This document shows, in pieces, positions 1 through 64,000 of a stretch of DNA of 64,000 nt. Below the pieces are notes generated by a model that was not told where the DNA came from, did no database searches, and saw only the letters and a program-made list of their open reading frames with translations. A program made the translations under genes and the position numbers. Position 1 is the first letter of the stretch; every line of letters begins with the position of its first letter. The stretch comes from Psychromonas sp. CNPT3 (lineage in GTDB: Bacteria > Pseudomonadota > Gammaproteobacteria > Enterobacterales > Psychromonadaceae): positions 2,251,883 to 2,315,882 of the forward strand of contig NC_020802.1 of NCBI RefSeq assembly GCF_000153405.2. The letters run 5' to 3'.

Positions 1-278
1 TTATACCCAGCCATGAAAACATGGCGAATTTGAATTTAACACTCGATCAACCCGCTGATTGTTTAGCTGCAAATTTACGACGCGTATTTTCAGCGATTGT
101 TGGCGGGAATGTAAAAGAAGAAGGCATTAAATCCATTGAAAAAAACGGACCTTTTCAGATAAAAGGCGATAAACTTTTAATGCAAAAAGTCGATGTTTTA
201 TTAGAAAGTTTTATTAAACAAGGGCGCATGAAATTGCCTGGGAGTAAATACATCCCTTGTTATAAAATAATTCGTTAA
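1..278 (+). CDS. ppnN: PpnN nucleosidase, 3' end only
   Basis: This is the C-terminal part of a gene that begins before the window. The frame is open from base 3 to the TAA at 276-278, so the ATG at 21 is probably internal. The residues resemble the C-terminal DUF3412 domain of PpnN (YgdH), the pyrimidine/purine nucleotide 5'-monophosphate nucleosidase: [20 protein letters not shown], then RMKLPG and VPCYKI near the end. The nucleotide-binding lysine-decarboxylase-like domain would lie upstream, outside the window. In E. coli ygdH lies in the same neighbourhood as xni, which follows here. The assignment rests on remembered family sequence and synteny; an independent small protein of 85 residues is less likely. 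Confidence 0.75.
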
Positions 279-285
279 CACCCGC

Positions 286-329
286 CCTACGTTATATACA
301 TATTAAACATTTAAAATATATAACGTAGG
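286..329. repeat. 13-bp inverted repeat between ppnN and xni
   Basis: Perfect 13-base arms CCTACGTTATATA (286-298) and TATATAACGTAGG (317-329) flank an 18-base AT-rich spacer. A T-run after the stem is lacking, so it is not a classical terminator, but it could stabilise or end the ppnN transcript. It lies directly upstream of xni. Confidence 0.6.
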
Positions 330-398
330 ACGCTGTGCACCTTGATATCTTTGTATAAACAGGGGTATCATCTTGTTTTTGGATGGCGCAATAATTAT

Positions 399-1184
399 AT
401 GCTCGCAACCTTACTTATCATTGATGCAATGAACCTTATCCGCCGTATTTATGCCATACAAGAAAAACAGCATGGAGAAAGTACGCGCGCGATTGAAGAA
501 ACAACTAAAATAGCGTGTACAGCACTCCAAAAATTAGCCCAACAACATACTCCAACACATGTGATTTGTGTATTTGATAGCCATACTAAAAGCTGGCGCC
601 ATCAATTATATCCCCTATACAAACACGGTCGAAAACCGATCCCCACATTACTAAAGCAATCATTAGGCAACATCCAAGATCAATTTATGAAAATAGGCTT
701 TGAATCATTACTCAGTGAAACAGATGAAGCCGATGATTTAATCGCAACACTGAGCGACAAAATGGCAAAAAAGAAACAAAAATGCATTATTGTTTCAACG
801 GATAAAGGCTTTTATCAATTGCTAGGCCCACAAATATTGATTTTCGATCATTTCCAAAATAGTTATACCGACAGTGGCCGAGTTTTAAATAAAATGGCGT
901 TGAACATTGATAAATTATGTGATTATTGGGCAATCACCGGCATTTCAAGCAGTGCCATTAAAGGCGTTGAAGGGGTTGGTGAAAAAGGCGCGCTGTTATT
1001 GTTACATGAATATGGCAATCTACAGGCCATATTTGATGCACCTATCAATGAAAAAAATAAACCTTTATGTAAAGTAAAAAAATGTGAACACGAAGCGCGC
1101 CTAAGCCAACAATTAGTAACCTTAAAAAAAGACATAAATTTAGGTTTTAATCTTCAAGATCTACGCTATCAGTCCCACAGATAG
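399..1184 (+). CDS. xni: Flap endonuclease Xni (exonuclease IX family)
   Basis: A 5'-3' exonuclease-family structure-specific nuclease, related to the nuclease domain of DNA polymerase I, acting on flap DNA during replication and repair. The N-terminus LLIIDAMNLIRRIYA matches the family. The acidic metal-site segment EADDLIATL and STDKGFYQLL follow, and ISSSAIKGVEGVGEKGA is the helix-three-turn-helix that grips DNA. I chose the ATG at 399 (262 aa) over the TTG at 342: the family begins right at the hydrophobic strand, the extra 19 residues look unrelated, and GGATGG lies a few bases upstream. The family usually has about 250 residues. The C-terminus is a little longer and lysine-rich. Confidence 0.9.
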   Translation: MLATLLIIDAMNLIRRIYAIQEKQHGESTRAIEETTKIACTALQKLAQQHTPTHVICVFDSHTKSWRHQLYPLYKHGRKPIPTLLKQSLGNIQDQFMKIGFESLLSETDEADDLIATLSDKMAKKKQKCIIVSTDKGFYQLLGPQILIFDHFQNSYTDSGRVLNKMALNIDKLCDYWAITGISSSAIKGVEGVGEKGALLLLHEYGNLQAIFDAPINEKNKPLCKVKKCEHEARLSQQLVTLKKDINLGFNLQDLRYQSHR

Positions 1185-1560
1185 CGCGCTTGAATGTCCA
1201 ATAAATAACACAGCACACACACCCCAACCTTAAAATACATTAAACCTTATTAAACAAGGTGCTATAACTAGCTTGTACATTTTAAACAGGGGGGTAATTT
1301 ATCTAAAAAAAAGACAGATAAATAGTGGACTCATTTATTATATCTCCTTATAATTCGCACGAAATCCATTCACATTCACGTTATACCAAAGGAATTAATT
1401 AAGTTTTCATGTATTGCGCAGGAAAAATTAACACTAGCAAGGCGTGAGTTGTAGGAGATAGTTGTTCTCACTTCAAAACTCACAACGCTGGTAGCGATAA
1501 TTTCAACAAGCAAGACGGGTAACCTTTTTAGTTCCTTTGGTATTAATACTTACTGGAACT
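1185..1560. other. Intergenic region upstream of purine permease
   Basis: About 375 bases. The right half is repeat copy A (1383-1543). The left half is AT-rich; a short inverted repeat TTTATCT...AGATAAA surrounds an A-run near 1298-1322. I see no riboswitch fold and no open frame. Confidence 0.5.
1383..1543 (+). repeat. 160-bp MITE-like repeat, copy A
   Basis: A 161-bp element with inverted ends: ATACCAAAGGAATT at the left, AGTTCCTTTGGTAT at the right. The interior forms an imperfect long hairpin (GTGAGTT near 1444-1450 against AACTCAC near 1477-1483). Copies lie at 44976-45136 (inverted), 55254-55413, and a left half at 32428-32487. A 30-base stretch, 1453-1482, is identical in the inverted copy at 45037-45066. 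There is no coding capacity. The right end stops 17 bases before the ATG of the permease. Confidence 0.85.
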
Positions 1561-2856
1561 ATGATGCTCGAAAAAATATTTAAATTAAACGAACATAAAA
1601 CCACTATTAAAACCGAATTGATTGCCGGCGCCACCACTTTTTTGACCATGGCTTATATTATATTCGTCAATCCCGCGATGTTATCACCGACCGGCATGGA
1701 TCCTGGCGCCGTATTTGTAGCAACGTGTTTGGCAGCTGCCATTGGCTGTTTTATTATGGGATTTTATGCAAATTACCCCGTCGCACTCGCACCAGGAATG
1801 GGACTCAGTGCGTTTTTCACTTATGTTGTAGTTCTGGATATGGGTTACAGCTGGCAAGTGTCACTTGGCGCTGTTTTCCTATCGGGTGTGTGCTTTACAA
1901 CCTTAAGTTTATTTAAAATTCGAGAATGGATAATCAACTCTATTCCTATGCCAATGCGCCACGGCATCGCTGCGGGTATCGGTTTATTCTTAGCCTTAAT
2001 TGCCCTTGAAAACTCGGGTATTGTTATTAGTAATTCAGCGACATTAGTCACCCTCGGTGACATGACTGCATTACCAGCAGCCCTTGCTTCATTAAGCTTT
2101 TTCTTGATCATCGCATTGGCACATTTTAGAGTAAAAGGTGGCGTCATGATAGCTATCCTCGTGGTCACTTTTATTGGTTTTATTATCGGCGACGTAGAAT
2201 ATGCAGGTATCGTTTCGATGCCACCGAGTATTATGCCCACCTTTATGCAAATGGATATTGCAGGTGCATTTAATGTTGGCATGATCAGTATTATTTTTGC
2301 TTTCTTATTTGTGGATCTTTTTGATACATCAGGCACCCTACTTGCCGTCGCAAGCAGAGCCAATTTACTTGATGAAAATGGTAATCTACCGCGTTTAAAC
2401 AGAGCATTATTAGCCGACAGTGGCGCCTCTATTGCAGGCGCGATGTTAGGCACATCTACAACGACAAGTTACATTGAAAGTGTGGCAGGTGTTGCGGAAG
2501 GTGGACGCACCGGATTAACCGCCGTCGTAGTTGGTGTGTTGTTTTTATGTTCGCTGTTCTTTGCACCCTTAGCAGGTATGATCCCAAGCTATGCAACGGC
2601 AGGCGCACTCTTATATGTTGCCGTATTGATGATAGGTAGCTTAAAAGATATCAACTGGGATGATATTACCGAAGCTGCACCCGTTGTCGTTGTGACCATT
2701 ATGATGCCTCTGACTTATTCTATTGCCAATGGTATTGCGCTTGGCTTTATCTCTTACGCTGCGATTAAAATCTTTAGTGGCCGATACAAAGAGCTCAGTA
2801 GCAGTGTTTGGTTCCTTGCCATCTTATTTTTAGTTAAGCTTATTTACTTCCCATAA
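1561..2856 (+). CDS. NCS2/AzgA-family purine permease
   Basis: An inner-membrane purine nucleobase symporter of the AzgA-type (COG2252) branch of NCS2, which includes the hypoxanthine/guanine (GhxP) and adenine (AdeP) permeases. Visible hallmarks are APGMGLSAFFTY near residue 80, VDLFDTSGTLLAVA in the middle (the substrate-site helix) and TSTTTSYIESVAGVAEGGRTG after it. There are 12 or more hydrophobic segments and 432 residues, the normal length. I prefer the ATG at 1561 (or 1564, adjacent) to the TTG at 1537, which lies inside the repeat end; GGA at 1555-1557 is the only Shine-Dalgarno-like sequence. Substrate among purines cannot be told from sequence. It is probably monocistronic, with a strong terminator after it. 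Confidence 0.88.
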   Translation: MMLEKIFKLNEHKTTIKTELIAGATTFLTMAYIIFVNPAMLSPTGMDPGAVFVATCLAAAIGCFIMGFYANYPVALAPGMGLSAFFTYVVVLDMGYSWQVSLGAVFLSGVCFTTLSLFKIREWIINSIPMPMRHGIAAGIGLFLALIALENSGIVISNSATLVTLGDMTALPAALASLSFFLIIALAHFRVKGGVMIAILVVTFIGFIIGDVEYAGIVSMPPSIMPTFMQMDIAGAFNVGMISIIFAFLFVDLFDTSGTLLAVASRANLLDENGNLPRLNRALLADSGASIAGAMLGTSTTTSYIESVAGVAEGGRTGLTAVVVGVLFLCSLFFAPLAGMIPSYATAGALLYVAVLMIGSLKDINWDDITEAAPVVVVTIMMPLTYSIANGIALGFISYAAIKIFSGRYKELSSSVWFLAILFLVKLIYFP

Positions 2857-2883
2857 GATAAAAACAATAACCTTAACAATAAA

Positions 2884-2926
2884 AAAAGAGACTGACTTTA
2901 TAGCACGCTAAAAGTCAGTCTCTTTT
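2884..2926 (+). terminator. Rho-independent terminator
   Basis: A perfect 16-base stem (AAAAGAGACTGACTTT with its complement) around an 11-base loop, ending in TTTT. The A-run on the left makes it usable from both strands. It ends the permease transcript. Confidence 0.85.
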
Positions 2927-3066
2927 CGTTTTATTTACTCAGTGTTTTCCATCTCAACTTTCTGTCCGAGTTTCCTATCTATCTAAAAAACAGTCGATGA
3001 TATTGAACTTATTGCATCCTCTATTAAGGATGCATCATAAAACAGCGCTTATTATTTGAATCTGAG

Positions 3067-4677
3067 TTATTTATTTTCTAGCATATCAAGTGCAACAGCT
3101 TGCGCTATTTTTATGCCGTCGATACCCGCAGACAATATCCCACCCGCATAACCCGCACCTTCACCACCAGGGTATAAACCTTTGGTATTTATACTTTGGA
3201 AGTCTTTGCCACGCTTAATTTGCACCGGTGATGAAGTGCGTGTTTCAACACCCGTCAGCATGGCATCTTTGTTATCAAAACCACGGATTTTTTTCGCAAA
3301 GGCAGGTAGCGCTTCACGAATAGCATCAATGGCATAATCAGGTAATGCCGTACTTAAATCTGTCATTTTTACATTGGGTTTATAAGACGGAACGATACTT
3401 TCAAAAGGCAGGCCTTTGCCTGCATTTAAAAAATCACCCACCATTTGTGCTGGCGCATCATAATTACTGCCCCCCATGACATAAGCATTGCGCTCTAACT
3501 GGCGTTGCAATGCAATACCTTGCAAAGGGTCGTTATTAAAATCACTCGGATCTATTCCCACGACTATCGCACTATTCGCATTACGCTCACTGCGCGAATA
3601 CTGACTCATACCGTTAGTAACCACTGCATGCTCTTCTGATGTTGCCGCCACAACAATACCACCAGGGCACATACAAAAACTATAGACTGAACGTCCACTT
3701 TTACAGTGATGTACCAGTTTGTAGTCGGCGGCACCTAACGTCGGATGCCCAGCATTAATGCCAAATCGGCATTCATCAATCATCTCTTGTTTATGCTCAA
3801 TACGGAAACCAATGGAGAATGATTGCGCCTCTAGATGCACGCCTTTATCATGTAACATCTGCACGGTATCACGCGCGCTATGGCCAATGGCAAGCACGAC
3901 ATGCTTCGATGCTATTTCTTCACCGCCATTTAAAATAACACCGGTGATTTGTTGTGACTCAATTTTAAGCTCTTCAACACGCGTTTCAAAACGGATCTCA
4001 CCACCTAATTCAATGATCTGACGGCGCATTTTTTCAACCATGGTCACTAATTTATAAGTACCAATATGCGGTTTACTTAAATAAAGGATCTCTTTAGGGG
4101 CACCAGCTGCCACAAATTCTTGCTTTACTTTCAAGCCTAAAAAACCCGGATCTTTTACTTGGCTATATAACTTACCATCTGAAAACGTTCCCGCCCCACC
4201 TTCTCCAAACTGTACATTAGACTCAGTATTAAGCTTACCGGTACGCCAAAATCGAAAAGTATCTTTCGCACGTTCGTGCACCGATTTCCCACGCTCTAAC
4301 AAGATAGGTTTAAAACCCATTTGCGCTAAAATTAAAGCGCTGAAAAGCCCACAAGGCCCCATACCAATAACAATAGGACGTTCAACTAAATCATCTGGTG
4401 CACTGGCCACATACTGATAATTTGTATCCGGTGATTCTCGTACATTAGGATCTTTAACAAAACGCGCGAGTATTGACGCTTCATCAACCTCTTTTAAAGT
4501 AATATCAAGCGTATATATCAAGGTGATCAAGTTACGTTTACGCGCATCATAACCGCGTTTAAAAATATGAATATCTACTATTTGTGCACTCTTGAGGGCA
4601 AGTTTGTCGAGCACATAGTTTTGTAGCGCATCTTCGCTATGGTCGAGCGGTAATTTAACTTGGTTTAAACGGATCAT
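3067..4677 (-). CDS. FAD-dependent dehydrogenase, COG2509 family
   Basis: A 536-residue putative NAD(P)/FAD-dependent oxidoreductase of unknown substrate. An N-terminal segment of about 95 residues precedes the dinucleotide-binding motif VIGMGPCGLFSALILAQMG at roughly residues 102-120. NVQFGEGGAGTFSDGKL follows, then VVLAIGHSARDT, a second FAD-contact signature, and GEGAGYAGGILSAGIDG near the C-terminus, typical of the family's FAD clamp. Homologues of this length are widespread in marine gammaproteobacteria and often annotated simply as NAD(FAD)-utilizing dehydrogenase. It stands alone: no close co-directional neighbour. The physiological role is unknown, and I do not propose one. Confidence 0.85.
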   Translation of the reverse strand: MIRLNQVKLPLDHSEDALQNYVLDKLALKSAQIVDIHIFKRGYDARKRNLITLIYTLDITLKEVDEASILARFVKDPNVRESPDTNYQYVASAPDDLVERPIVIGMGPCGLFSALILAQMGFKPILLERGKSVHERAKDTFRFWRTGKLNTESNVQFGEGGAGTFSDGKLYSQVKDPGFLGLKVKQEFVAAGAPKEILYLSKPHIGTYKLVTMVEKMRRQIIELGGEIRFETRVEELKIESQQITGVILNGGEEIASKHVVLAIGHSARDTVQMLHDKGVHLEAQSFSIGFRIEHKQEMIDECRFGINAGHPTLGAADYKLVHHCKSGRSVYSFCMCPGGIVVAATSEEHAVVTNGMSQYSRSERNANSAIVVGIDPSDFNNDPLQGIALQRQLERNAYVMGGSNYDAPAQMVGDFLNAGKGLPFESIVPSYKPNVKMTDLSTALPDYAIDAIREALPAFAKKIRGFDNKDAMLTGVETRTSSPVQIKRGKDFQSINTKGLYPGGEGAGYAGGILSAGIDGIKIAQAVALDMLENK

Positions 4678-4920
4678 AATGCACCTGATAAAATAGGGTA
4701 AAAAACAGGCGCACAGTTTACGTGATCTACGCCAAAAATGAAATTGCTATCATCAATCTTTGTCTTTCATTTTTACTTTAAGCATAAAGCCTCCTTGCAT
4801 GCTCACAATATGACATTAGATCTAAAGTAAACCTGAATTCAAAAGATAAAATGTCATATTAACCGCGCAGTCAAAAGCTTCTGCGTTAATATTTCAGCAT
4901 TTTAAAAAGTAACTCACATA

Positions 4921-4948
4921 AAAAAACCAGCAACGAGGCTGGTTTTTT
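4921..4948 (-). terminator. Rho-independent terminator of nhaC-type gene
   Basis: AAAAAACCAGC, a short loop, then GCTGGTTTTTT. The stem with A- and T-runs lies 20 bases past the stop of the antiporter gene on the minus strand. Confidence 0.85.
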
Positions 4949-4967
4949 ATAGTAATGAAAACGGTTT

Positions 4968-6527
4968 TTAGCGAGTAGAAATTGCTTTCATCGCGCCAAT
5001 AACCAATACAAACGCAACGGAAGATACCGCTAATGCCAGCAATACAGAATTACTAAAGCCAATGGTAATAAACCCTATTGCCGCAATAACAGCAACCGAA
5101 AGTGCATAAGGCAATTGCGTTGATACGTGATCAATATGCTTACAACGCGCTCCGGTAGATGACAGGATAGTCGTATCCGATATCGGTGAACAATGATCAC
5201 CGAAAACAGAGCCAGCAAGCACGGCGCTTAACATCGGTAGCATAAAGGCAACATCAGTCGCCCCTGCCATATCACCTGCAATCGGTAACATAATACCGAA
5301 CGTTCCCCATGACGTACCCGTAGAAAAGGCCATAAGTCCCGATAAGATGAAAAGAATAACAGGTAACCAATGAATAGAAATATTACCTTGGATCAAACTT
5401 GATAAGTAAGCCCCTGTTTTCATATCGCCAATAACTGAGCCAATAGCCCAAGCGAAGAAAAGGATAATGATAGCGCCAAACATTGATTTTGCGCCGATCA
5501 AAAGTGCGTTAGCAATTTCTTTAAGAGGTAATTTTTGTTTGAAAACAGTCGTCAATGCAAGTAATAACCCGACCAAACTACCGTAAACAAGTGATGCACC
5601 CACATCGGTGTTTTCAAAAGCACCTAATAAAGAAAAAGGTTTTTGACTTTCAGTAAGCGCTTGCCCACCGGTATATAGCATAAAGAAAATAGTGGCAAAA
5701 ATAAGCGTAACAATAGGATAGATAAGATCGGATACTTTTCCGTGGTCACTTTCTGCAATGCCATACTCATCGATAAGATTAGTGGCTGTTGCATCCTTAC
5801 AATCATCTTTTTGCATTTCCGCCATGTCTTCGTGTTTTTTCATCAAACCAATATCAAGTTTGAAGTAAATCACCGCAAAAACCATGAGTAATGTAAAGAT
5901 GGCATAAAAATTCATTGGGATCAGTAAAACATAAGCGCCTAATGCAGAATACTCAGTAATACCATGATTTAATAAGATACCCGCAATGATCGTCATAATG
6001 TACGCACCCCAACTCGATAAAGGCATCAAGATACACATAGGCGCTGCGGTTGAATCTAAAATATAAGCCAGTTTAGCGCGTGAAACATTGAAACGATCTG
6101 TCACGGGACGTGCGACAGAGCCAACGGCAAGACTATTAAAATAATCATCAATAAAAATAAACACGCCTAAAAAAGCGGCTAATAAAGCCGCGCCACGTTT
6201 ATCTTTAATATGTTCAAGGGCCCAATTTGCAAAGGCACGGGTTCCACCCGAAAGCGTCAATAAAGCCGTCATCATCCCCAGGAGCACTAGAAATGCAACG
6301 ATGCTCATATTCCAAGTGTTAATGCCACCATCTTCAATGACCACATTTTTAGTAATATTAAAAACATACGTTCCTGCGTTGAGCAGTGAAAAATCAGCTA
6401 AGAGTAAAGCGCCTAATACAATACCAACACCCAATGAAATTAAAACTCGGCGCGTAATAATTGCCAAGCCTAGTGCTACAAGGGCAGGCAAAATCGACAG
6501 CGGTGACGCTGCAAAATCGATCAACAT
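4968..6527 (-). CDS. NhaC-family Na+/H+ antiporter
   Basis: A 519-residue polytopic inner-membrane protein of the NhaC superfamily (COG1757), exchanging Na+ for protons or coupling antiport to small organic acids such as malate/lactate. Family signatures are FIDDYFNSLAVGSVARPVTD near residues 127-146 and FGDHCSPISDTTILSSTGA near the C-terminal third, the latter holding conserved charged and polar residues within the membrane. A hydrophilic loop rich in Asp/Glu/Lys separates the two halves (around residues 230-265). AAGGAAG lies just upstream of the start. It is monocistronic. Sodium-dependent physiology is expected of a marine bacterium. The exact substrate cannot be read from sequence. Confidence 0.87.
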   Translation of the reverse strand: MLIDFAASPLSILPALVALGLAIITRRVLISLGVGIVLGALLLADFSLLNAGTYVFNITKNVVIEDGGINTWNMSIVAFLVLLGMMTALLTLSGGTRAFANWALEHIKDKRGAALLAAFLGVFIFIDDYFNSLAVGSVARPVTDRFNVSRAKLAYILDSTAAPMCILMPLSSWGAYIMTIIAGILLNHGITEYSALGAYVLLIPMNFYAIFTLLMVFAVIYFKLDIGLMKKHEDMAEMQKDDCKDATATNLIDEYGIAESDHGKVSDLIYPIVTLIFATIFFMLYTGGQALTESQKPFSLLGAFENTDVGASLVYGSLVGLLLALTTVFKQKLPLKEIANALLIGAKSMFGAIIILFFAWAIGSVIGDMKTGAYLSSLIQGNISIHWLPVILFILSGLMAFSTGTSWGTFGIMLPIAGDMAGATDVAFMLPMLSAVLAGSVFGDHCSPISDTTILSSTGARCKHIDHVSTQLPYALSVAVIAAIGFITIGFSNSVLLALAVSSVAFVLVIGAMKAISTR

Positions 6528-6878
6528 TATTTCTTCCTTTAAAATTTAAAAACTTCCTCCTTAAAAACAGGCGGATCGGGTGTTTTGATGTTTTAATTTT
6601 TTATACTTATAAATAATTAAAGCATCTAATCTACCTTGAATAGATTATCAATGCAACGCCGATGCTTGTCGTCCAATGCGATCACAATAAGTTAAATGTA
6701 TTTATTTTACTTTAAACAGAGTTTAACTTTTAAAAAAAAACACTTTTATTTTACAAAAAAGTGTCATATTATTTTTCCCGTTAACACAAAAATAAATATG
6801 CATTATTTAACAGAAATCATTTAAAATATACTTGCAGTACGTTCAATAAATCATTATTAGCAAATATAAGGACTTTAT
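6528..6878. promoter_or_regulatory. Divergent intergenic region, nhaC-type / yaeH-like
   Basis: About 350 very AT-rich bases between two divergent genes, so both promoters should lie here. I could not fix a convincing promoter among the many AT-rich hexamers, and see no open frame or strong repeat. Confidence 0.4.
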
Positions 6879-7262
6879 ATGTTCCCACATTTAGCCACTA
6901 TCAGTATTACTAATACACATGAAATTAAACGCTATAGTCTACGCCATGAAGGTGTCTACGATATTTTAAAGATATACTTCAAAAAAGAGCGCGGATCTCA
7001 TCAGATTTTTTCTCGAAGTGTAAAATTTAAGTTCCCTCGTCAAAATAAAAAAATTAACTCAGATACGCAGCCCAATTCATTTGAAAATATTTCAGAAATC
7101 AATGCGAGTTTGCGAAATATTATTGAAGAGCTAGATACATTAACGCTGCAGGTTAAAACTAAAACTGATATCAAATCTGAATTATTAGAAGATATTAAAC
7201 ATTTAGAAACGGTTTTTAATGCGAAGATTAACGAAATAGAAGAAAAAATAAAAAACTTATAA
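6879..7262 (+). CDS. UPF0325 / YaeH-like protein
   Basis: A 127-residue soluble protein matching the UPF0325 family (E. coli YaeH): IKRYSLRHEG, LKIYFKKERG and SVKFKFPRQ in the N-terminal half, then SLRNIIEELD and DIKHLETVFNAKINEIEEKI in a helical, probably coiled-coil C-terminus. The family start MYxxL is represented by MFPHL. The function of the family is not known. It is more divergent and has a longer polar linker (around residues 52-72) than the E. coli protein. It is monocistronic, preceded by AAGGAC. Confidence 0.8.
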   Translation: MFPHLATISITNTHEIKRYSLRHEGVYDILKIYFKKERGSHQIFSRSVKFKFPRQNKKINSDTQPNSFENISEINASLRNIIEELDTLTLQVKTKTDIKSELLEDIKHLETVFNAKINEIEEKIKNL

Positions 7263-7410
7263 TACAAATAAATTTATCAGCGCGACACTTTACTCGCATA
7301 ACGTGTCGTGCTGATATTTATGTTACTTACCTATACTTCTCATACGCTCCTCATAGAGGATAGTAAAAGCAACCCTATTTAAAGTCGCATCGATATCGCA
7401 TACATAACGC

Positions 7411-8610
7411 TTAATTACATTGTGGTTGATGAATATGTGCCCACCGAGGTGACAGTAGAATAACTAATAAAATCAAAGTTAAACCGCCCATCAAAAAAGC
7501 AACCGCATAAGGCGCCGTTAAATTGGTCTGTTGTATTAACGCTGAAAATAAAGCAGCCCCACTCATTTGTATACAGCCAAGCATAGCCGTTGCCGTGCCC
7601 GCTCGTTCGCCAAATTCACTGAGTGCCATCGTTGTTGCAGGCCCAAGCAGCAATGCGAAACCAATACACAAAAGCATCATAGGCAACATAAAGATAAACG
7701 CGGCCACTAATCCTGTACTCGGCCAATATTGTTGTAACAGTATTTGTAATAAGGCGGAGCTTAAAAAGAAACATAACGCGATAATAACCGTTGGCCGATT
7801 TAAAAATCGTTTAATAACAAGAGGTGCAAAAAAAGCAGCCACGATATTAACAAAGGCATTTAAGCCAAACAGAGCACTAAAGGTTAATTCAGATAAACCT
7901 AAATGTGAAATCAGCCAACTCGGTGCATAAGAAACATAGGTGAGGATGGACATCATGCCGACCATACAAGTCAGGGCATAAAACATAAAATGCTTATTTT
8001 TTAAAATTGGTGTAAAACGCTCCCAGTGGTATAAAGATCCGATGTTTTTTGTGTTTTTAGGTCTTGTTTCCGGTAATTTATAACACACATAAATAAGAAC
8101 AATAATAGAAAACAACGCCATAAACAAAAAGGTTGAACGCCAACCATACTGTAACGCTAACACGCCACCTAAGGTAGGAGCGAGTGCAGGGACAACACAA
8201 ATGACGCCATTTAAGTAACTATAATAACGCGCACATTGTTGGCTATTAAAAGTATCTCTCACCGCACTAAACACCACAATAGACGTCGCACAAGCAGCCA
8301 CCCCTTGTAATATTCGAGCAAGCTGTAAATAATGAAATTCAGGCGCAATGGCTGCAAATAAACTACTAAAGAAATAAAGACAAATACCAATAATCGCTAT
8401 CGGACGACGCCCATATTTATCCGCTAAAGGCCCTATTAAGATTTGACCGAGTCCCATAGCAAAAAGATATAACGTCAATGTCGATTGCACCGCGCTCGCT
8501 GACACATTAAATTCGTTTGCAATAACAGGTAATGAGGGAAGAAAAATATCAATAGCTAACGGGCTTAATAGCACCATCACCATTAAAATGGGAAGAATAT
8601 TACGGGTCAT
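7411..8610 (-). CDS. Bcr/CflA-type MFS drug exporter
   Basis: A 399-residue major facilitator with 12 predicted membrane helices. Motif A of drug:H+ antiporters is clear between helices 2 and 3, GPLADKYGRRP near residues 61-71, and the first helix LSPLAIDIFLPSLPVIANEF is typical of Bcr/CflA exporters. A likely export role for an antibiotic, dipeptide or other small molecule follows from family only. AAGGAA precedes the ATG. It is transcribed divergently from a LysR regulator with 103 bases between them, a common arrangement in which the regulator controls the exporter. Confidence 0.87.
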   Translation of the reverse strand: MTRNILPILMVMVLLSPLAIDIFLPSLPVIANEFNVSASAVQSTLTLYLFAMGLGQILIGPLADKYGRRPIAIIGICLYFFSSLFAAIAPEFHYLQLARILQGVAACATSIVVFSAVRDTFNSQQCARYYSYLNGVICVVPALAPTLGGVLALQYGWRSTFLFMALFSIIVLIYVCYKLPETRPKNTKNIGSLYHWERFTPILKNKHFMFYALTCMVGMMSILTYVSYAPSWLISHLGLSELTFSALFGLNAFVNIVAAFFAPLVIKRFLNRPTVIIALCFFLSSALLQILLQQYWPSTGLVAAFIFMLPMMLLCIGFALLLGPATTMALSEFGERAGTATAMLGCIQMSGAALFSALIQQTNLTAPYAVAFLMGGLTLILLVILLSPRWAHIHQPQCN

Positions 8611-8660
8611 AAATTTCCTTAAAGAGAGAAGAGCATCGTGCGAGAGTGTACACTGAGAAT

Positions 8661-8675
8661 ATTATGATTGATAAT
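8661..8675. promoter_or_regulatory. Candidate LysR operator
   Basis: ATTATGATTGATAAT is a dyad of 5-base arms with 5-base spacer, fitting the T-N11-A form of LysR-type sites. It lies 39 bases before the LysR ATG and 51 before the exporter ATG. Pattern only; not tested. Confidence 0.4.
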
Positions 8676-8713
8676 GACAATAACTACACCCAAACATTCC
8701 CACGAGGAATATC

Positions 8714-9658
8714 ATGCGCATTGATAAAATGGCCAAAATAGATCTTAATCTTTTAGTGACACTGCAAATTCTCTTAGAAGAATGTAGCGTCACTCGGGCA
8801 GCTAATCGCCTGCATTTATCGCAATCAGCGTTAAGTAAAAACCTGAATCGATTGCGCCAAACATTAGGGGATCCTCTTTTCTTTCGGAGTGCGCATGGTT
8901 TAAAACCCACCGCGCATGCATTGCAATTACAAAAGCAATTACCCTTACTGCTGCAAAACTTATATCAATTAACCTTGCCCCCTAAATTTACCCCCCAGGA
9001 AAGCCAGCGCAAGTTCTCTTTCGCTCTCTTAGAAAGCGCCTATGAAACGCTTCTACCCGCTTATATTAGTCCGTTATTAGAAAAAGCGCCCAAGATAAAA
9101 CTCGATATTTATAGCTGGAATGAAAATTCCATGCGCGCTATACAACAAGGCAAAATAGACTTTGGACTCAGCGCGCGAGATCTTCATCCTGATTCGGATT
9201 TTCGATTAAATAATCTACCGGATGGGATTGTCTTTGAAACCCTTTTTACGACAAAACAAATTTGTCTTGTCCGTAAAAATCATCCTGTCCTCAACAATAA
9301 TGACTGGAATAAAGAACAATATTTAAAAATGACACATGTACAAGTGCGCTGTGAAGGCAAGGATTGGTGGGCGCTTGATTATCATTTAGCAGCCTCAAAT
9401 GAACACCGAAAAATAAATATCACCCTGCCCGATTTTTATAGTGCGGCCAGTATCTGTGCACACAGTGATTTAATACTTACCTTACCGCTTATTTTTGCGC
9501 CACTTGCTCAACGGATCTATGCATTAGAGCAATTACCTTTACCCGTTGAATTCCCGGAGCTTGCGTATGTATTACTTTGGCATCAACGTAATACGGATGA
9601 GCCTGGCCATCAATGGGTTCGCGAGCTAATCAATGAAAACATACAAAAAGTAGTGTGA
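8714..9658 (+). CDS. LysR-family transcriptional regulator
   Basis: A 314-residue regulator. The N-terminal winged helix-turn-helix is at residues 10-70 (LLVTLQILLEECSVTRAANR, then LSQSALSKNLNRLRQTLGDP), followed by the linker helix and a type 2 periplasmic-binding-like effector domain (roughly 95-310). GAGG lies 8 bases before the ATG; an internal ATG at 8729 is a less likely start. By position it probably regulates the divergent MFS exporter and itself. The effector is unknown. Confidence 0.87.
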   Translation: MRIDKMAKIDLNLLVTLQILLEECSVTRAANRLHLSQSALSKNLNRLRQTLGDPLFFRSAHGLKPTAHALQLQKQLPLLLQNLYQLTLPPKFTPQESQRKFSFALLESAYETLLPAYISPLLEKAPKIKLDIYSWNENSMRAIQQGKIDFGLSARDLHPDSDFRLNNLPDGIVFETLFTTKQICLVRKNHPVLNNNDWNKEQYLKMTHVQVRCEGKDWWALDYHLAASNEHRKINITLPDFYSAASICAHSDLILTLPLIFAPLAQRIYALEQLPLPVEFPELAYVLLWHQRNTDEPGHQWVRELINENIQKVV

Positions 9659-9671
9659 ACTTTGCTTGCGC

Positions 9672-10829
9672 TTACAAGCCCATCGCGTATTGCATGACTT
9701 TATTTTTTAACGAGCCACTGCGCTGCGCGATAAAAAAGATACTCTTACGCAAAGCGCGTATCGGCGCTAATTGGCTTTTACTGCCTTTATAAAACACATC
9801 CATCGCCGTTTGCATTAATAAATTTTGCGTTTTACGCTCTTGCTCATAACGCTTTAATAATTCAGATAACGCGCCCTCGTGTGGCGCTAATAATAAATCA
9901 ACTAAACACTGCACATCTTTAAACCCTAAATTAACACCTTGTCCTGCCAGTGGATTAATACTGTGCGCGGCATCCCCGACTAACACCGCGCTATCACGGT
10001 AATAATTTTTTGCGTGACGACGCGTGAGTTTAAAGGCCCCTTTATTTTGCACTTCAAAATCAAAGTTTAATGTGGGGAATTCATCTAAAATCGCCTGTTT
10101 TAGTTGTGGATTTGATAGCGTCATTAATTGATTTATTTTTTCAGGACTATGGTACCAAACGAGACTTGCCTGCGGTCCCGCTAACGGTAAAAAAGCACAA
10201 GGCCCTGTTTCTCTAAACTCTTGCCAGGTTACCCCTTGCTGCGCTTTATCTGTTTTGATACTAATTAGTAAGCATTTCTGACGATAATCCCATGCTGTAA
10301 TAGGAATATTTAATTTTTGACGAATGCTTGAATTTGCCCCGTCGGCGGCAATAAGTAAAGAGGCGCTAATATTAATACCGCTGTCTAAGCTGACACAGAC
10401 GCTACTGGCATTATTATTGATGTTTATAACCTGCTGTTGCAGATAAAAATGCACGTTGGGTAACTTTTCTAACGCGCGCCATAACGCAGACTGAATCAAC
10501 TGATTTTCAGCCATGACGCCTAAACAATCTAAATTTAAGTCCTGACTATCAAAGGTTAACTTAGCACTGCCTTTCTCCCACGTTTGTAATCCATGATAAG
10601 CACATAAACGCGCTTTGGGTAAGTTATCCCAAATACCGGCTTTTTGTAAAAGGCATTTACTTTGCGCACTAAAAGCTGAAACGCGTAAATCAAATTCGTC
10701 ATCAAGTTGACAAGTCGGTACTGTGTTTTTTTCAATAAGATGGATGATCATGCCTTGTTGTGCCAATAATAGGGCGCTTAATGCACCGACCATACCGCCA
10801 CCCACAATAATAATTTCTCTTTTTTTCAT
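9672..10829 (-). CDS. ubiF: UbiF-type ubiquinone hydroxylase
   Basis: A class A FAD monooxygenase of the UbiH/UbiF/VisC family, 385 residues. In E. coli UbiF hydroxylates 2-octaprenyl-3-methyl-6-methoxy-1,4-benzoquinol, the last ring hydroxylation in ubiquinone synthesis. Visible are the FAD-binding GGGMVGALSALLLAQQG at the N-terminus, a DG-type motif LIAADGANSSIRQKL mid-protein and GDAAHSINPLAGQGVNLGFKD in the C-terminal half. Within the family I choose UbiF because of position: divergent from miaB, exactly as ubiF lies in E. coli. Paralogues UbiH or UbiI would be expected elsewhere. AAGGATC precedes the start. Confidence 0.85.
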   Translation of the reverse strand: MKKREIIIVGGGMVGALSALLLAQQGMIIHLIEKNTVPTCQLDDEFDLRVSAFSAQSKCLLQKAGIWDNLPKARLCAYHGLQTWEKGSAKLTFDSQDLNLDCLGVMAENQLIQSALWRALEKLPNVHFYLQQQVININNNASSVCVSLDSGINISASLLIAADGANSSIRQKLNIPITAWDYRQKCLLISIKTDKAQQGVTWQEFRETGPCAFLPLAGPQASLVWYHSPEKINQLMTLSNPQLKQAILDEFPTLNFDFEVQNKGAFKLTRRHAKNYYRDSAVLVGDAAHSINPLAGQGVNLGFKDVQCLVDLLLAPHEGALSELLKRYEQERKTQNLLMQTAMDVFYKGSKSQLAPIRALRKSIFFIAQRSGSLKNKVMQYAMGL

Positions 10830-10932
10830 GACAGATCCTTTAAAAAGTCTTATTTCTTAGCAACAACTTACAATTTTACAATTTTAAATACAGATTGAAC
10901 TTCCTTATTATGCGCAATAAAAGGGAAGTATC

Positions 10933-10960
10933 TTGAAGTCCACGGTGATATGCGTAAAAT
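10933..10960 (+). promoter_or_regulatory. Candidate sigma-70 promoter of miaB operon
   Basis: TTGAAG at 10933-10938 and TAAAAT at 10955-10960 are separated by 16 bases, about 40 bases before the miaB ATG. A second possible -10, TATAGT, is at 10972. Inferred from pattern only. Confidence 0.4.
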
Positions 10961-10999
10961 GTCACCTCTTTTATAGTACTACAATAGAGCAAGTAAATT

Positions 11000-12421
11000 A
11001 TGAGTTTAAAATTACACGTCAAAACTTGGGGTTGTCAGATGAATGAATACGATTCATCAAAAATGGCAGATCTACTAAATTCCAGCAATGGCTATATTAG
11101 CGTTGATAATGCCGAAGATGCGGACGTTATTTTATTGAACACTTGCTCTATCCGAGAAAAAGCCCAAGAAAAAGTATTTCATCAATTAGGGCGCTGGAAA
11201 AAATTAAAAGATAAAAAACCGGGTTTGATCATTGGTGTTGGTGGGTGTGTTGCCTCACAAGAAGGTAAAGCAATCCGCCGCCGTGCGCCTTATGTTGATA
11301 TTGTATTTGGACCACAAACATTGCATCGTTTACCTAAAATGATCCAAGACGTAAAAGACAATAATCACGCAGTTATCGATGTTAGTTTCCCTGAAATTGA
11401 GAAATTTGACTGTCTTCCTGATGCCCGTGCTGATGGCGCGACTGCCTTTGTTACTATTATGGAAGGTTGTTCTAAATATTGTACTTTTTGTATTGTGCCT
11501 TACACACGTGGCGAAGAAGTCAGCCGCCCCGTCGATGACATTCTTTTAGAAGTCGCGCAACTTGCAGAGCAAGGTGTTCGAGAAATTAATTTACTCGGCC
11601 AAAACGTAAACTCATACATTGGTGCCACGTTTGATGGAAAAACGTGTAGCTTTGCTGAATTACTGCGTAATGTTGCCTCTATCGATGGTATTGATAGATT
11701 GCGTTACACCACCAGTAACCCTATCGATTTTGATGATGAAATCATTGATGTGTATCGCGACACCCCTGAGCTTGTTGATTTCTTACACCTTCCCGTACAA
11801 GCGGGATCAGACAGAATTCTGAGTGCGATGAAACGAGGTCATACAGCAGCTCAATATAAAGAAAAAATTGTAGCACTTAAACTGGTACGACCAAACCTGA
11901 CATTAAGCTCCGACTTTATTGTCGGCTTCCCAAATGAAACAGATGAGGATTTCCAACAAACAATGGATCTTATCGAAGAAATAGGCTTTGATATCAGCTA
12001 CAGTTTCATTTATAGCCAGCGCCCAGGTACGCCAGCTGCCGACATGCCCGATGACGTTTCATTACAAGTTAAAAAAGAGCGCTTAGCACGCTTACAACAT
12101 GCCATTACCCAACAAGCACTGCAAATTGCACGGCGTATGGTCGGCAGTGTACAACGCATTTTAGTTGAAGGGCCATCACGTAAAAACATCATGGAATTAT
12201 GTGGCCGAACTGAAAATAACCGCATTGTAAACTTTGAAGGTGATCATCGCTCTATCGGTAGCTTTGTCGATGTAGAGATAACAGAAGTTCATAGTAACTC
12301 TATTCGCGGGAAATTTATTCGTAATGAAAGTGAAATGAATTTACGTTTATCTATTCGTCCCATTGACATTGTCAATAAACAAGCAGAAAATTTAGGTGTA
12401 AATACCTACAATCCTGAATAA
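11000..12421 (+). CDS. miaB: MiaB tRNA methylthiotransferase
   Basis: A radical-SAM enzyme that adds the 2-methylthio group to N6-isopentenyladenosine at position 37 of tRNAs reading UNN codons. The N-terminal UPF0004 domain carries its three cluster cysteines (WGCQMN, C12; NTCSIRE; GGCVAS). The radical-SAM motif CSKYCTFC lies near residue 157, and a TRAM RNA-binding domain fills roughly residues 375-440. The 473 residues match the family (E. coli 474). It heads a tight plus-strand operon, miaB-ybeZ-ybeY-corC-lnt, in the conserved enterobacterial order. Confidence 0.97.
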
Positions 12422-12435
12422 AAGGTAATAATACT

Positions 12436-13452
12436 TTGACCAATCAATTGACGACAGTACATCTTGATTTAACGCCACAAGACAATGATCGTTTAGCGAT
12501 TTTATGTGGCACTTTTGATGATAATATTAAGCATATTGCGCGTCGTTTAGGACTGGAAATTAGTTATAAAGACTCCCACTTTAAAATTATTGGTGAGCAC
12601 CGTTACGCACAAGCTTGCCGAGATCTTATACAAGAATTGTATATTGAGACGCAAACGATTAAAGGTAAAACAGCAGATCTTACCGATGCAGATGTGCATA
12701 TTGCATTGCAAGCGCTGTTAAATGAGCATCGATTATTAGAAGTGCAGCAATCTAAAGCTAAAATTGGTACGCAAACGCTTAGCATTAAAACCAAGCGCGG
12801 TATTATAAAACCTCGCGGTGAAAACCAAAGTAAATATATCAGTAATATTCTTAATAATGATATTAGCTTTGGTATTGGCCCTGCTGGTACAGGTAAAACA
12901 TATCTGGCTGTCGCATGCGCGGTTGAAGCATTAGAGCGCCAAGAAGTGCGCCGTATTTTACTCACTCGCCCCGCGGTAGAGGCGGGTGAAAAGCTGGGTT
13001 TTTTACCCGGCGACCTGTCACAAAAAGTCGACCCTTACCTGCGCCCATTGTACGATGCTTTATTTGAAATGCTCGGCTTTGAAAAGGTAGAAAAACTCAT
13101 TGAAAAGAAAATCATTGAAATTGCACCACTGGCTTATATGCGCGGACGCACTTTAAATGATGCTTTTATTATTCTTGATGAAAGTCAAAATACGACAGTT
13201 GAACAAATGAAAATGTTTTTAACCCGTATTGGCTTTAATTCTTCGGCGGTGATCACCGGTGACATTACTCAAATTGATTTACCTCGCCATCAAAAATCTG
13301 GATTACGTCATGCCATTGAAGTATTAAATGAAGTTGATGAGATAAGCTTTAACTTCTTTGATGCCGATGATGTTGTTCGCCACCCTGTCGTCGCTAGGAT
13401 CGTTAAAGCTTATGAAGCTTATGAGCGTAAAACAGAGCATGGAAAAACCTAA
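12436..13452 (+). CDS. ybeZ: YbeZ, PhoH-like ATPase
   Basis: A 338-residue PhoH-family P-loop ATPase that partners YbeY in rRNA maturation and RNA decay. Walker [12 protein letters not shown] is near residues 153-163; Walker [12 protein letters not shown] near 243-253; [12 protein letters not shown] follows. The start is a TTG at 12436, set by AAAGG at 12421-12425 directly after the miaB stop; no ATG lies nearby. A TTG start in mid-operon may lower translation. The gene overlaps ybeY by one base, so the two are probably translationally coupled. Confidence 0.93.
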
Positions 13453-13925
13453 TGCAACTGTATATTGATTTACAAATCGCAACAATGGATGAAAAAGCCC
13501 TGCCTTCACTTGCGCTTATTGAAACGTGGATAAAAGAAGCTATTATCAAAGGCTCATCCATCACGCGTGAAGAAGCAGAATTAACAGTGCGTATCGTCGA
13601 CAGCGTTGAAAGCCAGCAACTCAATGGCCAATATCGACATAAAGATAAGCCCACAAATGTGCTATCATTTCCATTTCAAGCACCGATGGGTATTCAATTA
13701 CCTCTTTTGGGTGATCTTGTTATCTGCAAACAAATTGTAGAGCAAGAAGCACTTGAACAGAATAAAGACTTAAATGCGCATTGGGCACATATGCTGATCC
13801 ATGGTAGCCTACACTTGTTGGGCTTTGATCATATTATTGAACAACAAGCCCTCGAGATGGAAAGTTTAGAAACAAAAATATTGGTAACGTTAGGTTTTCC
13901 TCCTCCTTATAATGAAACAGAGTAA
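13452..13925 (+). CDS. ybeY: YbeY endoribonuclease
   Basis: A zinc-dependent endoribonuclease of 157 residues needed for 16S rRNA 3' maturation and 70S quality control. The metal motif H-x3-H-x5-H is intact in [12 protein letters not shown] near residues 113-124, and the family arginine motif appears in [19 protein letters not shown]. The ATG shares its A with the ybeZ TAA, confirming the start and coupling. Length equals that of E. coli YbeY (155). Confidence 0.95.
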
Positions 13926-13934
13926 ATAAACGCA

Positions 13935-14798
13935 ATGTCAGACGAACATTCAACCCGCGAGCAGGCACGATCTAGTTTGCTCGATAAAATTGGCCACCTT
14001 TTTCAAACAGAGCCAAAGAATAAAAGTGAATTATTAACATTGATAAATGACGCTAAACTGCGCCATGTTATCGATCAAAAAACCAAAGAGATGATCAAAG
14101 GTGTACTTGATGTTTCTAATTTACGAGTGCGCGATATAATGATCCCGCGCTCACAAATGATCACTTTAAGCTTACACCAAAAAGTTAATGAATTTTTACC
14201 TATCATTATCGACTCCGCACATTCACGTTTTCCGGTGATAACAGAAGATAAAGATCATGTTGTCGGCTTATTACTTGCCAAAGATCTGATAAAATTCGGT
14301 TTTCGCAGTCAAGCTAGCAAATTTAAAATCGGAGATATCTTACGAGAAGCCGTCGTTGTCCCTGAAAGTAAGCGCCTAGATACCTTACTTAAAGAATTTC
14401 GTTGTCAACGTTACCATATGGCAATTGTCGTAGATGAATACGGTGGTGTATCAGGACTCGTTACCATTGAAGATATTTTAGAAGTGATTGTCGGTGAAAT
14501 CGAAGATGAATATGACGATGAAGAAGTCGCAGAGATCCGTAAAATTGGAAAACGTACTTATGCGGTTAATGCATTAACGACGATTGATGACTTTAATGAT
14601 TATTTCGGTACAACTTATAACATTGAAGAGCAAGATACCATTGCGGGATTATTGATCCATCAATTAGGTCACCTGCCAAGTAGAGGCGAATATATTAATA
14701 TTGATGGCTATAAATATAAAGTGATCAATGCCGATAACCGACGCTTAATACAACTGCAAGTGCATATTCCAAAAGAGTTAAAAAACATTGAAATATAA
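13935..14798 (+). CDS. corC: CorC/YbeX CBS-domain protein
   Basis: A 287-residue cytoplasmic protein with two CBS domains (roughly residues 65-190: VRDIMIPRSQM opens the first, YGGVSGLVTIEDILEVIVGE closes the second) and a C-terminal CorC/HlyC transporter-associated domain. It has been linked to Mg2+/Co2+ handling; recent work on YbeX also connects it to ribosome function, in line with its place after ybeZ-ybeY. It has no membrane-spanning part, unlike the larger CNNM-like relatives. Its last 11 bases overlap the lnt frame. Confidence 0.92.
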   Translation: MSDEHSTREQARSSLLDKIGHLFQTEPKNKSELLTLINDAKLRHVIDQKTKEMIKGVLDVSNLRVRDIMIPRSQMITLSLHQKVNEFLPIIIDSAHSRFPVITEDKDHVVGLLLAKDLIKFGFRSQASKFKIGDILREAVVVPESKRLDTLLKEFRCQRYHMAIVVDEYGGVSGLVTIEDILEVIVGEIEDEYDDEEVAEIRKIGKRTYAVNALTTIDDFNDYFGTTYNIEEQDTIAGLLIHQLGHLPSRGEYINIDGYKYKVINADNRRLIQLQVHIPKELKNIEI

Positions 14799-16371
14799 AG
14801 GTGTTAAATGCTTCAGGGCATTAACACAAACACTGCGAGGGCAATTTTTTATTGCCCTCTTTTTAGGTGCATTACAAGTCTTTGCCTTTGCACCTTTTTC
14901 ACTACCCTGGCTTATATACCCTTCGTTTATTGGTTTCTTTTTCTTATTAGATGAAATTAAAAAAAGTACAAACAAACTTTTCTTAATGTGTTTTATCTTT
15001 AATTTTTCAATGTTTCTTGCAACCGTACATTGGATTTTCGTCAGTATGGATCAGTTTGGAGGCATGCCTACCCTGGTTAATATGGCGTTGATCGCATTAT
15101 TTTGTGCTTATTTAGCCCTTTTCCCAAGCTTTGCCTTATGGCTGAGTATGCGTTTAAATTTTGTATCAAAAATAGTACGCTACTTGCTTGTGTTGCCTGT
15201 TTTTTGGCTGTTAATGGACGCCTTTCGTGGTTGGTTCTTAACCGGTTTCCCATGGGCATATCTAGGTTACAGCCATATTGATACGCCTTTGATAGGCTTT
15301 GCGCCCGTACTCGGAGTGCAAGGTGTCACTCTCGCCATTTTATTACTTTGTGGTGCATTAACACTGATTTTACAAAACCAATATAATAAAAGCGCTTTAA
15401 CTCTGATCATTGTACTTTTATCAACAGGGGCGCTTTTAAAATCAGTGCGTTACACACAACTTCAAGATCCCATTAACATCGCTTTAATACAAGGCAATAT
15501 TGACCAACATAAAAAATGGGAAGCCGGAAACTTATACCCCTCTTTGTTTAAATATTTAAAATTAAGCCAAAGCGTTGATATAAAAAAAGAATTAATCATT
15601 TGGCCAGAATCTGCGATAGCGGCCTTAGAGCTAGATATACAACCTGCTTTACAATCCATATCCGCTGACTTTCAAGAAAAGAACAAAACGTTATTCACCG
15701 GGATAATAGAATACGACCAAGTTGATAAACAATACTTTAATAGTATTATCAGCTTAGGAAAACAGCAAAGCGATATGCCTTATTCGAAAAACAGCACAGC
15801 TCGCTACCAAAAACACCATCTACTGCCCATTGGTGAATTTGTGCCTTTTGAAAAATGGCTACGTCCTCTTGCGCCCTACTTTAATTTGCCGATGTCGAGT
15901 TTTTCGCCCGGCAAGGCCGTACAAAAAAACTTACGCTATGCACAGGTAAATTTAGCAAGTGCACTTTGTTATGAAATCACCTTTGCAGAATTATTGCGCC
16001 AAAACATCAGTCCTGAGACGGGCGTTATCCTCACCCTAAGTAATGATGCGTGGTTTGGCCTGTCTATTGGACCTGCACAGCATTTACAAATAGCACGCAT
16101 GCGCGCTATTGAATTTGCACGCCCCTTACTGCGCAGTACCAATACCGGTATCACAGCCATTTATGATAGTTTGGGACAAGAAAAAGGCAGATTAACAGCC
16201 AATCAGGCCGGTGCGTTACGTATGAAAATTTACCCTGCACTCGGTAGTACGCCTTATCAATACTTTGGATCTTTATTTATCAACCTATATTGTATTATCG
16301 TATTACTACTCTTAGGCGTGATATATCAACGAAAAACAAAAATCAATAACATAAAATCAACATCTATTTAA
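14788..16371 (+). CDS. lnt: Apolipoprotein N-acyltransferase Lnt
   Basis: An inner-membrane enzyme that adds the third acyl chain to lipoproteins, completing maturation before Lol sorting. Six or more membrane helices (residues 10-215) precede a periplasmic nitrilase-like domain. The catalytic triad is visible in context: Glu in IWPESAIAAL, Lys in YQKHHLLPIGEFVPFE and Cys in ALCYEITF. A last helix lies at the C-terminus. The start appears to be the TTG at 14788, inside corC, as no in-frame ATG or GTG precedes the first helix. The 527 residues are close to the family norm (about 512). Confidence 0.94.
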   Translation: MKYKGVKCFRALTQTLRGQFFIALFLGALQVFAFAPFSLPWLIYPSFIGFFFLLDEIKKSTNKLFLMCFIFNFSMFLATVHWIFVSMDQFGGMPTLVNMALIALFCAYLALFPSFALWLSMRLNFVSKIVRYLLVLPVFWLLMDAFRGWFLTGFPWAYLGYSHIDTPLIGFAPVLGVQGVTLAILLLCGALTLILQNQYNKSALTLIIVLLSTGALLKSVRYTQLQDPINIALIQGNIDQHKKWEAGNLYPSLFKYLKLSQSVDIKKELIIWPESAIAALELDIQPALQSISADFQEKNKTLFTGIIEYDQVDKQYFNSIISLGKQQSDMPYSKNSTARYQKHHLLPIGEFVPFEKWLRPLAPYFNLPMSSFSPGKAVQKNLRYAQVNLASALCYEITFAELLRQNISPETGVILTLSNDAWFGLSIGPAQHLQIARMRAIEFARPLLRSTNTGITAIYDSLGQEKGRLTANQAGALRMKIYPALGSTPYQYFGSLFINLYCIIVLLLLGVIYQRKTKINNIKSTSI

Positions 16372-16555
16372 TCCCTTAATGGTAATGAATGATGATAATA
16401 AGCACTGCTCTTTTAATCAGCATCAACAGAATGAAAAATATACATATAAAACACAGTATATTTATTAAAATAAGTCAATTTATTCTGCTATTAAACAAAG
16501 AAACTGCTAACATCTCCAAGATTATTTTTTATTACGTCTAAATAAAGGTACCTGC

Positions 16556-17320
16556 ATGAAGCTCAACAAAATTACTCTCTTTAGCATCCTTAGCATTTCC
16601 CTACTCAGTGGATGTATTACTCTAAATAATGATGATGAGCTAAGACAAATAAAAAGTCTAAAAAACGATCTAATAGTGGCCCAAAAAGAGACTGAGAAAT
16701 TACAAAACAGCTTAAAAGAAAGTCAAAAAACGTTACAAGAAAGCCAAAGTAAAACAGTTGAACTTAATGACTTAATTAAAAAAACAAAACGATCAGTCAA
16801 AACAAATTTTAAATCTAAAAAAACAAAACGCGTGGCAGATAAAACGATTCTTGGCCAAAATGAATGGGTCTACGTCTCCCAAATAAAGGAAAACTATCGT
16901 GCGCGTATTGATACCGGCGCGACGACATCATCTATCAGTGCACAAGATATCGAAATATTTGAACGTGACGGTAAGCGCTGGGTACGTTTTAATTTAATTG
17001 ATGAAAATGATGAGTGCAAACAAACTTTAGAAACGCCCGTTATTCGCATGGTCTCTATCATACAATCTAATAACAGCTCAAAAGGCAATACCAATCGCCC
17101 TGTTGTACAACTACATGTGCGGATGGGTGATATTGTAAATAAAACAGAATTTACATTAACCGATCGCCAGCATATGCAATATCCAGTATTAATTGGACGT
17201 AGCTTTTTACAAGATGTGGCCTTAGTTGATGTTGGCGCAACTTATATTCAAGATAAATATAAAATACCAAAAAGTGTATCAAAACAGAGCAAAAAAGTAA
17301 GGGTTAATAATGAAGGCTAG
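16556..17320 (+). CDS. Retropepsin-like lipoprotein (ATP-dependent zinc protease family)
   Basis: A 254-residue envelope protein. A lipoprotein signal ends in LSGC with Cys20 as the lipidated residue; Ile at +2 does not signal inner-membrane retention, so an outer-membrane place is likely. A Lys/Gln-rich helical segment (about 25-80) is a probable coiled coil. The C-terminal part is the COG4067 / PF05618 retropepsin-like fold, with the aspartic protease signature DTGA at residues 119-122 and a second segment LIGRSFLQDVALVD. Only one DTGA is present, so activity would need a dimer. The family name speaks of zinc, but I see no zinc motif. It overlaps the next gene by 11 bases. Confidence 0.85.
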   Translation: MKLNKITLFSILSISLLSGCITLNNDDELRQIKSLKNDLIVAQKETEKLQNSLKESQKTLQESQSKTVELNDLIKKTKRSVKTNFKSKKTKRVADKTILGQNEWVYVSQIKENYRARIDTGATTSSISAQDIEIFERDGKRWVRFNLIDENDECKQTLETPVIRMVSIIQSNNSSKGNTNRPVVQLHVRMGDIVNKTEFTLTDRQHMQYPVLIGRSFLQDVALVDVGATYIQDKYKIPKSVSKQSKKVRVNNEG

Positions 17321-18845
17321 ATTTGTATTTTTTTCGTTAGTTGCAGGGCTTTTTTTATTAGGCTCATTCCAAACCATACAGCGCCATATTAGCTTTGATA
17401 TCCCTTGGCTTCCCGGCGCGACACGCACCATTTGGAATATTGATGCGAAAATCAATTTTAATGCGCTGGATCGCCCTATCACCGCATCATTAACCACACC
17501 ACAAGCACAAGCAGGCTACATTCAGATCAGTCAAAATGCAGCCTCGCCAGGTTATGGTTTATCTTACATTGATAACAATGATAAAAAAACCAAACAAGTA
17601 CAATGGACTATTCGCGAAGCCCAAGGAAAACAAACGCTGTACTATAACATTCAGCTAATGGTCGATGATAAGTATCAAAAAGCGCCTATTTCTCAAATGC
17701 CTCCAATTGTCGACATTCAATACAATAACTCGGCAGAGCTCACTGCAGGTAAAGCGCTCATCAAAGAAGCCTTAAAAACCAGCGCAGATGCCTTTAGCCT
17801 CACCCGTGAAATATTAAAAAAACTTAATGCTGAAGCGCCCAGTCAAAACGTCAGTTTATTGCTCACTAGTAACAGTAATAAAACCAAACTGCTTATTGCT
17901 CTGCTCAATCATGCCAACATATCCACTAAATTTATTGGCGCGTTACATTTAGAAGATGGACGCCGACGTCAACATTTACAACCCTTAGTTGAAGTTTTCT
18001 CTGAAAAAGAGGGCGTTATTAGTTCTCAACTTTTTGATGCGTATACCACAGAAAGTGTTATCCGAGATGACCTTTTATTATGGGATCAAAGTGGAGTCGC
18101 TTTACTTGAACTCAGTGGGGGGGAACGCTCAAACGTGAGCTTCTCGATGATAAAACAAGAACAACCTGCATTAGCTGCTATTATACAAAAAACAGAAAAT
18201 GCGCATCTATTCAACTTTTCAATACATAGTTTACCCGTTGAAGATCAAGCCTTGTTTAAAGGTATCTTAATGATCCCTCTTGGTGTGCTTATTGTGGTAT
18301 TAATGCGCGTTTTAATCGGCCTGAAAACCTCGGGTACTTTTATGCCCGTTTTGATTGCGATGGCATTTATTCAAACCAGTTTGATCACCGGTTTAGTCGG
18401 ATTTATTTTACTGGTTGCTATCGGTCTCTTCATTCGCTCTTACCTTTCACAGCTCAATTTACTCCTGGTGTCGCGAATATCCACGGTGATCATTATGGTC
18501 ATATTATTGATCGCAATGTTTGGCGTTTTGTCTTATAAATTAGGCTTAACAGAAGGCTTAAAAATTACTTTCTTCCCGATGATTATTTTATCGTGGACCA
18601 TTGAACGTATGTCTGTTTTATGGGAAGAAGAAGGTGCTAAAGAGGTGTTCTTACAAGGCGGAGGGAGCTTATTGGTTGCTGTCTTTGCTTATTTTGCAAT
18701 GAGTAACGATATTACGCGCCATTTAATGTTTAACTTTATTGGTTTACAATTTGTGGTGATGAGCTTTGTTCTCTTGTTAGGCAGTTACACCGGTTATCGT
18801 TTACTTGAATTACGCCGTTTTAAACCGTTAGCGGATCAGGAATAA
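17310..18845 (+). CDS. Inactive transglutaminase fused to 7TM domain
   Basis: A 511-residue membrane protein. An N-terminal anchor helix (about 5-22) leads into a periplasmic domain of roughly 220 residues that resembles the inactive transglutaminase-like domain of this family. About seven hydrophobic helices then fill residues 315-500 (VLIVVLMRVLIGLKTSGTFM opens the set). This matches the pairing of Transglut_i_TM with 7TM_transglut known from proteobacterial genomes. I find no clear Cys-His-Asp catalytic set, which agrees with the 'inactive' label. Its genes on both sides suggest a peptide- or amide-handling envelope complex. Confidence 0.85.
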   Translation: MKARFVFFSLVAGLFLLGSFQTIQRHISFDIPWLPGATRTIWNIDAKINFNALDRPITASLTTPQAQAGYIQISQNAASPGYGLSYIDNNDKKTKQVQWTIREAQGKQTLYYNIQLMVDDKYQKAPISQMPPIVDIQYNNSAELTAGKALIKEALKTSADAFSLTREILKKLNAEAPSQNVSLLLTSNSNKTKLLIALLNHANISTKFIGALHLEDGRRRQHLQPLVEVFSEKEGVISSQLFDAYTTESVIRDDLLLWDQSGVALLELSGGERSNVSFSMIKQEQPALAAIIQKTENAHLFNFSIHSLPVEDQALFKGILMIPLGVLIVVLMRVLIGLKTSGTFMPVLIAMAFIQTSLITGLVGFILLVAIGLFIRSYLSQLNLLLVSRISTVIIMVILLIAMFGVLSYKLGLTEGLKITFFPMIILSWTIERMSVLWEEEGAKEVFLQGGGSLLVAVFAYFAMSNDITRHLMFNFIGLQFVVMSFVLLLGSYTGYRLLELRRFKPLADQE

Positions 18846-18848
18846 AAC

Positions 18849-19796
18849 ATGTTTTTTAGTAGCCCGTTTAAATTAAGAAAAAAAGGTATTATGGGGATGA
18901 ACCAACGTAACAGTGCTTACATTGGTCGTTATAATCCACGTAAACTCTACCCTTTAGTTGATAACAAACTAAAAACTAAAATCATTGCCCGCGAGGCCAA
19001 TGTAACTACGCCTGCTTTATTGGGCGTGATAGCGATACAAGCTGAAGTGGCGGGTGTTGAACAATACATTAAAGAGTGTAGTGGCTTTGTTATCAAGCCA
19101 GCTAAAGGCAGTGGCGGTAAAGGCATTTTAGTTATTACTAAAGTAAAGAATGGACGCTACTATCGACCTAACGGCAGTGAAGTCTCGTTGCCAGAAGTGC
19201 AACGTCATGTCAGCAATATTTTAGCGGGTTTATTTAGCTTAGGTGGCAGTGCCGATGTCGCCGTTGTAGAAGCCTTGATCCAATTTGATGATGCCTTTGA
19301 TGGTTTTAGCTTTGAAGGTGTACCTGATGTGCGTGTTATCGTGTTTAAAGGCTTCCCAGTGATGGCTATGATGCGCCTTTCGACAGCAGTTTCTGATGGT
19401 AAAGCCAACTTACACCAAGGCGCGGTGGGTGTGGGTATCGATATTAGTTCAGGTAAGGCCTTACATGCAGTGCAGTTTGATAAACCTATCAAATATCACC
19501 CGGATACTGGCAAAGAGTTGGCATTATTACAAGTCCCTAAATGGGATAGATTAATATGGCTTGCCTCTAGCTGCTATGAGATGTCTGGCATGGGCTATTT
19601 AGGCACAGATATGGTACTGGATCGTTATTTAGGCCCTATGTTGTTAGAGCTCAATGCGCGTCCTGGCTTGGCAATTCAAATCGCTAATGGTCAAGGTATA
19701 TTACCACGCCTTAAGTTGGTTGAAAGTTTAGGTGAAAATGTCAGTATGAGCGTCGATGAACGCGTACAATTTTGTAAAGATAACTTTTCACAATAA
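18849..19796 (+). CDS. RimK-like ATP-grasp alpha-L-glutamate ligase-like protein
   Basis: A 315-residue cytoplasmic ATP-grasp enzyme of the alpha-L-glutamate ligase-like family, expected to form an amide bond with an amino acid using ATP. The phosphate-binding loop FVIKPAKGSGGKGILVI is near residues 78-94, VPDVRVIVFKGFPVMAMMRL supplies the nucleotide-binding strands, and LLELNARPGLAIQIANG near residue 264 holds the Mg-binding Glu and Asn. It begins 3 bases after the 7TM gene stop with AGGAAT upstream. The acceptor substrate is unknown. Relatives are found in the same three-gene set in many gammaproteobacteria. Confidence 0.9.
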   Translation: MFFSSPFKLRKKGIMGMNQRNSAYIGRYNPRKLYPLVDNKLKTKIIAREANVTTPALLGVIAIQAEVAGVEQYIKECSGFVIKPAKGSGGKGILVITKVKNGRYYRPNGSEVSLPEVQRHVSNILAGLFSLGGSADVAVVEALIQFDDAFDGFSFEGVPDVRVIVFKGFPVMAMMRLSTAVSDGKANLHQGAVGVGIDISSGKALHAVQFDKPIKYHPDTGKELALLQVPKWDRLIWLASSCYEMSGMGYLGTDMVLDRYLGPMLLELNARPGLAIQIANGQGILPRLKLVESLGENVSMSVDERVQFCKDNFSQ

Positions 19797-19828
19797 AAAA
19801 CGCCACGTTATAACGTGGCGCCCTTTTT
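19795..19828. terminator. Bidirectional terminator
   Basis: A perfect 20-base palindrome at 19801-19820 (CGCCACGTTA and complement) flanked by A6 and T5. It lies between convergent transcripts: the ATP-grasp operon and the Spy-like gene. Confidence 0.85.
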
Positions 19829-19838
19829 CATCTTATTT

Positions 19839-20312
19839 CTAACCTTTTCTATTACTTCTATGCATTTTATAATCTGCTTTTTGCGCATCTGTTAACACTT
19901 GAAAACTATCATAACGCGCTTTTAAATTACTCACTCTACGTTCTATTTTTTGCTGTTGCTTACTTTCAAGCATTGCACGCACTTTAGCTTCATCAAATGT
20001 GGCACTATTTAACATATCAAAATGTGTGCTACGCATACTTTTACGAGATACGCGCCGCTTTTCCCAGATACTCTTTATCTTTTGTTGTTGCGTAGCACTT
20101 AAATTTAAGCCCGAAAACATTCTTTTAGCATGATGCCCTGCAGATTTATTAGTATCGCAAGCATTCAAAGTCCATTTTCCACCATGATTATTCTTATCGT
20201 GATGATTATGGTTATCATTATTGTAACTTGTTGCGCTGACCGTTGTTGCTGCGCCTAATGCCAAAACTAATGCCAGTATACGAACAGATGATGTTAATCG
20301 GATTTTTTGCAT
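19839..20312 (-). CDS. Spy/CpxP-like LTxxQ periplasmic protein
   Basis: A 157-residue exported protein. The signal peptide spans about 1-28 (hydrophobic [19 protein letters not shown]). Two LTxxQ-type motifs are present, LSATQQQKIKSIWE and LTDAQKADYK, which mark the Spy/CpxP family of periplasmic chaperones and envelope-stress sensors. Right after the signal comes an Asn/His-rich stretch (NNDNHNHHDKNNHGG) that could bind Zn, Ni or Cu. One cysteine remains in the mature protein. I take the ATG at 20312, preceded by AAGGGG; a longer reading from 20429 adds 39 residues that hide the signal. In relatives, Cpx and Bae systems induce such genes; no operator is visible here. Confidence 0.78.
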   Translation of the reverse strand: MQKIRLTSSVRILALVLALGAATTVSATSYNNDNHNHHDKNNHGGKWTLNACDTNKSAGHHAKRMFSGLNLSATQQQKIKSIWEKRRVSRKSMRSTHFDMLNSATFDEAKVRAMLESKQQQKIERRVSNLKARYDSFQVLTDAQKADYKMHRSNRKG

Positions 20313-20436
20313 ATAATGCCCCTTGCATTCATTAATGTAGGCCTTCATTATAGTAGGGAATTTTGTCTTAATTATGTCGAGATAAACACCTTTTGTGACA
20401 ACGGGTGCCAATATGCTGTTTTGACACAATTTGACA

Positions 20437-20467
20437 TAAAAAAACCGAGAATAATCTCGGTTTTTTT
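20437..20467 (-). terminator. Terminator of sspAB
   Basis: CCGAGA, a 4-base loop, TCTCGG, with A7 on one side and T7 on the other, 20 bases past the sspB stop on the minus strand. Confidence 0.85.
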
Positions 20468-20487
20468 ATTGATAAGTATCCGCTTTG

Positions 20488-20892
20488 CTATTTTACAATA
20501 GTAAGCTTAGGCCCACCTGATTTCGGTTTTTTCTTCTCGATATCGGGTGGAGACGCTTCTAATGCTTCATAGGCCGGCTCATCCGGAAACATAGTTCCAG
20601 CACCATTCTCTCTAGCATAAATACCTACAATCGCATATACAGGGACATAAACTTGCATCGCTTGCCCAGAAAATCGAGCATTAAAGGCGATAGCATTATC
20701 ATCCATTGTAAATTGTACAACAGAGCTTGGGGCGATATTGAGGACGATTTTTCCATCTTCAATAAATTGTTCTGGTACATCTACCCCTTTTTTTGTTGCA
20801 TCTACAATGATATGTGGCGTGCATTCACTGTCAACGATCCAGTTATAAAAGGCACGCAACAAATAAGGTCTCTGTATTAACATGGCGTCCAT
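20488..20892 (-). CDS. sspB: ClpXP adaptor SspB
   Basis: Adaptor that delivers ssrA-tagged proteins to ClpXP. The N-terminal domain (1-110) carries RPYLLRAFYNWIVD, IVLNIAPSSVVQF and IYARENGAGTMFP, all family landmarks of the tag-binding dimer. The end, KLTIVK, corresponds to the ClpX-binding tail (LRVVK in E. coli). The linker between them is only about 20 residues, shorter than in E. coli (134 vs 165 residues overall). The ATG overlaps the sspA stop by one base (TAATG), fixing the start. Confidence 0.93.
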   Translation of the reverse strand: MDAMLIQRPYLLRAFYNWIVDSECTPHIIVDATKKGVDVPEQFIEDGKIVLNIAPSSVVQFTMDDNAIAFNARFSGQAMQVYVPVYAIVGIYARENGAGTMFPDEPAYEALEASPPDIEKKKPKSGGPKLTIVK

Positions 20893-21524
20893 TATAGACC
20901 GACTCGAATTTCACGTTCCGTTTCAGTTAAAGATGCTTGAAAAGACTCACGCTCAAATACTTTTACCATATAACTTTTAAGTCCAGCGATCTCACCACTA
21001 AGCTCAATTTTAAGCTCAGGAAGACGCCATAATAAAGGGGCCATATAACAATCGATTAAAGTGAAGTCTTCTGACATAAAGTAGGCGAAATGATCAAAAA
21101 CAGGCGCGATCAATGAAATTGAATCACCTAGTTTAATACGAGCGGCAGTCGCAGCAGCTGCATCTGAGCCCATAATAATAGCCACTAAAGGATACCAATC
21201 TCTTTCTACACGTTGCATCATTAAACGGCTTTTACCACGCTCTACCGGGTAAACAGGCATGAGTGGTGGATGAGGGAAACGCTCATCTAAATATTCCATG
21301 ATAATACGAGAATCATAAAGGACTAAATCACGATCAACTAATGTCGGGACTGTATTGTATGGGTTTAGTTCAATAAGCTCTTCTGGCCAGTTATCTTCAT
21401 CCGTAAAGGTAATTTCAACGTTAACGCCTTTTTCAGCTAAAACGATACGAGTTTGATGACTATATAAATCTGAGACACCTGAAAAGAGTGTCATAACAGA
21501 ACGTTTATTTGCAGCTACCGTCAT
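20892..21524 (-). CDS. sspA: Stringent starvation protein A
   Basis: A 210-residue RNA-polymerase-associated protein of glutathione S-transferase fold that lacks GST activity and helps stationary-phase survival in E. coli. The thioredoxin-like N-terminus (VMTLFSGVSDLYSHQTRIVL, then PYNTVPTLVDRDLVLYDSRI) and the helical C-domain (about 90-205) are typical. The conserved surface Pro-His-Pro motif is present as RFPHPPLMPVYPVERG. It forms an operon with sspB. The petABC terminator lies upstream, so it should have its own promoter at 21525-21560. Confidence 0.95.
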   Translation of the reverse strand: MTVAANKRSVMTLFSGVSDLYSHQTRIVLAEKGVNVEITFTDEDNWPEELIELNPYNTVPTLVDRDLVLYDSRIIMEYLDERFPHPPLMPVYPVERGKSRLMMQRVERDWYPLVAIIMGSDAAAATAARIKLGDSISLIAPVFDHFAYFMSEDFTLIDCYMAPLLWRLPELKIELSGEIAGLKSYMVKVFERESFQASLTETEREIRVGL

Positions 21525-21560
21525 GGATATTCCTAATAATTATAATTAACATTCTAAAAA

Positions 21561-21584
21561 AGGTAATGTTACTTAACATTACCT
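21561..21584 (-). terminator. Terminator of petABC
   Basis: AGGTAATGTT, a 4-base loop and AACATTACCT, with A6 on the low side, read as T-run on the minus strand. It lies between the petC stop and the sspA start. Confidence 0.8.
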
Positions 21585-21620
21585 TTGTATTTTTTTATGT
21601 GTTACTGAGATTAATATTGC

Positions 21621-22355
21621 TTAGTGAATATCGCGCCAATATTCTTTTTTCAGTAAATAACTCACAAAGAATAAGATAAGCAGAAAAGCGACTACCCATA
21701 TTCCTAAGTTTTGACGCTCCAATTTATTTGGCTCACCAGCATAAACGAGATAGTTTACCAGATCTAACACCACTTGGTCATACTCATCCGATGACATCTC
21801 ACCTTGTTCATCACTTTCGAGTGCGATCACGGTCTTATGCTCAATGCCATCAGCATTAGTCACCATTTCAAATGTTGCCGTTGGCACGCCTTGCAATGAT
21901 TCTAAAATGTGCGGCATACCGACATCCGGGAAGATCACATTATTAACACCAAAGGGACGACTTTCATCTTTATAAAAAGAACGTAAGTAAGTATAGATCC
22001 AATCAGGCCCACGTAAACGCGCTTCTAATGTCAAATCTGGGGGAGCATTACCAAACCATTTAGCCCCCTCTTCTTTATCCATACTATTCACCATTAACTC
22101 GCCAATTTTACTGCCGTTAAAGATAAGATGCTTTTTCATTAACGCATCAGGAATATCAAGATCTTTTGCGACACGTTGATAACGCTGGTATCCCGTAGAG
22201 TGACATGCAAAACAATAATTCATAAAAAGCTTTGCACCGCGTTGTAATGAAGATTTATCTGATAAATCATAATTTGCTTTATCAAGATGTACTCCTGCAC
22301 TTGCAAACACAAGAGATGGTAACAGTGCCACTAAGGCTATCATTATTTTTTTCAT
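21621..22355 (-). CDS. petC: Cytochrome c1 of the bc1 complex
   Basis: A 244-residue membrane-anchored c-type cytochrome. A signal peptide (1-19) precedes the haem-binding CFACH at residues 48-52; the axial Met is probably in FPDVGMPHI. A C-terminal helix (LGIWVVAFLLILFFVSYLLK) anchors it. It passes electrons from the Rieske centre to a soluble cytochrome c. The ATG abuts the petB stop with one shared base, showing coupling. Like other gammaproteobacteria with bc1, the organism should use a cytochrome c oxidase; E. coli lacks this complex. Confidence 0.96.
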   Translation of the reverse strand: MKKIMIALVALLPSLVFASAGVHLDKANYDLSDKSSLQRGAKLFMNYCFACHSTGYQRYQRVAKDLDIPDALMKKHLIFNGSKIGELMVNSMDKEEGAKWFGNAPPDLTLEARLRGPDWIYTYLRSFYKDESRPFGVNNVIFPDVGMPHILESLQGVPTATFEMVTNADGIEHKTVIALESDEQGEMSSDEYDQVVLDLVNYLVYAGEPNKLERQNLGIWVVAFLLILFFVSYLLKKEYWRDIH

Positions 22356-23632
22356 TAGTGTGTCAACCTCGTAGGTAAGGGTTTCGTTTTCTCATTTTTA
22401 GAGTAAATCCACAACGCAATAAAAAATCCAAAATAACCAACCGATGCGATTTGTGCAATCAAGGTTAATAACGGCGTCGCAGCCGACGCGCCCAATATAC
22501 CAAGCACAATGAAACAAATAATGAATTGTGTAATATTTGCTTTGTGTATCCAACTACGGTAGCGGATAGATTTAACCGAACATCTATCAAGCCAAGGTAA
22601 TAAGAATAAAATAGCAATAGAGCCCCCAAAGAAGACAACACCGATGAGTTTATCGGGAATTGCCCGTAAAATCGCATAATAAGGCGTGTAATACCAAACG
22701 GGTGCAATATGACTCGGTGTTTTCAGCCCATTCGCAGGCTCAAAGTTTGGCGCTTCTAATAGATAGCCTCCACCCTCTGGCATGAAAAAGATAACCGCTG
22801 CAAATATCACCAAGAACCCCGAAACGGCCATAATATCTTTGACCGTAAAATAGGGGTGGAAGGGAATTGCATCCATGATATCTTTTTTGCCACTGTAGTG
22901 TTTATGGAAGGTAAATTTGCCTTTAGCCTCTTCTGAAATAGAGCCTTTTTTACGCTTTATCTCAACACCATCTGGATTGTTCGAGCCAACTTCATGCAAC
23001 GCAACAATATGTAAAAAAACCAAAGCCACTAAAGATAAAGGTAATGCAATAACGTGTAAGGCAAAAAATCGATTTAACGTGGCACCTGATATGACATAAT
23101 CACCACGGATCCAAAGCGTTAAATCATCGCCAATAATCGGAATAGCCCCGAATAAAGAGATAATAACTTGAGCGCCCCAAAAAGACATTTGTCCCCAAGG
23201 TAATAAATAGCCCATAAATGCCTCAGCCATTAACACTAAAAAGATCAACATACCGAAGATCCAAATTAGCTCGCGAGGTTTTTGATATGATCCATAAATA
23301 AGACCGCGGAACATATGTAAATAAATAATAACAAAAAATGCTGATGCTCCCGTAGAATGCATATAACGGAGTAACCAACCATATGGCACATCACGCATTA
23401 TATATTCAATGGAAGCAAAAGCACCGGCTGCCGATGGATTATAATGCATCGTTAACCAAATTCCGGTGAGAATTTGATTGGCTAACACCACCATGGCTAA
23501 TGATCCAAAAATATACCAGAAATTAAAGTTAACGGGTGTCGGATATTGCGCAAGATGTTTATTCCACGTTTCGGTCATTGGAATACGAGCATCGATCCAG
23601 TCGATACCCTCGATCACTAACTTTTTAAGCAT
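22355..23632 (-). CDS. petB: Cytochrome b of the bc1 complex
   Basis: A 425-residue polytopic subunit holding both b haems and both quinone sites. The haem-ligand regions are visible: RYMHSTGASAFFVIIYLHMFRG with paired histidines in helix B, and FFALHVIALPLSLVALVFLHI in helix D. The Qo-site PEWY-like element is replaced as in many proteobacteria by PVWYYTPYYA. An insertion with SGKKDIMDAIPFHPYFT precedes the C-terminal helices. It overlaps petA and petC by single bases, so petABC is one operon. Confidence 0.96.
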   Translation of the reverse strand: MLKKLVIEGIDWIDARIPMTETWNKHLAQYPTPVNFNFWYIFGSLAMVVLANQILTGIWLTMHYNPSAAGAFASIEYIMRDVPYGWLLRYMHSTGASAFFVIIYLHMFRGLIYGSYQKPRELIWIFGMLIFLVLMAEAFMGYLLPWGQMSFWGAQVIISLFGAIPIIGDDLTLWIRGDYVISGATLNRFFALHVIALPLSLVALVFLHIVALHEVGSNNPDGVEIKRKKGSISEEAKGKFTFHKHYSGKKDIMDAIPFHPYFTVKDIMAVSGFLVIFAAVIFFMPEGGGYLLEAPNFEPANGLKTPSHIAPVWYYTPYYAILRAIPDKLIGVVFFGGSIAILFLLPWLDRCSVKSIRYRSWIHKANITQFIICFIVLGILGASAATPLLTLIAQIASVGYFGFFIALWIYSKNEKTKPLPTRLTH

Positions 23633-24222
23633 TACGCATCTCCTTTATCTTGGCCGATTAATATTTGTGTATCACTAATATAATAATGCGGAGGGATCAC
23701 TAAATTAAGAGGCGCGGGTACATTTTGAAAAACACGCCCCGCCAGATCAAATTTAGAGCCGTGACAAGGGCAAAAGAAACCCGATTGCACACCTTCAACT
23801 TGCTCTGAGAATGAATCCGGTAAATAACTCGGTGAGCAACCAAGATGCGTACAAATACCCACTGCCACAAATATTTTTGGCTTTAATGATCGTTGAGGAT
23901 TTTGAGCATAGCCAGGTTGCTGCGCTTCTAATGAGTCGGGATCGCGAAGCCTATCAGCATGAGACGCGAGCTCATCTAATATTTTAGGGGTTCGAGATAC
24001 AACCCAAACTGGTTTTCCACGCCATTCTACACGGATCAGTTGCCCGGGTTGGATCTTACTGATATCCACAGTAACAGGTGCGCCCGCAGCCTTAGCTTTT
24101 TCACTCGGACTCCAAGATTTTATAAAAGGTACCGCTACCGCAGCGGCCCCTATACCACCAACAACCCCAGTTGTTAGTGTAAGAAATTTGCGACGGCCAG
24201 TATTAACAGGCGGATTGCTCAT
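23632..24222 (-). CDS. petA: Rieske iron-sulfur protein of the bc1 complex
   Basis: A 196-residue [2Fe-2S] protein. The N-terminus has a twin-arginine signal-anchor (Arg10-Arg11-Lys, then a hydrophobic helix). Cluster ligands are in CTHLGC and CPCHGS in the C-terminal third, with the structural cysteines of each loop present. It takes electrons from ubiquinol at the Qo site. It is first in petABC. The start is preceded by GGAGAT. Normal length for the family. Confidence 0.96.
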   Translation of the reverse strand: MSNPPVNTGRRKFLTLTTGVVGGIGAAAVAVPFIKSWSPSEKAKAAGAPVTVDISKIQPGQLIRVEWRGKPVWVVSRTPKILDELASHADRLRDPDSLEAQQPGYAQNPQRSLKPKIFVAVGICTHLGCSPSYLPDSFSEQVEGVQSGFFCPCHGSKFDLAGRVFQNVPAPLNLVIPPHYYISDTQILIGQDKGDA

Positions 24223-24432
24223 TTTACCATCTCCATAAAAATGACTAAAGTTAGCCTACAACATCAAAATAATAGAAACATATTTACAAAAACGCTGAAA
24301 GGTGAATAAAAATTTTCTGAATTCTAAAGAAGTCGACATCTATTTACAAGCTATTAACATTAGTTTTAGGAGGGAGAATAGATAAAAGCATGGCTTAATT
24401 GACCATGCTCTCATTATTCACATTAATTTGCT

Positions 24433-24957
24433 TTATAATGCGCCATCCATCACGGATGTTGCTCCCGTTTTTGCAAGTTTAGCCAAATCTTTATCTATCC
24501 AGAAAAGTGCTTTACCTTCCTCTCCTACTAACGATATTTTATCTAGAATACCTTTAAATAATTTTTCTTCTTCATGCTGCTCTGCAACATACCATTGTAA
24601 GAAATTAAACGTTGAGTAATCTTGCGTTGAAAATGCAACGTGTGTTAACGCATTGATTTGACGCGTGATCAGACACTCATGTTCATAAGTAGCTTCAAAT
24701 ATTTCTTTCAATGAATTGAATTCATGTGGTGGAGCCTCTATTGCGCCTAGTATTGGCAACGCACCCGTTTCACTCACATATGTAAACAAACGATTCATAT
24801 GTTGCATCTCTTCACCCGCATGCGCTCGCAGCATCATAGCTGCACCATCGAATCCTTTATCTTCACACCAAGCGCTCATTTGTAAATATAAATTCGAAGA
24901 ATAAAATTCAAGATTTATCTGCTCATTTAACTTTTCTACCATTGTATAGGCTAGCAT
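24433..24957 (-). CDS. ftnA: Ferritin (FtnA type, non-haem)
   Basis: A 174-residue bacterial ferritin subunit; 24 subunits would form an iron-storage shell. The ferroxidase residues match E. coli FtnA numbering: Glu17 (INLEFY), Tyr24, Glu50 and His53 (HAGEEMQHM) and Glu94 (YEHEC), with the later acidic site in [18 protein letters not shown] lies before the ATG. It is monocistronic and sits between petA and the ribosomal genes, which are usually adjacent in related genomes. A divergent DUF3334 gene shares its upstream region. Confidence 0.95.
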
Positions 24958-25240
24958 GCTATTTCCTTTTCATTGTTATATTTGTAAGAAACCTTTTAAA
25001 TCCTGTTTCTTATTTTACACACCTTATTAACATTTATTCGACATGTCACTGAATAGTAATTAAAAAAGTGATTTATCGCGAATTTTAATTACTCTAAATA
25101 CGCACTTCGTTTTATAAAAAATAACGCATTATGTTAATCAAGTATGGTTTTTGAAAAATAGATGCCCAAGCAATAGCATAATGAGATAAATAGAATATTA
25201 TTATGCTATTGATTTATTTATTATTAACACAGGGGCCTCC

Positions 25241-25921
25241 ATGGCAAAAACAAAAACGGTAACGACTGATGATGTGTTACTTCTTTTATGTAATTCAGTT
25301 AAATCAGTTCTGGGCAAAGCCACAAACCATCCCATTCACTATTCTTCAATGGTTCAAAAAATCAATAAAACGGGTTTAAAACCAGATATTGGTTGTTTCG
25401 TTCTTTTTGATGGGGGGTTTTCAGGTTTAGTGATCCTTAACTTTAGCGCAGCCTCCGCTTTAGAGATCTATCAAAATTATATGCTACATATGGGGATCCC
25501 AGAAAATGAGCTTGCTCAATCGCACACATCTGATGAAGTCAGTGATGTGATGGGTGAGTTGATGAACCAAATGATAGGTTATTTCACAAGTGTTATTGCT
25601 CAGGAGATGCAAACCTCTATCACCCAAAACCAGCCAAAAATGCTCACCATTAACAAACAAGTTCAACTCTCAATTGATACTAATCTAGATAGACCACAAG
25701 CACGTAGAGTGACTTTTACAACAGAAAAAAATAATATTTTCTATCTTGAAATGGCCATGGATAAAACCGAATTTATTAAGTTGCCAAATTTTGAGCGACG
25801 TGAAAAGTTTGATGCTGATAGTATTATTGATGCAGAAAACAATAAAAAAGATGCAGAGCCAACACCTGAAGTAGTAATGGATTCTACTGAACAAGATCTA
25901 CTCGATGAATTAGGTTTGTAA
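25241..25921 (+). CDS. DUF3334 protein, predicted CheX-like phosphatase
   Basis: A 226-residue soluble protein of the DUF3334 family found in Vibrionales and Alteromonadales; no function is assigned to the family as far as I know. I see the CheC/CheX/FliY phosphatase consensus [DS]-x3-E-x2-N-x22-P with exact spacing: Asp102, Glu106, Asn109, Pro132, inside a long amphipathic helix DVMGELMNQMIGYF. A charged linker (about 190-213) leads to a C-terminal EQDLLDELGL, much like the CheY-binding end of CheZ (DDLLDSLGF). The inference is a CheX-fold protein that binds and dephosphorylates a receiver domain. It is monocistronic, with a terminator after it. The fold and activity are inference; the motifs are seen. 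Confidence 0.8.
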   Translation: MAKTKTVTTDDVLLLLCNSVKSVLGKATNHPIHYSSMVQKINKTGLKPDIGCFVLFDGGFSGLVILNFSAASALEIYQNYMLHMGIPENELAQSHTSDEVSDVMGELMNQMIGYFTSVIAQEMQTSITQNQPKMLTINKQVQLSIDTNLDRPQARRVTFTTEKNNIFYLEMAMDKTEFIKLPNFERREKFDADSIIDAENNKKDAEPTPEVVMDSTEQDLLDELGL

Positions 25922-25929
25922 ATACGAGT

Positions 25930-25965
25930 TCCAGCATTGCATTTTAAATGCTGGAGTTTCCTTTT
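25930..25965 (+). terminator. Probable terminator of DUF3334 gene
   Basis: CCAGCATT and AATGCTGG form a stem around an internal AT-rich loop, followed by a broken T-run (TTTCCTTTTT). Confidence 0.6.
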
Positions 25966-26493
25966 TCCAATAAAGACACATCACCGCCCTTTTCTCTTTA
26001 TGTAGCTATCCTTTCCATACACATTAATAAAAGAACAAGAAAGCTAACTCTTCAAAAAAAGCGTAATGCCTCTCATCATGATGGATTTTCGAAAACCCGT
26101 TTAAGTTTGAACTCTAGCGCTAAATTTGAAACTTAATTATTCTACATTACATGTTATAACGAGGTTTTATCATACGGGTCAAAAAGACAGATAAGTTAAT
26201 GTCACATGCCCTCTGGCAGAGCGAGCATTGCACGACTGCATTATTATCAGGAAAAGGGGTGAACATCTTAATTTCACGTATAACACTGCGAAAACAACTA
26301 CTTTCCGGCTTATTAGGCACATACATTAAATATCACAGGTACATTATTTTATGCGCATAAAGCTCAGCGAACAATGAATGATTTCATCAAAAATCTATTA
26401 TGGCGTTTTATAATATATAAAATAAGATCGTCTATGGGGAGCTAATAGCCAGTGTTTTTTTAATGAAGCGTAAATTCGATGGGGAAAAAAAAT

Positions 26494-26523
26494 AAAAAAA
26501 ACCCAGTATAAACTGGGTTTTTG
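26494..26523 (-). terminator. Terminator of rplM-rpsI
   Basis: AAACCCAGT, a 4-base loop and ACTGGGTTT with A- and T-runs, 20 bases beyond the rpsI stop on the minus strand. Confidence 0.87.
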
Positions 26524-26542
26524 TAATTCGAAAAACGAAATA

Positions 26543-26932
26543 TTAACGTTTTGAGAATTGTGGACGTTTACGTGCTTTATGTAGACCAACTTTCTTACGC
26601 TCAACGATTCGAGAATCACGAGTAACAAAGCCAGCAGTACGTAGTTCAGGACGTAAAGTTTCGTCAAATATCATTAACGCACGTGTAATACCTAAACGGA
26701 TTGCGCCCGCTTGACCAGTAGTACCACCACCTTTAACAGTGATGTTAAAGTCGAATTTTTCCATTGCGCCAACTAACTCTAATGGTTGACAAACAACCAT
26801 AGAAGCAGTTTCACGAGCGAAATATTCATCAAGTGTGCGTTTGTTGATAGTAATTTGACCACTACCTGCTTTCATAAATACACGAGCTACAGAGCTCTTG
26901 CGACGACCAGTGCCGTAATATTGATTTGCCAT
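26543..26932 (-). CDS. rpsI: 30S ribosomal protein S9
   Basis: A 129-residue small-subunit protein whose C-terminal tail reaches the P-site tRNA. The start [19 protein letters not shown], the middle [17 protein letters not shown] and the end [11 protein letters not shown] are all strongly conserved, the last Arg being the residue that contacts tRNA. It is the second gene of rplM-rpsI, 15 bases after rplM. Confidence 0.98.
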
Positions 26933-26947
26933 TGTTTTATATTCCTA

Positions 26948-27376
26948 TTAGATGTCTAAAACTTGTGGTTGCTGTGCAGAATGTTGATGCTCAGTTCCAG
27001 CATAAACTTTCAACTTACGGTACATTGCGCGGCCTAGAGGGCCTTTTGGTAACATACCTTTAACAGCTTTCTCAATAACACGCTCTGGTGCACGAATGAT
27101 AAGATCTTCAAAACTAATTGATTTAATACCACCGATGAAACCAGTGTGGTGGTAATAGATTTTACCTTTCGCTTTATTACCAGTTACGGTAATTTTCTCA
27201 GCATTGATAACGATGATGTAATCGCCAGTATCAACATGAGGAGTGTATTCTACTTTATGTTTGCCACGTAGGCGCAACGCGATTTCAGTAGCAAGACGAC
27301 CTAAAGTTTTACCTTCAGCATCAACTACAAACCACTCGCGTTTTACGTCAGCAGGTTTAGCAACAAATGTTTTCAT
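26948..27376 (-). CDS. rplM: 50S ribosomal protein L13
   Basis: A 142-residue early-assembling large-subunit protein. The N-terminal [20 protein letters not shown], the central [10 protein letters not shown] and the C-terminal [14 protein letters not shown] agree with the family and with its full length (E. coli 142). It is the first gene of the operon with rpsI, transcribed from the leader at 27377-27531. Confidence 0.98.
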
Positions 27377-27752
27377 TAAGTTATACCCAAATTAATGATT
27401 TAAAAAAAATATGACCATCATTATTGATGACCAAAAAATGTATTAGCCGTTCATATCCCTTCGAATATGTAAGCTTGTCTGATCCACCATATAAATTTTG
27501 GGGTGTGGATAAGGTGGGCGACGAAATTATACAGAAGATGAGCGCAGAGATCACGCTATTATTAAATTAAATATCAATATAGTTATTATCTACCGATTTA
27601 ATACCCTTAAAAGATGCCATCGTTCTGTTATCGGTCATTTTAAAAGCCAATAGACGGGATATCGCACGACCGCCGTTATCATTGAAAAGGTAAAAAAACG
27701 TAAATAGTGAGATCGCGACGGATAAATGCATTTAATGGATAACGGCTACAGA
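27377..27752. promoter_or_regulatory. rplM leader and zapE-rplM spacer
   Basis: On the minus strand, TATAAT (complement of 27526-27531) is followed by a GC-rich discriminator TTCGTCGCCC, as in stringently controlled ribosomal promoters. The -35 match is weak. This gives a leader of about 145 bases with a possible hairpin (CCACC...GGTGG, near 27486-27518) and a short dyad CATCA-TTAT-TGATG near 27415-27428. The rest up to zapE is featureless. No known L13 leader fold is recognised. Confidence 0.45.
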
Positions 27753-28886
27753 TTAATTCTCTACCTTTTTATTGTCGTGTTGATTAATCTCTAAATGGTG
27801 TGCTTTTTGTAGGTATTGTTCACTTTGCATTTCCGTTAAGCGTGAAATGCAACGCGTAAATTGAAAAGCTAATTGGCTTCCCTGATACAATTTATCCAAA
27901 GGTACATCAGCAGAGATAATTAAGACCACATGGTGATTATAAAATTCATCTACCATCGCAATAAAGCGTCTTACCATATCATTATGTTGCTCTTGCATTT
28001 GGGTAATATTAACGACAATAATCGTTCTATATAAAATAGACAGTTCAATATAATCAGCCACACCACGGGGCGCTGAGCATAATTGAGAATACTCAATTAA
28101 CAAGGTATCACGACTGTAAGCCAGCGTGTTAATGTAGCGGTTTTTTATCCTCAAAGGCTGAGAATAAACTCTATCACCATTTGATAATTGTTTGAAAACA
28201 TCACTTAATTGAGTTTGCACTTTATTCGTTAATGGAAAGTAATACCTTTCAGAGGCCATTAATCGATCTAGGCGATAATCGACTCCCCCTTCTAAATTTA
28301 TAACGTCACAATGCGTTTGTAATAATTTTATTGCCCCTAAAAAACGCGCCCGTTGTAAACCATTCTTATACAAATCTTGTGGGTGAATGTTTGATGTTGC
28401 AAGTAATACCACGCCTTCTGCAAAAAGCGCTTCAAATATTCCGCCTAAAATCATCGCATCGGTAATATCATCAACAAAAAACTCATCAAAACAAATAATA
28501 TCAATTTGCTTGGCGAATTTTTTAGCTATCTTTTGTAATGGATTTTTTTGCCCACTAAAAAGAGTGAGTTCATCATGTACTTGCTGCATGAAATGATGAA
28601 AATGCAAACGTGATTTACGTTGCGTCGGTAAGCTATTAAAAAACAGATCCATTAAATAGGTTTTGCCTCGACCGACACCACCATAAAAATACAATCCTTG
28701 GATCCTTACTTGTGGCTTATGCTTATTTAATAAGCGAGTAAGTATGTTTTGTTTCTCATTTGGCTGCCACCGTTGTTGCAAATCGACGTATAAACGTTGC
28801 AAATGTTTTATTGCTTTAGCTTGCTCAGCGTCTGCATAAAACTCAGGTTTTTTAAGATCATCTTGATAGAGAGAAAGTGGGGTCAC
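27753..28886 (-). CDS. zapE: ZapE, AFG1-family ATPase
   Basis: A cell-division-associated AAA-type ATPase of the AFG1/LACE1 family that acts on FtsZ in E. coli. Walker A GGVGRGKTYLMDLFF near residue 76, then RLHFHHFMQQVHDEL, Walker B IICFDEFFVDDITDAM and LLATSNIHPQDLYKNGLQRARF with sensor Asn are all present. I choose the GTG at 28886 (378 aa) since family members begin close to MTPLxxYQ, here VTPLSLYQ, and AAGAAG lies upstream; the GTG at 28937 would add 17 unlike residues. It lies upstream of rplM as in E. coli. Confidence 0.92.
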   Translation of the reverse strand: MTPLSLYQDDLKKPEFYADAEQAKAIKHLQRLYVDLQQRWQPNEKQNILTRLLNKHKPQVRIQGLYFYGGVGRGKTYLMDLFFNSLPTQRKSRLHFHHFMQQVHDELTLFSGQKNPLQKIAKKFAKQIDIICFDEFFVDDITDAMILGGIFEALFAEGVVLLATSNIHPQDLYKNGLQRARFLGAIKLLQTHCDVINLEGGVDYRLDRLMASERYYFPLTNKVQTQLSDVFKQLSNGDRVYSQPLRIKNRYINTLAYSRDTLLIEYSQLCSAPRGVADYIELSILYRTIIVVNITQMQEQHNDMVRRFIAMVDEFYNHHVVLIISADVPLDKLYQGSQLAFQFTRCISRLTEMQSEQYLQKAHHLEINQHDNKKVEN

Positions 28887-29657
28887 AGCAAGTCTTCTTC
28901 TTAACAGAAAAGAGACTTCAATTTTTAACCTAGTCACTCTGATTTTTCAACTATCTTTTAATATATTAATGACAATTGCGAAACGCATTATCTTTTTATG
29001 CGCACAATACCAAACTGAGCCGTTAATATTTATTATCAAAGGTATAAATGTATAGAGTGAATTTATTATTTTATAGCTGATATTGGGATTATATTTAATA
29101 TATCCCCTTAAATAGAGTTGTAAATGTAGGTATAACTAACGTTAAAAACATCATAAAAAGCATTGATACTACCTGTCTGCGGTTGATACAAATAGAGCTT
29201 ATTGCGCATATAGTAATGAGGTGCTAACGCATAACATATATCATGGTATTTTATATTTAATGGGTGCAATGAGTTCCGTGATATCCCTTACAGGCTTTAA
29301 ACCTGTGACGTTATCATTTCAATAGATCAACAGAAATGCATTCTTTTGCAACTTTACGTGCCAAAATTGGAACACATAGGGTAGGATCAAAAGGCGACAA
29401 GTAATTTTTATCCATGACGAATTATTTGCGCTAATGTTTCTTTAAAGAGAAGAATAATAGAAAAGAAACCGCTTTAATACAACTATAAACAACTTGTTTT
29501 GTAAACCTACAACAAGTCAAGAATTAAATAAAGCATAATATGATCACAAATCATTTTATCTTATTTTTTTTATTGTAAAATACATCGCATAAAATATGGA
29601 TATTAAAAAATTAGAACACTAATGAAAAAAAACTTAATCACTACTGGAGAATATACG
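28887..29657. other. Long intergenic region upstream of pykF
   Basis: About 770 AT-rich bases between divergent zapE and pykF, so both promoters lie here. Small inverted repeats are visible: GGGAT..ATCCC at 29085-29106, ACAGG-N7-CCTGT at 29290-29306, ACTTGTT...AACAAGT at 29492-29517. No Cra-like site of the E. coli type and no credible reading frame is seen. Confidence 0.4.
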
Positions 29658-31067
29658 GTGAGAAAAACTAAAATAGTATGTACGATTGGTCCCAAATCTG
29701 AATCTAAAGAAATGTTAACTAAACTCGTTAACAATGGCATGAATGTAATGCGTCTAAATTTCTCTCATGGTGACTTCGCTGAGCATGGTGCTCGTATTAC
29801 AACTATCCGTGAAATTTGCCAAGAAACTGGTAAAAATGTAGCTGTTTTATTAGATACTAAAGGACCTGAGATCCGCACTGTAAAACTTGCAGGCGGTAAT
29901 GATGTTACATTACAAGCAGGTCAAGAATTTACACTTTCAACAAATCAAAGCATTATTGGCGACAATACTATTGTAGCCGTCACTTATGCTGATTTCGCAA
30001 ATGATCTTAGTGTTGGCAATACCATTTTACTTGATGATGGTCTTATTGAAATGACAGTAATAAGCATTGCCAATGGCGATGTGCTTTGCCGCGTTGAAAA
30101 CACCGGTGATCTTGGTGAAAATAAAGGTGTTAATCTACCTGGCGTAAAAGTACAACTACCCGCTCTTTCTGTAAAAGATAAAGGCGACTTGATCTTTGGT
30201 TGTGAGCAAAATGTTGACTTTATTGCTGCATCATTTATTCGTAAAAAAGAAGATGTACTCGAAATCCGTGCATTATTAAAAGCGAATGGTGGTGAAAACA
30301 TCCAAATTATCTCTAAAATTGAAAACCAAGAAGGTGTTGATAATTTTGATGAGATCTTAGAAGTTTCTGACGCTATCATGGTTGCTCGTGGTGACTTAGG
30401 TGTTGAAATTGCTGTTGAAGAAGTTATCTTTGCACAAAAAATGATGATTGAAAAAGCGAATGCTGCACGTAAGCCTGTTATTACAGCAACACAAATGCTT
30501 GATTCTATGATCAAAAACCCACGTCCAACACGCGCTGAAGCGGGTGATGTTGCCAATGCTATTTTAGATGGTACAGATGCAGTTATGCTTTCTGGCGAAT
30601 CAGCAAAAGGTAAATACCCTGCAGAAGCTGTTGAAATCATGGCAACTATTTGTACACGTACTGATGCCGTTATGCCTTCACGCGCGGCCGTTAGTAATAC
30701 TAATCTTCGTATTACAGAAACAGTATGTAATGGTGCAGTAAATAATGCAGAGCAACTTAATGCAAAACTTATTATTGTTGCTACCGGTGCAGGTAAATCA
30801 GCACGCTCTTTACGTAAATACTTCCCTAGTGCTACTATTTTAGCATTAACAAGTAACCCTAAAACAGCGCAGCAACTTGCTCTTTCAAAAGGTGTGTTAG
30901 CACAAATCATCGAGAAACAAGACTCTGTTGAAGCGTTTTATACTTTAGGTATGAACATTGCTAAAGAACTTGGCCTTGTTGAAGCTGGCGATAAAGTGGT
31001 AATGGTTTCTGGATCATTAGTGCCTTCAGGTACAACAAATACAGCATCAGTTCACGTTATTGCTTAA
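29658..31067 (+). CDS. pykF: Pyruvate kinase I
   Basis: Glycolytic enzyme making pyruvate and ATP from phosphoenolpyruvate and [15 protein letters not shown] opens the barrel; [11 protein letters not shown] and the active-site [20 protein letters not shown] lie near residues 240-300; the regulatory C-domain ends [14 protein letters not shown]. The pattern follows E. coli PykF (fructose-1,6-bisphosphate activated) rather than PykA. The GTG at 29658 with TGGAGA before it gives 470 codons incl. start, equal to E. coli PykF (470); the ATG at 29622 has no Shine-Dalgarno and adds 12 residues. It is monocistronic and sits between zapE and degS, where E. coli has zapG (yhcB) and degQ. Confidence 0.95.
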
Positions 31068-31085
31068 TATTTGTTTTTAGTATTT

Positions 31086-31118
31086 AAAAAAGCACTACGA
31101 TAACGTAGTGCTTTTTTT
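31086..31118 (+). terminator. Terminator of pykF
   Basis: AAAAAAGCACTACG, a short loop, CGTAGTGC and T7. A classic intrinsic terminator. Confidence 0.88.
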
Positions 31119-31122
31119 ATGT

Positions 31123-31178
31123 TTATACCCAAGATAAGTTCAAGTTGGCTACCCTTTTCGGAGGTAACCTGGGTATAA
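31123..31178. repeat. 56-bp element of nested inverted repeats
   Basis: Outer arms TTATACCCAAG and CCTGGGTATAA pair with one mismatch; inner arms GGCTACC and GGTAACC also pair with one mismatch around CTTTTCGGA. It lies directly after the pykF terminator. It differs in sequence from the 160-bp family, though the ends share a TATACC start. Confidence 0.6.
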
Positions 31179-31328
31179 TTATTACCTTTTTTTTATCACT
31201 ATTTTTCAGCTTCTTTTGTTACAAATCTCATTTTTTTCTTATTTATAAAGAGATCTTAATAAAAATGAAACGTGGATATAAAAAAAAGGTAATATAACGT
31301 TTTAGTTGATCTTTCTTGATGGTTTAAT

Positions 31329-32396
31329 ATGCAATTTAAAACTTACTTTTTCTATTTTTTAAAACCTGTTTTTTGGGGGCTTCTTTTTGCGGTCGTCCTT
31401 TTACAAGGCGTAAAATATAAACAAAGCATAAGTGACTTCCTCAATAATGATCAGGTAATGAGTTATCATGACGCCGTAAAAAAAGCATCACCTGCCGTCG
31501 TTAATATCTATTCACAACAATATACAAATTCTACCATTGATACAGCCAAGCACTTAAAGCCTACCGGTCTTGGCTCAGGGATCATTGTCAGTAGCAATGG
31601 CTACATCGTGACCAATTATCATGTTATTGCCCAAGCAGATCAGATTTTAATCGCCCTACAAGATGGCCGTCTTTTTACCGCAAACATCATTGGAAGTGAT
31701 CCTTTAACCGATTTAGCAGTACTGCAAATTGACGGCAAGAATCTACCGATCATCCCACAAAATACCAAATATAATCCACAAGTTGGCGATATTGTATTAG
31801 CTATTGGTAATCCTTATAACTTAGGTCAAACAATAACCCAAGGGATCATTAGTGCCACAGGCCGTAATGGTATGAGCTCATCGGGTCGCCAAGATTTTTT
31901 ACAAACAGATGCGGCCATTAATGCAGGAAATTCTGGAGGGGCTTTGATCAACAGCCGTGGCGAGTTAGTCGGCATTAACACCTCAGAGTTTTACAGCAAT
32001 AAACACAATGTTAGTAATGGCATTAGTTTTGCGATCCCATATAAATTAGCCAATCGTATTTTACATAGTTTAATAAAGTATGGACGCGTTATCCGAGGCT
32101 CTTTAGGGATCCAAGGTAAAAAACTAGATCCTATTCTCGCACGTTTATGGGGCTTAAAAGCGCAAGACAATCTGATTGTTGAGTTTTTAGCAGAAGGGGG
32201 CCCTGCTGACACTGCCGGCGTACAAAAAGGCGATATCTTACTTAAGATTAATGGTGAAAAAGCCAATGATTTTGTGTCGACATTAGATAAAGTTGCCGAG
32301 TTTAAACCGGGGACAGAGATAACCTTAACACTGCTACGTAAAGGCGATGAAATTAAACTTAATGTTATCGTCGGTGAATTTGACTATCAACGCTAA
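31329..32396 (+). CDS. degS: DegS, site-1 protease of the sigma-E pathway
   Basis: A 355-residue inner-membrane-anchored periplasmic serine protease that cuts the anti-sigma factor RseA when its PDZ domain binds misfolded porin ends. One N-terminal helix (about 11-28) anchors it. The triad is in place: His98 (TNYHVI), Asp128 (LTDLAVL), Ser202 (GNSGGALIN). A single PDZ domain follows (about 255-350), which separates it from DegP/DegQ with two. No degQ is adjacent, unlike in E. coli. Confidence 0.95.
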   Translation: MQFKTYFFYFLKPVFWGLLFAVVLLQGVKYKQSISDFLNNDQVMSYHDAVKKASPAVVNIYSQQYTNSTIDTAKHLKPTGLGSGIIVSSNGYIVTNYHVIAQADQILIALQDGRLFTANIIGSDPLTDLAVLQIDGKNLPIIPQNTKYNPQVGDIVLAIGNPYNLGQTITQGIISATGRNGMSSSGRQDFLQTDAAINAGNSGGALINSRGELVGINTSEFYSNKHNVSNGISFAIPYKLANRILHSLIKYGRVIRGSLGIQGKKLDPILARLWGLKAQDNLIVEFLAEGGPADTAGVQKGDILLKINGEKANDFVSTLDKVAEFKPGTEITLTLLRKGDEIKLNVIVGEFDYQR

Positions 32397-32427
32397 TATT
32401 AACGCAGAAAGTCATTAAGCGTCTTTT

Positions 32428-32487
32428 ATACCCATGGAATTAATTAAGTTTCCATGTATTACGCTGGGGAATAAGCATTAGCAAGGA
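32428..32487 (+). repeat. 160-bp MITE-like repeat, copy D (left half only)
   Basis: About 60 bases align with the left end of copy A (ATACC-ATGGAATTAATTAAG, then GTATTACGC and AGCATTAGCAAGGA). The match ends there and no right end is found nearby, so this is a truncated relic in the 3' region of degS. Confidence 0.7.
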
Positions 32488-32576
32488 TTTCACCTTAAAC
32501 AGAAATCCGATCGCGTCACTGATAATGCATCGTTAGTTAAAATGAAAATACGTAAATTTACCTATCGTCACAAAAT

Positions 32577-32605
32577 AAAAAAGAGAGCCTAAGCTCTCTT
32601 TTTTT
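32577..32605. terminator. Bidirectional terminator, degS / murA
   Basis: AAAAAAGAGAGC, a small loop, GCTCTCTTTTTTT. It lies between the convergent degS and murA. Confidence 0.85.
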
Positions 32606-32620
32606 CACTTGCTTAAGGCC

Positions 32621-33892
<1,272 letters not shown>

Positions 33893-33901
33893 TTACCAAT
33901 A

Positions 33902-34150
33902 CTAAATAAAATGTTTTTGCTTTTGCCATTCTGCTGGCGTCAATGCTTTTATCGTTAATGCATGAATCGCATTCGTTGCTATTTCATCGACAAAAACAGC
34001 ATAAATTAACTGTTGTTTCTTAACCCGTGTTAACGGCGTAAAAATATCACTGACCGCAATCACTTGAAAATGGCCATTTTCACCTTTAACAATGCATTCA
34101 TCTAGTTGTAATGCATTTTCTAATTTGTCTTTCATTTGTTCAATATTCAT
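33902..34150 (-). CDS. ibaG: BolA-like protein IbaG
   Basis: An 82-residue BolA/YrbA-family protein, which works with monothiol glutaredoxins in iron-sulfur trafficking and is acid-induced in E. coli. The class II KH-like fold is suggested by ECIVKGENGHFQVIAVSDIF and the helix LTRVKKQQLIYAVFVDEI, with the conserved IHALTIKALTPAEW at the end. It lies between mlaB and murA, as in E. coli. Confidence 0.93.
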   Translation of the reverse strand: MNIEQMKDKLENALQLDECIVKGENGHFQVIAVSDIFTPLTRVKKQQLIYAVFVDEIATNAIHALTIKALTPAEWQKQKHFI

Positions 34151-34156
34151 TTAAAC

Positions 34157-34423
34157 CTACTCTGTAAAAATAAAATTTACGCCATATAAATGCGATAATA
34201 TCTGTGTTTTTTGAGAAACACCTGTCAATACGATACTTGGAAAATGACTTTTTATTTGTACTAAATAAGCAAGCCCAGCAGAATCTATATTATCTAACTT
34301 TTGTAACTCTATTGTTTTTATTGTTTCATAAGTACTTAGTGTAGGATAGTTTTTTAACGATAAGTTCGCTAAAGACAAATCCCCCTGTAAACATATTGTC
34401 TCGTGATTTGAGTGATTAGTCAC
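34157..34423 (-). CDS. mlaB: MlaB, STAS-domain component of Mla transporter
   Basis: An 88-residue cytoplasmic STAS protein that stabilises MlaF in the MlaFEDB complex. The STAS core is visible in ETICLQGDLSLANLSL and IELQKLDNIDSAGLAYLVQI, with the Asp-Ser-Ala-Gly loop. The start is a GTG overlapping the mlaC TGA (GTGA), which indicates coupling. The protein is divergent from E. coli MlaB in sequence but its place in the operon is clear. Confidence 0.9.
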   Translation of the reverse strand: MTNHSNHETICLQGDLSLANLSLKNYPTLSTYETIKTIELQKLDNIDSAGLAYLVQIKSHFPSIVLTGVSQKTQILSHLYGVNFIFTE

Positions 34424-35034
34424 GAGGAAAACTCAGTGTTTTTAGTTTCTAATAGATCAATCACATGATCAATGCCTTTTTTCTGTATTAAACCCGTCAA
34501 TTCAGATTGTTTTGTCTGTAGCATACTAATGCCTTCAGCCATGACATCAAATACTTTCCACTGCCCTGTTTTTTTATTTTTACGTAATTTAAAGGCAATT
34601 TTAGTCACTTGTTGCGCTTCATCGGTCACTCTTACCGGAATAGTAATAATACGTTTAGAAGAAAAATTAGAAACCTCTATTATTTTTAATTGCTGATTTT
34701 TAAAGCCCATTAACAAATGCCCATAGGCATTGACTAAATATTCTTTAAACGCATTAACGAAGTGTTGACGTTGTGCTTTGCTGGTTTCCCGCAAATGCAC
34801 CCCCATCACTTTATACGCTGCATATTTATAATCAAAATAAGGTAATAGTTGCTCTGCTATTACTTTTTTTATCAGTGTGGGATCGTTTTTAAGGAGCGTA
34901 GCATCACGCTCAAGACGCGCAAATGTTTGTCTTGATACCTCTTTGATCACCGTGTTAGGGTTGCTCATATCAATACTTTGACTCGAAACCATACTCGTAA
35001 ATAACAATAAAACAGCACTCAGTAATATACGCAT
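34420..35034 (-). CDS. mlaC: MlaC, periplasmic phospholipid-binding protein
   Basis: A 204-residue secreted protein that shuttles phospholipids between the outer-membrane MlaA complex and the inner-membrane MlaFEDB. A signal peptide (1-18, LLSAVLLLFTSMVSS) is followed by the Tol_Tol_Ttg2 domain: LLPYFDYKYAAYKVMG, FVNAFKEYLVNAYGHLLMGF and WKVFDVMAEGISML. Stop of mlaD overlaps its ATG by one base. Confidence 0.95.
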   Translation of the reverse strand: MRILLSAVLLLFTSMVSSQSIDMSNPNTVIKEVSRQTFARLERDATLLKNDPTLIKKVIAEQLLPYFDYKYAAYKVMGVHLRETSKAQRQHFVNAFKEYLVNAYGHLLMGFKNQQLKIIEVSNFSSKRIITIPVRVTDEAQQVTKIAFKLRKNKKTGQWKVFDVMAEGISMLQTKQSELTGLIQKKGIDHVIDLLETKNTEFSS

Positions 35035-35519
35035 TAATCGTCCTTTTGCATTGAATAAATAAATTGACCAATTAAATCTTCAAGTATTAATGCCGATTTT
35101 GTATCATCTATACTATCTCCATCACTTAACATTTCGCTCTCCTCATCCATAAACCCGGGAGTAATACTAAGGTATTGCTCACCTAAAAGGCCAGATGTTA
35201 AAATTGAAAGTGAAGAAGTGTCGGAATAATAGCCTTTTTGTGCATACATCGATAAGCGCACGCGAGGCATATAATTTTGAACATCAAGGCTTATCTCTTC
35301 AACGCGCCCTACTACAACGCCACCTAATTTGACTGGGGAGCGCTCTTTAAGGCCTCCAATATTGGTAAAGCTTGCATATAAGGTATAACTTTTACCCTGC
35401 CCTTTTAATGAAATACCCGCGATATTAAATGCCAGTAACGCAAAAGCAATTAATGAGGCGATAACAAAGCACCCCACCCAAAATTCAATTCTTTTTTCTG
35501 ATATTTTTTTTGCTGACAT
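35034..35519 (-). CDS. mlaD: MlaD, MCE-domain protein
   Basis: A 161-residue inner-membrane protein with one N-terminal helix (about 14-36) and a single MCE domain (about 42-120: YTLYASFTNIGGLKERSPVKL). Six copies form the ring above MlaE. LTSGLLGEQYLSITPG marks the pore-loop side. I use the ATG at 35519; the preceding codon is TTG. The C-terminal tail is shorter than that of E. coli (183 residues). Confidence 0.94.
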   Translation of the reverse strand: MSAKKISEKRIEFWVGCFVIASLIAFALLAFNIAGISLKGQGKSYTLYASFTNIGGLKERSPVKLGGVVVGRVEEISLDVQNYMPRVRLSMYAQKGYYSDTSSLSILTSGLLGEQYLSITPGFMDEESEMLSDGDSIDDTKSALILEDLIGQFIYSMQKDD

Positions 35520-35522
35520 CAA

Positions 35523-36302
35523 TTACATCCCAAACATAAATACGGTTAAAATAAAATCCATCGCCAATATTAATAACGATGAGACAACAACAGTTGTCGT
35601 CGTAGAGCGACTTATTCCTTGAGCATTGGGGATAACGTAATAGCCGTTATATAACGCAACCCAAGTGATTATTAATGCAAAAATAACACTTTTAATAATG
35701 CCGTTACCCACATCAGAAAATAAATCAACACTGCCCTGCATGACCGACCAGAATGAACCTGCATCAATCCCCATCCAATGAACGCCAATTAAATACCCAC
35801 CCCATATCGCAAATACATTAAAGAGTAGTGTCAACATTGGTAGTGTTATTACGCCCGCTAATAAACGCGGTGCTAGTACGCGCTTTAAAGGCGATACGCC
35901 CATCATTTCCATACTTGCAAGCTGCTCAGTGCTTTGCATTAAGCCAATTTCAGCCGTTAACGCAGAGCCTGCGCGCCCTGCAAAAAGTAAGGCGCTCACA
36001 ACGGGCCCTAATTCTCGCAATAAGGACAATGCGACCATGCTGCCTAGGTTTTCTTCTGCAGCATAAGCCACCAACACATAATAGCCTTGTAAACTCAGCA
36101 CCATACCAATGAATAATCCTGCCGTTAATATAATAGGCAAAGATAAAATACCCAGTTGGAATATTTGTACAATAAATAATGAAAACAATTTTTTATGAGG
36201 CTTTACACACAATGTGCGCGTTAATAAAAGACACGCACGCCCACTCACTTGTATCAAGGCGAGACTTTCTCGCCCTACCGCACTGACAAAAGAACAATTC
36301 AT
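35523..36302 (-). CDS. mlaE: MlaE, permease of Mla phospholipid transporter
   Basis: A 259-residue membrane subunit. Family segments are QIFQLGILSLPIILTAGLFIGMVLSLQGY, GSMVALSLLRELGPVVSALLFAGRAGSA and the coupling helix region QLASMEMMGVSPLKRVLAPR. MlaE forms the dimeric core with MlaF ATPases below and MlaD above. The ATG overlaps the mlaF TGA (ATGA). Confidence 0.95.
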   Translation of the reverse strand: MNCSFVSAVGRESLALIQVSGRACLLLTRTLCVKPHKKLFSLFIVQIFQLGILSLPIILTAGLFIGMVLSLQGYYVLVAYAAEENLGSMVALSLLRELGPVVSALLFAGRAGSALTAEIGLMQSTEQLASMEMMGVSPLKRVLAPRLLAGVITLPMLTLLFNVFAIWGGYLIGVHWMGIDAGSFWSVMQGSVDLFSDVGNGIIKSVIFALIITWVALYNGYYVIPNAQGISRSTTTTVVVSSLLILAMDFILTVFMFGM

Positions 36303-37108
36303 AGATTAACCTTAGCCAATTCGGTTTTAAAGGGTTCTGCCTTTGCATGAAATGGCACAGGGCCATCACTAAGACCAAGTAGAAACTGCTGTAATAATGC
36401 ATTATCTTTTTCTTTTAATAATACATCGACACTGCCTTGCGCAATAATCTCGCCTTGTGCAAGTACATACACATTATCTGCAATCGATAGCACTTCATCG
36501 ACATCATGAGAAACAATAATAGAGGTGAGACCTAATGTTTTATTTAACTGTTTCACTAGTTTTAATAACACATTCATTGAGATAGGATCTTGTCCGGTAA
36601 AAGGTTCATCATACATGATCATTTCAGGATCTAAAGCAATGGCCCGCGCCAATGCAACACGTCTTGCCATCCCACCCGATAACTCTATGGGTAATAAATG
36701 TTGCACACCACGTAAACCAACCGCTTCAAGCTTCATCAATACTAATGTTTTTAATAACGCCTCATCGAGTTGATAATGCTCGCGTAATGGGAAAGCCACA
36801 TTTTCAAAAACACTTAGTTCATTAAACAAAGCACCACTTTGAAATAACATACCCATTTTTTTACGCGCATCAAAAAGTGTTTTTTGGTCGCAATCATGGA
36901 TAGGTATATCGTTAAAAATAATTTCGCCACTGCTACCGCGCAACTGGCCACCAATTAATTTGAGCAAGGTTGTTTTACCTATACCGCTGGGGCCTAAGAT
37001 AGCCGTTATTTTCCCACGTTCGAATTCGAAATCTAATTGATCAAACAACACCCGTCCAGAACGACTAAAGTGCATTTTCTTTATCTGTAAATGAATGTCT
37101 TTTTTCAT
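36299..37108 (-). CDS. mlaF: MlaF, ATPase of Mla phospholipid transporter
   Basis: A 269-residue ABC ATPase. Walker A GPSGIGKTT near residue 38, signature ELSGGMARRVALARAIALDP, Walker B MIMYDEPFTGQDPIS and the His-switch VSHDVDE are all intact. The C-terminus carries the extension that packs on its partner subunit. It is first of the minus-strand operon and divergent from kdsC; about 225 bases separate them. An internal ATG 11 codons in is a possible alternative start, since the Shine-Dalgarno is weak. Confidence 0.95.
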   Translation of the reverse strand: MKKDIHLQIKKMHFSRSGRVLFDQLDFEFERGKITAILGPSGIGKTTLLKLIGGQLRGSSGEIIFNDIPIHDCDQKTLFDARKKMGMLFQSGALFNELSVFENVAFPLREHYQLDEALLKTLVLMKLEAVGLRGVQHLLPIELSGGMARRVALARAIALDPEMIMYDEPFTGQDPISMNVLLKLVKQLNKTLGLTSIIVSHDVDEVLSIADNVYVLAQGEIIAQGSVDVLLKEKDNALLQQFLLGLSDGPVPFHAKAEPFKTELAKVNL

Positions 37109-37332
37109 TAAATATATCTACGTAGTGAACAAAACTAATGACAGTGTAATAAGGCACGCTTTTTTATACAAACTTTAAATCTATAAACCTTCGTTTACTT
37201 TGATAAAAAATATTTTTTTACACTCTACTTATCGATGTTAGCTAAAATAAGACATTATCAGCACTTAAGTCTTTATTTTTTTACTGATAACCGTAACAAT
37301 GTCTTTTAATACCTTAGCTAACGAGAAATACA

Positions 37333-37881
37333 ATGATCGAAACACCTTACGGAAACATCAGCGCGGTCAATTATCAACGCGCCAAAAAAATAAAACTCCT
37401 TATCTGTGATGTTGATGGTGTGTTTTCAGATGGCCGTATCTATTTAGGTAACCAAGGCGAAGAATTGAAAGCCTTTCATACAAAAGATGGTTTCGGTATG
37501 AAAGCGATTATGCAGCAAGGGATCGAGATTGCTATTATTACCGGCAGACAATCAAATATTGTCGCCAATCGAATGCAAGCTTTAGGTGTCTCTCTTATTT
37601 TTCAAGGTAAAGAAGATAAATTAAGTGTTTATCAATCTTTACTTACTAAGCTGAACTTAAATGCATCAGAAGTCGCTTATATCGGTGATGACGTCGTCGA
37701 TTTACCCGTTATTCAAGCATGCGGGCTGGGAGTGGCCGTTAACGATGCTCATCCGTTAGTGATACAAGGTGCGGACCTAGTCACAAAAACGCGCGGTGGC
37801 TTTGGCGCTGTCCGTGAAATTTGCGACCTTTTTTTACAGTGCCATCATAAATTACAGATAACCACCGGTAAAAGTGAATAA
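37333..37881 (+). CDS. kdsC: KDO-8-phosphate phosphatase KdsC
   Basis: A 182-residue HAD-superfamily phosphatase that makes free KDO for LPS inner core. The nucleophile motif DVDGVFSDG (Asp26, Asp28) and later HAD motifs IITGRQS, KEDK and GDDVVDLPV are visible. It opens the plus-strand operon kdsC-lptC-lptA-lptB. In E. coli kdsD lies just before kdsC; here it is absent and kdsC is divergent from mlaF. Confidence 0.95.
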   Translation: MIETPYGNISAVNYQRAKKIKLLICDVDGVFSDGRIYLGNQGEELKAFHTKDGFGMKAIMQQGIEIAIITGRQSNIVANRMQALGVSLIFQGKEDKLSVYQSLLTKLNLNASEVAYIGDDVVDLPVIQACGLGVAVNDAHPLVIQGADLVTKTRGGFGAVREICDLFLQCHHKLQITTGKSE

Positions 37882-37885
37882 ATAA

Positions 37886-38449
37886 ATGAAAAAACGCCAT
37901 ATTATCCCTTTTGCTGCCCTGCTCATCGCTTTTCTTTTTTGGTCTTATTTTAAAGCAGAGCCACTCTATAAAATATCAAAAGTACACAATCCAAATTACA
38001 CTGCCTATAATTTAAGCAGTACACATTTTGACACGCTAGGTGATATTAGCCACAAAATGTTTGCCGATAAAGCCACAACTTTTAGCGAGAAAAATAACAC
38101 CGTATTTATTAATCCACGTGTTATTGTGTATGTTAGAAATAAAGATAATAATCAAATAAGTACTTGGCAGATAAGTAGTAAAGATGGTTTATTAGAAGAT
38201 GAAAACACATTAAAATTGACTCATGATGTGCGCGTTGAAAACCTAAGTTTAGATCAACTCATACAAAATATAGCCACTGAAGAGCTCACTTTACTGCTGG
38301 ATAAAAAAGAAATCAGTTCAAATCTGTTTATTACTTGGGATGGTCCGCAAATGCATCAACAAGGTGTCGGAATGTGGGCTTCACTACTGAGTAACGAAAT
38401 GATAGTAAAAAACAATATAAAAGCGGTGTATTTTAATGAAAAAAATTAA
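37886..38449 (+). CDS. lptC: LptC, LPS export bitopic protein
   Basis: A 187-residue inner-membrane-anchored periplasmic protein that receives LPS from LptB2FG and passes it to LptA. One N-terminal helix (5-22) precedes a beta-jellyroll (YNLSSTHFDTLGDISHKMFA, later LKLTHDVRVENL). It starts 4 bases after kdsC and overlaps lptA by 14 bases. Confidence 0.92.
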   Translation: MKKRHIIPFAALLIAFLFWSYFKAEPLYKISKVHNPNYTAYNLSSTHFDTLGDISHKMFADKATTFSEKNNTVFINPRVIVYVRNKDNNQISTWQISSKDGLLEDENTLKLTHDVRVENLSLDQLIQNIATEELTLLLDKKEISSNLFITWDGPQMHQQGVGMWASLLSNEMIVKNNIKAVYFNEKN

Positions 38450-38969
38450 AATTGGTTTGATCAGCAGTGCCCTACTCTTTTCACTTAGTGCTTGGGCGCT
38501 AGAATCAGATTATGTAAAACCTATTCATGTTAGCTCTATTAGTCAGCATGCCAAAATGAAAAATAATAGTATTACCTTTGTTGATGATGTTTTACTCACC
38601 CAAGGTAGTATTATCATAAAAGCAGATAAACTCATTGTCACCCGTACTGCACAGCCTAATCATGAGCAAATGTTAGCAAAAGGTAACGTCGCTACTTTTT
38701 ATCAAACACAAGAAGATGGTCGGCCTTTTAATGCGCAAGCAAATAGCATTCATTATGATGTCGCTAAATCTAAAATCACGCTAACAGGCAATGCACAAGT
38801 TAAGCAATTAGACAGTCGCATTAACGGCGCTAAAATTATTTATTATTTAAACACCGAAGAGTTGATTGTGATGAGTGATAAAAATAATGAAAAACGGGTT
38901 AAAACGGTTTTTTTACCGGCTCAGTTTGAAAAAAACAACAATAAACCTAACTCAACAAAAGAAAAATAA
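38436..38969 (+). CDS. lptA: LptA, periplasmic LPS bridge protein
   Basis: A 177-residue secreted beta-jellyroll protein whose oligomers bridge the periplasm for LPS. The signal peptide ends about residue 21 ([11 protein letters not shown]). OstA-like strands are visible: [62 protein letters not shown] charged Lys/Asn tail closes it. It overlaps the lptC end, as is common. Confidence 0.94.
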
Positions 38970-38971
38970 AA

Positions 38972-39697
38972 ATGGCTGAATTGATCGCAACGGGACTCGT
39001 AAAAAGTTACAAAGGACGCACCGTCGTAAATGGCGTTAATTTAACCGTTAAAACGGGTGAAATTGTCGGTTTATTAGGCCCAAATGGCGCAGGAAAAACC
39101 ACCTCATTTTACATGGTGGTAGGCCTGGTTAAACAAGATGAAGGTAAAATATGCATTGATGATGAAGATATCTCACATCAACCCATGCACATTAGAGCGC
39201 AAAAAGGGATTGGTTATTTACCTCAAGAAGCCTCTATTTTCAGACGTCTAACCGTAACTGAAAACATTATGGGTATATTACAAACGCGTAAAAACCTAAC
39301 GTCTGCCCAGCGCACTGAAAAATTGAATGCGTTACTTAATGACTTTAATATTAATCATATTAAAGATAACAAAGGCATGAGCCTCTCTGGGGGTGAAAGG
39401 CGACGCGTAGAAATAGCCAGAGCACTCGCAACCGATCCAAAGTTTATTTTATTAGATGAACCTTTTGCCGGTGTTGATCCTATTTCAGTACTCGATATTA
39501 AAAAAATTATTGAACAACTACGCGATCGAGGCTTAGGCGTTTTAATCACGGATCACAATGTACGCGAAACATTAGATGTATGTCAGCACTCATATATCGT
39601 TAGCCATGGAGAAATAATCGCGATAGGAACTCAGGAGGAGATCCTATCTAATGCCAAAGTTAAAGAAGTCTATTTAGGCGATGCATTTAAGCTATAG
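38972..39697 (+). CDS. lptB: LptB, ATPase of LPS exporter
   Basis: A 241-residue ABC ATPase that drives LPS extraction with LptFG. Walker [21 protein letters not shown] near residue 35, Q-loop [11 protein letters not shown], signature [20 protein letters not shown] and Walker [15 protein letters not shown] are complete. It starts two bases after lptA. The partner genes lptFG are not in the window, as usual. rpoN follows after 38 bases. Confidence 0.97.
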
Positions 39698-39735
39698 TTA
39701 TCGTCATTAACTCTACTAGTAAGGAAGAAAGTATT

Positions 39736-41184
39736 TTGATAAAACAAGGTTTACAATTGAAAATGGGTCAGCAACTTGCAATGACCCCTCAATTACAACA
39801 AGCAATCAAATTATTACAACTTTCTACCTTAGACTTACAACAAGAGATCCAAAATGCGCTCGATGAAAATCCTCTTCTTGAGCAAGAGGATGATAGTGGC
39901 CTTGAAGACATAAAAAAAGAACAAGATAGTAGTCAAATAGATACTGCTGAGGCGATCTCTAAACTAGAGTTTTCTGATGATCTTCCGGTCGAAAATAACT
40001 GGGATGAGGCCTATACTCCGCCTCCGACCACCACCATCTCATCCGGACGAAGCTCCTTTGATGGCGAAGATCGTGTTTATCAAGGCGAATCCTGTACCAC
40101 TTTACAAGATCATCTTGTTTGGCAAATGCAATTAACTCCCTTTTCTGATACCGATTTATTAATTGCAGCCAATATCATCGATTCTATCGATGAATCAGGC
40201 TATTTAACCAGTAGCTGTGAATCCATTTTAGAAAGCTTGCAAAAAGATGTAGATGATTTAGAGCTCGATGAAATATTAGCCGTCCTTAAGCGTATACAAC
40301 ATTTTGACCCGGTTGGCGTTGCCTCTCGAGGCACAAAAGAGTGCTTACAAATTCAATTACGAAATCTAAGTGAAGATACGCCTTGGCGCCAAGAAGCGTT
40401 AATGATCCTTGATCAACATATGCAACTTTTAGCAAGCCGTGATTATCGAACGTTGGCACGAAAGACTAAATTAAAAGAAGCACAATTAGCCCATATTATG
40501 CGTTTAATACAAAGCCTTGAGCCTCGCCCAGGTAATAAAATAGAGAGCAGTCAGGCGCAATATATTGTGCCAGATGTGTATGTAAAAAAAATAGCGGATC
40601 AATGGTGCGTCTCTTTAAATCAAGACTGTGATCCAAATTTATCTATAAACCAACATTATGCAGACCTTTGTAAAGGCAAGATCAGTAAAGCTGACAACGC
40701 ATTTATTAAAGGCCATTTACAAGAAGCAAAGTGGTTTATCAAAAGTTTAGAAAGTCGTAATGATACCTTATTAAAGGTTTCAAAATGCATTGTAGAGCAG
40801 CAACAAGATTTTTTTGAACTCGGTGATGAAGCGATGAAGCCGATGGTACTCAATGATGTCGCCTTTGAAGTCGAAATGCACGAATCAACAATCTCTCGCG
40901 TCACCACCCAAAAATTTATGCATACGCCACGTGGTATTTATGAATTAAAATTTTTCTTCTCAAGTCATGTGGCGACAGAAAGTGGCGGAGAGTGCTCGTC
41001 CACCGCTATTCGCGCTTTAATTAAAAAATTAGTCGCAAGCGAACCTAATAACAAACCATTAAGTGATAACAAAATGACAAAATTACTTGATGATCAAGGT
41101 ATTAAAGTGGCTCGACGTACCGTTGCAAAATATCGAGAATCCTTAGGCATCCCCCCGTCAAATCAAAGAAAACAGTTAATTTAA
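39736..41184 (+). CDS. rpoN: RNA polymerase sigma-54 factor
   Basis: A 482-residue sigma-54 that directs nitrogen, flagellar and other genes through enhancer-binding ATPases. Region I is the Gln/Leu-rich start (LKMGQQLAMTPQLQQAIKLL); region II is acidic; the core-binding domain lies around 110-330; the HTH and RpoN box ARRTVAKYRESLGIPPSNQR close it. The start is the TTG at 39736, with AAGGAAG 9 bases upstream and no better codon. The gene after it would usually be hpf; here it is missing. Confidence 0.97.
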   Translation: MIKQGLQLKMGQQLAMTPQLQQAIKLLQLSTLDLQQEIQNALDENPLLEQEDDSGLEDIKKEQDSSQIDTAEAISKLEFSDDLPVENNWDEAYTPPPTTTISSGRSSFDGEDRVYQGESCTTLQDHLVWQMQLTPFSDTDLLIAANIIDSIDESGYLTSSCESILESLQKDVDDLELDEILAVLKRIQHFDPVGVASRGTKECLQIQLRNLSEDTPWRQEALMILDQHMQLLASRDYRTLARKTKLKEAQLAHIMRLIQSLEPRPGNKIESSQAQYIVPDVYVKKIADQWCVSLNQDCDPNLSINQHYADLCKGKISKADNAFIKGHLQEAKWFIKSLESRNDTLLKVSKCIVEQQQDFFELGDEAMKPMVLNDVAFEVEMHESTISRVTTQKFMHTPRGIYELKFFFSSHVATESGGECSSTAIRALIKKLVASEPNNKPLSDNKMTKLLDDQGIKVARRTVAKYRESLGIPPSNQRKQLI

Positions 41185-41445
41185 TGCACTATAATGAGTT
41201 ATAAGTATGATAAAAATTAAAAAATAGTGATTTACACATGGCAATGCACTTACAACCTGCTAAACTCGCGCCTTTTCAATAAAAAGAAAAAGCGCTTAGC
41301 AAAAAAATAGCTAGGAGCGCATCGTTCATGTTAATGTTATTGTTATTATTGCGTTATTTAAACGCTTAATATTTATACATCAGCTTGTTTAAAATAAAGA
41401 TGATTATCTCTGTTGCATCTATTGAACAGAAAAAAAGTGATCCCT

Positions 41446-41892
41446 ATGAAAATATCTACCTTAATAACTGAAGATTCAGTCTTTAGCCAAGTAAATTGCA
41501 ACAGCAAAAAATCGGCTTTAGAAAAAATAAGTATTAGTGCGGCTAAAACATTGAACCTTGATCATCAAGTTCTCTTTAATGAACTCATTGCCCGAGAAAA
41601 AATCGGCTCAACAGCGGTTGGCTCTGGTGTTGCGATCCCACATATTAAAATTTCCAGCGACTTACCCGCAACAGGTGTTTTTTTACAATGCCAAAAGGGT
41701 ATTGATTATGATGCATCAGATGGTAAAAGTGTGGATATTTTATTTGCTATCTTTGTGCCCGAAGATCGTTGCCAAGAGTATTTAAGCGCGCTTGCAACCA
41801 TCAGTGAAAAATTATTAGATAAAACACTCTTACGCCAATTAAGAAGTGCGACCGACGATAAAATATTGTTTGAATGCTTACAATGTAATTAA
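41446..41892 (+). CDS. ptsN: PtsN, EIIA of nitrogen PTS
   Basis: A 148-residue EIIA-Ntr protein that regulates K+ transport and other targets by its phosphorylation state. The phospho-acceptor His lies in GSGVAIPHIKIS near residue 66. I use the ATG at 41446 as MKISTLITEDSVF fits the family start; the TTG at 41413 would add 11 unlike residues. The upstream gap (41185-41445) lacks an hpf gene. Confidence 0.94.
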   Translation: MKISTLITEDSVFSQVNCNSKKSALEKISISAAKTLNLDHQVLFNELIAREKIGSTAVGSGVAIPHIKISSDLPATGVFLQCQKGIDYDASDGKSVDILFAIFVPEDRCQEYLSALATISEKLLDKTLLRQLRSATDDKILFECLQCN

Positions 41893-41915
41893 AAATCAAT
41901 TAAGGGATCTTAACT

Positions 41916-42755
41916 ATGAAGTTAATCATCATCAGTGGCCGCTCTGGATCGGGTAAAACTATCGCACTACATGTGCTTGAAGATCTGGGTTATAACTGTA
42001 TTGATGGGATCCCTTTTGCCTTACTTGAACAATTATTAGAAAATGTCGATGCTAAGCACAATAAAGTGGCGATTAGCTTAGACGTACGTAATCTTCCCGG
42101 TGAATCCTCGCAGATAGCTGATTTATTGCAACGCTTGCAAGACAAAGTCGAAAGCGACATCATTTACATTGATGCTGACAGTACAGAGCTTATTCGGCGC
42201 TATAGCGAAACCAGACGATTACATCCTCTTTCTAAGCAAAAAATGTCCTTATCACAAGCATTAGAATTAGAGCACTTACTGTTACAACCTATCAAAGAGA
42301 AAGCCTCTCTCGTTATTGATACTACGACCCTATCTATTCATGATCTCAATGAGCGTTTAAAAATTTATTTACAAGGTAGCAGTAAAAGTAAACTTCTTTT
42401 AGTCATTCAATCCTTTGGTTTTAAATATATGCATCCCGAAGATGCTGATTACATGTTTGATGTGCGTTTTTTGCCTAACCCACACTGGCAAGAAGACTTA
42501 CGACAATATACCGGACTTGATCCTTGCATCGAAGAGTATTTAGATGCCTTTCCCGTCGTAAAGCAAACGATTAATCAAATCGATAATTTATTCCAATCAT
42601 GGCTTGGACATTTAGAAAATAATAATCGTCATTATGTCACCATTGCAATTGGGTGTACTGGTGGAAAGCATCGCTCCGTTTATGTCGCGGAGCAACTGGC
42701 GAAGCGCTTTAAAAATCATTACCCGGTACAAATTGAACATAAATGTTTAAAATAA
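41916..42755 (+). CDS. rapZ: RapZ, RNase adaptor protein
   Basis: A 279-residue protein with an N-terminal P-loop (GRSGSGKT, residues 8-15) and a C-terminal domain carrying the GlcN6P-sensing and RNA-binding residues (CTGGKHRSVYVAEQLAKRF). In E. coli RapZ delivers the sRNA GlmZ to RNase E and controls glucosamine-6-phosphate synthesis. It follows ptsN after 23 bases. The ptsO (npr) gene, which usually follows, is absent. Confidence 0.95.
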   Translation: MKLIIISGRSGSGKTIALHVLEDLGYNCIDGIPFALLEQLLENVDAKHNKVAISLDVRNLPGESSQIADLLQRLQDKVESDIIYIDADSTELIRRYSETRRLHPLSKQKMSLSQALELEHLLLQPIKEKASLVIDTTTLSIHDLNERLKIYLQGSSKSKLLLVIQSFGFKYMHPEDADYMFDVRFLPNPHWQEDLRQYTGLDPCIEEYLDAFPVVKQTINQIDNLFQSWLGHLENNNRHYVTIAIGCTGGKHRSVYVAEQLAKRFKNHYPVQIEHKCLK

Positions 42756-42967
42756 CGATAAAGCAGTAGCTATCAGCAAACAAATCTCTACAATACGCAA
42801 TAACTTAAGCGGTAAAATACATAAGATCGCTAAGCAAACAAGGTGTCTTGACTTACTATAATATAAAAACAACAAAATAAGAGCCGAATTTAAAGGCCAT
42901 ACACAAAAGTAGACTTAGGCTATTGCATCGCTAAGTTAGCTTAAGCATAAGGAAAAGGGGCCACTCC

Positions 42968-44329
42968 ATGTTGGAAAACAGTGATTTACAAAATGCCCAG
43001 CAACGCCTAATCGAAGTTAATAACGCTTTAGAAAGTGGTATGTTTGTCTCAACACGTCGTCTACTTGAAAAAATGCCAGCCTGTGATGTGGCATTGTTAC
43101 TTGAATCTTCCCCCCCCGCAAACCGTAAAATCCTCTGGAATTTAACTGATCACGACCAACAAGGTGAGATCCTTGAAGAATTAAATGAAGATGCCAAAGA
43201 CGGTATTATTAGTTTAATGAAAGCCAGTGATCTGGTGGCTGCAACAGAGGGCATGGAAAGTAATGAACTTGCCTATATTTTACGTGGTATTCCAAATAGT
43301 CTTTATCAAGCCGTTTTAGAACAAATGGCAGAGCAAGACAGGCACCGCGTAGAGCAAGCATTCGCTTACCCCGAAGATACTGCTGGCTCTATCATGAATA
43401 CCGACACAATCACCTTGAGACCGGATGTTTCTATTGATGTGGTGCTGCGGTATTTACGCTTAAAAGGCGAATTACCTGAAACAACCGATACACTTTATGT
43501 TGTTGATGTAAACGACCAGTTAATTGGTGATGTGCCTCTTTCAACTTTACTTACTGTCGATCCGTCACTCTCGGTTGCCGAGGTTATGAATAGTCAAACA
43601 GAAATGCTACTCGTTGCGATGGATGAAAAAGAAATAGCTAAACTTTTCCAACGTCACGATTGGATCTCAGCCCCCGTCGTCGATACCAACAACCAACTTC
43701 TCGGACGTATTACCATTGATGATGTGGTCGATATTATTCGTGAATCAGGTGAGCACTCTATGATGGGCATGGCAGGTATGGATGATGACGAAGATACCTT
43801 CGCGCCCGTATTTCCGAGTGCCAAAAGACGCACTATGTGGTTATCTGTTAATTTATTAGCCGCCTTTATTGCGGCCTCCGTTTCAAATATGTTTGAAGCC
43901 ACACTCGAACAAATGGCAACACTTGCAGTCCTAATGACGATTGTGCCTAGCATGGGTGGCATTGCAGGAAATCAAACCTTAGCGCTAGTTATCCGCGGTC
44001 TTGCCGTCGGTCATATTAACAGCAGTAATGCAAGGTGGTTAATTGGTAAAGAGGCGGCTATCGGTGTACTAAATGGTATGGTGTGGGCTGTTTTTGTTGC
44101 CACGGCAGTGACGCTTTGGAAAGGTGATATTGCCGTCGGTTTGATCATCGCTGGCGCTATGTTTATTAATTTATCCATTGCGGGTATCGCCGGTGTGAGT
44201 ATTCCTTTGATCATGCATAAATATAAAATAGATCCCGCACTCGCAGGAGGGATGGCATTAACCACGGTCACCGATGTCGTAGGATTATTTTCCTTCTTAG
44301 GGATGGCAACACTGGTACTGCGCTATTAG
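42968..44329 (+). CDS. mgtE: MgtE-type magnesium transporter
   Basis: A 453-residue Mg2+ channel. The N-domain of helical repeats (about 1-135), two CBS domains (about 137-255, ending ITIDDVVDIIRESGEHSMM) and five membrane helices (from about 285) are in the normal order; the pore region with PSMGGIAGNQTLALVIRGLAVG is conserved. GGAAAAGGGG lies upstream of the ATG. In Vibrio-like genomes mgtE also follows the rpoN block. No Mg-responsive M-box is seen in the 212-base upstream gap. Confidence 0.94.
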   Translation: MLENSDLQNAQQRLIEVNNALESGMFVSTRRLLEKMPACDVALLLESSPPANRKILWNLTDHDQQGEILEELNEDAKDGIISLMKASDLVAATEGMESNELAYILRGIPNSLYQAVLEQMAEQDRHRVEQAFAYPEDTAGSIMNTDTITLRPDVSIDVVLRYLRLKGELPETTDTLYVVDVNDQLIGDVPLSTLLTVDPSLSVAEVMNSQTEMLLVAMDEKEIAKLFQRHDWISAPVVDTNNQLLGRITIDDVVDIIRESGEHSMMGMAGMDDDEDTFAPVFPSAKRRTMWLSVNLLAAFIAASVSNMFEATLEQMATLAVLMTIVPSMGGIAGNQTLALVIRGLAVGHINSSNARWLIGKEAAIGVLNGMVWAVFVATAVTLWKGDIAVGLIIAGAMFINLSIAGIAGVSIPLIMHKYKIDPALAGGMALTTVTDVVGLFSFLGMATLVLRY

Positions 44330-44358
44330 CGCTACATCGTTACTAAGTCATAAAAAAT

Positions 44359-44407
44359 GCTTAAAATAAAAGGCCTAATAGCAATATTAAGGCCTTTTAT
44401 TTTAAGC
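44359..44407. terminator. Bidirectional terminator, mgtE / yacL
   Basis: Perfect 18-base arms (44359-44376 with 44390-44407) containing AGGCCT, with A- and T-rich outer parts. It lies between convergent genes. Confidence 0.88.
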
Positions 44408-44531
44408 ATACCCATAACACTTCAAATACTTTATCAGGCACTGACTCATAAGCGACAAGCCTTATGAGGGATACTGGTTTTTCATTTTAAAATATTATCG
44501 GTATGTATCAATATTCGTGATTTTTTGACGC

Positions 44532-44900
44532 TTACTCTTGAATAAATTCACACCATGAGTGCAATAAATTCCAAAAATCCTCTAAACCACAACCCGCTTC
44601 TATTTCTAAATTATAAAATGAAAGTGCTTCTTCAAATTCAGGTAGCTCTTCGTCTTCAAGTAAACGATGATTTGTTATCAGCGCTTCTTTGTGGCTAAGC
44701 TGTAATGTAAATTCACTGCCCACTAATTTATAGTCACTGAGTTGATGGTTTTGCAACTGCTCAATAGTTTGCAATAAAGACCGAACCCATTGTAATGATT
44801 GTCCTTCCATCTCTAGCCATGTTGCAAACGCTTCATGATCCATCGATGTCTTTATACTGACTTTGCCACTTATAAAGTCTTTTCTAAACTCAAATTCCAC
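44532..44900 (-). CDS. yacL: YacL-like UPF0231 protein
   Basis: A 122-residue acidic soluble protein of the UPF0231 family. Matches to E. coli YacL run through the length: MEFEFRKDFISGKVSIKTSMDHE at the start, SEFTLQLSHKEALI in the middle and CGLEDFWNLLHSWCEFIQ at the end. The family function is unknown. In E. coli yacL follows acnB; here acnB is also close, with one regulator gene between. Confidence 0.88.
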   Translation of the reverse strand: MEFEFRKDFISGKVSIKTSMDHEAFATWLEMEGQSLQWVRSLLQTIEQLQNHQLSDYKLVGSEFTLQLSHKEALITNHRLLEDEELPEFEEALSFYNLEIEAGCGLEDFWNLLHSWCEFIQE

Positions 44901-44928
44901 GGTTATTTAACCTTAAATAAAAAAAGAA

Positions 44929-44958
44929 AAAGGTGTGCATGTAAACATGCACACCTTT
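44929..44958 (-). terminator. Terminator downstream of the wHTH-receiver gene
   Basis: AAGGTGTGCATGT, a 2-base loop, and ACATGCACACCTT form a near-perfect stem, with an A-rich run at 44917-44930 that reads as a T-run on the minus strand. Repeat copy B lies between it and the gene stop. Confidence 0.8.
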
Positions 44959-44975
44959 ACTTATTAACACTATTA

Positions 44976-45136
44976 ATACCAAAGGCACTAAAAAAGTGAG
45001 CCATCTTGCTTGTTAAAATCATCCCTACCTGCGTTATGAGTTTTGAAGTGAGAACAACTATCTCCTGCAACTCATGCCTTACTAGTGCTAATTTTTCCTG
45101 CGTAATACATGATCACTTAATAAATTCCATTGGTAT
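44976..45136 (-). repeat. 160-bp MITE-like repeat, copy B
   Basis: 161 bases, the reverse complement of copy A along its full length, same length, with ends ATACCAAAGGCACT and TCCATTGGTAT. A 30-base run is identical to copy A (45037-45066). It begins 5 bases past the stop codon of the wHTH-receiver gene. Confidence 0.85.
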
Positions 45137-45141
45137 AAGTA

Positions 45142-45957
45142 TCAAGTTAACGAGCGTTCAAGTACGTTAGTCGGTACAAGTTCATAAGCTGCTTGTGGTT
45201 TTAAAATCACATTAGATTTATTAGCAACCATTAACATTTGTTTTAAGCGTGTTGTTTCAAATGGTTTTAATAATAAACCTTGTACATCTAACAAACTATT
45301 AAGACCTAATAGTTCACGTTGTACATCAAAATGTGTACTTAAAATACTAATATCTGCAGACGCTGACGTTTGCCCTGTACGGATATTTTTAATCAGTTTA
45401 ATACCTGAACCTTCAGATAATAATGTATCGATGATCAATAGATCAAAATCTTGCAATGCCACAGAGCGCTCTGCTTCGATGGTAGTTGCAACACCTTCGA
45501 CATAAGAGATATCAAGGCTTTCTAATTGCTCAATAAGTTGAATACGCTCAGCTGCTTCGCCTTCTACGACTAATACTTTCATCGCATTAATAGCATTGGC
45601 AGATCCCTCTAACTGAGTCATCGGTGCAATATTGTTTTCAGATATGCCAACACCTTCCATACGTGCAATGTAGCCACGTTTAGGGATCGTTGAAATATTA
45701 AGACCATGTAAACTTAATGTACCAATACTTTTGCGCAACTGAGAAATATGTTGGTTGATAGTATGGTCGGTGACTAAACGTCCCCAAACATGCTGAGCCA
45801 AATCTTCTCGAGTGACAACAGTATTTACATTTTTACATAAAAAATGTAGCAAAGACGTGCGCAATGGACCTAGATAAACCTTACGACTTCCATGAATTAA
45901 GCTATTTTGACTTGTGTCAATGTGGTATTCACCCACAACTAAACTTTTTTCTAACAT
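45142..45957 (-). CDS. Winged-helix protein with C-terminal receiver-like domain
   Basis: A 271-residue regulator of odd design. Residues about 5-100 form an OmpR/CadC-type winged helix (REDLAQHVWGRLVTDHTINQ, then HISQLRKSIG and STIPKRGYIA). Residues about 125-245 look like a receiver: MKVLVVEGEAAER, LLIIDTLLSEGSGIKLI with the phospho-acceptor Asp, SILSTHFD and LLLKPFE with the Lys. The order is the reverse of OmpR-type regulators, and the first acidic pair (usually DD) reads Glu-Gly. No kinase gene is adjacent. I take the ATG at 45957; 45969 adds four residues. It could sense a signal without phosphorylation. I do not recognise a named family. Confidence 0.8.
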   Translation of the reverse strand: MLEKSLVVGEYHIDTSQNSLIHGSRKVYLGPLRTSLLHFLCKNVNTVVTREDLAQHVWGRLVTDHTINQHISQLRKSIGTLSLHGLNISTIPKRGYIARMEGVGISENNIAPMTQLEGSANAINAMKVLVVEGEAAERIQLIEQLESLDISYVEGVATTIEAERSVALQDFDLLIIDTLLSEGSGIKLIKNIRTGQTSASADISILSTHFDVQRELLGLNSLLDVQGLLLKPFETTRLKQMLMVANKSNVILKPQAAYELVPTNVLERSLT

Positions 45958-46143
45958 AATAGTACCCATTTCAATTTATTATTATTTATATATACATGGA
46001 TTGTTTAGACAATCTCTATTTTTATTAATCTATTAAATTTTATCAAAAATTGGTAAAAAAACAAGCTGATTTAAACTAAGATGTGCACTATATTACTTAA
46101 AATCAATATAGCGTTTTATTTATCAAATAGTTAGGAATAAAAA

Positions 46144-46172
46144 AACCCATTGTAAAATTTACAACAGGTTTT
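46144..46172 (-). terminator. Terminator of acnB
   Basis: AACCCATTGTAAA and TTTACAACAGGTT pair with two mismatches; the A-run at 46139-46145 gives a T-run on the minus strand, about 55 bases past the acnB stop. Confidence 0.7.
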
Positions 46173-46223
46173 AATCAAACTTAAATCACCAACTTAATTG
46201 TTTAAATTAACTTAATATTTCAT

Positions 46224-48821
46224 TTATGCTTCCGTGATAGGGATTATCGTCGCGGCTTTATCCATATAACTCTTAATTTTATCAAAATTCAAATAACGAT
46301 AAGTGTCAGCGGCGGTCGCATCTAACTGCTTTGCATATTGCATATAGACTTCAACCGTCGGTAATTTACCTTCGATGGCAGCCACAGCAGCAAGTTCCGC
46401 AGAGCCCAAATAAACATTGGCATTGTTACCTAAACGATGTGGAAAATTACGCGTAGAAGTTGAAAACACAGTGCTATTGTCACTGACTCGAGCTTGGTTT
46501 CCCATACACAATGAGCAACCCGGCATTTCAGTTCGCGCGCCGACGCGACCAAAAATACTGTAATAGCCTTCATCTGAAAGTTGGGCTGCATCCATTTTAG
46601 TTGGAGGGGCTATCCACAAGCGCGTCGGTAGCTGTCCTTTAAAATTATCAAGGAGTTTACCGGCAGCTCGGAAATGACCTATATTTGTCATACAAGAGCC
46701 TAAAAACACTTCATCTATTGTTTGTCCGGCCACTTTTGACAATAGTTTCACATCATCAGGATCATTGGGACATGCAACAATTGGCTCTTTTATATCATTC
46801 AAATCGATGTCAATAATAGACACATATTGCGCATCTTCATCGGCTTGCATTAATTGAGGATCTTTTATCCACGCTTGCATCTCTTCAATACGACGTGAAA
46901 TAGTACGCACATCGCCATAATTTTCCGCAAGCATCCATTGCAACATCACAATGTTAGAATTTAAGTATTCAATGATAGGCTCTTTGTCGAGTTTAATAGA
47001 GCAACCCGCAGCGCTACGCTCAGCTGAAGAGTCAGACAATTCAAACGCTTGCTCTACTTTTAACTGCCCAAGGCCTTCAATTTCAAGAATTCTTCCTGAA
47101 AACACATTGATTTTACCTTCTTTTTCAACGGTTAATAGCCCTTCTTCAATCGCGCGTAAAGGAATAGCATTAACAAGATCACGAAGCGTGATCCCCGGTT
47201 GCATTTCACCTTTAAAGCGAACTAACACCGATTCTGGCATATCTAATGGCATCACGCCCGTCGCAGCTGCAAAAGCGACGAGGCCAGAGCCTGCAGGGAA
47301 AGAGATACCAATCGGGAAACGGGTGTGTGAATCGCCACCGGTGCCTACGGTATCGGGTAATAACATACGATTTAGCCAAGAATGAATAACGCCATCACCC
47401 GGGCGTAAAGAAACCCCGCCTCTGTCCATCATAAAGTCAGGTAAAGTGTGATGTGTTATCACATCTATCGGTTTAGGATACGCACCGGTATGACAAAAAG
47501 ATTGCATCACAAGATCTGCCGAAAAACCTAAACACGCTAAATCTTTTAATTCGTCACGGGTCATTGGGCCGGTAGTATCTTGAGAGCCTACCGTTGTCAT
47601 TTTAGGCTCACAATATTGCCCAGGGCGTATGCCTTTGGTTGCACACGCTTTACCGACCATTTTTTGTGCAAGCGTATACCCTTGCGTTGACGCTTTCTCT
47701 TCCAATGGCAGAGCAAATACATTAGATATGTCAAAACCAAGCGACTTACGTGCACGCTCAGTGAGTCCACGTCCGATGATCAATGGAATACGTCCACCCG
47801 CACGCACTTCATCTAAAATAATATTCGTTTTTAATGTAAACGTAGTGATCTCAGCGCCACTGTCATGATTTTTTACAACGCCTGTATAAGGATAGATATC
47901 AATAACATCTCCCATATTTAGCGCGCTTACATCCATTTCTATCGGTAAAGCACCAGAATCTTCCATGGTATTAAAGAAAATAGGGGCGATTTTATTACCA
48001 ATACAAACACCACCTGCACGTTTATTCGGTACATAAGCAATATCATCACCCATAAACCATAATACAGAGTTGGTTGCAGATTTACGTGACGAGCCCGTTC
48101 CCACAACATCACCGACATAAACTAACTTATGGCCTTTTTCTTTTAATGCTTGTATTTGTTTTAGAGGCCCTATCGCACCTTCTTCATCCGCTTCAATACC
48201 CGGGCGAGAGATTTTTAACATTGCCAATGCATGTAAAGGAATATCGGGGCGAGACCAAGCATCGGGCGCGGGAGATAAATCATCAGTGTTAGTTTCACCC
48301 GTCACTTTAAAGACGGTCATCGTGATTTTTTCTGCTACGACAGGTTTTGACGTAAACCAAAGTGCATCAGCCCAAGCTTGCATCACTTGTTGGGCAAAAA
48401 TATTGCCCGCTTTCGCTTTTTCTTCAACATCATAAAAAGCATCGAACATCAGCAGTGTATGCGTCAATGCATGTACACTGATCGGCGCAAGTTTCTCATT
48501 ATCAAGTTGCGCTATCAAGGCTTCAATATTATAACCACCTTGCATTGTGCCCAATAACTTTAGCGCATGCTCAGCAGATACAATCGGCGAGACAATCTCT
48601 TTGGCGGCCAGTGCGGATAAGAACCCCGCTTTAACATAAGCGCCTTCATCGACGCCAGGGGGAATGCGATTTTCTAATAAATCGATTAAAAAATCTTCTT
48701 CACCTTGCGGTGGGTTTTTTAATAATTCAACGAGAGCAGCCGTTTGCTCTGCATTTAAAGGTTGGGGAACAATACCTAAGTTAGCGCGCTCTGCGACATG
48801 TTTACGATAAGCTTTTAGCAC
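46224..48821 (-). CDS. acnB: Aconitate hydratase B
   Basis: An 865-residue TCA-cycle enzyme that interconverts citrate and isocitrate with a [4Fe-4S] cluster; AcnB also acts on 2-methylaconitate. The N-terminal HEAT-like domain (1-160) is typical of AcnB and absent from AcnA. Cluster cysteines are in [10 protein letters not shown] and [10 protein letters not shown] near the C-terminal quarter. [13 protein letters not shown] and [17 protein letters not shown] hold substrate residues. Length equals that of E. coli AcnB (865). It is monocistronic. Confidence 0.97.
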
Positions 48822-49259
48822 AATAAATAACCTCTTTTTTCAGTGAACGACATGCACCTTGATAACAGTTTTTCATTTTGAAGAAAGTATATAGCATCAT
48901 TCTTATAAATAAAATGAAAGTACCTGATACATAATTATTAAGTTGCAGAATTGTTAACAGTGTTAGGGTGTTTTTTTAAATACACTTCGATAAGTGTACC
49001 CGTCGACGAAAATCTATATTTAAATGTTAGTAGTATACATTATTGCATAAGTTAGCATTTTAGCTTGTCTAAGCAGATAAAGACGACATAGGAAGGTGCA
49101 ATGCACCACTTTTTATGCCTTCATAGTGGCATAGTTTACAAGGTTTGGCAGTAAATATTTAATAAGATTAAGATGTTAGCTTTTTTTATTGTTATTTAAT
49201 GTGGCCTATGGATAATAAAATAAAAGAGAGCAACGCTCTCTCTCTTTTATTCATTAATA
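48822..49259. other. Intergenic region between acnB and asnA
   Basis: About 440 AT-rich bases upstream of acnB on the minus strand, so the acnB promoter lies here; the asnA terminator fills the right end. A 6-base dyad ACACTT-CGAT-AAGTGT at 48982-48997 could be an operator. I see no credible gene. Confidence 0.4.
49218..49249 (-). terminator. Terminator of asnA
   Basis: AAAAGAGAGC, AAC loop, GCTCTCTCTCTTTT, with an A-run on the low side, 11 bases past the asnA stop on the minus strand. Confidence 0.8.
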
Positions 49260-50261
49260 TTAAAGAATGGCAGGCACACTCTGTTTTAACATCTCAGGCC
49301 AAACGCCTACTTGTACTTGTCCAATATGCTGCTTTTGTAACAATAACATCGCTAAACGAGATTGTCCGATACCGCCACCTATTGTTTGTGGCAATTTAGA
49401 CTCCACCAGCATTTTATGCCAAGGCATCTGTAGACGCGCACTATCACCACAAATTTCTAGTTGTTTTTTCAATGCGTCAGGGCTAACGCGAATGCCCATT
49501 GATGAAATTTCAAATACATCTTTTAGGATAGGGTTCCAAACTAAAATGTCGCCGTTTAAACCAGGGTATTTCGCATCTGTTTGTGTTGACCAATCATCAT
49601 AATCGGGTGCACGTACATCATGGAATTCACCATTCGATAATAATCCACCAATACCAATCAGGAAGACAGCGCCGAACTCTTTTACCGCAGCACGTTCACG
49701 ACCTTTAGAATCTAAGTCAGGATATTGATCCAGTAAATCTTGAGAGTGCATAAACGTTATTTTTTCAGGTAGAAAAGGCGTTAATGCATATAATTCTTGT
49801 AAACGTGATTCTGTTTTTTTAATCGCTTGGTATAAAGTGTTTACCGTGCGTTTTAAGAAATCAATGCTGCGATCTTCTTTTTCCGAGATCACCGCTTCCC
49901 AATCCCACTGATCAACATAGACAGAGTGGATAGGACTCAATGATTCTTCATCCGGACGTAATGCTTTCATATGTGTATATAAGCCTTGTCCAATTTGGAA
50001 GTTATGCTCCGCAAGCGTTTTGCGTTTCCATTTTGCAAGAGAGTGCACCACTTCAAAATTTTGGTCTGATACGGGTAAAGAACTCACTTTTACAGCAACG
50101 GCTTTTTCTGAGCCACTTAAACTATCTTGGATGCCATCACCCACTTTCGCCAAAATAGGTGCTTGTACTTCGATTAAACCTAATTCATTTTCAAGTTGCA
50201 TTGAAAATATTTGTTTTACAGTGCTAATTTGTTGCTGTGTTTGAATATATTGTGCGCTCAT
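49260..50261 (-). CDS. asnA: Aspartate-ammonia ligase AsnA
   Basis: A 333-residue ammonia-dependent asparagine synthetase with a class II aminoacyl-tRNA-synthetase-like fold. The start [20 protein letters not shown], the aspartate-site [21 protein letters not shown] and the C-terminal [25 protein letters not shown] are conserved. AAAGGAA precedes the ATG. It is divergent from asnC, which in E. coli activates asnA when asparagine is low. Confidence 0.97.
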
Positions 50262-50419
50262 AATGTTCCTTTAAAGATGCTTTGCCATATCAAGTTGAAA
50301 CAATCATCAGGTAAATCAACTAATTTATCAATAACCAATAACAAATATACCTTTACATAAACATTATCATCAATAGAATGGGGTTAAAACTAACAATTCA
50401 ATAAAAAAGAACCCTATAT
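50262..50419. promoter_or_regulatory. asnA-asnC divergent control region
   Basis: A 158-base AT-rich gap holding the two divergent promoters. By analogy with E. coli, AsnC should bind here. I could not identify a clear AsnC site. Confidence 0.5.
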
Positions 50420-50881
50420 ATGCCCAATCATTATGAAATCGATGATCTCGATAAACGCATTTTGTATGCTTTAGCCGATAATGCCCGTGTGGCTTATGCT
50501 GAATTAGCTAAAAAATTCTTAGTCAGTGCCGGTACTATCCATGTGCGTATCGAAAAAATGAAACTTGCAGGGATCATTGAAAAAACTAAAGTCGTACTCA
50601 ATGAAAAAGCGCTTGGATATGATGTTTGTTGCTTTATTGGTATTAACCTTAAAAATGCCAAAGATTATCCTGCTACCATTAAAAAATTAGAAGCGCTTGA
50701 AGAAGTAGTTGAAGCTTATTACACCACGGGAAATTACAGTATTTTTATCAAACTAATGACCAAATCTATCGCGCATTTACAAACGACACTCATTAATAAA
50801 GTGCAAGCTATTGATGAAATTCAATCAACCGAAACATTAATATCACTCGATAATCCGATAAAACGCGATGTTATGCCTTAA
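50420..50881 (+). CDS. asnC: AsnC transcriptional regulator
   Basis: A 153-residue Lrp/AsnC-family regulator. The N-terminal HTH (IDDLDKRILYALADNARVAY, then FLVSAGTIHVRIEKMKLAG) and the RAM effector-binding domain (about 70-145: VVEAYYTTGNYSIFIKL) are intact. Close to E. coli AsnC rather than Lrp in size and by its position divergent from asnA. It probably represses itself and activates asnA. Confidence 0.95.
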   Translation: MPNHYEIDDLDKRILYALADNARVAYAELAKKFLVSAGTIHVRIEKMKLAGIIEKTKVVLNEKALGYDVCCFIGINLKNAKDYPATIKKLEALEEVVEAYYTTGNYSIFIKLMTKSIAHLQTTLINKVQAIDEIQSTETLISLDNPIKRDVMP

Positions 50882-51059
50882 TAAGCAAACCTTTTCTTAA
50901 GCGGATACAAAAAGGCATTCTGTATCCGTTACCAATCCAAGTGCTTTATTTAGTCTTAGCATTGACGACCGAAAACATTCGCATTGTTAGTTATGTTGGC
51001 ACTGTTTTATTGTTTACTTTCTGCTAAAATCACACTCCAAATTAGTAGGAGAATATTTT

Positions 51060-52169
51060 ATGACAGACAATAGCCAAATTAAAGTGATCGTCGGTATGTC
51101 CGGCGGTGTCGATTCATCTGTATCCGCGTATTTACTGCAGCAGCAAGGGTATCAGGTTGAAGGGCTATTCATGAAGAATTGGGAAGAAGACGATAGCAGT
51201 GAGTATTGCGCGGCGGCTCAAGATCTTCAAGACGCACAAGCGGTTTGTGATAAATTAGATATCAAGTTGCATACTGTTAACTTTTCGGCTGAATATTGGG
51301 ATAATGTTTTTGAACATTTCCTCGCTGAATATAAAGCAGGACGTACTCCAAATCCTGATATTATGTGTAATAAAGAAATAAAGTTTAAAGCCTTCTTAGA
51401 ATTTGCAGCCGAAGATTTAGGTGCGGATTTTATTGCCACAGGACATTATGTTCGTCGCCGTGAAGTGAATGGACATGTGCAACTTCTGCGTGGCCTTGAT
51501 ACAAATAAAGATCAAAGTTACTTTTTATATGCCGTGGGCGAAAAACAGATAGCACAAACACTGTTCCCTGTTGGCGAATTAGAAAAACCAGAAGTGCGAC
51601 GTATTGCCGAGCAGCAAGGTCTTATTACTGCCAATAAAAAAGACAGTACCGGGATCTGTTTTATTGGTGAGCGTAAGTTTACTGATTTCTTACAAGAATA
51701 TCTTCCAGCGCAGCCCGGTGACATTGTCACGCCAGAGGGCAAAGTTATCGGTAAGCATCAAGGTTTAATGTACCATACATTAGGTCAGCGCAAGGGATTA
51801 GGCATTGGTGGTCGTCAAGACGCTAATGAAGATCCTTGGTATGTTGTCGCTAAAGATATGCCTAATAATCGTTTATTGGTTGCACAAGGCGCCAATAATC
51901 CAGCCCTTTTATCTTATGGTTTGATCGCAACGAAATGTGATTGGGTTGATAGAAAAATCCTTAAAGAGGCGTTTACTTGCACACTAAAAACACGTTACCG
52001 CCAACAGGATGTTCCTTGTACCGTGACCCCCCTCGATGATGATACTTTAAGAGTCATCTTTGAGACGCCACAAAGCGCAGTGACCCCAGGACAATCAGCT
52101 GTATTTTATATGCAAGAAGTCTGTTTAGGTGGCGCTATTATCGAACAACACTTACAAGAGAAAATTTAA
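51060..52169 (+). CDS. mnmA: tRNA-specific 2-thiouridylase MnmA
   Basis: A 369-residue enzyme that thiolates U34 of tRNAs for Lys, Glu and Gln, using sulfur from the Tus relay. The PP-loop [15 protein letters not shown] near residue 12 and the two catalytic cysteines, in [12 protein letters not shown] and [12 protein letters not shown], are present. AGGAG precedes the ATG. hflD begins 2 bases after it, and purB follows, the E. coli order. Confidence 0.97.
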
Positions 52170-52171
52170 TT

Positions 52172-52801
52172 ATGTCTTATCATGATCTTCCTTCACGTTG
52201 TATCGCCTTTGCCGCAATGTGCCAAGCGGCTTATCTGGTTGATAAATTAGCTTGTACCGGTAATGTTTCTAACTTAAATGCATTTGATGCATCTCTGCTT
52301 TCTATTCTTCGTGTAGATAGTAATTCACCTTTGGATGTATTTGGAGGCTATAGCAGTTTGGAGGTAGGCTTGAAGAGTATGCAAGATCAACTCAATGGCA
52401 GTACCAAAGGGCGCAATATGCAGGTAACAAAATACATTATTGGTATGCTTGCGCTTGAAAAGAAACTGACGGAAGATCCGAGTGTTGGGGCGCAATTAGG
52501 CGCTCGCATCAATCAAATACAGCATCAATTAGCCGATGCCAATATTGATGATGATAATATTTTAAATAACTTAAACTTGATTTACAAAGACTTGATCAGT
52601 GATTTAGGTCCAAAAATCCAAGTAAATGGCTCCCCATCTTGCTTGCAACAAGAGCGCACTCAACATAAAATTCGCGCTTTGTTATTAGCCGGTGTTCGCG
52701 CTGCTGTATTATGGCGCCAAATTGGCGGCAAACGTCGTCAATTGATTTTTTCTCGCAAAGCAATGCTACACCAAACAGAGCAAAATTTACGCCGAATTTA
52801 A
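52172..52801 (+). CDS. hflD: HflD, membrane-associated lysogenization regulator homologue
   Basis: A 209-residue helical protein of the HflD/YcfC family. In E. coli it modulates lambda CII; its housekeeping role is unclear, though it is always next to mnmA and purB. The family start CIAFAAMCQAAYLVDKLA and the end IRALLLAGVRAAVLWRQIGGKRRQLIFSR are well conserved. It has no signal or membrane helix. Confidence 0.93.
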   Translation: MSYHDLPSRCIAFAAMCQAAYLVDKLACTGNVSNLNAFDASLLSILRVDSNSPLDVFGGYSSLEVGLKSMQDQLNGSTKGRNMQVTKYIIGMLALEKKLTEDPSVGAQLGARINQIQHQLADANIDDDNILNNLNLIYKDLISDLGPKIQVNGSPSCLQQERTQHKIRALLLAGVRAAVLWRQIGGKRRQLIFSRKAMLHQTEQNLRRI

Positions 52802-52870
52802 GCTTTTCAGGGCTTAATTTTGCATAAAAAAGTGCATATAAATGACTATTTAAACAACCTACCTTTTTAG

Positions 52871-54250
<1,380 letters not shown>

Positions 54251-54257
54251 TAATAAA

Positions 54258-54285
54258 GCGCTGTAAAAACCTTTTTTTACAGCGC
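54258..54285. terminator. Probable terminator, purB / dehydrogenase
   Basis: GCGCTGTAAAAA and TTTTTACAGCGC form a perfect 12-base stem with a tiny loop between convergent genes. No T-run follows the GC part, but the AT part of the stem may serve. Confidence 0.6.
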
Positions 54286-54295
54286 CATCAATACA

Positions 54296-55165
54296 TCAGC
54301 GTTGATATTTTATTAATGCTGATGTATCCATTTTTCCAAGCCCCTGCGCACTTAATGCTTTATAATTTTCATTCACTTCACGGGTCATTGGTAAATCTAA
54401 GTCATATTTTTTTGCTTCATCGAGACAAAAGCCTAAATCTTTGATCATCCAATCAATCGCAAATCCAAAATCAAATTTATCATTTTGCATCGACACGGCT
54501 CTATTTTCTAACTGCCAAGATCCTGCGGCGCCATATTTTAACGTATCTGTCAGTAATTCAATATCAAGGTTCGCTTCTTTAGCTAATGATAACGCTTCAC
54601 TTAAGCCCTTTAATACGCCCGCAATACAGACTTGATTCACCATTTTTGCGCGTTGTCCTTGCCCATTTTTACCCATTAACGAGGTTTGCTTCGCGTAACA
54701 CTTAAACAGAGGCTGAAGTTTTTCAAAAACAGCAGGCTCACCACCACACATCACTGTTAACTTACCCAGCTCTGCACCCGCTTGTCCGCCAGAGACAGGC
54801 GCATCCACAAAATGAATATTTAACGCTTTACATTTTTCAGCTATTTCTTGCGCAAGGCTTGCTGATGTCGTCGTATGATCGACTAAAATAGTGTCTTTTT
54901 TAAGCCCCGCTAAAACGCCCTCTTCACCATATAAAACGCTGCGCACATCATCATCATTACCGACACAAATAAAGACAACCTGTGCATTTTCGACCGCACT
55001 TTTAGGGGTTAACGCATATTCACCTTGGTTTTTTTGCGCCCATTGTTTGGCTTTTTGCGTCGTACGATTAAAGACAGTGGTCACATAGCCATTTTTTTGC
55101 AAATAGCTTGCCATGGGCATTCCCATCACCCCAAGTCCTACAAAACTTACTTTTATTGGTTGCAT
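54296..55165 (-). CDS. Beta-hydroxyacid dehydrogenase family protein
   Basis: A 289-residue NAD(P)-dependent dehydrogenase of the 3-hydroxyisobutyrate / tartronate semialdehyde reductase / GLYR family. The Rossmann motif FVGLGVMGMPMASYLQKNGY opens it, with VFNRTT after beta-2 suggesting NADP preference. The substrate loop DAPVSGGQAGAE and the catalytic Lys in GQGQRAKMVNQVC are present. Its substrate is unknown. AAGGAAA precedes the ATG. It is divergent from a MocR regulator and has a 24-base palindrome about 50 bases upstream. Confidence 0.88.
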   Translation of the reverse strand: MQPIKVSFVGLGVMGMPMASYLQKNGYVTTVFNRTTQKAKQWAQKNQGEYALTPKSAVENAQVVFICVGNDDDVRSVLYGEEGVLAGLKKDTILVDHTTTSASLAQEIAEKCKALNIHFVDAPVSGGQAGAELGKLTVMCGGEPAVFEKLQPLFKCYAKQTSLMGKNGQGQRAKMVNQVCIAGVLKGLSEALSLAKEANLDIELLTDTLKYGAAGSWQLENRAVSMQNDKFDFGFAIDWMIKDLGFCLDEAKKYDLDLPMTREVNENYKALSAQGLGKMDTSALIKYQR

Positions 55166-55210
55166 TTTATTTCCTTAGATCGTCAATAGCACAAAAAAAC
55201 AGCTTAATAA

Positions 55211-55234
55211 TAAAATTGACCTATGTCAATTTTA
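55211..55234. promoter_or_regulatory. 24-bp palindromic operator candidate
   Basis: TAAAATTGAC-CTAT-GTCAATTTTA: perfect 10-base arms around 4 bases. It is 46 bases upstream of the dehydrogenase ATG, in the gap shared with the MocR gene. It looks like a dimer-binding operator with a TTGAC-N4-GTCAA core. Confidence 0.6.
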
Positions 55235-55253
55235 TTTTCTTTAACTGCGACTA

Positions 55254-55413
55254 ATAGCAATGCAATTAATGTCGTCATCATGTGTTACGCCGGAAAAATG
55301 AGTACTAACAAGACGTGAGTTGCAGGATATAGTGGTTCTCAATTCAAAAATCACAACGCGGGTTTGGATAATTTTTCCTGCAAGACTGATCATTTTTTTA
55401 GTTCTTTTGCTAT
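55254..55413 (+). repeat. 160-bp MITE-like repeat, copy C
   Basis: 160 bases co-linear with copy A (GTGTTACGCCGGAAAAAT, ACGTGAGTTGCAGGATATAG, GTTCTCAATTC and ATTTTTCCTGCAAGAC). It is more diverged. The ends are ATAGCAATGCAATT and AGTTCTTTTGCTAT: both ends carry the C-to-G change at the fourth base, so the inverted repeat is kept. It ends 64 bases before the MocR start. Confidence 0.75.
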
Positions 55414-55477
55414 CATTACCTATTGCTGATTTATTGACTTAACGTATGATTAGTTATGTTGTTTTGAGGGGGATCAC

Positions 55478-56821
55478 GTGAGTATTAGTAAATTTAAAAA
55501 CATAGCTTCAATTATTGAAGCGCGGATCCATTCTGGCTTGTATGGCGAAAACACTAAATTACCCACGCATCGCGCACTGGCGACTGAATTTTCAACCACA
55601 CCGGTCACTATCGCCAAAGCGTATCAATGCCTTGTTGATAGCCAAAAAGTAGAATCGTTTGTCGGTCGAGGCACTTTTGTCTGTAGTGCGAGTAAATTTG
55701 AAGTTGTGATCCAAGCAGATGCTAATAACAACCAGTTTAACTTTTCAATTATCCAGCCTTGTGTTGGTCTTAACCTGCCAAAAATATCTCAAGCAAGTCT
55801 CGAAGTGTTCAAAACGCTCACCCCAGAACTTCTTTCTTATAGCGCAGATACGGGCGCGATTGAGCATCGCCAAGCAGCTCTTTTATGGGCTAAAAAATAT
55901 GCGTTAAAAGACGCCAGTGTCGACCAAATATTATTAACCCCTGGTGTTCAAAGCGCCCTCGATATTTTAATGAGAGCCTATACGCAAGCAGGCGATAGCA
56001 TTGCGATTGAGAGTTTAACTTACCCCGGTATACTCTCTATCGCACACGCACATGGCGTAAAACTCATAGAGGTAAGCTGTGATGCACAAGGAATGCGTGC
56101 TGATGCACTGCGTAACGTACTCACTGAGCACCAACCCAAGTTAGTCATTGTTGTGCCCTCACAGCAAAACCCAACCGCGCTCACTATGCCGGAGGCGCGC
56201 AGAATTGAAATAGCTAACGTCATAAAAGGCAGTGATGCGTGGCTAATTGAAGATGATATCTATGGGTTTTTAAATCAGCAGTATATTCCCGCTATCTCCC
56301 ATTTTATTGAGCAGCAAAGCTTCTATCTTTCAGGGCTATCCAAAGCGATTAGTCCCGCTTTACGTTGCGCTTTTATTAAAACACCCACACATCAATTACA
56401 AAAGGTTTATGCGGCGATCCGAACGTCGGTTTGGCAAGCCTCCTCCTTAAATTACGCCATTAGTAGCGCTTTAATTTTCTCGGGCGAAGCCTTTAAGATG
56501 GCAGATAATCAACGTCACATTGCCAAATCAAGACAAATATTTGCTCGAAAAGTGCTTTCATTAAGTATGAAGGACAGTAGCGCAGCCTATCACTTATGGC
56601 TAAAATTGCCACCAGCATGGTGTGTTGATGATTTTATTGCAGCTGCTAATCAAAAAAATATATTAGTCAGTCATGGCGATCATTTTAGCGCCAGTAAAAC
56701 GCCTTCAGGACACATTCGCTTAGCCTTAATGGGCATCGAAGATGAAAAAATCTTCCAACAAGGTATTTACGCCATAAAACATTTATTAGATAACCCCTCT
56801 CATTCGAATGACGCCGACTAA
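55478..56821 (+). CDS. MocR-type GntR/aminotransferase regulator
   Basis: A 447-residue PLP-dependent regulator. A GntR winged helix (about 1-70: NTKLPTHRALATEFSTTPVT, then IAKAYQCLV) is joined to a fold-type I aminotransferase domain (about 90-440) with the PLP Lys in YLSGLSKAISPALRCAF and VPSQQNPTALTM as an Asn-Pro motif. The GTG at 55478 follows GAGGGGGAT. Such proteins often control a divergent gene, here the dehydrogenase. The regulated pathway is unknown. Confidence 0.9.
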   Translation: MSISKFKNIASIIEARIHSGLYGENTKLPTHRALATEFSTTPVTIAKAYQCLVDSQKVESFVGRGTFVCSASKFEVVIQADANNNQFNFSIIQPCVGLNLPKISQASLEVFKTLTPELLSYSADTGAIEHRQAALLWAKKYALKDASVDQILLTPGVQSALDILMRAYTQAGDSIAIESLTYPGILSIAHAHGVKLIEVSCDAQGMRADALRNVLTEHQPKLVIVVPSQQNPTALTMPEARRIEIANVIKGSDAWLIEDDIYGFLNQQYIPAISHFIEQQSFYLSGLSKAISPALRCAFIKTPTHQLQKVYAAIRTSVWQASSLNYAISSALIFSGEAFKMADNQRHIAKSRQIFARKVLSLSMKDSSAAYHLWLKLPPAWCVDDFIAAANQKNILVSHGDHFSASKTPSGHIRLALMGIEDEKIFQQGIYAIKHLLDNPSHSNDAD

Positions 56822-57000
56822 CCAAGGGGATAATTTTTAACAAGGTTGCGTCTAGCCGTTATTTTCGTGAGTGCCTAATAATACATGTTAGAGTCTCTCA
56901 AACGGCTTATGTCGATAATATATTAGTGGCTTTTTGCATCTGAAAGGAACATAAGGTTATACTCATTCTTTTCTCTTACTTTTTAATTAGCTGAGGCGTT

Positions 57001-58131
57001 ATGTTCCAACTCAATTTAGATATCAATCACTTTCTAGACGTTTATTGGCAAAAAAAGCCCTTATTAATAAAACAAGGCTTTGCTGATTTTCAAGATCCCA
57101 TTATGCCGGATGAAATAGCCGGACTTGCAATGGAAGAAGAAGTTGAAAGCCGCCTTGTATACCGAGATGAGCAAGATAAATGGCAAGCTGAACATGGCCC
57201 ATTTACTTCTTTTGATAAGCTTGAGCAAAAAGGAACGTCTTTATTAGTACAAGCCGTTGATCATTGGCATGAAGATGCACAGCAACTCATTCGACCTTTT
57301 CGATTTTTACCAAACTGGCGCCTTGATGATTTAATGATCAGCTACTCCAGTGTGAACGGCGGTGTCGGACCTCATATCGATAATTATGACGTTTTTATTA
57401 TTCAAGGCTTAGGTAAACGACATTGGCGTGTTGGCGCTAAAACTGAGCTAAATGAATTTACAGCCCATGCAGCATTAAAGCATTGTGCAGCCTTTGATGC
57501 CATTATTGATGTAGAGCTTGAGCCCGGTGATATCTTGTATATTCCGGTTGGTTTCCCGCATGAAGGTTATGCTATCGAGCCATCTATAAACTACAGCGTT
57601 GGCTTTCGTGCACCCGATCAAAATGATCTGTTAAGTAGCTTTACTGATCACTGCATTGATGAGCAAGATAACTGCGTGCGCTATCTTGATAAAAATATGC
57701 AACATCGTGAAAAACCAGGGAAAATTGAAGCTCATGAACTGATTGGTTTACACAAAACAATGCTAGAAAGTTGCCAAACACCCGAGCAACTAATGCCTTG
57801 GCTTGGTAAAATGCTCAGTGAAAGTGTGCATGATTTGGATATTGCCGTGTGTGATGAAGCGCATTCAAATACCCAAATATTAGCGCTATTTAATGAAGGC
57901 GCCCAATTCACCCGTTTAGGTGGCTTACGCGCTATCTACTTTGAACAAGATGCAGACTTTATTTATATTAATGGCACACAATATAACTGCAGTGAGTTTA
58001 ATAAGCTCGGTCACCATTTATGTGATCAAGATGAAGTCGGCAGTGAATTAATTGAGTTATTAACTGAAAATGAAAATGCACAGAACTTTTTCACTTTTCT
58101 TGTTAATAGTGGTTACTGGTACAGTAATTAA
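57001..58131 (+). CDS. roxA: Ribosomal oxygenase RoxA (YcfD), JmjC type
   Basis: A 376-residue Fe(II)/2-oxoglutarate oxygenase that hydroxylates an arginine of ribosomal protein L16 in E. coli. The iron ligands align in number with E. coli YcfD: His125 and Asp127 in GVGPHIDNYD, His187 in VGFPHEGYA. The C-terminal winged-helix-like and dimer parts are present. GAGGCG precedes the ATG. In E. coli the gene lies near purB as well. Confidence 0.94.
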   Translation: MFQLNLDINHFLDVYWQKKPLLIKQGFADFQDPIMPDEIAGLAMEEEVESRLVYRDEQDKWQAEHGPFTSFDKLEQKGTSLLVQAVDHWHEDAQQLIRPFRFLPNWRLDDLMISYSSVNGGVGPHIDNYDVFIIQGLGKRHWRVGAKTELNEFTAHAALKHCAAFDAIIDVELEPGDILYIPVGFPHEGYAIEPSINYSVGFRAPDQNDLLSSFTDHCIDEQDNCVRYLDKNMQHREKPGKIEAHELIGLHKTMLESCQTPEQLMPWLGKMLSESVHDLDIAVCDEAHSNTQILALFNEGAQFTRLGGLRAIYFEQDADFIYINGTQYNCSEFNKLGHHLCDQDEVGSELIELLTENENAQNFFTFLVNSGYWYSN

Positions 58132-59087
58132 TTTAATGCGAGCGTACGCAGTAACTCAATATGGCTACGCTCGTCATTTAAACAACTAATATAATGAAAG
58201 TCTTTACCACCCGCCTCTATAAATATTTTTTTGTTCTGCATCGCCATCTCTTCGAGCGTCTCTAAACAATCGGTTGCAAAAGCAGGACAAATTATATCAA
58301 CACTCGAACAGCCCTCATTAGCCATTGATTTCAACTCTAAATCAACATACGGCATAAGCCATGCTTCTCGTCCCATACGTGATTGATAAGCAATTAAATA
58401 GTCTTGCGAATTTAATCCGAGCTGTTTAACCACTAAAGCAACACTTTGCTCACACTGCCACTGATAAGGATCGCCCTTTTCAACATAGCGTTGTGGGATC
58501 CCATGAAAAGAAAAAATCAATTTCTCTGCACGCCCATGATTTAACCAATGCGCTTGTATTGACTGGCATAGTGCATCGATATACAAGGGATGATCATGAT
58601 AGTTATTTTTAAAGGTTATCCCTGGAAAATTAATTTGACCCTTTATGAAACGCCCTACTTGATCAAAAACAGGCGCGGTGGTCGATACCGAGTATTGAGG
58701 ATAAAGAGGAATAATCGTTAACTCAGTGATACCTTCATCACTGAGTTTTTGTAGCGTATTGGCTATTGAGGGGGCGCCATAAGTCATCGCTAATACACAT
58801 TTTACATTATCTTTTTCTAATGCTAGAGCCACTTTTTCATTTAAAGATTCACTCAATATTCGTAACGGTGAGCCTTTTTTTTCCCATATTTTTTGATATA
58901 ACTTACTGACCCGTGGCGCTCTAAAGGGCAGGATCACTAAATATAAAATAGGTAGCCAAAATAAACGAGGCATATCAACAACCCGTTTATCTAATAAAAA
59001 AGATTTTAAAAAAGCGCGTACACTTTTTGTCGTTGCTTGCTCAGGTGTTCCTAAATTAACAAGGAGTACCGCACGTTTTTTATTCAT
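58128..59087 (-). CDS. hemH: Ferrochelatase HemH
   Basis: A 319-residue enzyme that inserts Fe2+ into protoporphyrin IX, the last haem step. VLLVNLGTP opens it; the metal-site His is in FSFHGIPQRY and the catalytic Glu in ATDCLETLEEM. ATG at 59087 is chosen as MNKKRAVLLVNLGTPEQ fits family starts; ORF continuation to 59129 runs through a hairpin. It overlaps the roxA end by 4 bases on the opposite strand. Confidence 0.95.
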   Translation of the reverse strand: MNKKRAVLLVNLGTPEQATTKSVRAFLKSFLLDKRVVDMPRLFWLPILYLVILPFRAPRVSKLYQKIWEKKGSPLRILSESLNEKVALALEKDNVKCVLAMTYGAPSIANTLQKLSDEGITELTIIPLYPQYSVSTTAPVFDQVGRFIKGQINFPGITFKNNYHDHPLYIDALCQSIQAHWLNHGRAEKLIFSFHGIPQRYVEKGDPYQWQCEQSVALVVKQLGLNSQDYLIAYQSRMGREAWLMPYVDLELKSMANEGCSSVDIICPAFATDCLETLEEMAMQNKKIFIEAGGKDFHYISCLNDERSHIELLRTLALN

Positions 59088-59110
59088 ATGATCCCATTTA
59101 TCCATTAAAA

Positions 59111-59129
59111 ATGGGGACTGAGTCCCCAT
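59111..59129 (-). terminator. Terminator after LysR gene
   Basis: ATGGGGACT-G-AGTCCCCAT, a 9-base stem, with TTTTTA after it on the minus strand, between the LysR gene and hemH. It lies so near the hemH start (24 bases) that it might also act on hemH expression. Confidence 0.65.
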
Positions 59130-59203
59130 TAAATAATATCATGTTAAATGGTTGATGGGTTACCCTCTATTACGCTTCACTAAAAAAAAGTCAAATAGGT
59201 CAA

Positions 59204-60082
59204 CTAACGAAAACATTGCAATAGCCACTGTGTAAAATTATCTAATGCTTCTTTGGGTGCATGATTTTGGTAACATATTAAATAATGATGACTTTTACTG
59301 CTTAATGTCACCTCACTTAAAGCGACTAAACGCCCCTCTTTTAGCTCATCCGCAACTAACAACGAGCGTACAAATAATATTCCGAGGCCATTAATCGTCG
59401 CTTCAATGGATAATTGACTATTTTCAAATAAAAGATGAGGCTCTGTTACTTTATCGGCATAGTTCTGTAATAAAAACCAATCTTGCCATGTTTCATGGTA
59501 TCCCAACGTACTTATTTTATCGGCTAAGGCTAAATCCTCGAGCGTCTGCAATGACTGCAACCTTTTGAGGTGAGGGCTCGCCACCACCAGCCACGACTCT
59601 TGCGTTAATTTTATCGCATCAGGATCCATGACATCCACATAACCATTGAGGATCTCTAAATCGATATTTTCATTTTTTTGTGGATAAATATTATTCGTGG
59701 TTAATATTTTAATACTGATGTTAGGGTGTTGGCGTTTAAAATCAGCCAATCGAGGCAATAACCATTGCTGACAAAAGCTATGTGCTATGCGCATGATCAG
59801 CTGTTGTTTCTTATTACGTTCAAAAAGATGTAATGTGCCTTTTTCTAAGCGATCGAAGTTACTTGTGAGTAGCGGGAGGTAATGCGCAGCTTGATCGGTT
59901 AATTGTAATAACGAGCCATTACGTATAAACAGCTGTGCATCTAGATATAACTCTAGTTGTTTAACCTGTTGACTTACCGCCGTGCGGCTCACATTTAACT
60001 CTTTGGCGGCTTTACTTAAGTTTTGATGACGCGCAGCCGCCTCAAAAGCACGTAACGCATTTAAAGGTGGTAGTTTGCGCAT
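59204..60082 (-). CDS. LysR-family regulator, GcvA-like
   Basis: A 292-residue regulator. The HTH start PPLNALRAFEAAARHQNLSK, then AAKELNVSRTAVSQQVKQLE, is typical of the GcvA/AmpR subgroup. The effector domain spans about 90-290. It lies 74 bases after an FAD amine oxidoreductase gene on the same strand, and may regulate the phosphonate/amine genes upstream. The effector is unknown. A hairpin palindrome lies just before the start. Confidence 0.87.
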   Translation of the reverse strand: MRKLPPLNALRAFEAAARHQNLSKAAKELNVSRTAVSQQVKQLELYLDAQLFIRNGSLLQLTDQAAHYLPLLTSNFDRLEKGTLHLFERNKKQQLIMRIAHSFCQQWLLPRLADFKRQHPNISIKILTTNNIYPQKNENIDLEILNGYVDVMDPDAIKLTQESWLVVASPHLKRLQSLQTLEDLALADKISTLGYHETWQDWFLLQNYADKVTEPHLLFENSQLSIEATINGLGILFVRSLLVADELKEGRLVALSEVTLSSKSHHYLICYQNHAPKEALDNFTQWLLQCFR

Positions 60083-60112
60083 CGACTTACCCTATTTAAT
60101 AAATATTGTAAG

Positions 60113-60149
60113 ATAGCCTACTTATATGACAATTTAATGTCAGCCTACA
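60113..60149. promoter_or_regulatory. Palindrome with flanking direct repeats before LysR gene
   Basis: TGACA-N6-TGTCA at 60127-60142... centre, flanked by direct copies of AGCCTAC (about 60113-60119 and 60142-60148). It is 31 to 66 bases upstream of the LysR start, so could be an autoregulatory site. Confidence 0.4.
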
Positions 60150-60156
60150 TAAGCAT

Positions 60157-61566
60157 TTATATTTTATCCGCTTTACCGGCCGTTCCTGCAAGTTTTGCAA
60201 GCCATTTATCTATTAAACGAGGATGTTGCTCATTATCTTCCGCGTCTTCTTTGCGCCTAATGGCATTACGCACACACATCGCGCCAAGCCAGCAAAAAGG
60301 CTCTGGCGGAAAGTAACCACGTGGCCCACCGGTCAATCCACAATTGGCCCATTTGTCATTGTTACCTAATAACATCGCGTTTAATATTTTAGCGCCAATG
60401 CGCGTCTGTGCCACACCATTTCCGGAATAACCTAAACCATAAATAATATTAGGCTGACCTTTAATATTACCAAAAAAAGGAAGTCCGGTAATTGTCCTAT
60501 CCGATCCTCCCGTCCAGTTATCGGCAAATTCAGTGACGTTAAGTTGCGGAAATAAGTTCGAAAAAGCGTTGCTTAATAAAGGTAAGTAACGTGTTTTTTG
60601 ATTGCTCATCGGCTCTATTTTATTGCCGAATGAAAAACAGTTCCCGCCTTTTCCTAACATCAATCGACCATCTATCGTGTCGCGATAATAGTGCACAAAA
60701 ATACGTGAATCGACGACACTCACCCCCTTTTCAGGCCCGTGTTTTTTTAGTAATTCAGGGATAGGTTTTGTTATCACCATATCGGACGACACCACTACAA
60801 TACTGTGCTTAAAGGCTTTAAATTTTTCAGCCATCCAAGCATTAATCGCTAAAACCACCTGCTTTGCGGTGATCGAGCCTTGCTCCGTAATAACGCGTGC
60901 AGGTTGTCCATAATGCAGCGATAACATCTGCGTATTTTCATAGATGTTAATACCTAATGATAATGCTACTTTTCGTAACCCTCTTGCAAGCATTGCAGGT
61001 TGCACCGTACCTGCAGCCTTAGAAAAATAAGCTTCTCTATTTTTTTTAGAGCCGGTTTTAGAGGCCAATGTATTACTTGCACACGCTTGCCAACTATTAA
61101 TGTTTAATGCCTCTAAAACGCTAACTAAAGGCGCCATAGTACCTTGCTGTGCACTGTTTGTTGCGCTGTAATAGCTGCCATTAATCAATAATTGTGCATC
61201 AATATTGTGCTCTGCGCAAAAGTCTTCTATTTCAAAGATAACCTGCTCTGATTCTTTAACCAGCCATTGCGCTTGCGTTTCACCAAAGAGTTTTTTTAAC
61301 GTAGGATACTTACTTGACCAGGTTAATAAACAGCCTCCATTCGAGCCTGATGCACCACTGCCACAGAGTCCTTTTTCAATAAGAGTGACTGTTTTATCAG
61401 GGGCTTGTTGCTTATGTAATATGGCAGTCCATAACCCCGTATATCCACCACCCACAATTAATACGTCTGTCTCTATATCTTGTTGTAATGTTTTTGCAGG
61501 GGCCGGCTTTTCTTTTTCTAAAGCGTCTTTAAGCCAATAAGATAGGTGTTTTTTCGATGTGTTCAT
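60157..61566 (-). CDS. FAD-dependent amine (aminophosphonate?) oxidoreductase
   Basis: A 469-residue DAO-family flavoenzyme related to PuuB/DadA-type amine oxidases. FAD-binding DVLIVGGGYTGLWTAILHKQ lies at about residues 34-53, GSGASGSNGGCLLTWSSKYP follows and GLGYSGNGVAQTRIGAKI is the C-terminal FAD motif. ATG at 61566 has AAGGAT upstream; the longer frame to 61671 is unlike the family. The size and motifs fit the putative aminophosphonate oxidoreductase group, and a PhnR-type regulator and permease lie nearby; the substrate is inferred from this context. It probably shares a transcript with the EamA gene. Confidence 0.83.
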   Translation of the reverse strand: MNTSKKHLSYWLKDALEKEKPAPAKTLQQDIETDVLIVGGGYTGLWTAILHKQQAPDKTVTLIEKGLCGSGASGSNGGCLLTWSSKYPTLKKLFGETQAQWLVKESEQVIFEIEDFCAEHNIDAQLLINGSYYSATNSAQQGTMAPLVSVLEALNINSWQACASNTLASKTGSKKNREAYFSKAAGTVQPAMLARGLRKVALSLGINIYENTQMLSLHYGQPARVITEQGSITAKQVVLAINAWMAEKFKAFKHSIVVVSSDMVITKPIPELLKKHGPEKGVSVVDSRIFVHYYRDTIDGRLMLGKGGNCFSFGNKIEPMSNQKTRYLPLLSNAFSNLFPQLNVTEFADNWTGGSDRTITGLPFFGNIKGQPNIIYGLGYSGNGVAQTRIGAKILNAMLLGNNDKWANCGLTGGPRGYFPPEPFCWLGAMCVRNAIRRKEDAEDNEQHPRLIDKWLAKLAGTAGKADKI

Positions 61567-61688
61567 GCGTAAATCCTTAGGTTGTTTACATACAATATGC
61601 AATCTGAATAACAACAGGATATAACCCTTTCCAATGAACATTAAGTGCTGATTAGTGACGCTTAACGCCATATTTTCTTACGCTACTT

Positions 61689-62594
61689 TTACCCTGACAA
61701 AGCAATCACCAAGCCTAATAACATCAATAAGCAGCCCATAATACGGGGCATATACATTTTTTCTTTTAGGAATATAAAACCCAATAACAAACCAAAAATA
61801 ATACTTACCTGCCTTAATGCCACCACCAAACTTACATTAGTCGTTAATAGCATGGCATAGAGCACGAGACCATAAGTACCGGCCATCATAAATCCAGTTA
61901 AAAAAGCCGGTTTTTTTATTTTCCACGCTTGCCTAAAATAGTGTGAATTACCGGTTAGGATAAAGCTTATTCCTAAGGGTAAGGTCGCAGCCCAAAATTG
62001 CATCCCCAAGTAAAAAATAGCTATCTGTGCTTGCGTATGCTGCGACTCTAAGTGTAATAATAATTCACTTAGAGCCAACTTATCAATGATGGAATAACCC
62101 GTAGTGCCAATAGCCGCTAGCACAGCCCAAGCAATACTGACATGCAGATAATGCGATAACTTAAATTGGCGTAGCGAAATTAAGGGCACCAATATACACC
62201 CTCCGGTGATCAGTAAAAAACCTAGCCACTGTTTCACTAAAATGATATCACCCAGCAAAAAACCAAACGCACCAACAATTAAAACAGGAAGAGCTCTTGC
62301 GATGGGATACACAACGCCTACATCCGCATTTTTATAGGCAAGTCCTAGCCCCATTAAGTAAATAATTTGAAAAATGCCACTGAAAAAGATTAAGTACCAA
62401 AATCTAGGACTAAAATGTTCATAACCTGCCGAGAAATAAAACCATAATAAGAAAGGCAATAATAATAATGCCATGCAAAGTGATGCCATAAAGAAAAAAA
62501 CGTGAACCGATGTTTTATTGGATTTACTTAATATATTCCAACTTGCATGTAACAATGCGGAGAGAATAATCAACAAGATGGCAAAAATTGACAT
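61689..62594 (-). CDS. EamA/DMT-family transporter
   Basis: A 301-residue membrane protein with about ten helices in two EamA repeats (the first starts IILSALLHASWNILSKSNKT; the second ends VSLVVALRQVSIIFGLLLGF and a last helix). DMT proteins export or import small metabolites. ATG at 62594 is preceded by AAGGG; the longer start to 62642 lacks a ribosome site. Its position next to the FAD oxidoreductase suggests a metabolite of the same pathway. Confidence 0.87.
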   Translation of the reverse strand: MSIFAILLIILSALLHASWNILSKSNKTSVHVFFFMASLCMALLLLPFLLWFYFSAGYEHFSPRFWYLIFFSGIFQIIYLMGLGLAYKNADVGVVYPIARALPVLIVGAFGFLLGDIILVKQWLGFLLITGGCILVPLISLRQFKLSHYLHVSIAWAVLAAIGTTGYSIIDKLALSELLLHLESQHTQAQIAIFYLGMQFWAATLPLGISFILTGNSHYFRQAWKIKKPAFLTGFMMAGTYGLVLYAMLLTTNVSLVVALRQVSIIFGLLLGFIFLKEKMYMPRIMGCLLMLLGLVIALSG

Positions 62595-62708
62595 AAATAC
62601 CCTTAATACTTCAGATGCAAAGTCAGCAAGCAATATAGGCACAGCTCACGGCATAAAATAAAAAACAGTTATTCTACGTTGATGTTTTATAACGGTGTAG
62701 ATACGTTA

Positions 62709-62774
62709 AATTTGGCCTACCCTTTGCAATAATTTGGCCTGCCATTTGCAGTAATTTGGCCTGCTATTGGCAGA
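62709..62774. repeat. Three 22-bp tandem repeats
   Basis: Units at 62709-62730, 62731-62752 and 62753-62774, each beginning AATTTGGCCT and continuing near CCATTTGCAG. The period of 22 bases is two helical turns, so regulators would bind on one face. Each has a TGGC-CT-GCCA-like dyad, best in unit 2. They lie 115 bases upstream of the EamA start and 54 past the GntR stop. Confidence 0.8.
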
Positions 62775-62827
62775 TTGAGTGAAAATAACACCTCAGTAAA
62801 ACCCACAAATAATCACCCTCTACAACA

Positions 62828-63541
62828 TTAACTCGGCAAGGGAATAAACTGAGCAACCGACTCAATACACAACGCATCGTGGCGCCAATATTCAAGGTCA
62901 CAATCAATTAAACGCCCTTGCTTATCGTAATTGACTCTCTCAACCAACATCGCAGGACTCCCCTGTTTTGCTCTTAATGCCGTGGCTGCGTCTCCAAATA
63001 ACGAGGTGCTACTCACGCGATAATGGGTGCTTTGATAGCTAACTGAGTAATGTTTTTGGTAGGCAAGCGTTAATGACGGTGTAAAATCCACATCGAGAAA
63101 GTTTTCAAAATAATACGCTTTGATATAATTAATCACGTATACCACGGGCCGTTGATCTAAGTAACGTACACGGATCAAATGATAGAGCTCACTTAAAAGA
63201 GGTACTCGCAATAAATTTGCTGTTTGCTGAGTCGCTAACGTACGTTGCGCCATCAATAATGTTGTGGACGCGCCTCGCCCTTGAAGTTTAGCCATCTGTA
63301 AAAAGTTCAGCGTTAAATGCGGATCATAACGCAAAGGTTTAGGACAAATAAACCAGCCTCGTCTCACTTCTCGATATATACGCGCCTCCGCCTCCAATGC
63401 ACTAAGCGCCTCTCGAATTGTTACCCGCGTTGTGGCAAACGCTTGCGCCATTTTGCGCTCAGAGGGGAGCTTTTTCCCGCTAGTAAACAAACCAGATTCG
63501 ATTTGCGCAATAATCCTTTCTTTAATTTTAATATACTGCAC
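62828..63541 (-). CDS. phnR: GntR-family regulator, PhnR-like (UTRA domain)
   Basis: A 237-residue GntR/HutC regulator. The winged helix is YIKIKERIIAQIESGLFTSG, then KLPSERKMAQAF and TRVTIREALSALE (about 3-75); the UTRA domain (about 90-235) ends with LIDCDLEYWRHDALCIE. It resembles the regulators of aminoethylphosphonate operons. I set the GTG at 63541 as start, with AAGGAT just before it and overlapping the permease stop; the TTG at 63595 would overlap the permease by 47 bases. Function inferred from family and from the permease next to it. Confidence 0.82.
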   Translation of the reverse strand: MQYIKIKERIIAQIESGLFTSGKKLPSERKMAQAFATTRVTIREALSALEAEARIYREVRRGWFICPKPLRYDPHLTLNFLQMAKLQGRGASTTLLMAQRTLATQQTANLLRVPLLSELYHLIRVRYLDQRPVVYVINYIKAYYFENFLDVDFTPSLTLAYQKHYSVSYQSTHYRVSSTSLFGDAATALRAKQGSPAMLVERVNYDKQGRLIDCDLEYWRHDALCIESVAQFIPLPS

Positions 63542-63548
63542 AGGATCC

Positions 63549-64000
63549 TTAGCGCTTACGCCATGCTTGCGTTGAATTCTCAAAGCACTTATCAAGGATC
63601 AAATGTAGCATTTTAGCCAGTAGTGCAACCAGCATGATCATCACAGCCATCGCGGCTGCAGCGCCTGTTTGCCCTGCATCATCCATGTTTAACACTGAGA
63701 CAGAGGCCGGTATCGTGTCGGTTGAATACAAAAAGACAACTGCCGAGGTGGTCGTTAGGGCATTAATAAATAAATAATCTGCGATATCAAACACCGCAGG
63801 TAAACAGACGGGTAACGTTACTTTCCAAAATAATTTATATTGTGGTAATTTAATGGATATGGCACTTGCCTCTAACTCAATAGGTAGTTGTTTAATAGCT
63901 GAGATAGCCGTCATATGTGCCACCGTATAATAATGAACCGTGGTATTGAGCACTAACAAAAACATAGAGCCATATAAAAAACTTAAGGGATTATGAGTAT
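63549..64000 (-). CDS. ABC transporter permease, 2-aminoethylphosphonate type (C-terminal part)
   Basis: The 3' part of a permease gene running off the window at 64000; the frame is open to the edge (150 codons seen). Hydrophobic helices and the coupling-loop motif of permeases (ELEASAISIKLPQYKLFWKV with the EA...G-like pattern replaced by S-I) are visible, then VTLPVCLPAVFDIADYLFI. LSFLYG and STDTIPASVSVLNMDDAG resemble permeases of 2-aminoethylphosphonate ABC systems (PhnU/PhnV). Its stop lies 8 bases before the phnR-like start, so they form one operon. Confidence 0.75.
   Translation of the reverse strand, partial: THNPLSFLYGSMFLLVLNTTVHYYTVAHMTAISAIKQLPIELEASAISIKLPQYKLFWKVTLPVCLPAVFDIADYLFINALTTTSAVVFLYSTDTIPASVSVLNMDDAGQTGAAAAMAVMIMLVALLAKMLHLILDKCFENSTQAWRKR

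Follow-up and report, generated by a model that had tools for sequence, protein, structure and literature searches.

The window analyzed here, a stretch of 64,000 nucleotides from the genome of Psychromonas sp. CNPT3 (contig NC_020802.1), harbors on its forward strand a gene encoding a 226 aa protein of the DUF3334 family, whose nearest named relatives are proteins of Psychromonas with 72-77% identity. The features recognized along this gene are listed below with window coordinates and, in brackets, the evidence for each.

25231..25235, + strand: AGGGG, probable ribosome-binding site, 5 nt ahead of the ATG (sequence inspection)
25241..25921, + strand: DUF3334 protein, 226 aa, consisting of a predicted CheX-fold domain, a linker and a CheZ-like C-terminal tail (ORF, Pfam)
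25265..25780, + strand: CheX-like fold, residues ~9-180 (AlphaFold model, Foldseek)
25544..25567, + strand: D102-x3-E106-x2-N109, proposed catalytic signature, in helix 97-123 (conservation, hhalign)
25556-25558 and 25565-25567, + strand: codons of E106 and N109, within the proposed catalytic signature
25634..25636, + strand: P132 of the x22-P signature (kept in 132/132 sequences)
25781..25888, + strand: variable linker, residues 181-216 (right-anchored alignment)
25889..25918, + strand: C-terminal tail EQDLLDELGL, proposed CheY-docking peptide (sequence, model, alignment)
25926..25959, + strand: terminator-like hairpin immediately 3' of the DUF3334 stop codon (consensus match only)

The flanking genes to which Pfam gives a name encode a ferritin, a Rieske protein, cytochromes b and c1, ribosomal protein S9, an AFG1-type ATPase and a GST, and all of them lie on the opposite strand. 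Because of this orientation, and because a hairpin that resembles a terminator (by consensus match only) directly follows the stop codon, the DUF3334 gene is probably transcribed alone, as a monocistronic unit. In genome G773 (locus L169) DUF3334 is present as two tandem copies, with tails DDLLDSLGI and DALLSSLGI.

A Pfam scan of the window protein returned PF11813 (DUF3334; E 2e-116), a match to CheX (PF13690; 7.3e-09, 36 bits versus a cut-off of 27, residues 51-127) and a sub-threshold match to CheC, which belongs with CheX to clan CL0355 according to the part of the source available (PMC10542144). The same scan found no FliN-like (SpoA) domain and, up to E 10, no match to the CheZ profile PF04344, and a flagellar switch protein model of NCBIfam matched far under its cut-off. 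A template-free AlphaFold model made with 42 related sequences was of moderate confidence (pLDDT 69, pTM 0.63), with values per ten residues mostly of 60-91 over the first two-thirds, a gap in confidence at residues 136-150 (pLDDT <50) and low values in the linker and tail. The modelled elements are helix 9-28, strands 33-68, helices 70-83 and 97-123, and strands 133-180, the tail appearing as a short helix of low confidence (residues 216-223, pLDDT ~50). When this model was compared with the PDB by Foldseek, 32 matches were obtained at E<=0.001, and 32/32 were CheX, CheC-like, FliY (4hyn) or flagellar-switch (FliM-containing) entries, the matched chain of multi-chain entries having been taken from the entry titles. 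The best matches were the CheX structures 1squ, 3hm4 and 1xko, with 1squ_B at the top (1.2e-10), and the solved CheX 1xko_A gave a TM of 0.85 by target length.

Sequence comparisons with CheX gave fainter signals. An alignment of CheX from 13 genomes placed, by hhalign, the CheX E-x2-N on E106-x2-N109, a weak pairwise match (E 0.0019, probability only 14.5%). When the PDB was searched with the DUF3334 profile, CheX was not recovered and the only match, to PNPase, was doubtful; a single-sequence search with the window protein reached the CheC-like 3h2d at E 0.35. The link to CheX is drawn from the Pfam model, the predicted fold and the weak pairwise profile alignment. The CheX-like fold that a preliminary description of this DNA had proposed is supported by the predicted model. 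As any domain scan would reveal the CheX match, the novelty does not lie in the fold assignment by itself.

The preliminary description had also read a CheC/CheX/FliY signature, [DS]-x3-E-x2-N-x22-P, from residues D102, E106, N109 and P132. These residues do occupy those positions, and the sole match to the pattern in the protein starts at residue 102. To define the family, matches below 60 bits were dropped, and merging of identical C-terminal parts reduced the 145 matches of at least 60 bits to 132 distinct sequences, among them the window protein. Across this set N109 and P132 are kept in 132/132 sequences and E106 is Glu in 131/132, the one gap belonging to a fragment (L085), so that the expected conservation of the Glu/Asn pair was found. 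Position 102 is looser than the [DS] of the consensus, being D in 79 sequences, N in 51, G in 1 and a gap in 1. The N-terminal stretch TTxDIL is also conserved. In CheC, CheX and FliY an acidic side chain points to the receiver lysine and the Asn lies close to the phospho-aspartate, as stated in the accessible part of PMC3035606. The features of this group found in DUF3334 are the predicted CheX fold, the match to a curated CheX profile and the family-wide E-x2-N, and from sequence and model together we infer that the protein may be active as a phosphatase.

The translation ends in EQDLLDELGL, as had been reported, and conservation of this tail across the family was likewise found: a strict form, [DE]LLxxLG[ILMF], is present in 108/132 sequences and a wider one, [LFMI][LFM]xxL[GD][ILMFV], in 123/132. 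The nine sequences without the wide tail comprise eight from family f240 and L097 (G639), and two that were counted as loose-tailed, L084 and L085, are degenerate (AFL[DE]DLDI), L085 coming from a broken gene. In a right-anchored analysis of 32 representatives (9 of 41 were left out as tail-less or fragments) positions -8 to -1 carried 2.7-4.3 bits of information versus 0.6-1.6 bits at positions -40 to -10. The linker, residues 181-216, is unconserved, mostly with ~1 bit per position, apart from a small acidic patch near D193 that is conserved and reads PDxIL in many relatives. A conserved tail after a variable linker is what would be expected of a short docking peptide tethered flexibly to its domain.

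In the 3.05-Mb genome of the window, a degenerate nucleotide pattern encoding the tail and a following stop codon occurs 5 times, versus 2 times for a reversed-pattern control. The only proteins of this genome ending in [DE]LLxxLG are DUF3334 (DLLDELGL) and CheZ (DLLSSLGF); the remaining matches are one long frame ending in KLLLDLGL and two in open frames of <40 codons. The idea that the tails of DUF3334 and CheZ from one genome covary was considered and not supported, the CheZ tails being almost invariant. The CheA of the window's genome (L184:9685-11829; G000:C1 ~2471684-2473828) carries in its linker four tail-like repeats, read by eye; DEFESLLDELHG is one example, and their general form is [DE]F[DE]x[LM]L[DN]ELH[GA]. 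Similar repeats, 1-3 each, are found in CheA of G685, G818, G701, G729 and G872. No Pfam P2 domain was detected in this CheA at E 1e-5, which is weak evidence because P2 domains are often missed by HMMER, as noted in the part of PMC10542144 at hand. These repeats, which resemble the tails of CheZ and DUF3334, may be CheY-docking peptides, and several CheY partners may use this tail-like motif.

The absence of any hint of chemotaxis among the neighbors, remarked on in the preliminary description for the window, extends across lineages: no conserved chemotaxis neighbor of DUF3334 was found across the loci compared, and as the flanking genes vary between lineages, gene neighborhood was rejected as evidence for a partner. 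In G232 cheZ is followed ~2.5 kb downstream by DUF3334 in the same orientation, and a gene for a T2SS/T4P-type ATPase lies between them; this single case among many genomes could be due to chance. At five Photobacterium loci (L013, L014, L016, L017 and L076) a receiver protein with a C-terminal half that looks CheC-like by eye is encoded on the opposite strand ~1 kb upstream of DUF3334, and a chemoreceptor-like gene lies a few kb away. A flagellar sigma-28 promoter upstream of DUF3334 found no general support. Compared with the sigma-28 consensus, 77/81 upstream regions had at least 3 mismatches at best (4 in the window), and the 81 regions as a whole fitted no better than shuffles of two-base blocks. 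The closer fits were L010 and L079 (2 mismatches), L008 (1 mismatch, 188 bases before the start) and L076 (perfect, 117 bases before the start); as no shuffle reached 0 or 1 mismatch, the promoters of L076 and L008 may be real in their lineages.

The presence of DUF3334 and CheZ was scored in a sample of 217 genomes of the order: both were present in 81, DUF3334 without CheZ in 1, CheZ without DUF3334 in 69, and neither in 66. CheZ was thus found in 81/82 genomes with DUF3334 versus 69/135 without it, and 69/150 CheZ genomes had no DUF3334. A Fisher test of this association (p 2e-16) takes no account of ancestry and adds no independent evidence, the co-occurrence being confounded by descent. 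Within the genus of the window (15 genomes, its own included) 10 genomes have both proteins, 2 have CheZ alone (G689 and G706, both also with CheA) and 3 have neither (G513, G721 and G813, also without CheA). Outside the order there were seven carriers of DUF3334, six of them with CheZ. In the seventh, G317, a 2.3-Mb genome, DUF3334 is in pieces with stop codons (L085/L086) and no CheZ was found, so that the two genes may possibly have decayed together.

In family f240, among 56 genomes 38 have both, 8 have DUF3334 without CheZ, 2 have CheZ without DUF3334 and 8 have neither. Of the eight CheZ-less carriers, G858 (59%) and G861 (87%) are assemblies of lower completeness. The remaining six (G685, G869, G870, G871, G872 and G873; 74-99% complete) come from two genera, and in all six a tailed DUF3334 is the only match to PF13690, the one profile of the CheC/CheX kind used in this search. 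CheA is present in 5/6 of them, none having been found in G871. In 5/5 of the CheZ-less carriers read, the end of cheY is separated from the cheA open frame by 69-100 bp with no cheZ between, whereas in the controls (G729, G874 and the window's genome) cheZ lies between cheY and cheA, with gaps of 738-1280 bp. The che locus of G685 reads, by Pfam, FlhA-, FlhF-type GTPase, ParA-type, sigma factor, receiver, CheA, CheB and MotA.

The C-terminus was read in 34 of the 46 f240 genomes with DUF3334; the matches in the other 12 end by profile position 203 of 226. Nine of the 34 have the tail, namely the six CheZ-less carriers together with G716, G729 and G874, which have CheZ, and 25 do not; among the tail-less genomes all except G858 have CheZ (24/25). 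In a tree of 49 CheX domains, rooted by hand and without support values, the CheZ-less carriers form one clade whose nearest relatives, G716, G729 and G874, have both CheZ and DUF3334, and the tail-less DUF3334 of f240 fall in a separate clade. As the loss of CheZ and the loss of the tail each lie within one clade, each was probably a single event, so that the exchange between CheZ and DUF3334 in f240 does not amount to many independent events. Tail-less DUF3334 persists in one f240 clade and in G639. Six further f240 genomes (G818, G701, G850, G851, G852 and G833, the last 81% complete and with cheA at a contig end) have CheA and neither CheZ nor DUF3334, so chemotaxis can probably manage without both. 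Adjacency of cheY and cheA without cheZ was also observed in G818, G701 and G850 (L266, L267 and L268), in which neither CheZ nor DUF3334 was found.

We consider it probable that DUF3334 is a CheC/CheX/FliY-type phosphatase of flagellar CheY-P, in which CheX catalysis is combined with CheZ-style docking. The combination of a CheX catalytic fold with a CheZ-like docking peptide, already suggested in the preliminary description, draws support from the predicted fold, the conserved Glu106 and Asn109, and the conserved tail. The non-flagellar target which that description had guessed at from the neighbors fares less well: both the joint occurrence of DUF3334 with CheZ and CheA and its retention in genomes without CheZ speak for the CheY of chemotaxis.

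We infer tail binding, docking face and catalysis as follows. The C-terminal peptide D-L-L-x-x-L-G-[ILM] would dock, in the manner of the CheZ tail, on the alpha4-beta5-alpha5 face of CheY-P, and the flexible linker would let the CheX domain approach the phospho-aspartate; there Glu106 would extend to the active-site lysine of CheY, and Asn109 would orient the attacking water. If the binding mode of CheX differs from that of CheZ, as Pazy reportedly described for CheX and CheY in 2010, tail and CheX domain could act together on one CheY. One face of CheY is common to CheZ and FliM, according to the portion of PMC3774744 available. DUF3334 would speed signal termination alongside CheZ in most hosts and would substitute for CheZ in one lineage.

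It is unlikely that the phosphatase serves another response regulator, such as a paralogue of CheY or a receiver with no part in flagellar chemotaxis, with a tail that fits the equivalent face of that receiver. The genes beside DUF3334 in the window, unrelated to chemotaxis, and the receiver/CheC-like protein upstream of it in Photobacterium would suit such a target, and a stand-alone CheX of ~150 aa is also found in 12/30 DUF3334 genomes searched, so that DUF3334 may have a separate target there; nevertheless, DUF3334 tracks CheZ and, where tested, CheA, it is the only PF13690 match in genomes that keep cheY-cheA and have lost cheZ, and its tail resembles that of CheZ in the same genome.

Slightly less probable still is a non-enzymatic protein that would act through its tail as a CheY-P buffer, a competitor or a localization factor, after the fashion of FliM, which joins a CheX-like middle domain to a CheY-binding peptide and is not catalytic. 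FliM-containing entries are indeed among the fold matches and the tail is the more specific feature, but a scaffold would have no need of the essentially invariant Glu106 and Asn109, and one clade has lost the tail and kept this pair. A tail that serves in sorting or degradation, has nothing to do with CheY and resembles CheZ by coincidence seems very improbable: the motif is short, its last residue is mostly Ile, Leu or Met versus Phe in the CheZ tails read, and its position -5 differs from that of same-genome CheZ in family f110, but the likeness spans eight residues with an acidic start, is restricted in the window's genome to DUF3334 and CheZ, and sits on a protein with the predicted fold of a CheY phosphatase.

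As a phosphatase of CheY-P, DUF3334 (PF11813) would share features with several known systems. It is a family separate from CheX (PF13690; Thermotoga 1xko, Borrelia 3hzh, Vibrio vulnificus 6vpw), which it resembles in fold, in the E-x2-N pair and in the Pro at +22; the stand-alone CheX of the window's genome (~154 aa) ends without a CheZ-like tail, whereas DUF3334 adds linker and tail. With CheZ (PF04344) it has in common the C-terminal peptide (DLLDELGL versus DLLSSLGF in the same genome, a likeness of sequence only) and the proposed substrate, CheY-P. The fold of CheZ is a helical bundle; that predicted for DUF3334, which has no PF04344 match, is CheX. The nearest precedent for the architecture is FliY of the Bacillus and Thermotoga switch, with a CheX-type phosphatase domain and a CheY-binding peptide in one chain. 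FliY carries its peptide at the N-terminus and has a downstream FliN-like domain, whereas in DUF3334 the peptide is C-terminal and no FliN-like Pfam match is found. FliY is the CheY phosphatase of B. subtilis (PMC340952, from the part available), and CheZ catalysis proceeds via a Gln, compared with the Asn proposed for DUF3334 (PMC3035606, likewise in part).

No paper was found under the name DUF3334, and a literature search on CheX with CheZ turned up, in the portions of the sources available, no description of a CheX fold with a conserved CheZ-like tail or of its exchange with CheZ. The usual view treats CheZ and CheX/CheC as unrelated alternatives for switching CheY off. Most chemotaxis systems use one or the other, according to the accessible part of PMC10542144. 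With rather less assurance than for the phosphatase itself, we tentatively propose that DUF3334 may represent a third architecture of chemotaxis phosphatase, a CheX domain bearing a convergent CheZ-like tail, which would work beside CheZ in most hosts and be the sole CheY-P phosphatase in one lineage where cheZ was deleted from the che operon, while another lineage of the family kept CheZ and the tail decayed. Most hosts have CheZ, and many (12/30 searched) a stand-alone CheX as well, which raises the question why as many as three phosphatases should be retained. DUF3334 would also offer a natural replacement of CheZ that can be put to the test, and this reading gives the family a testable function.
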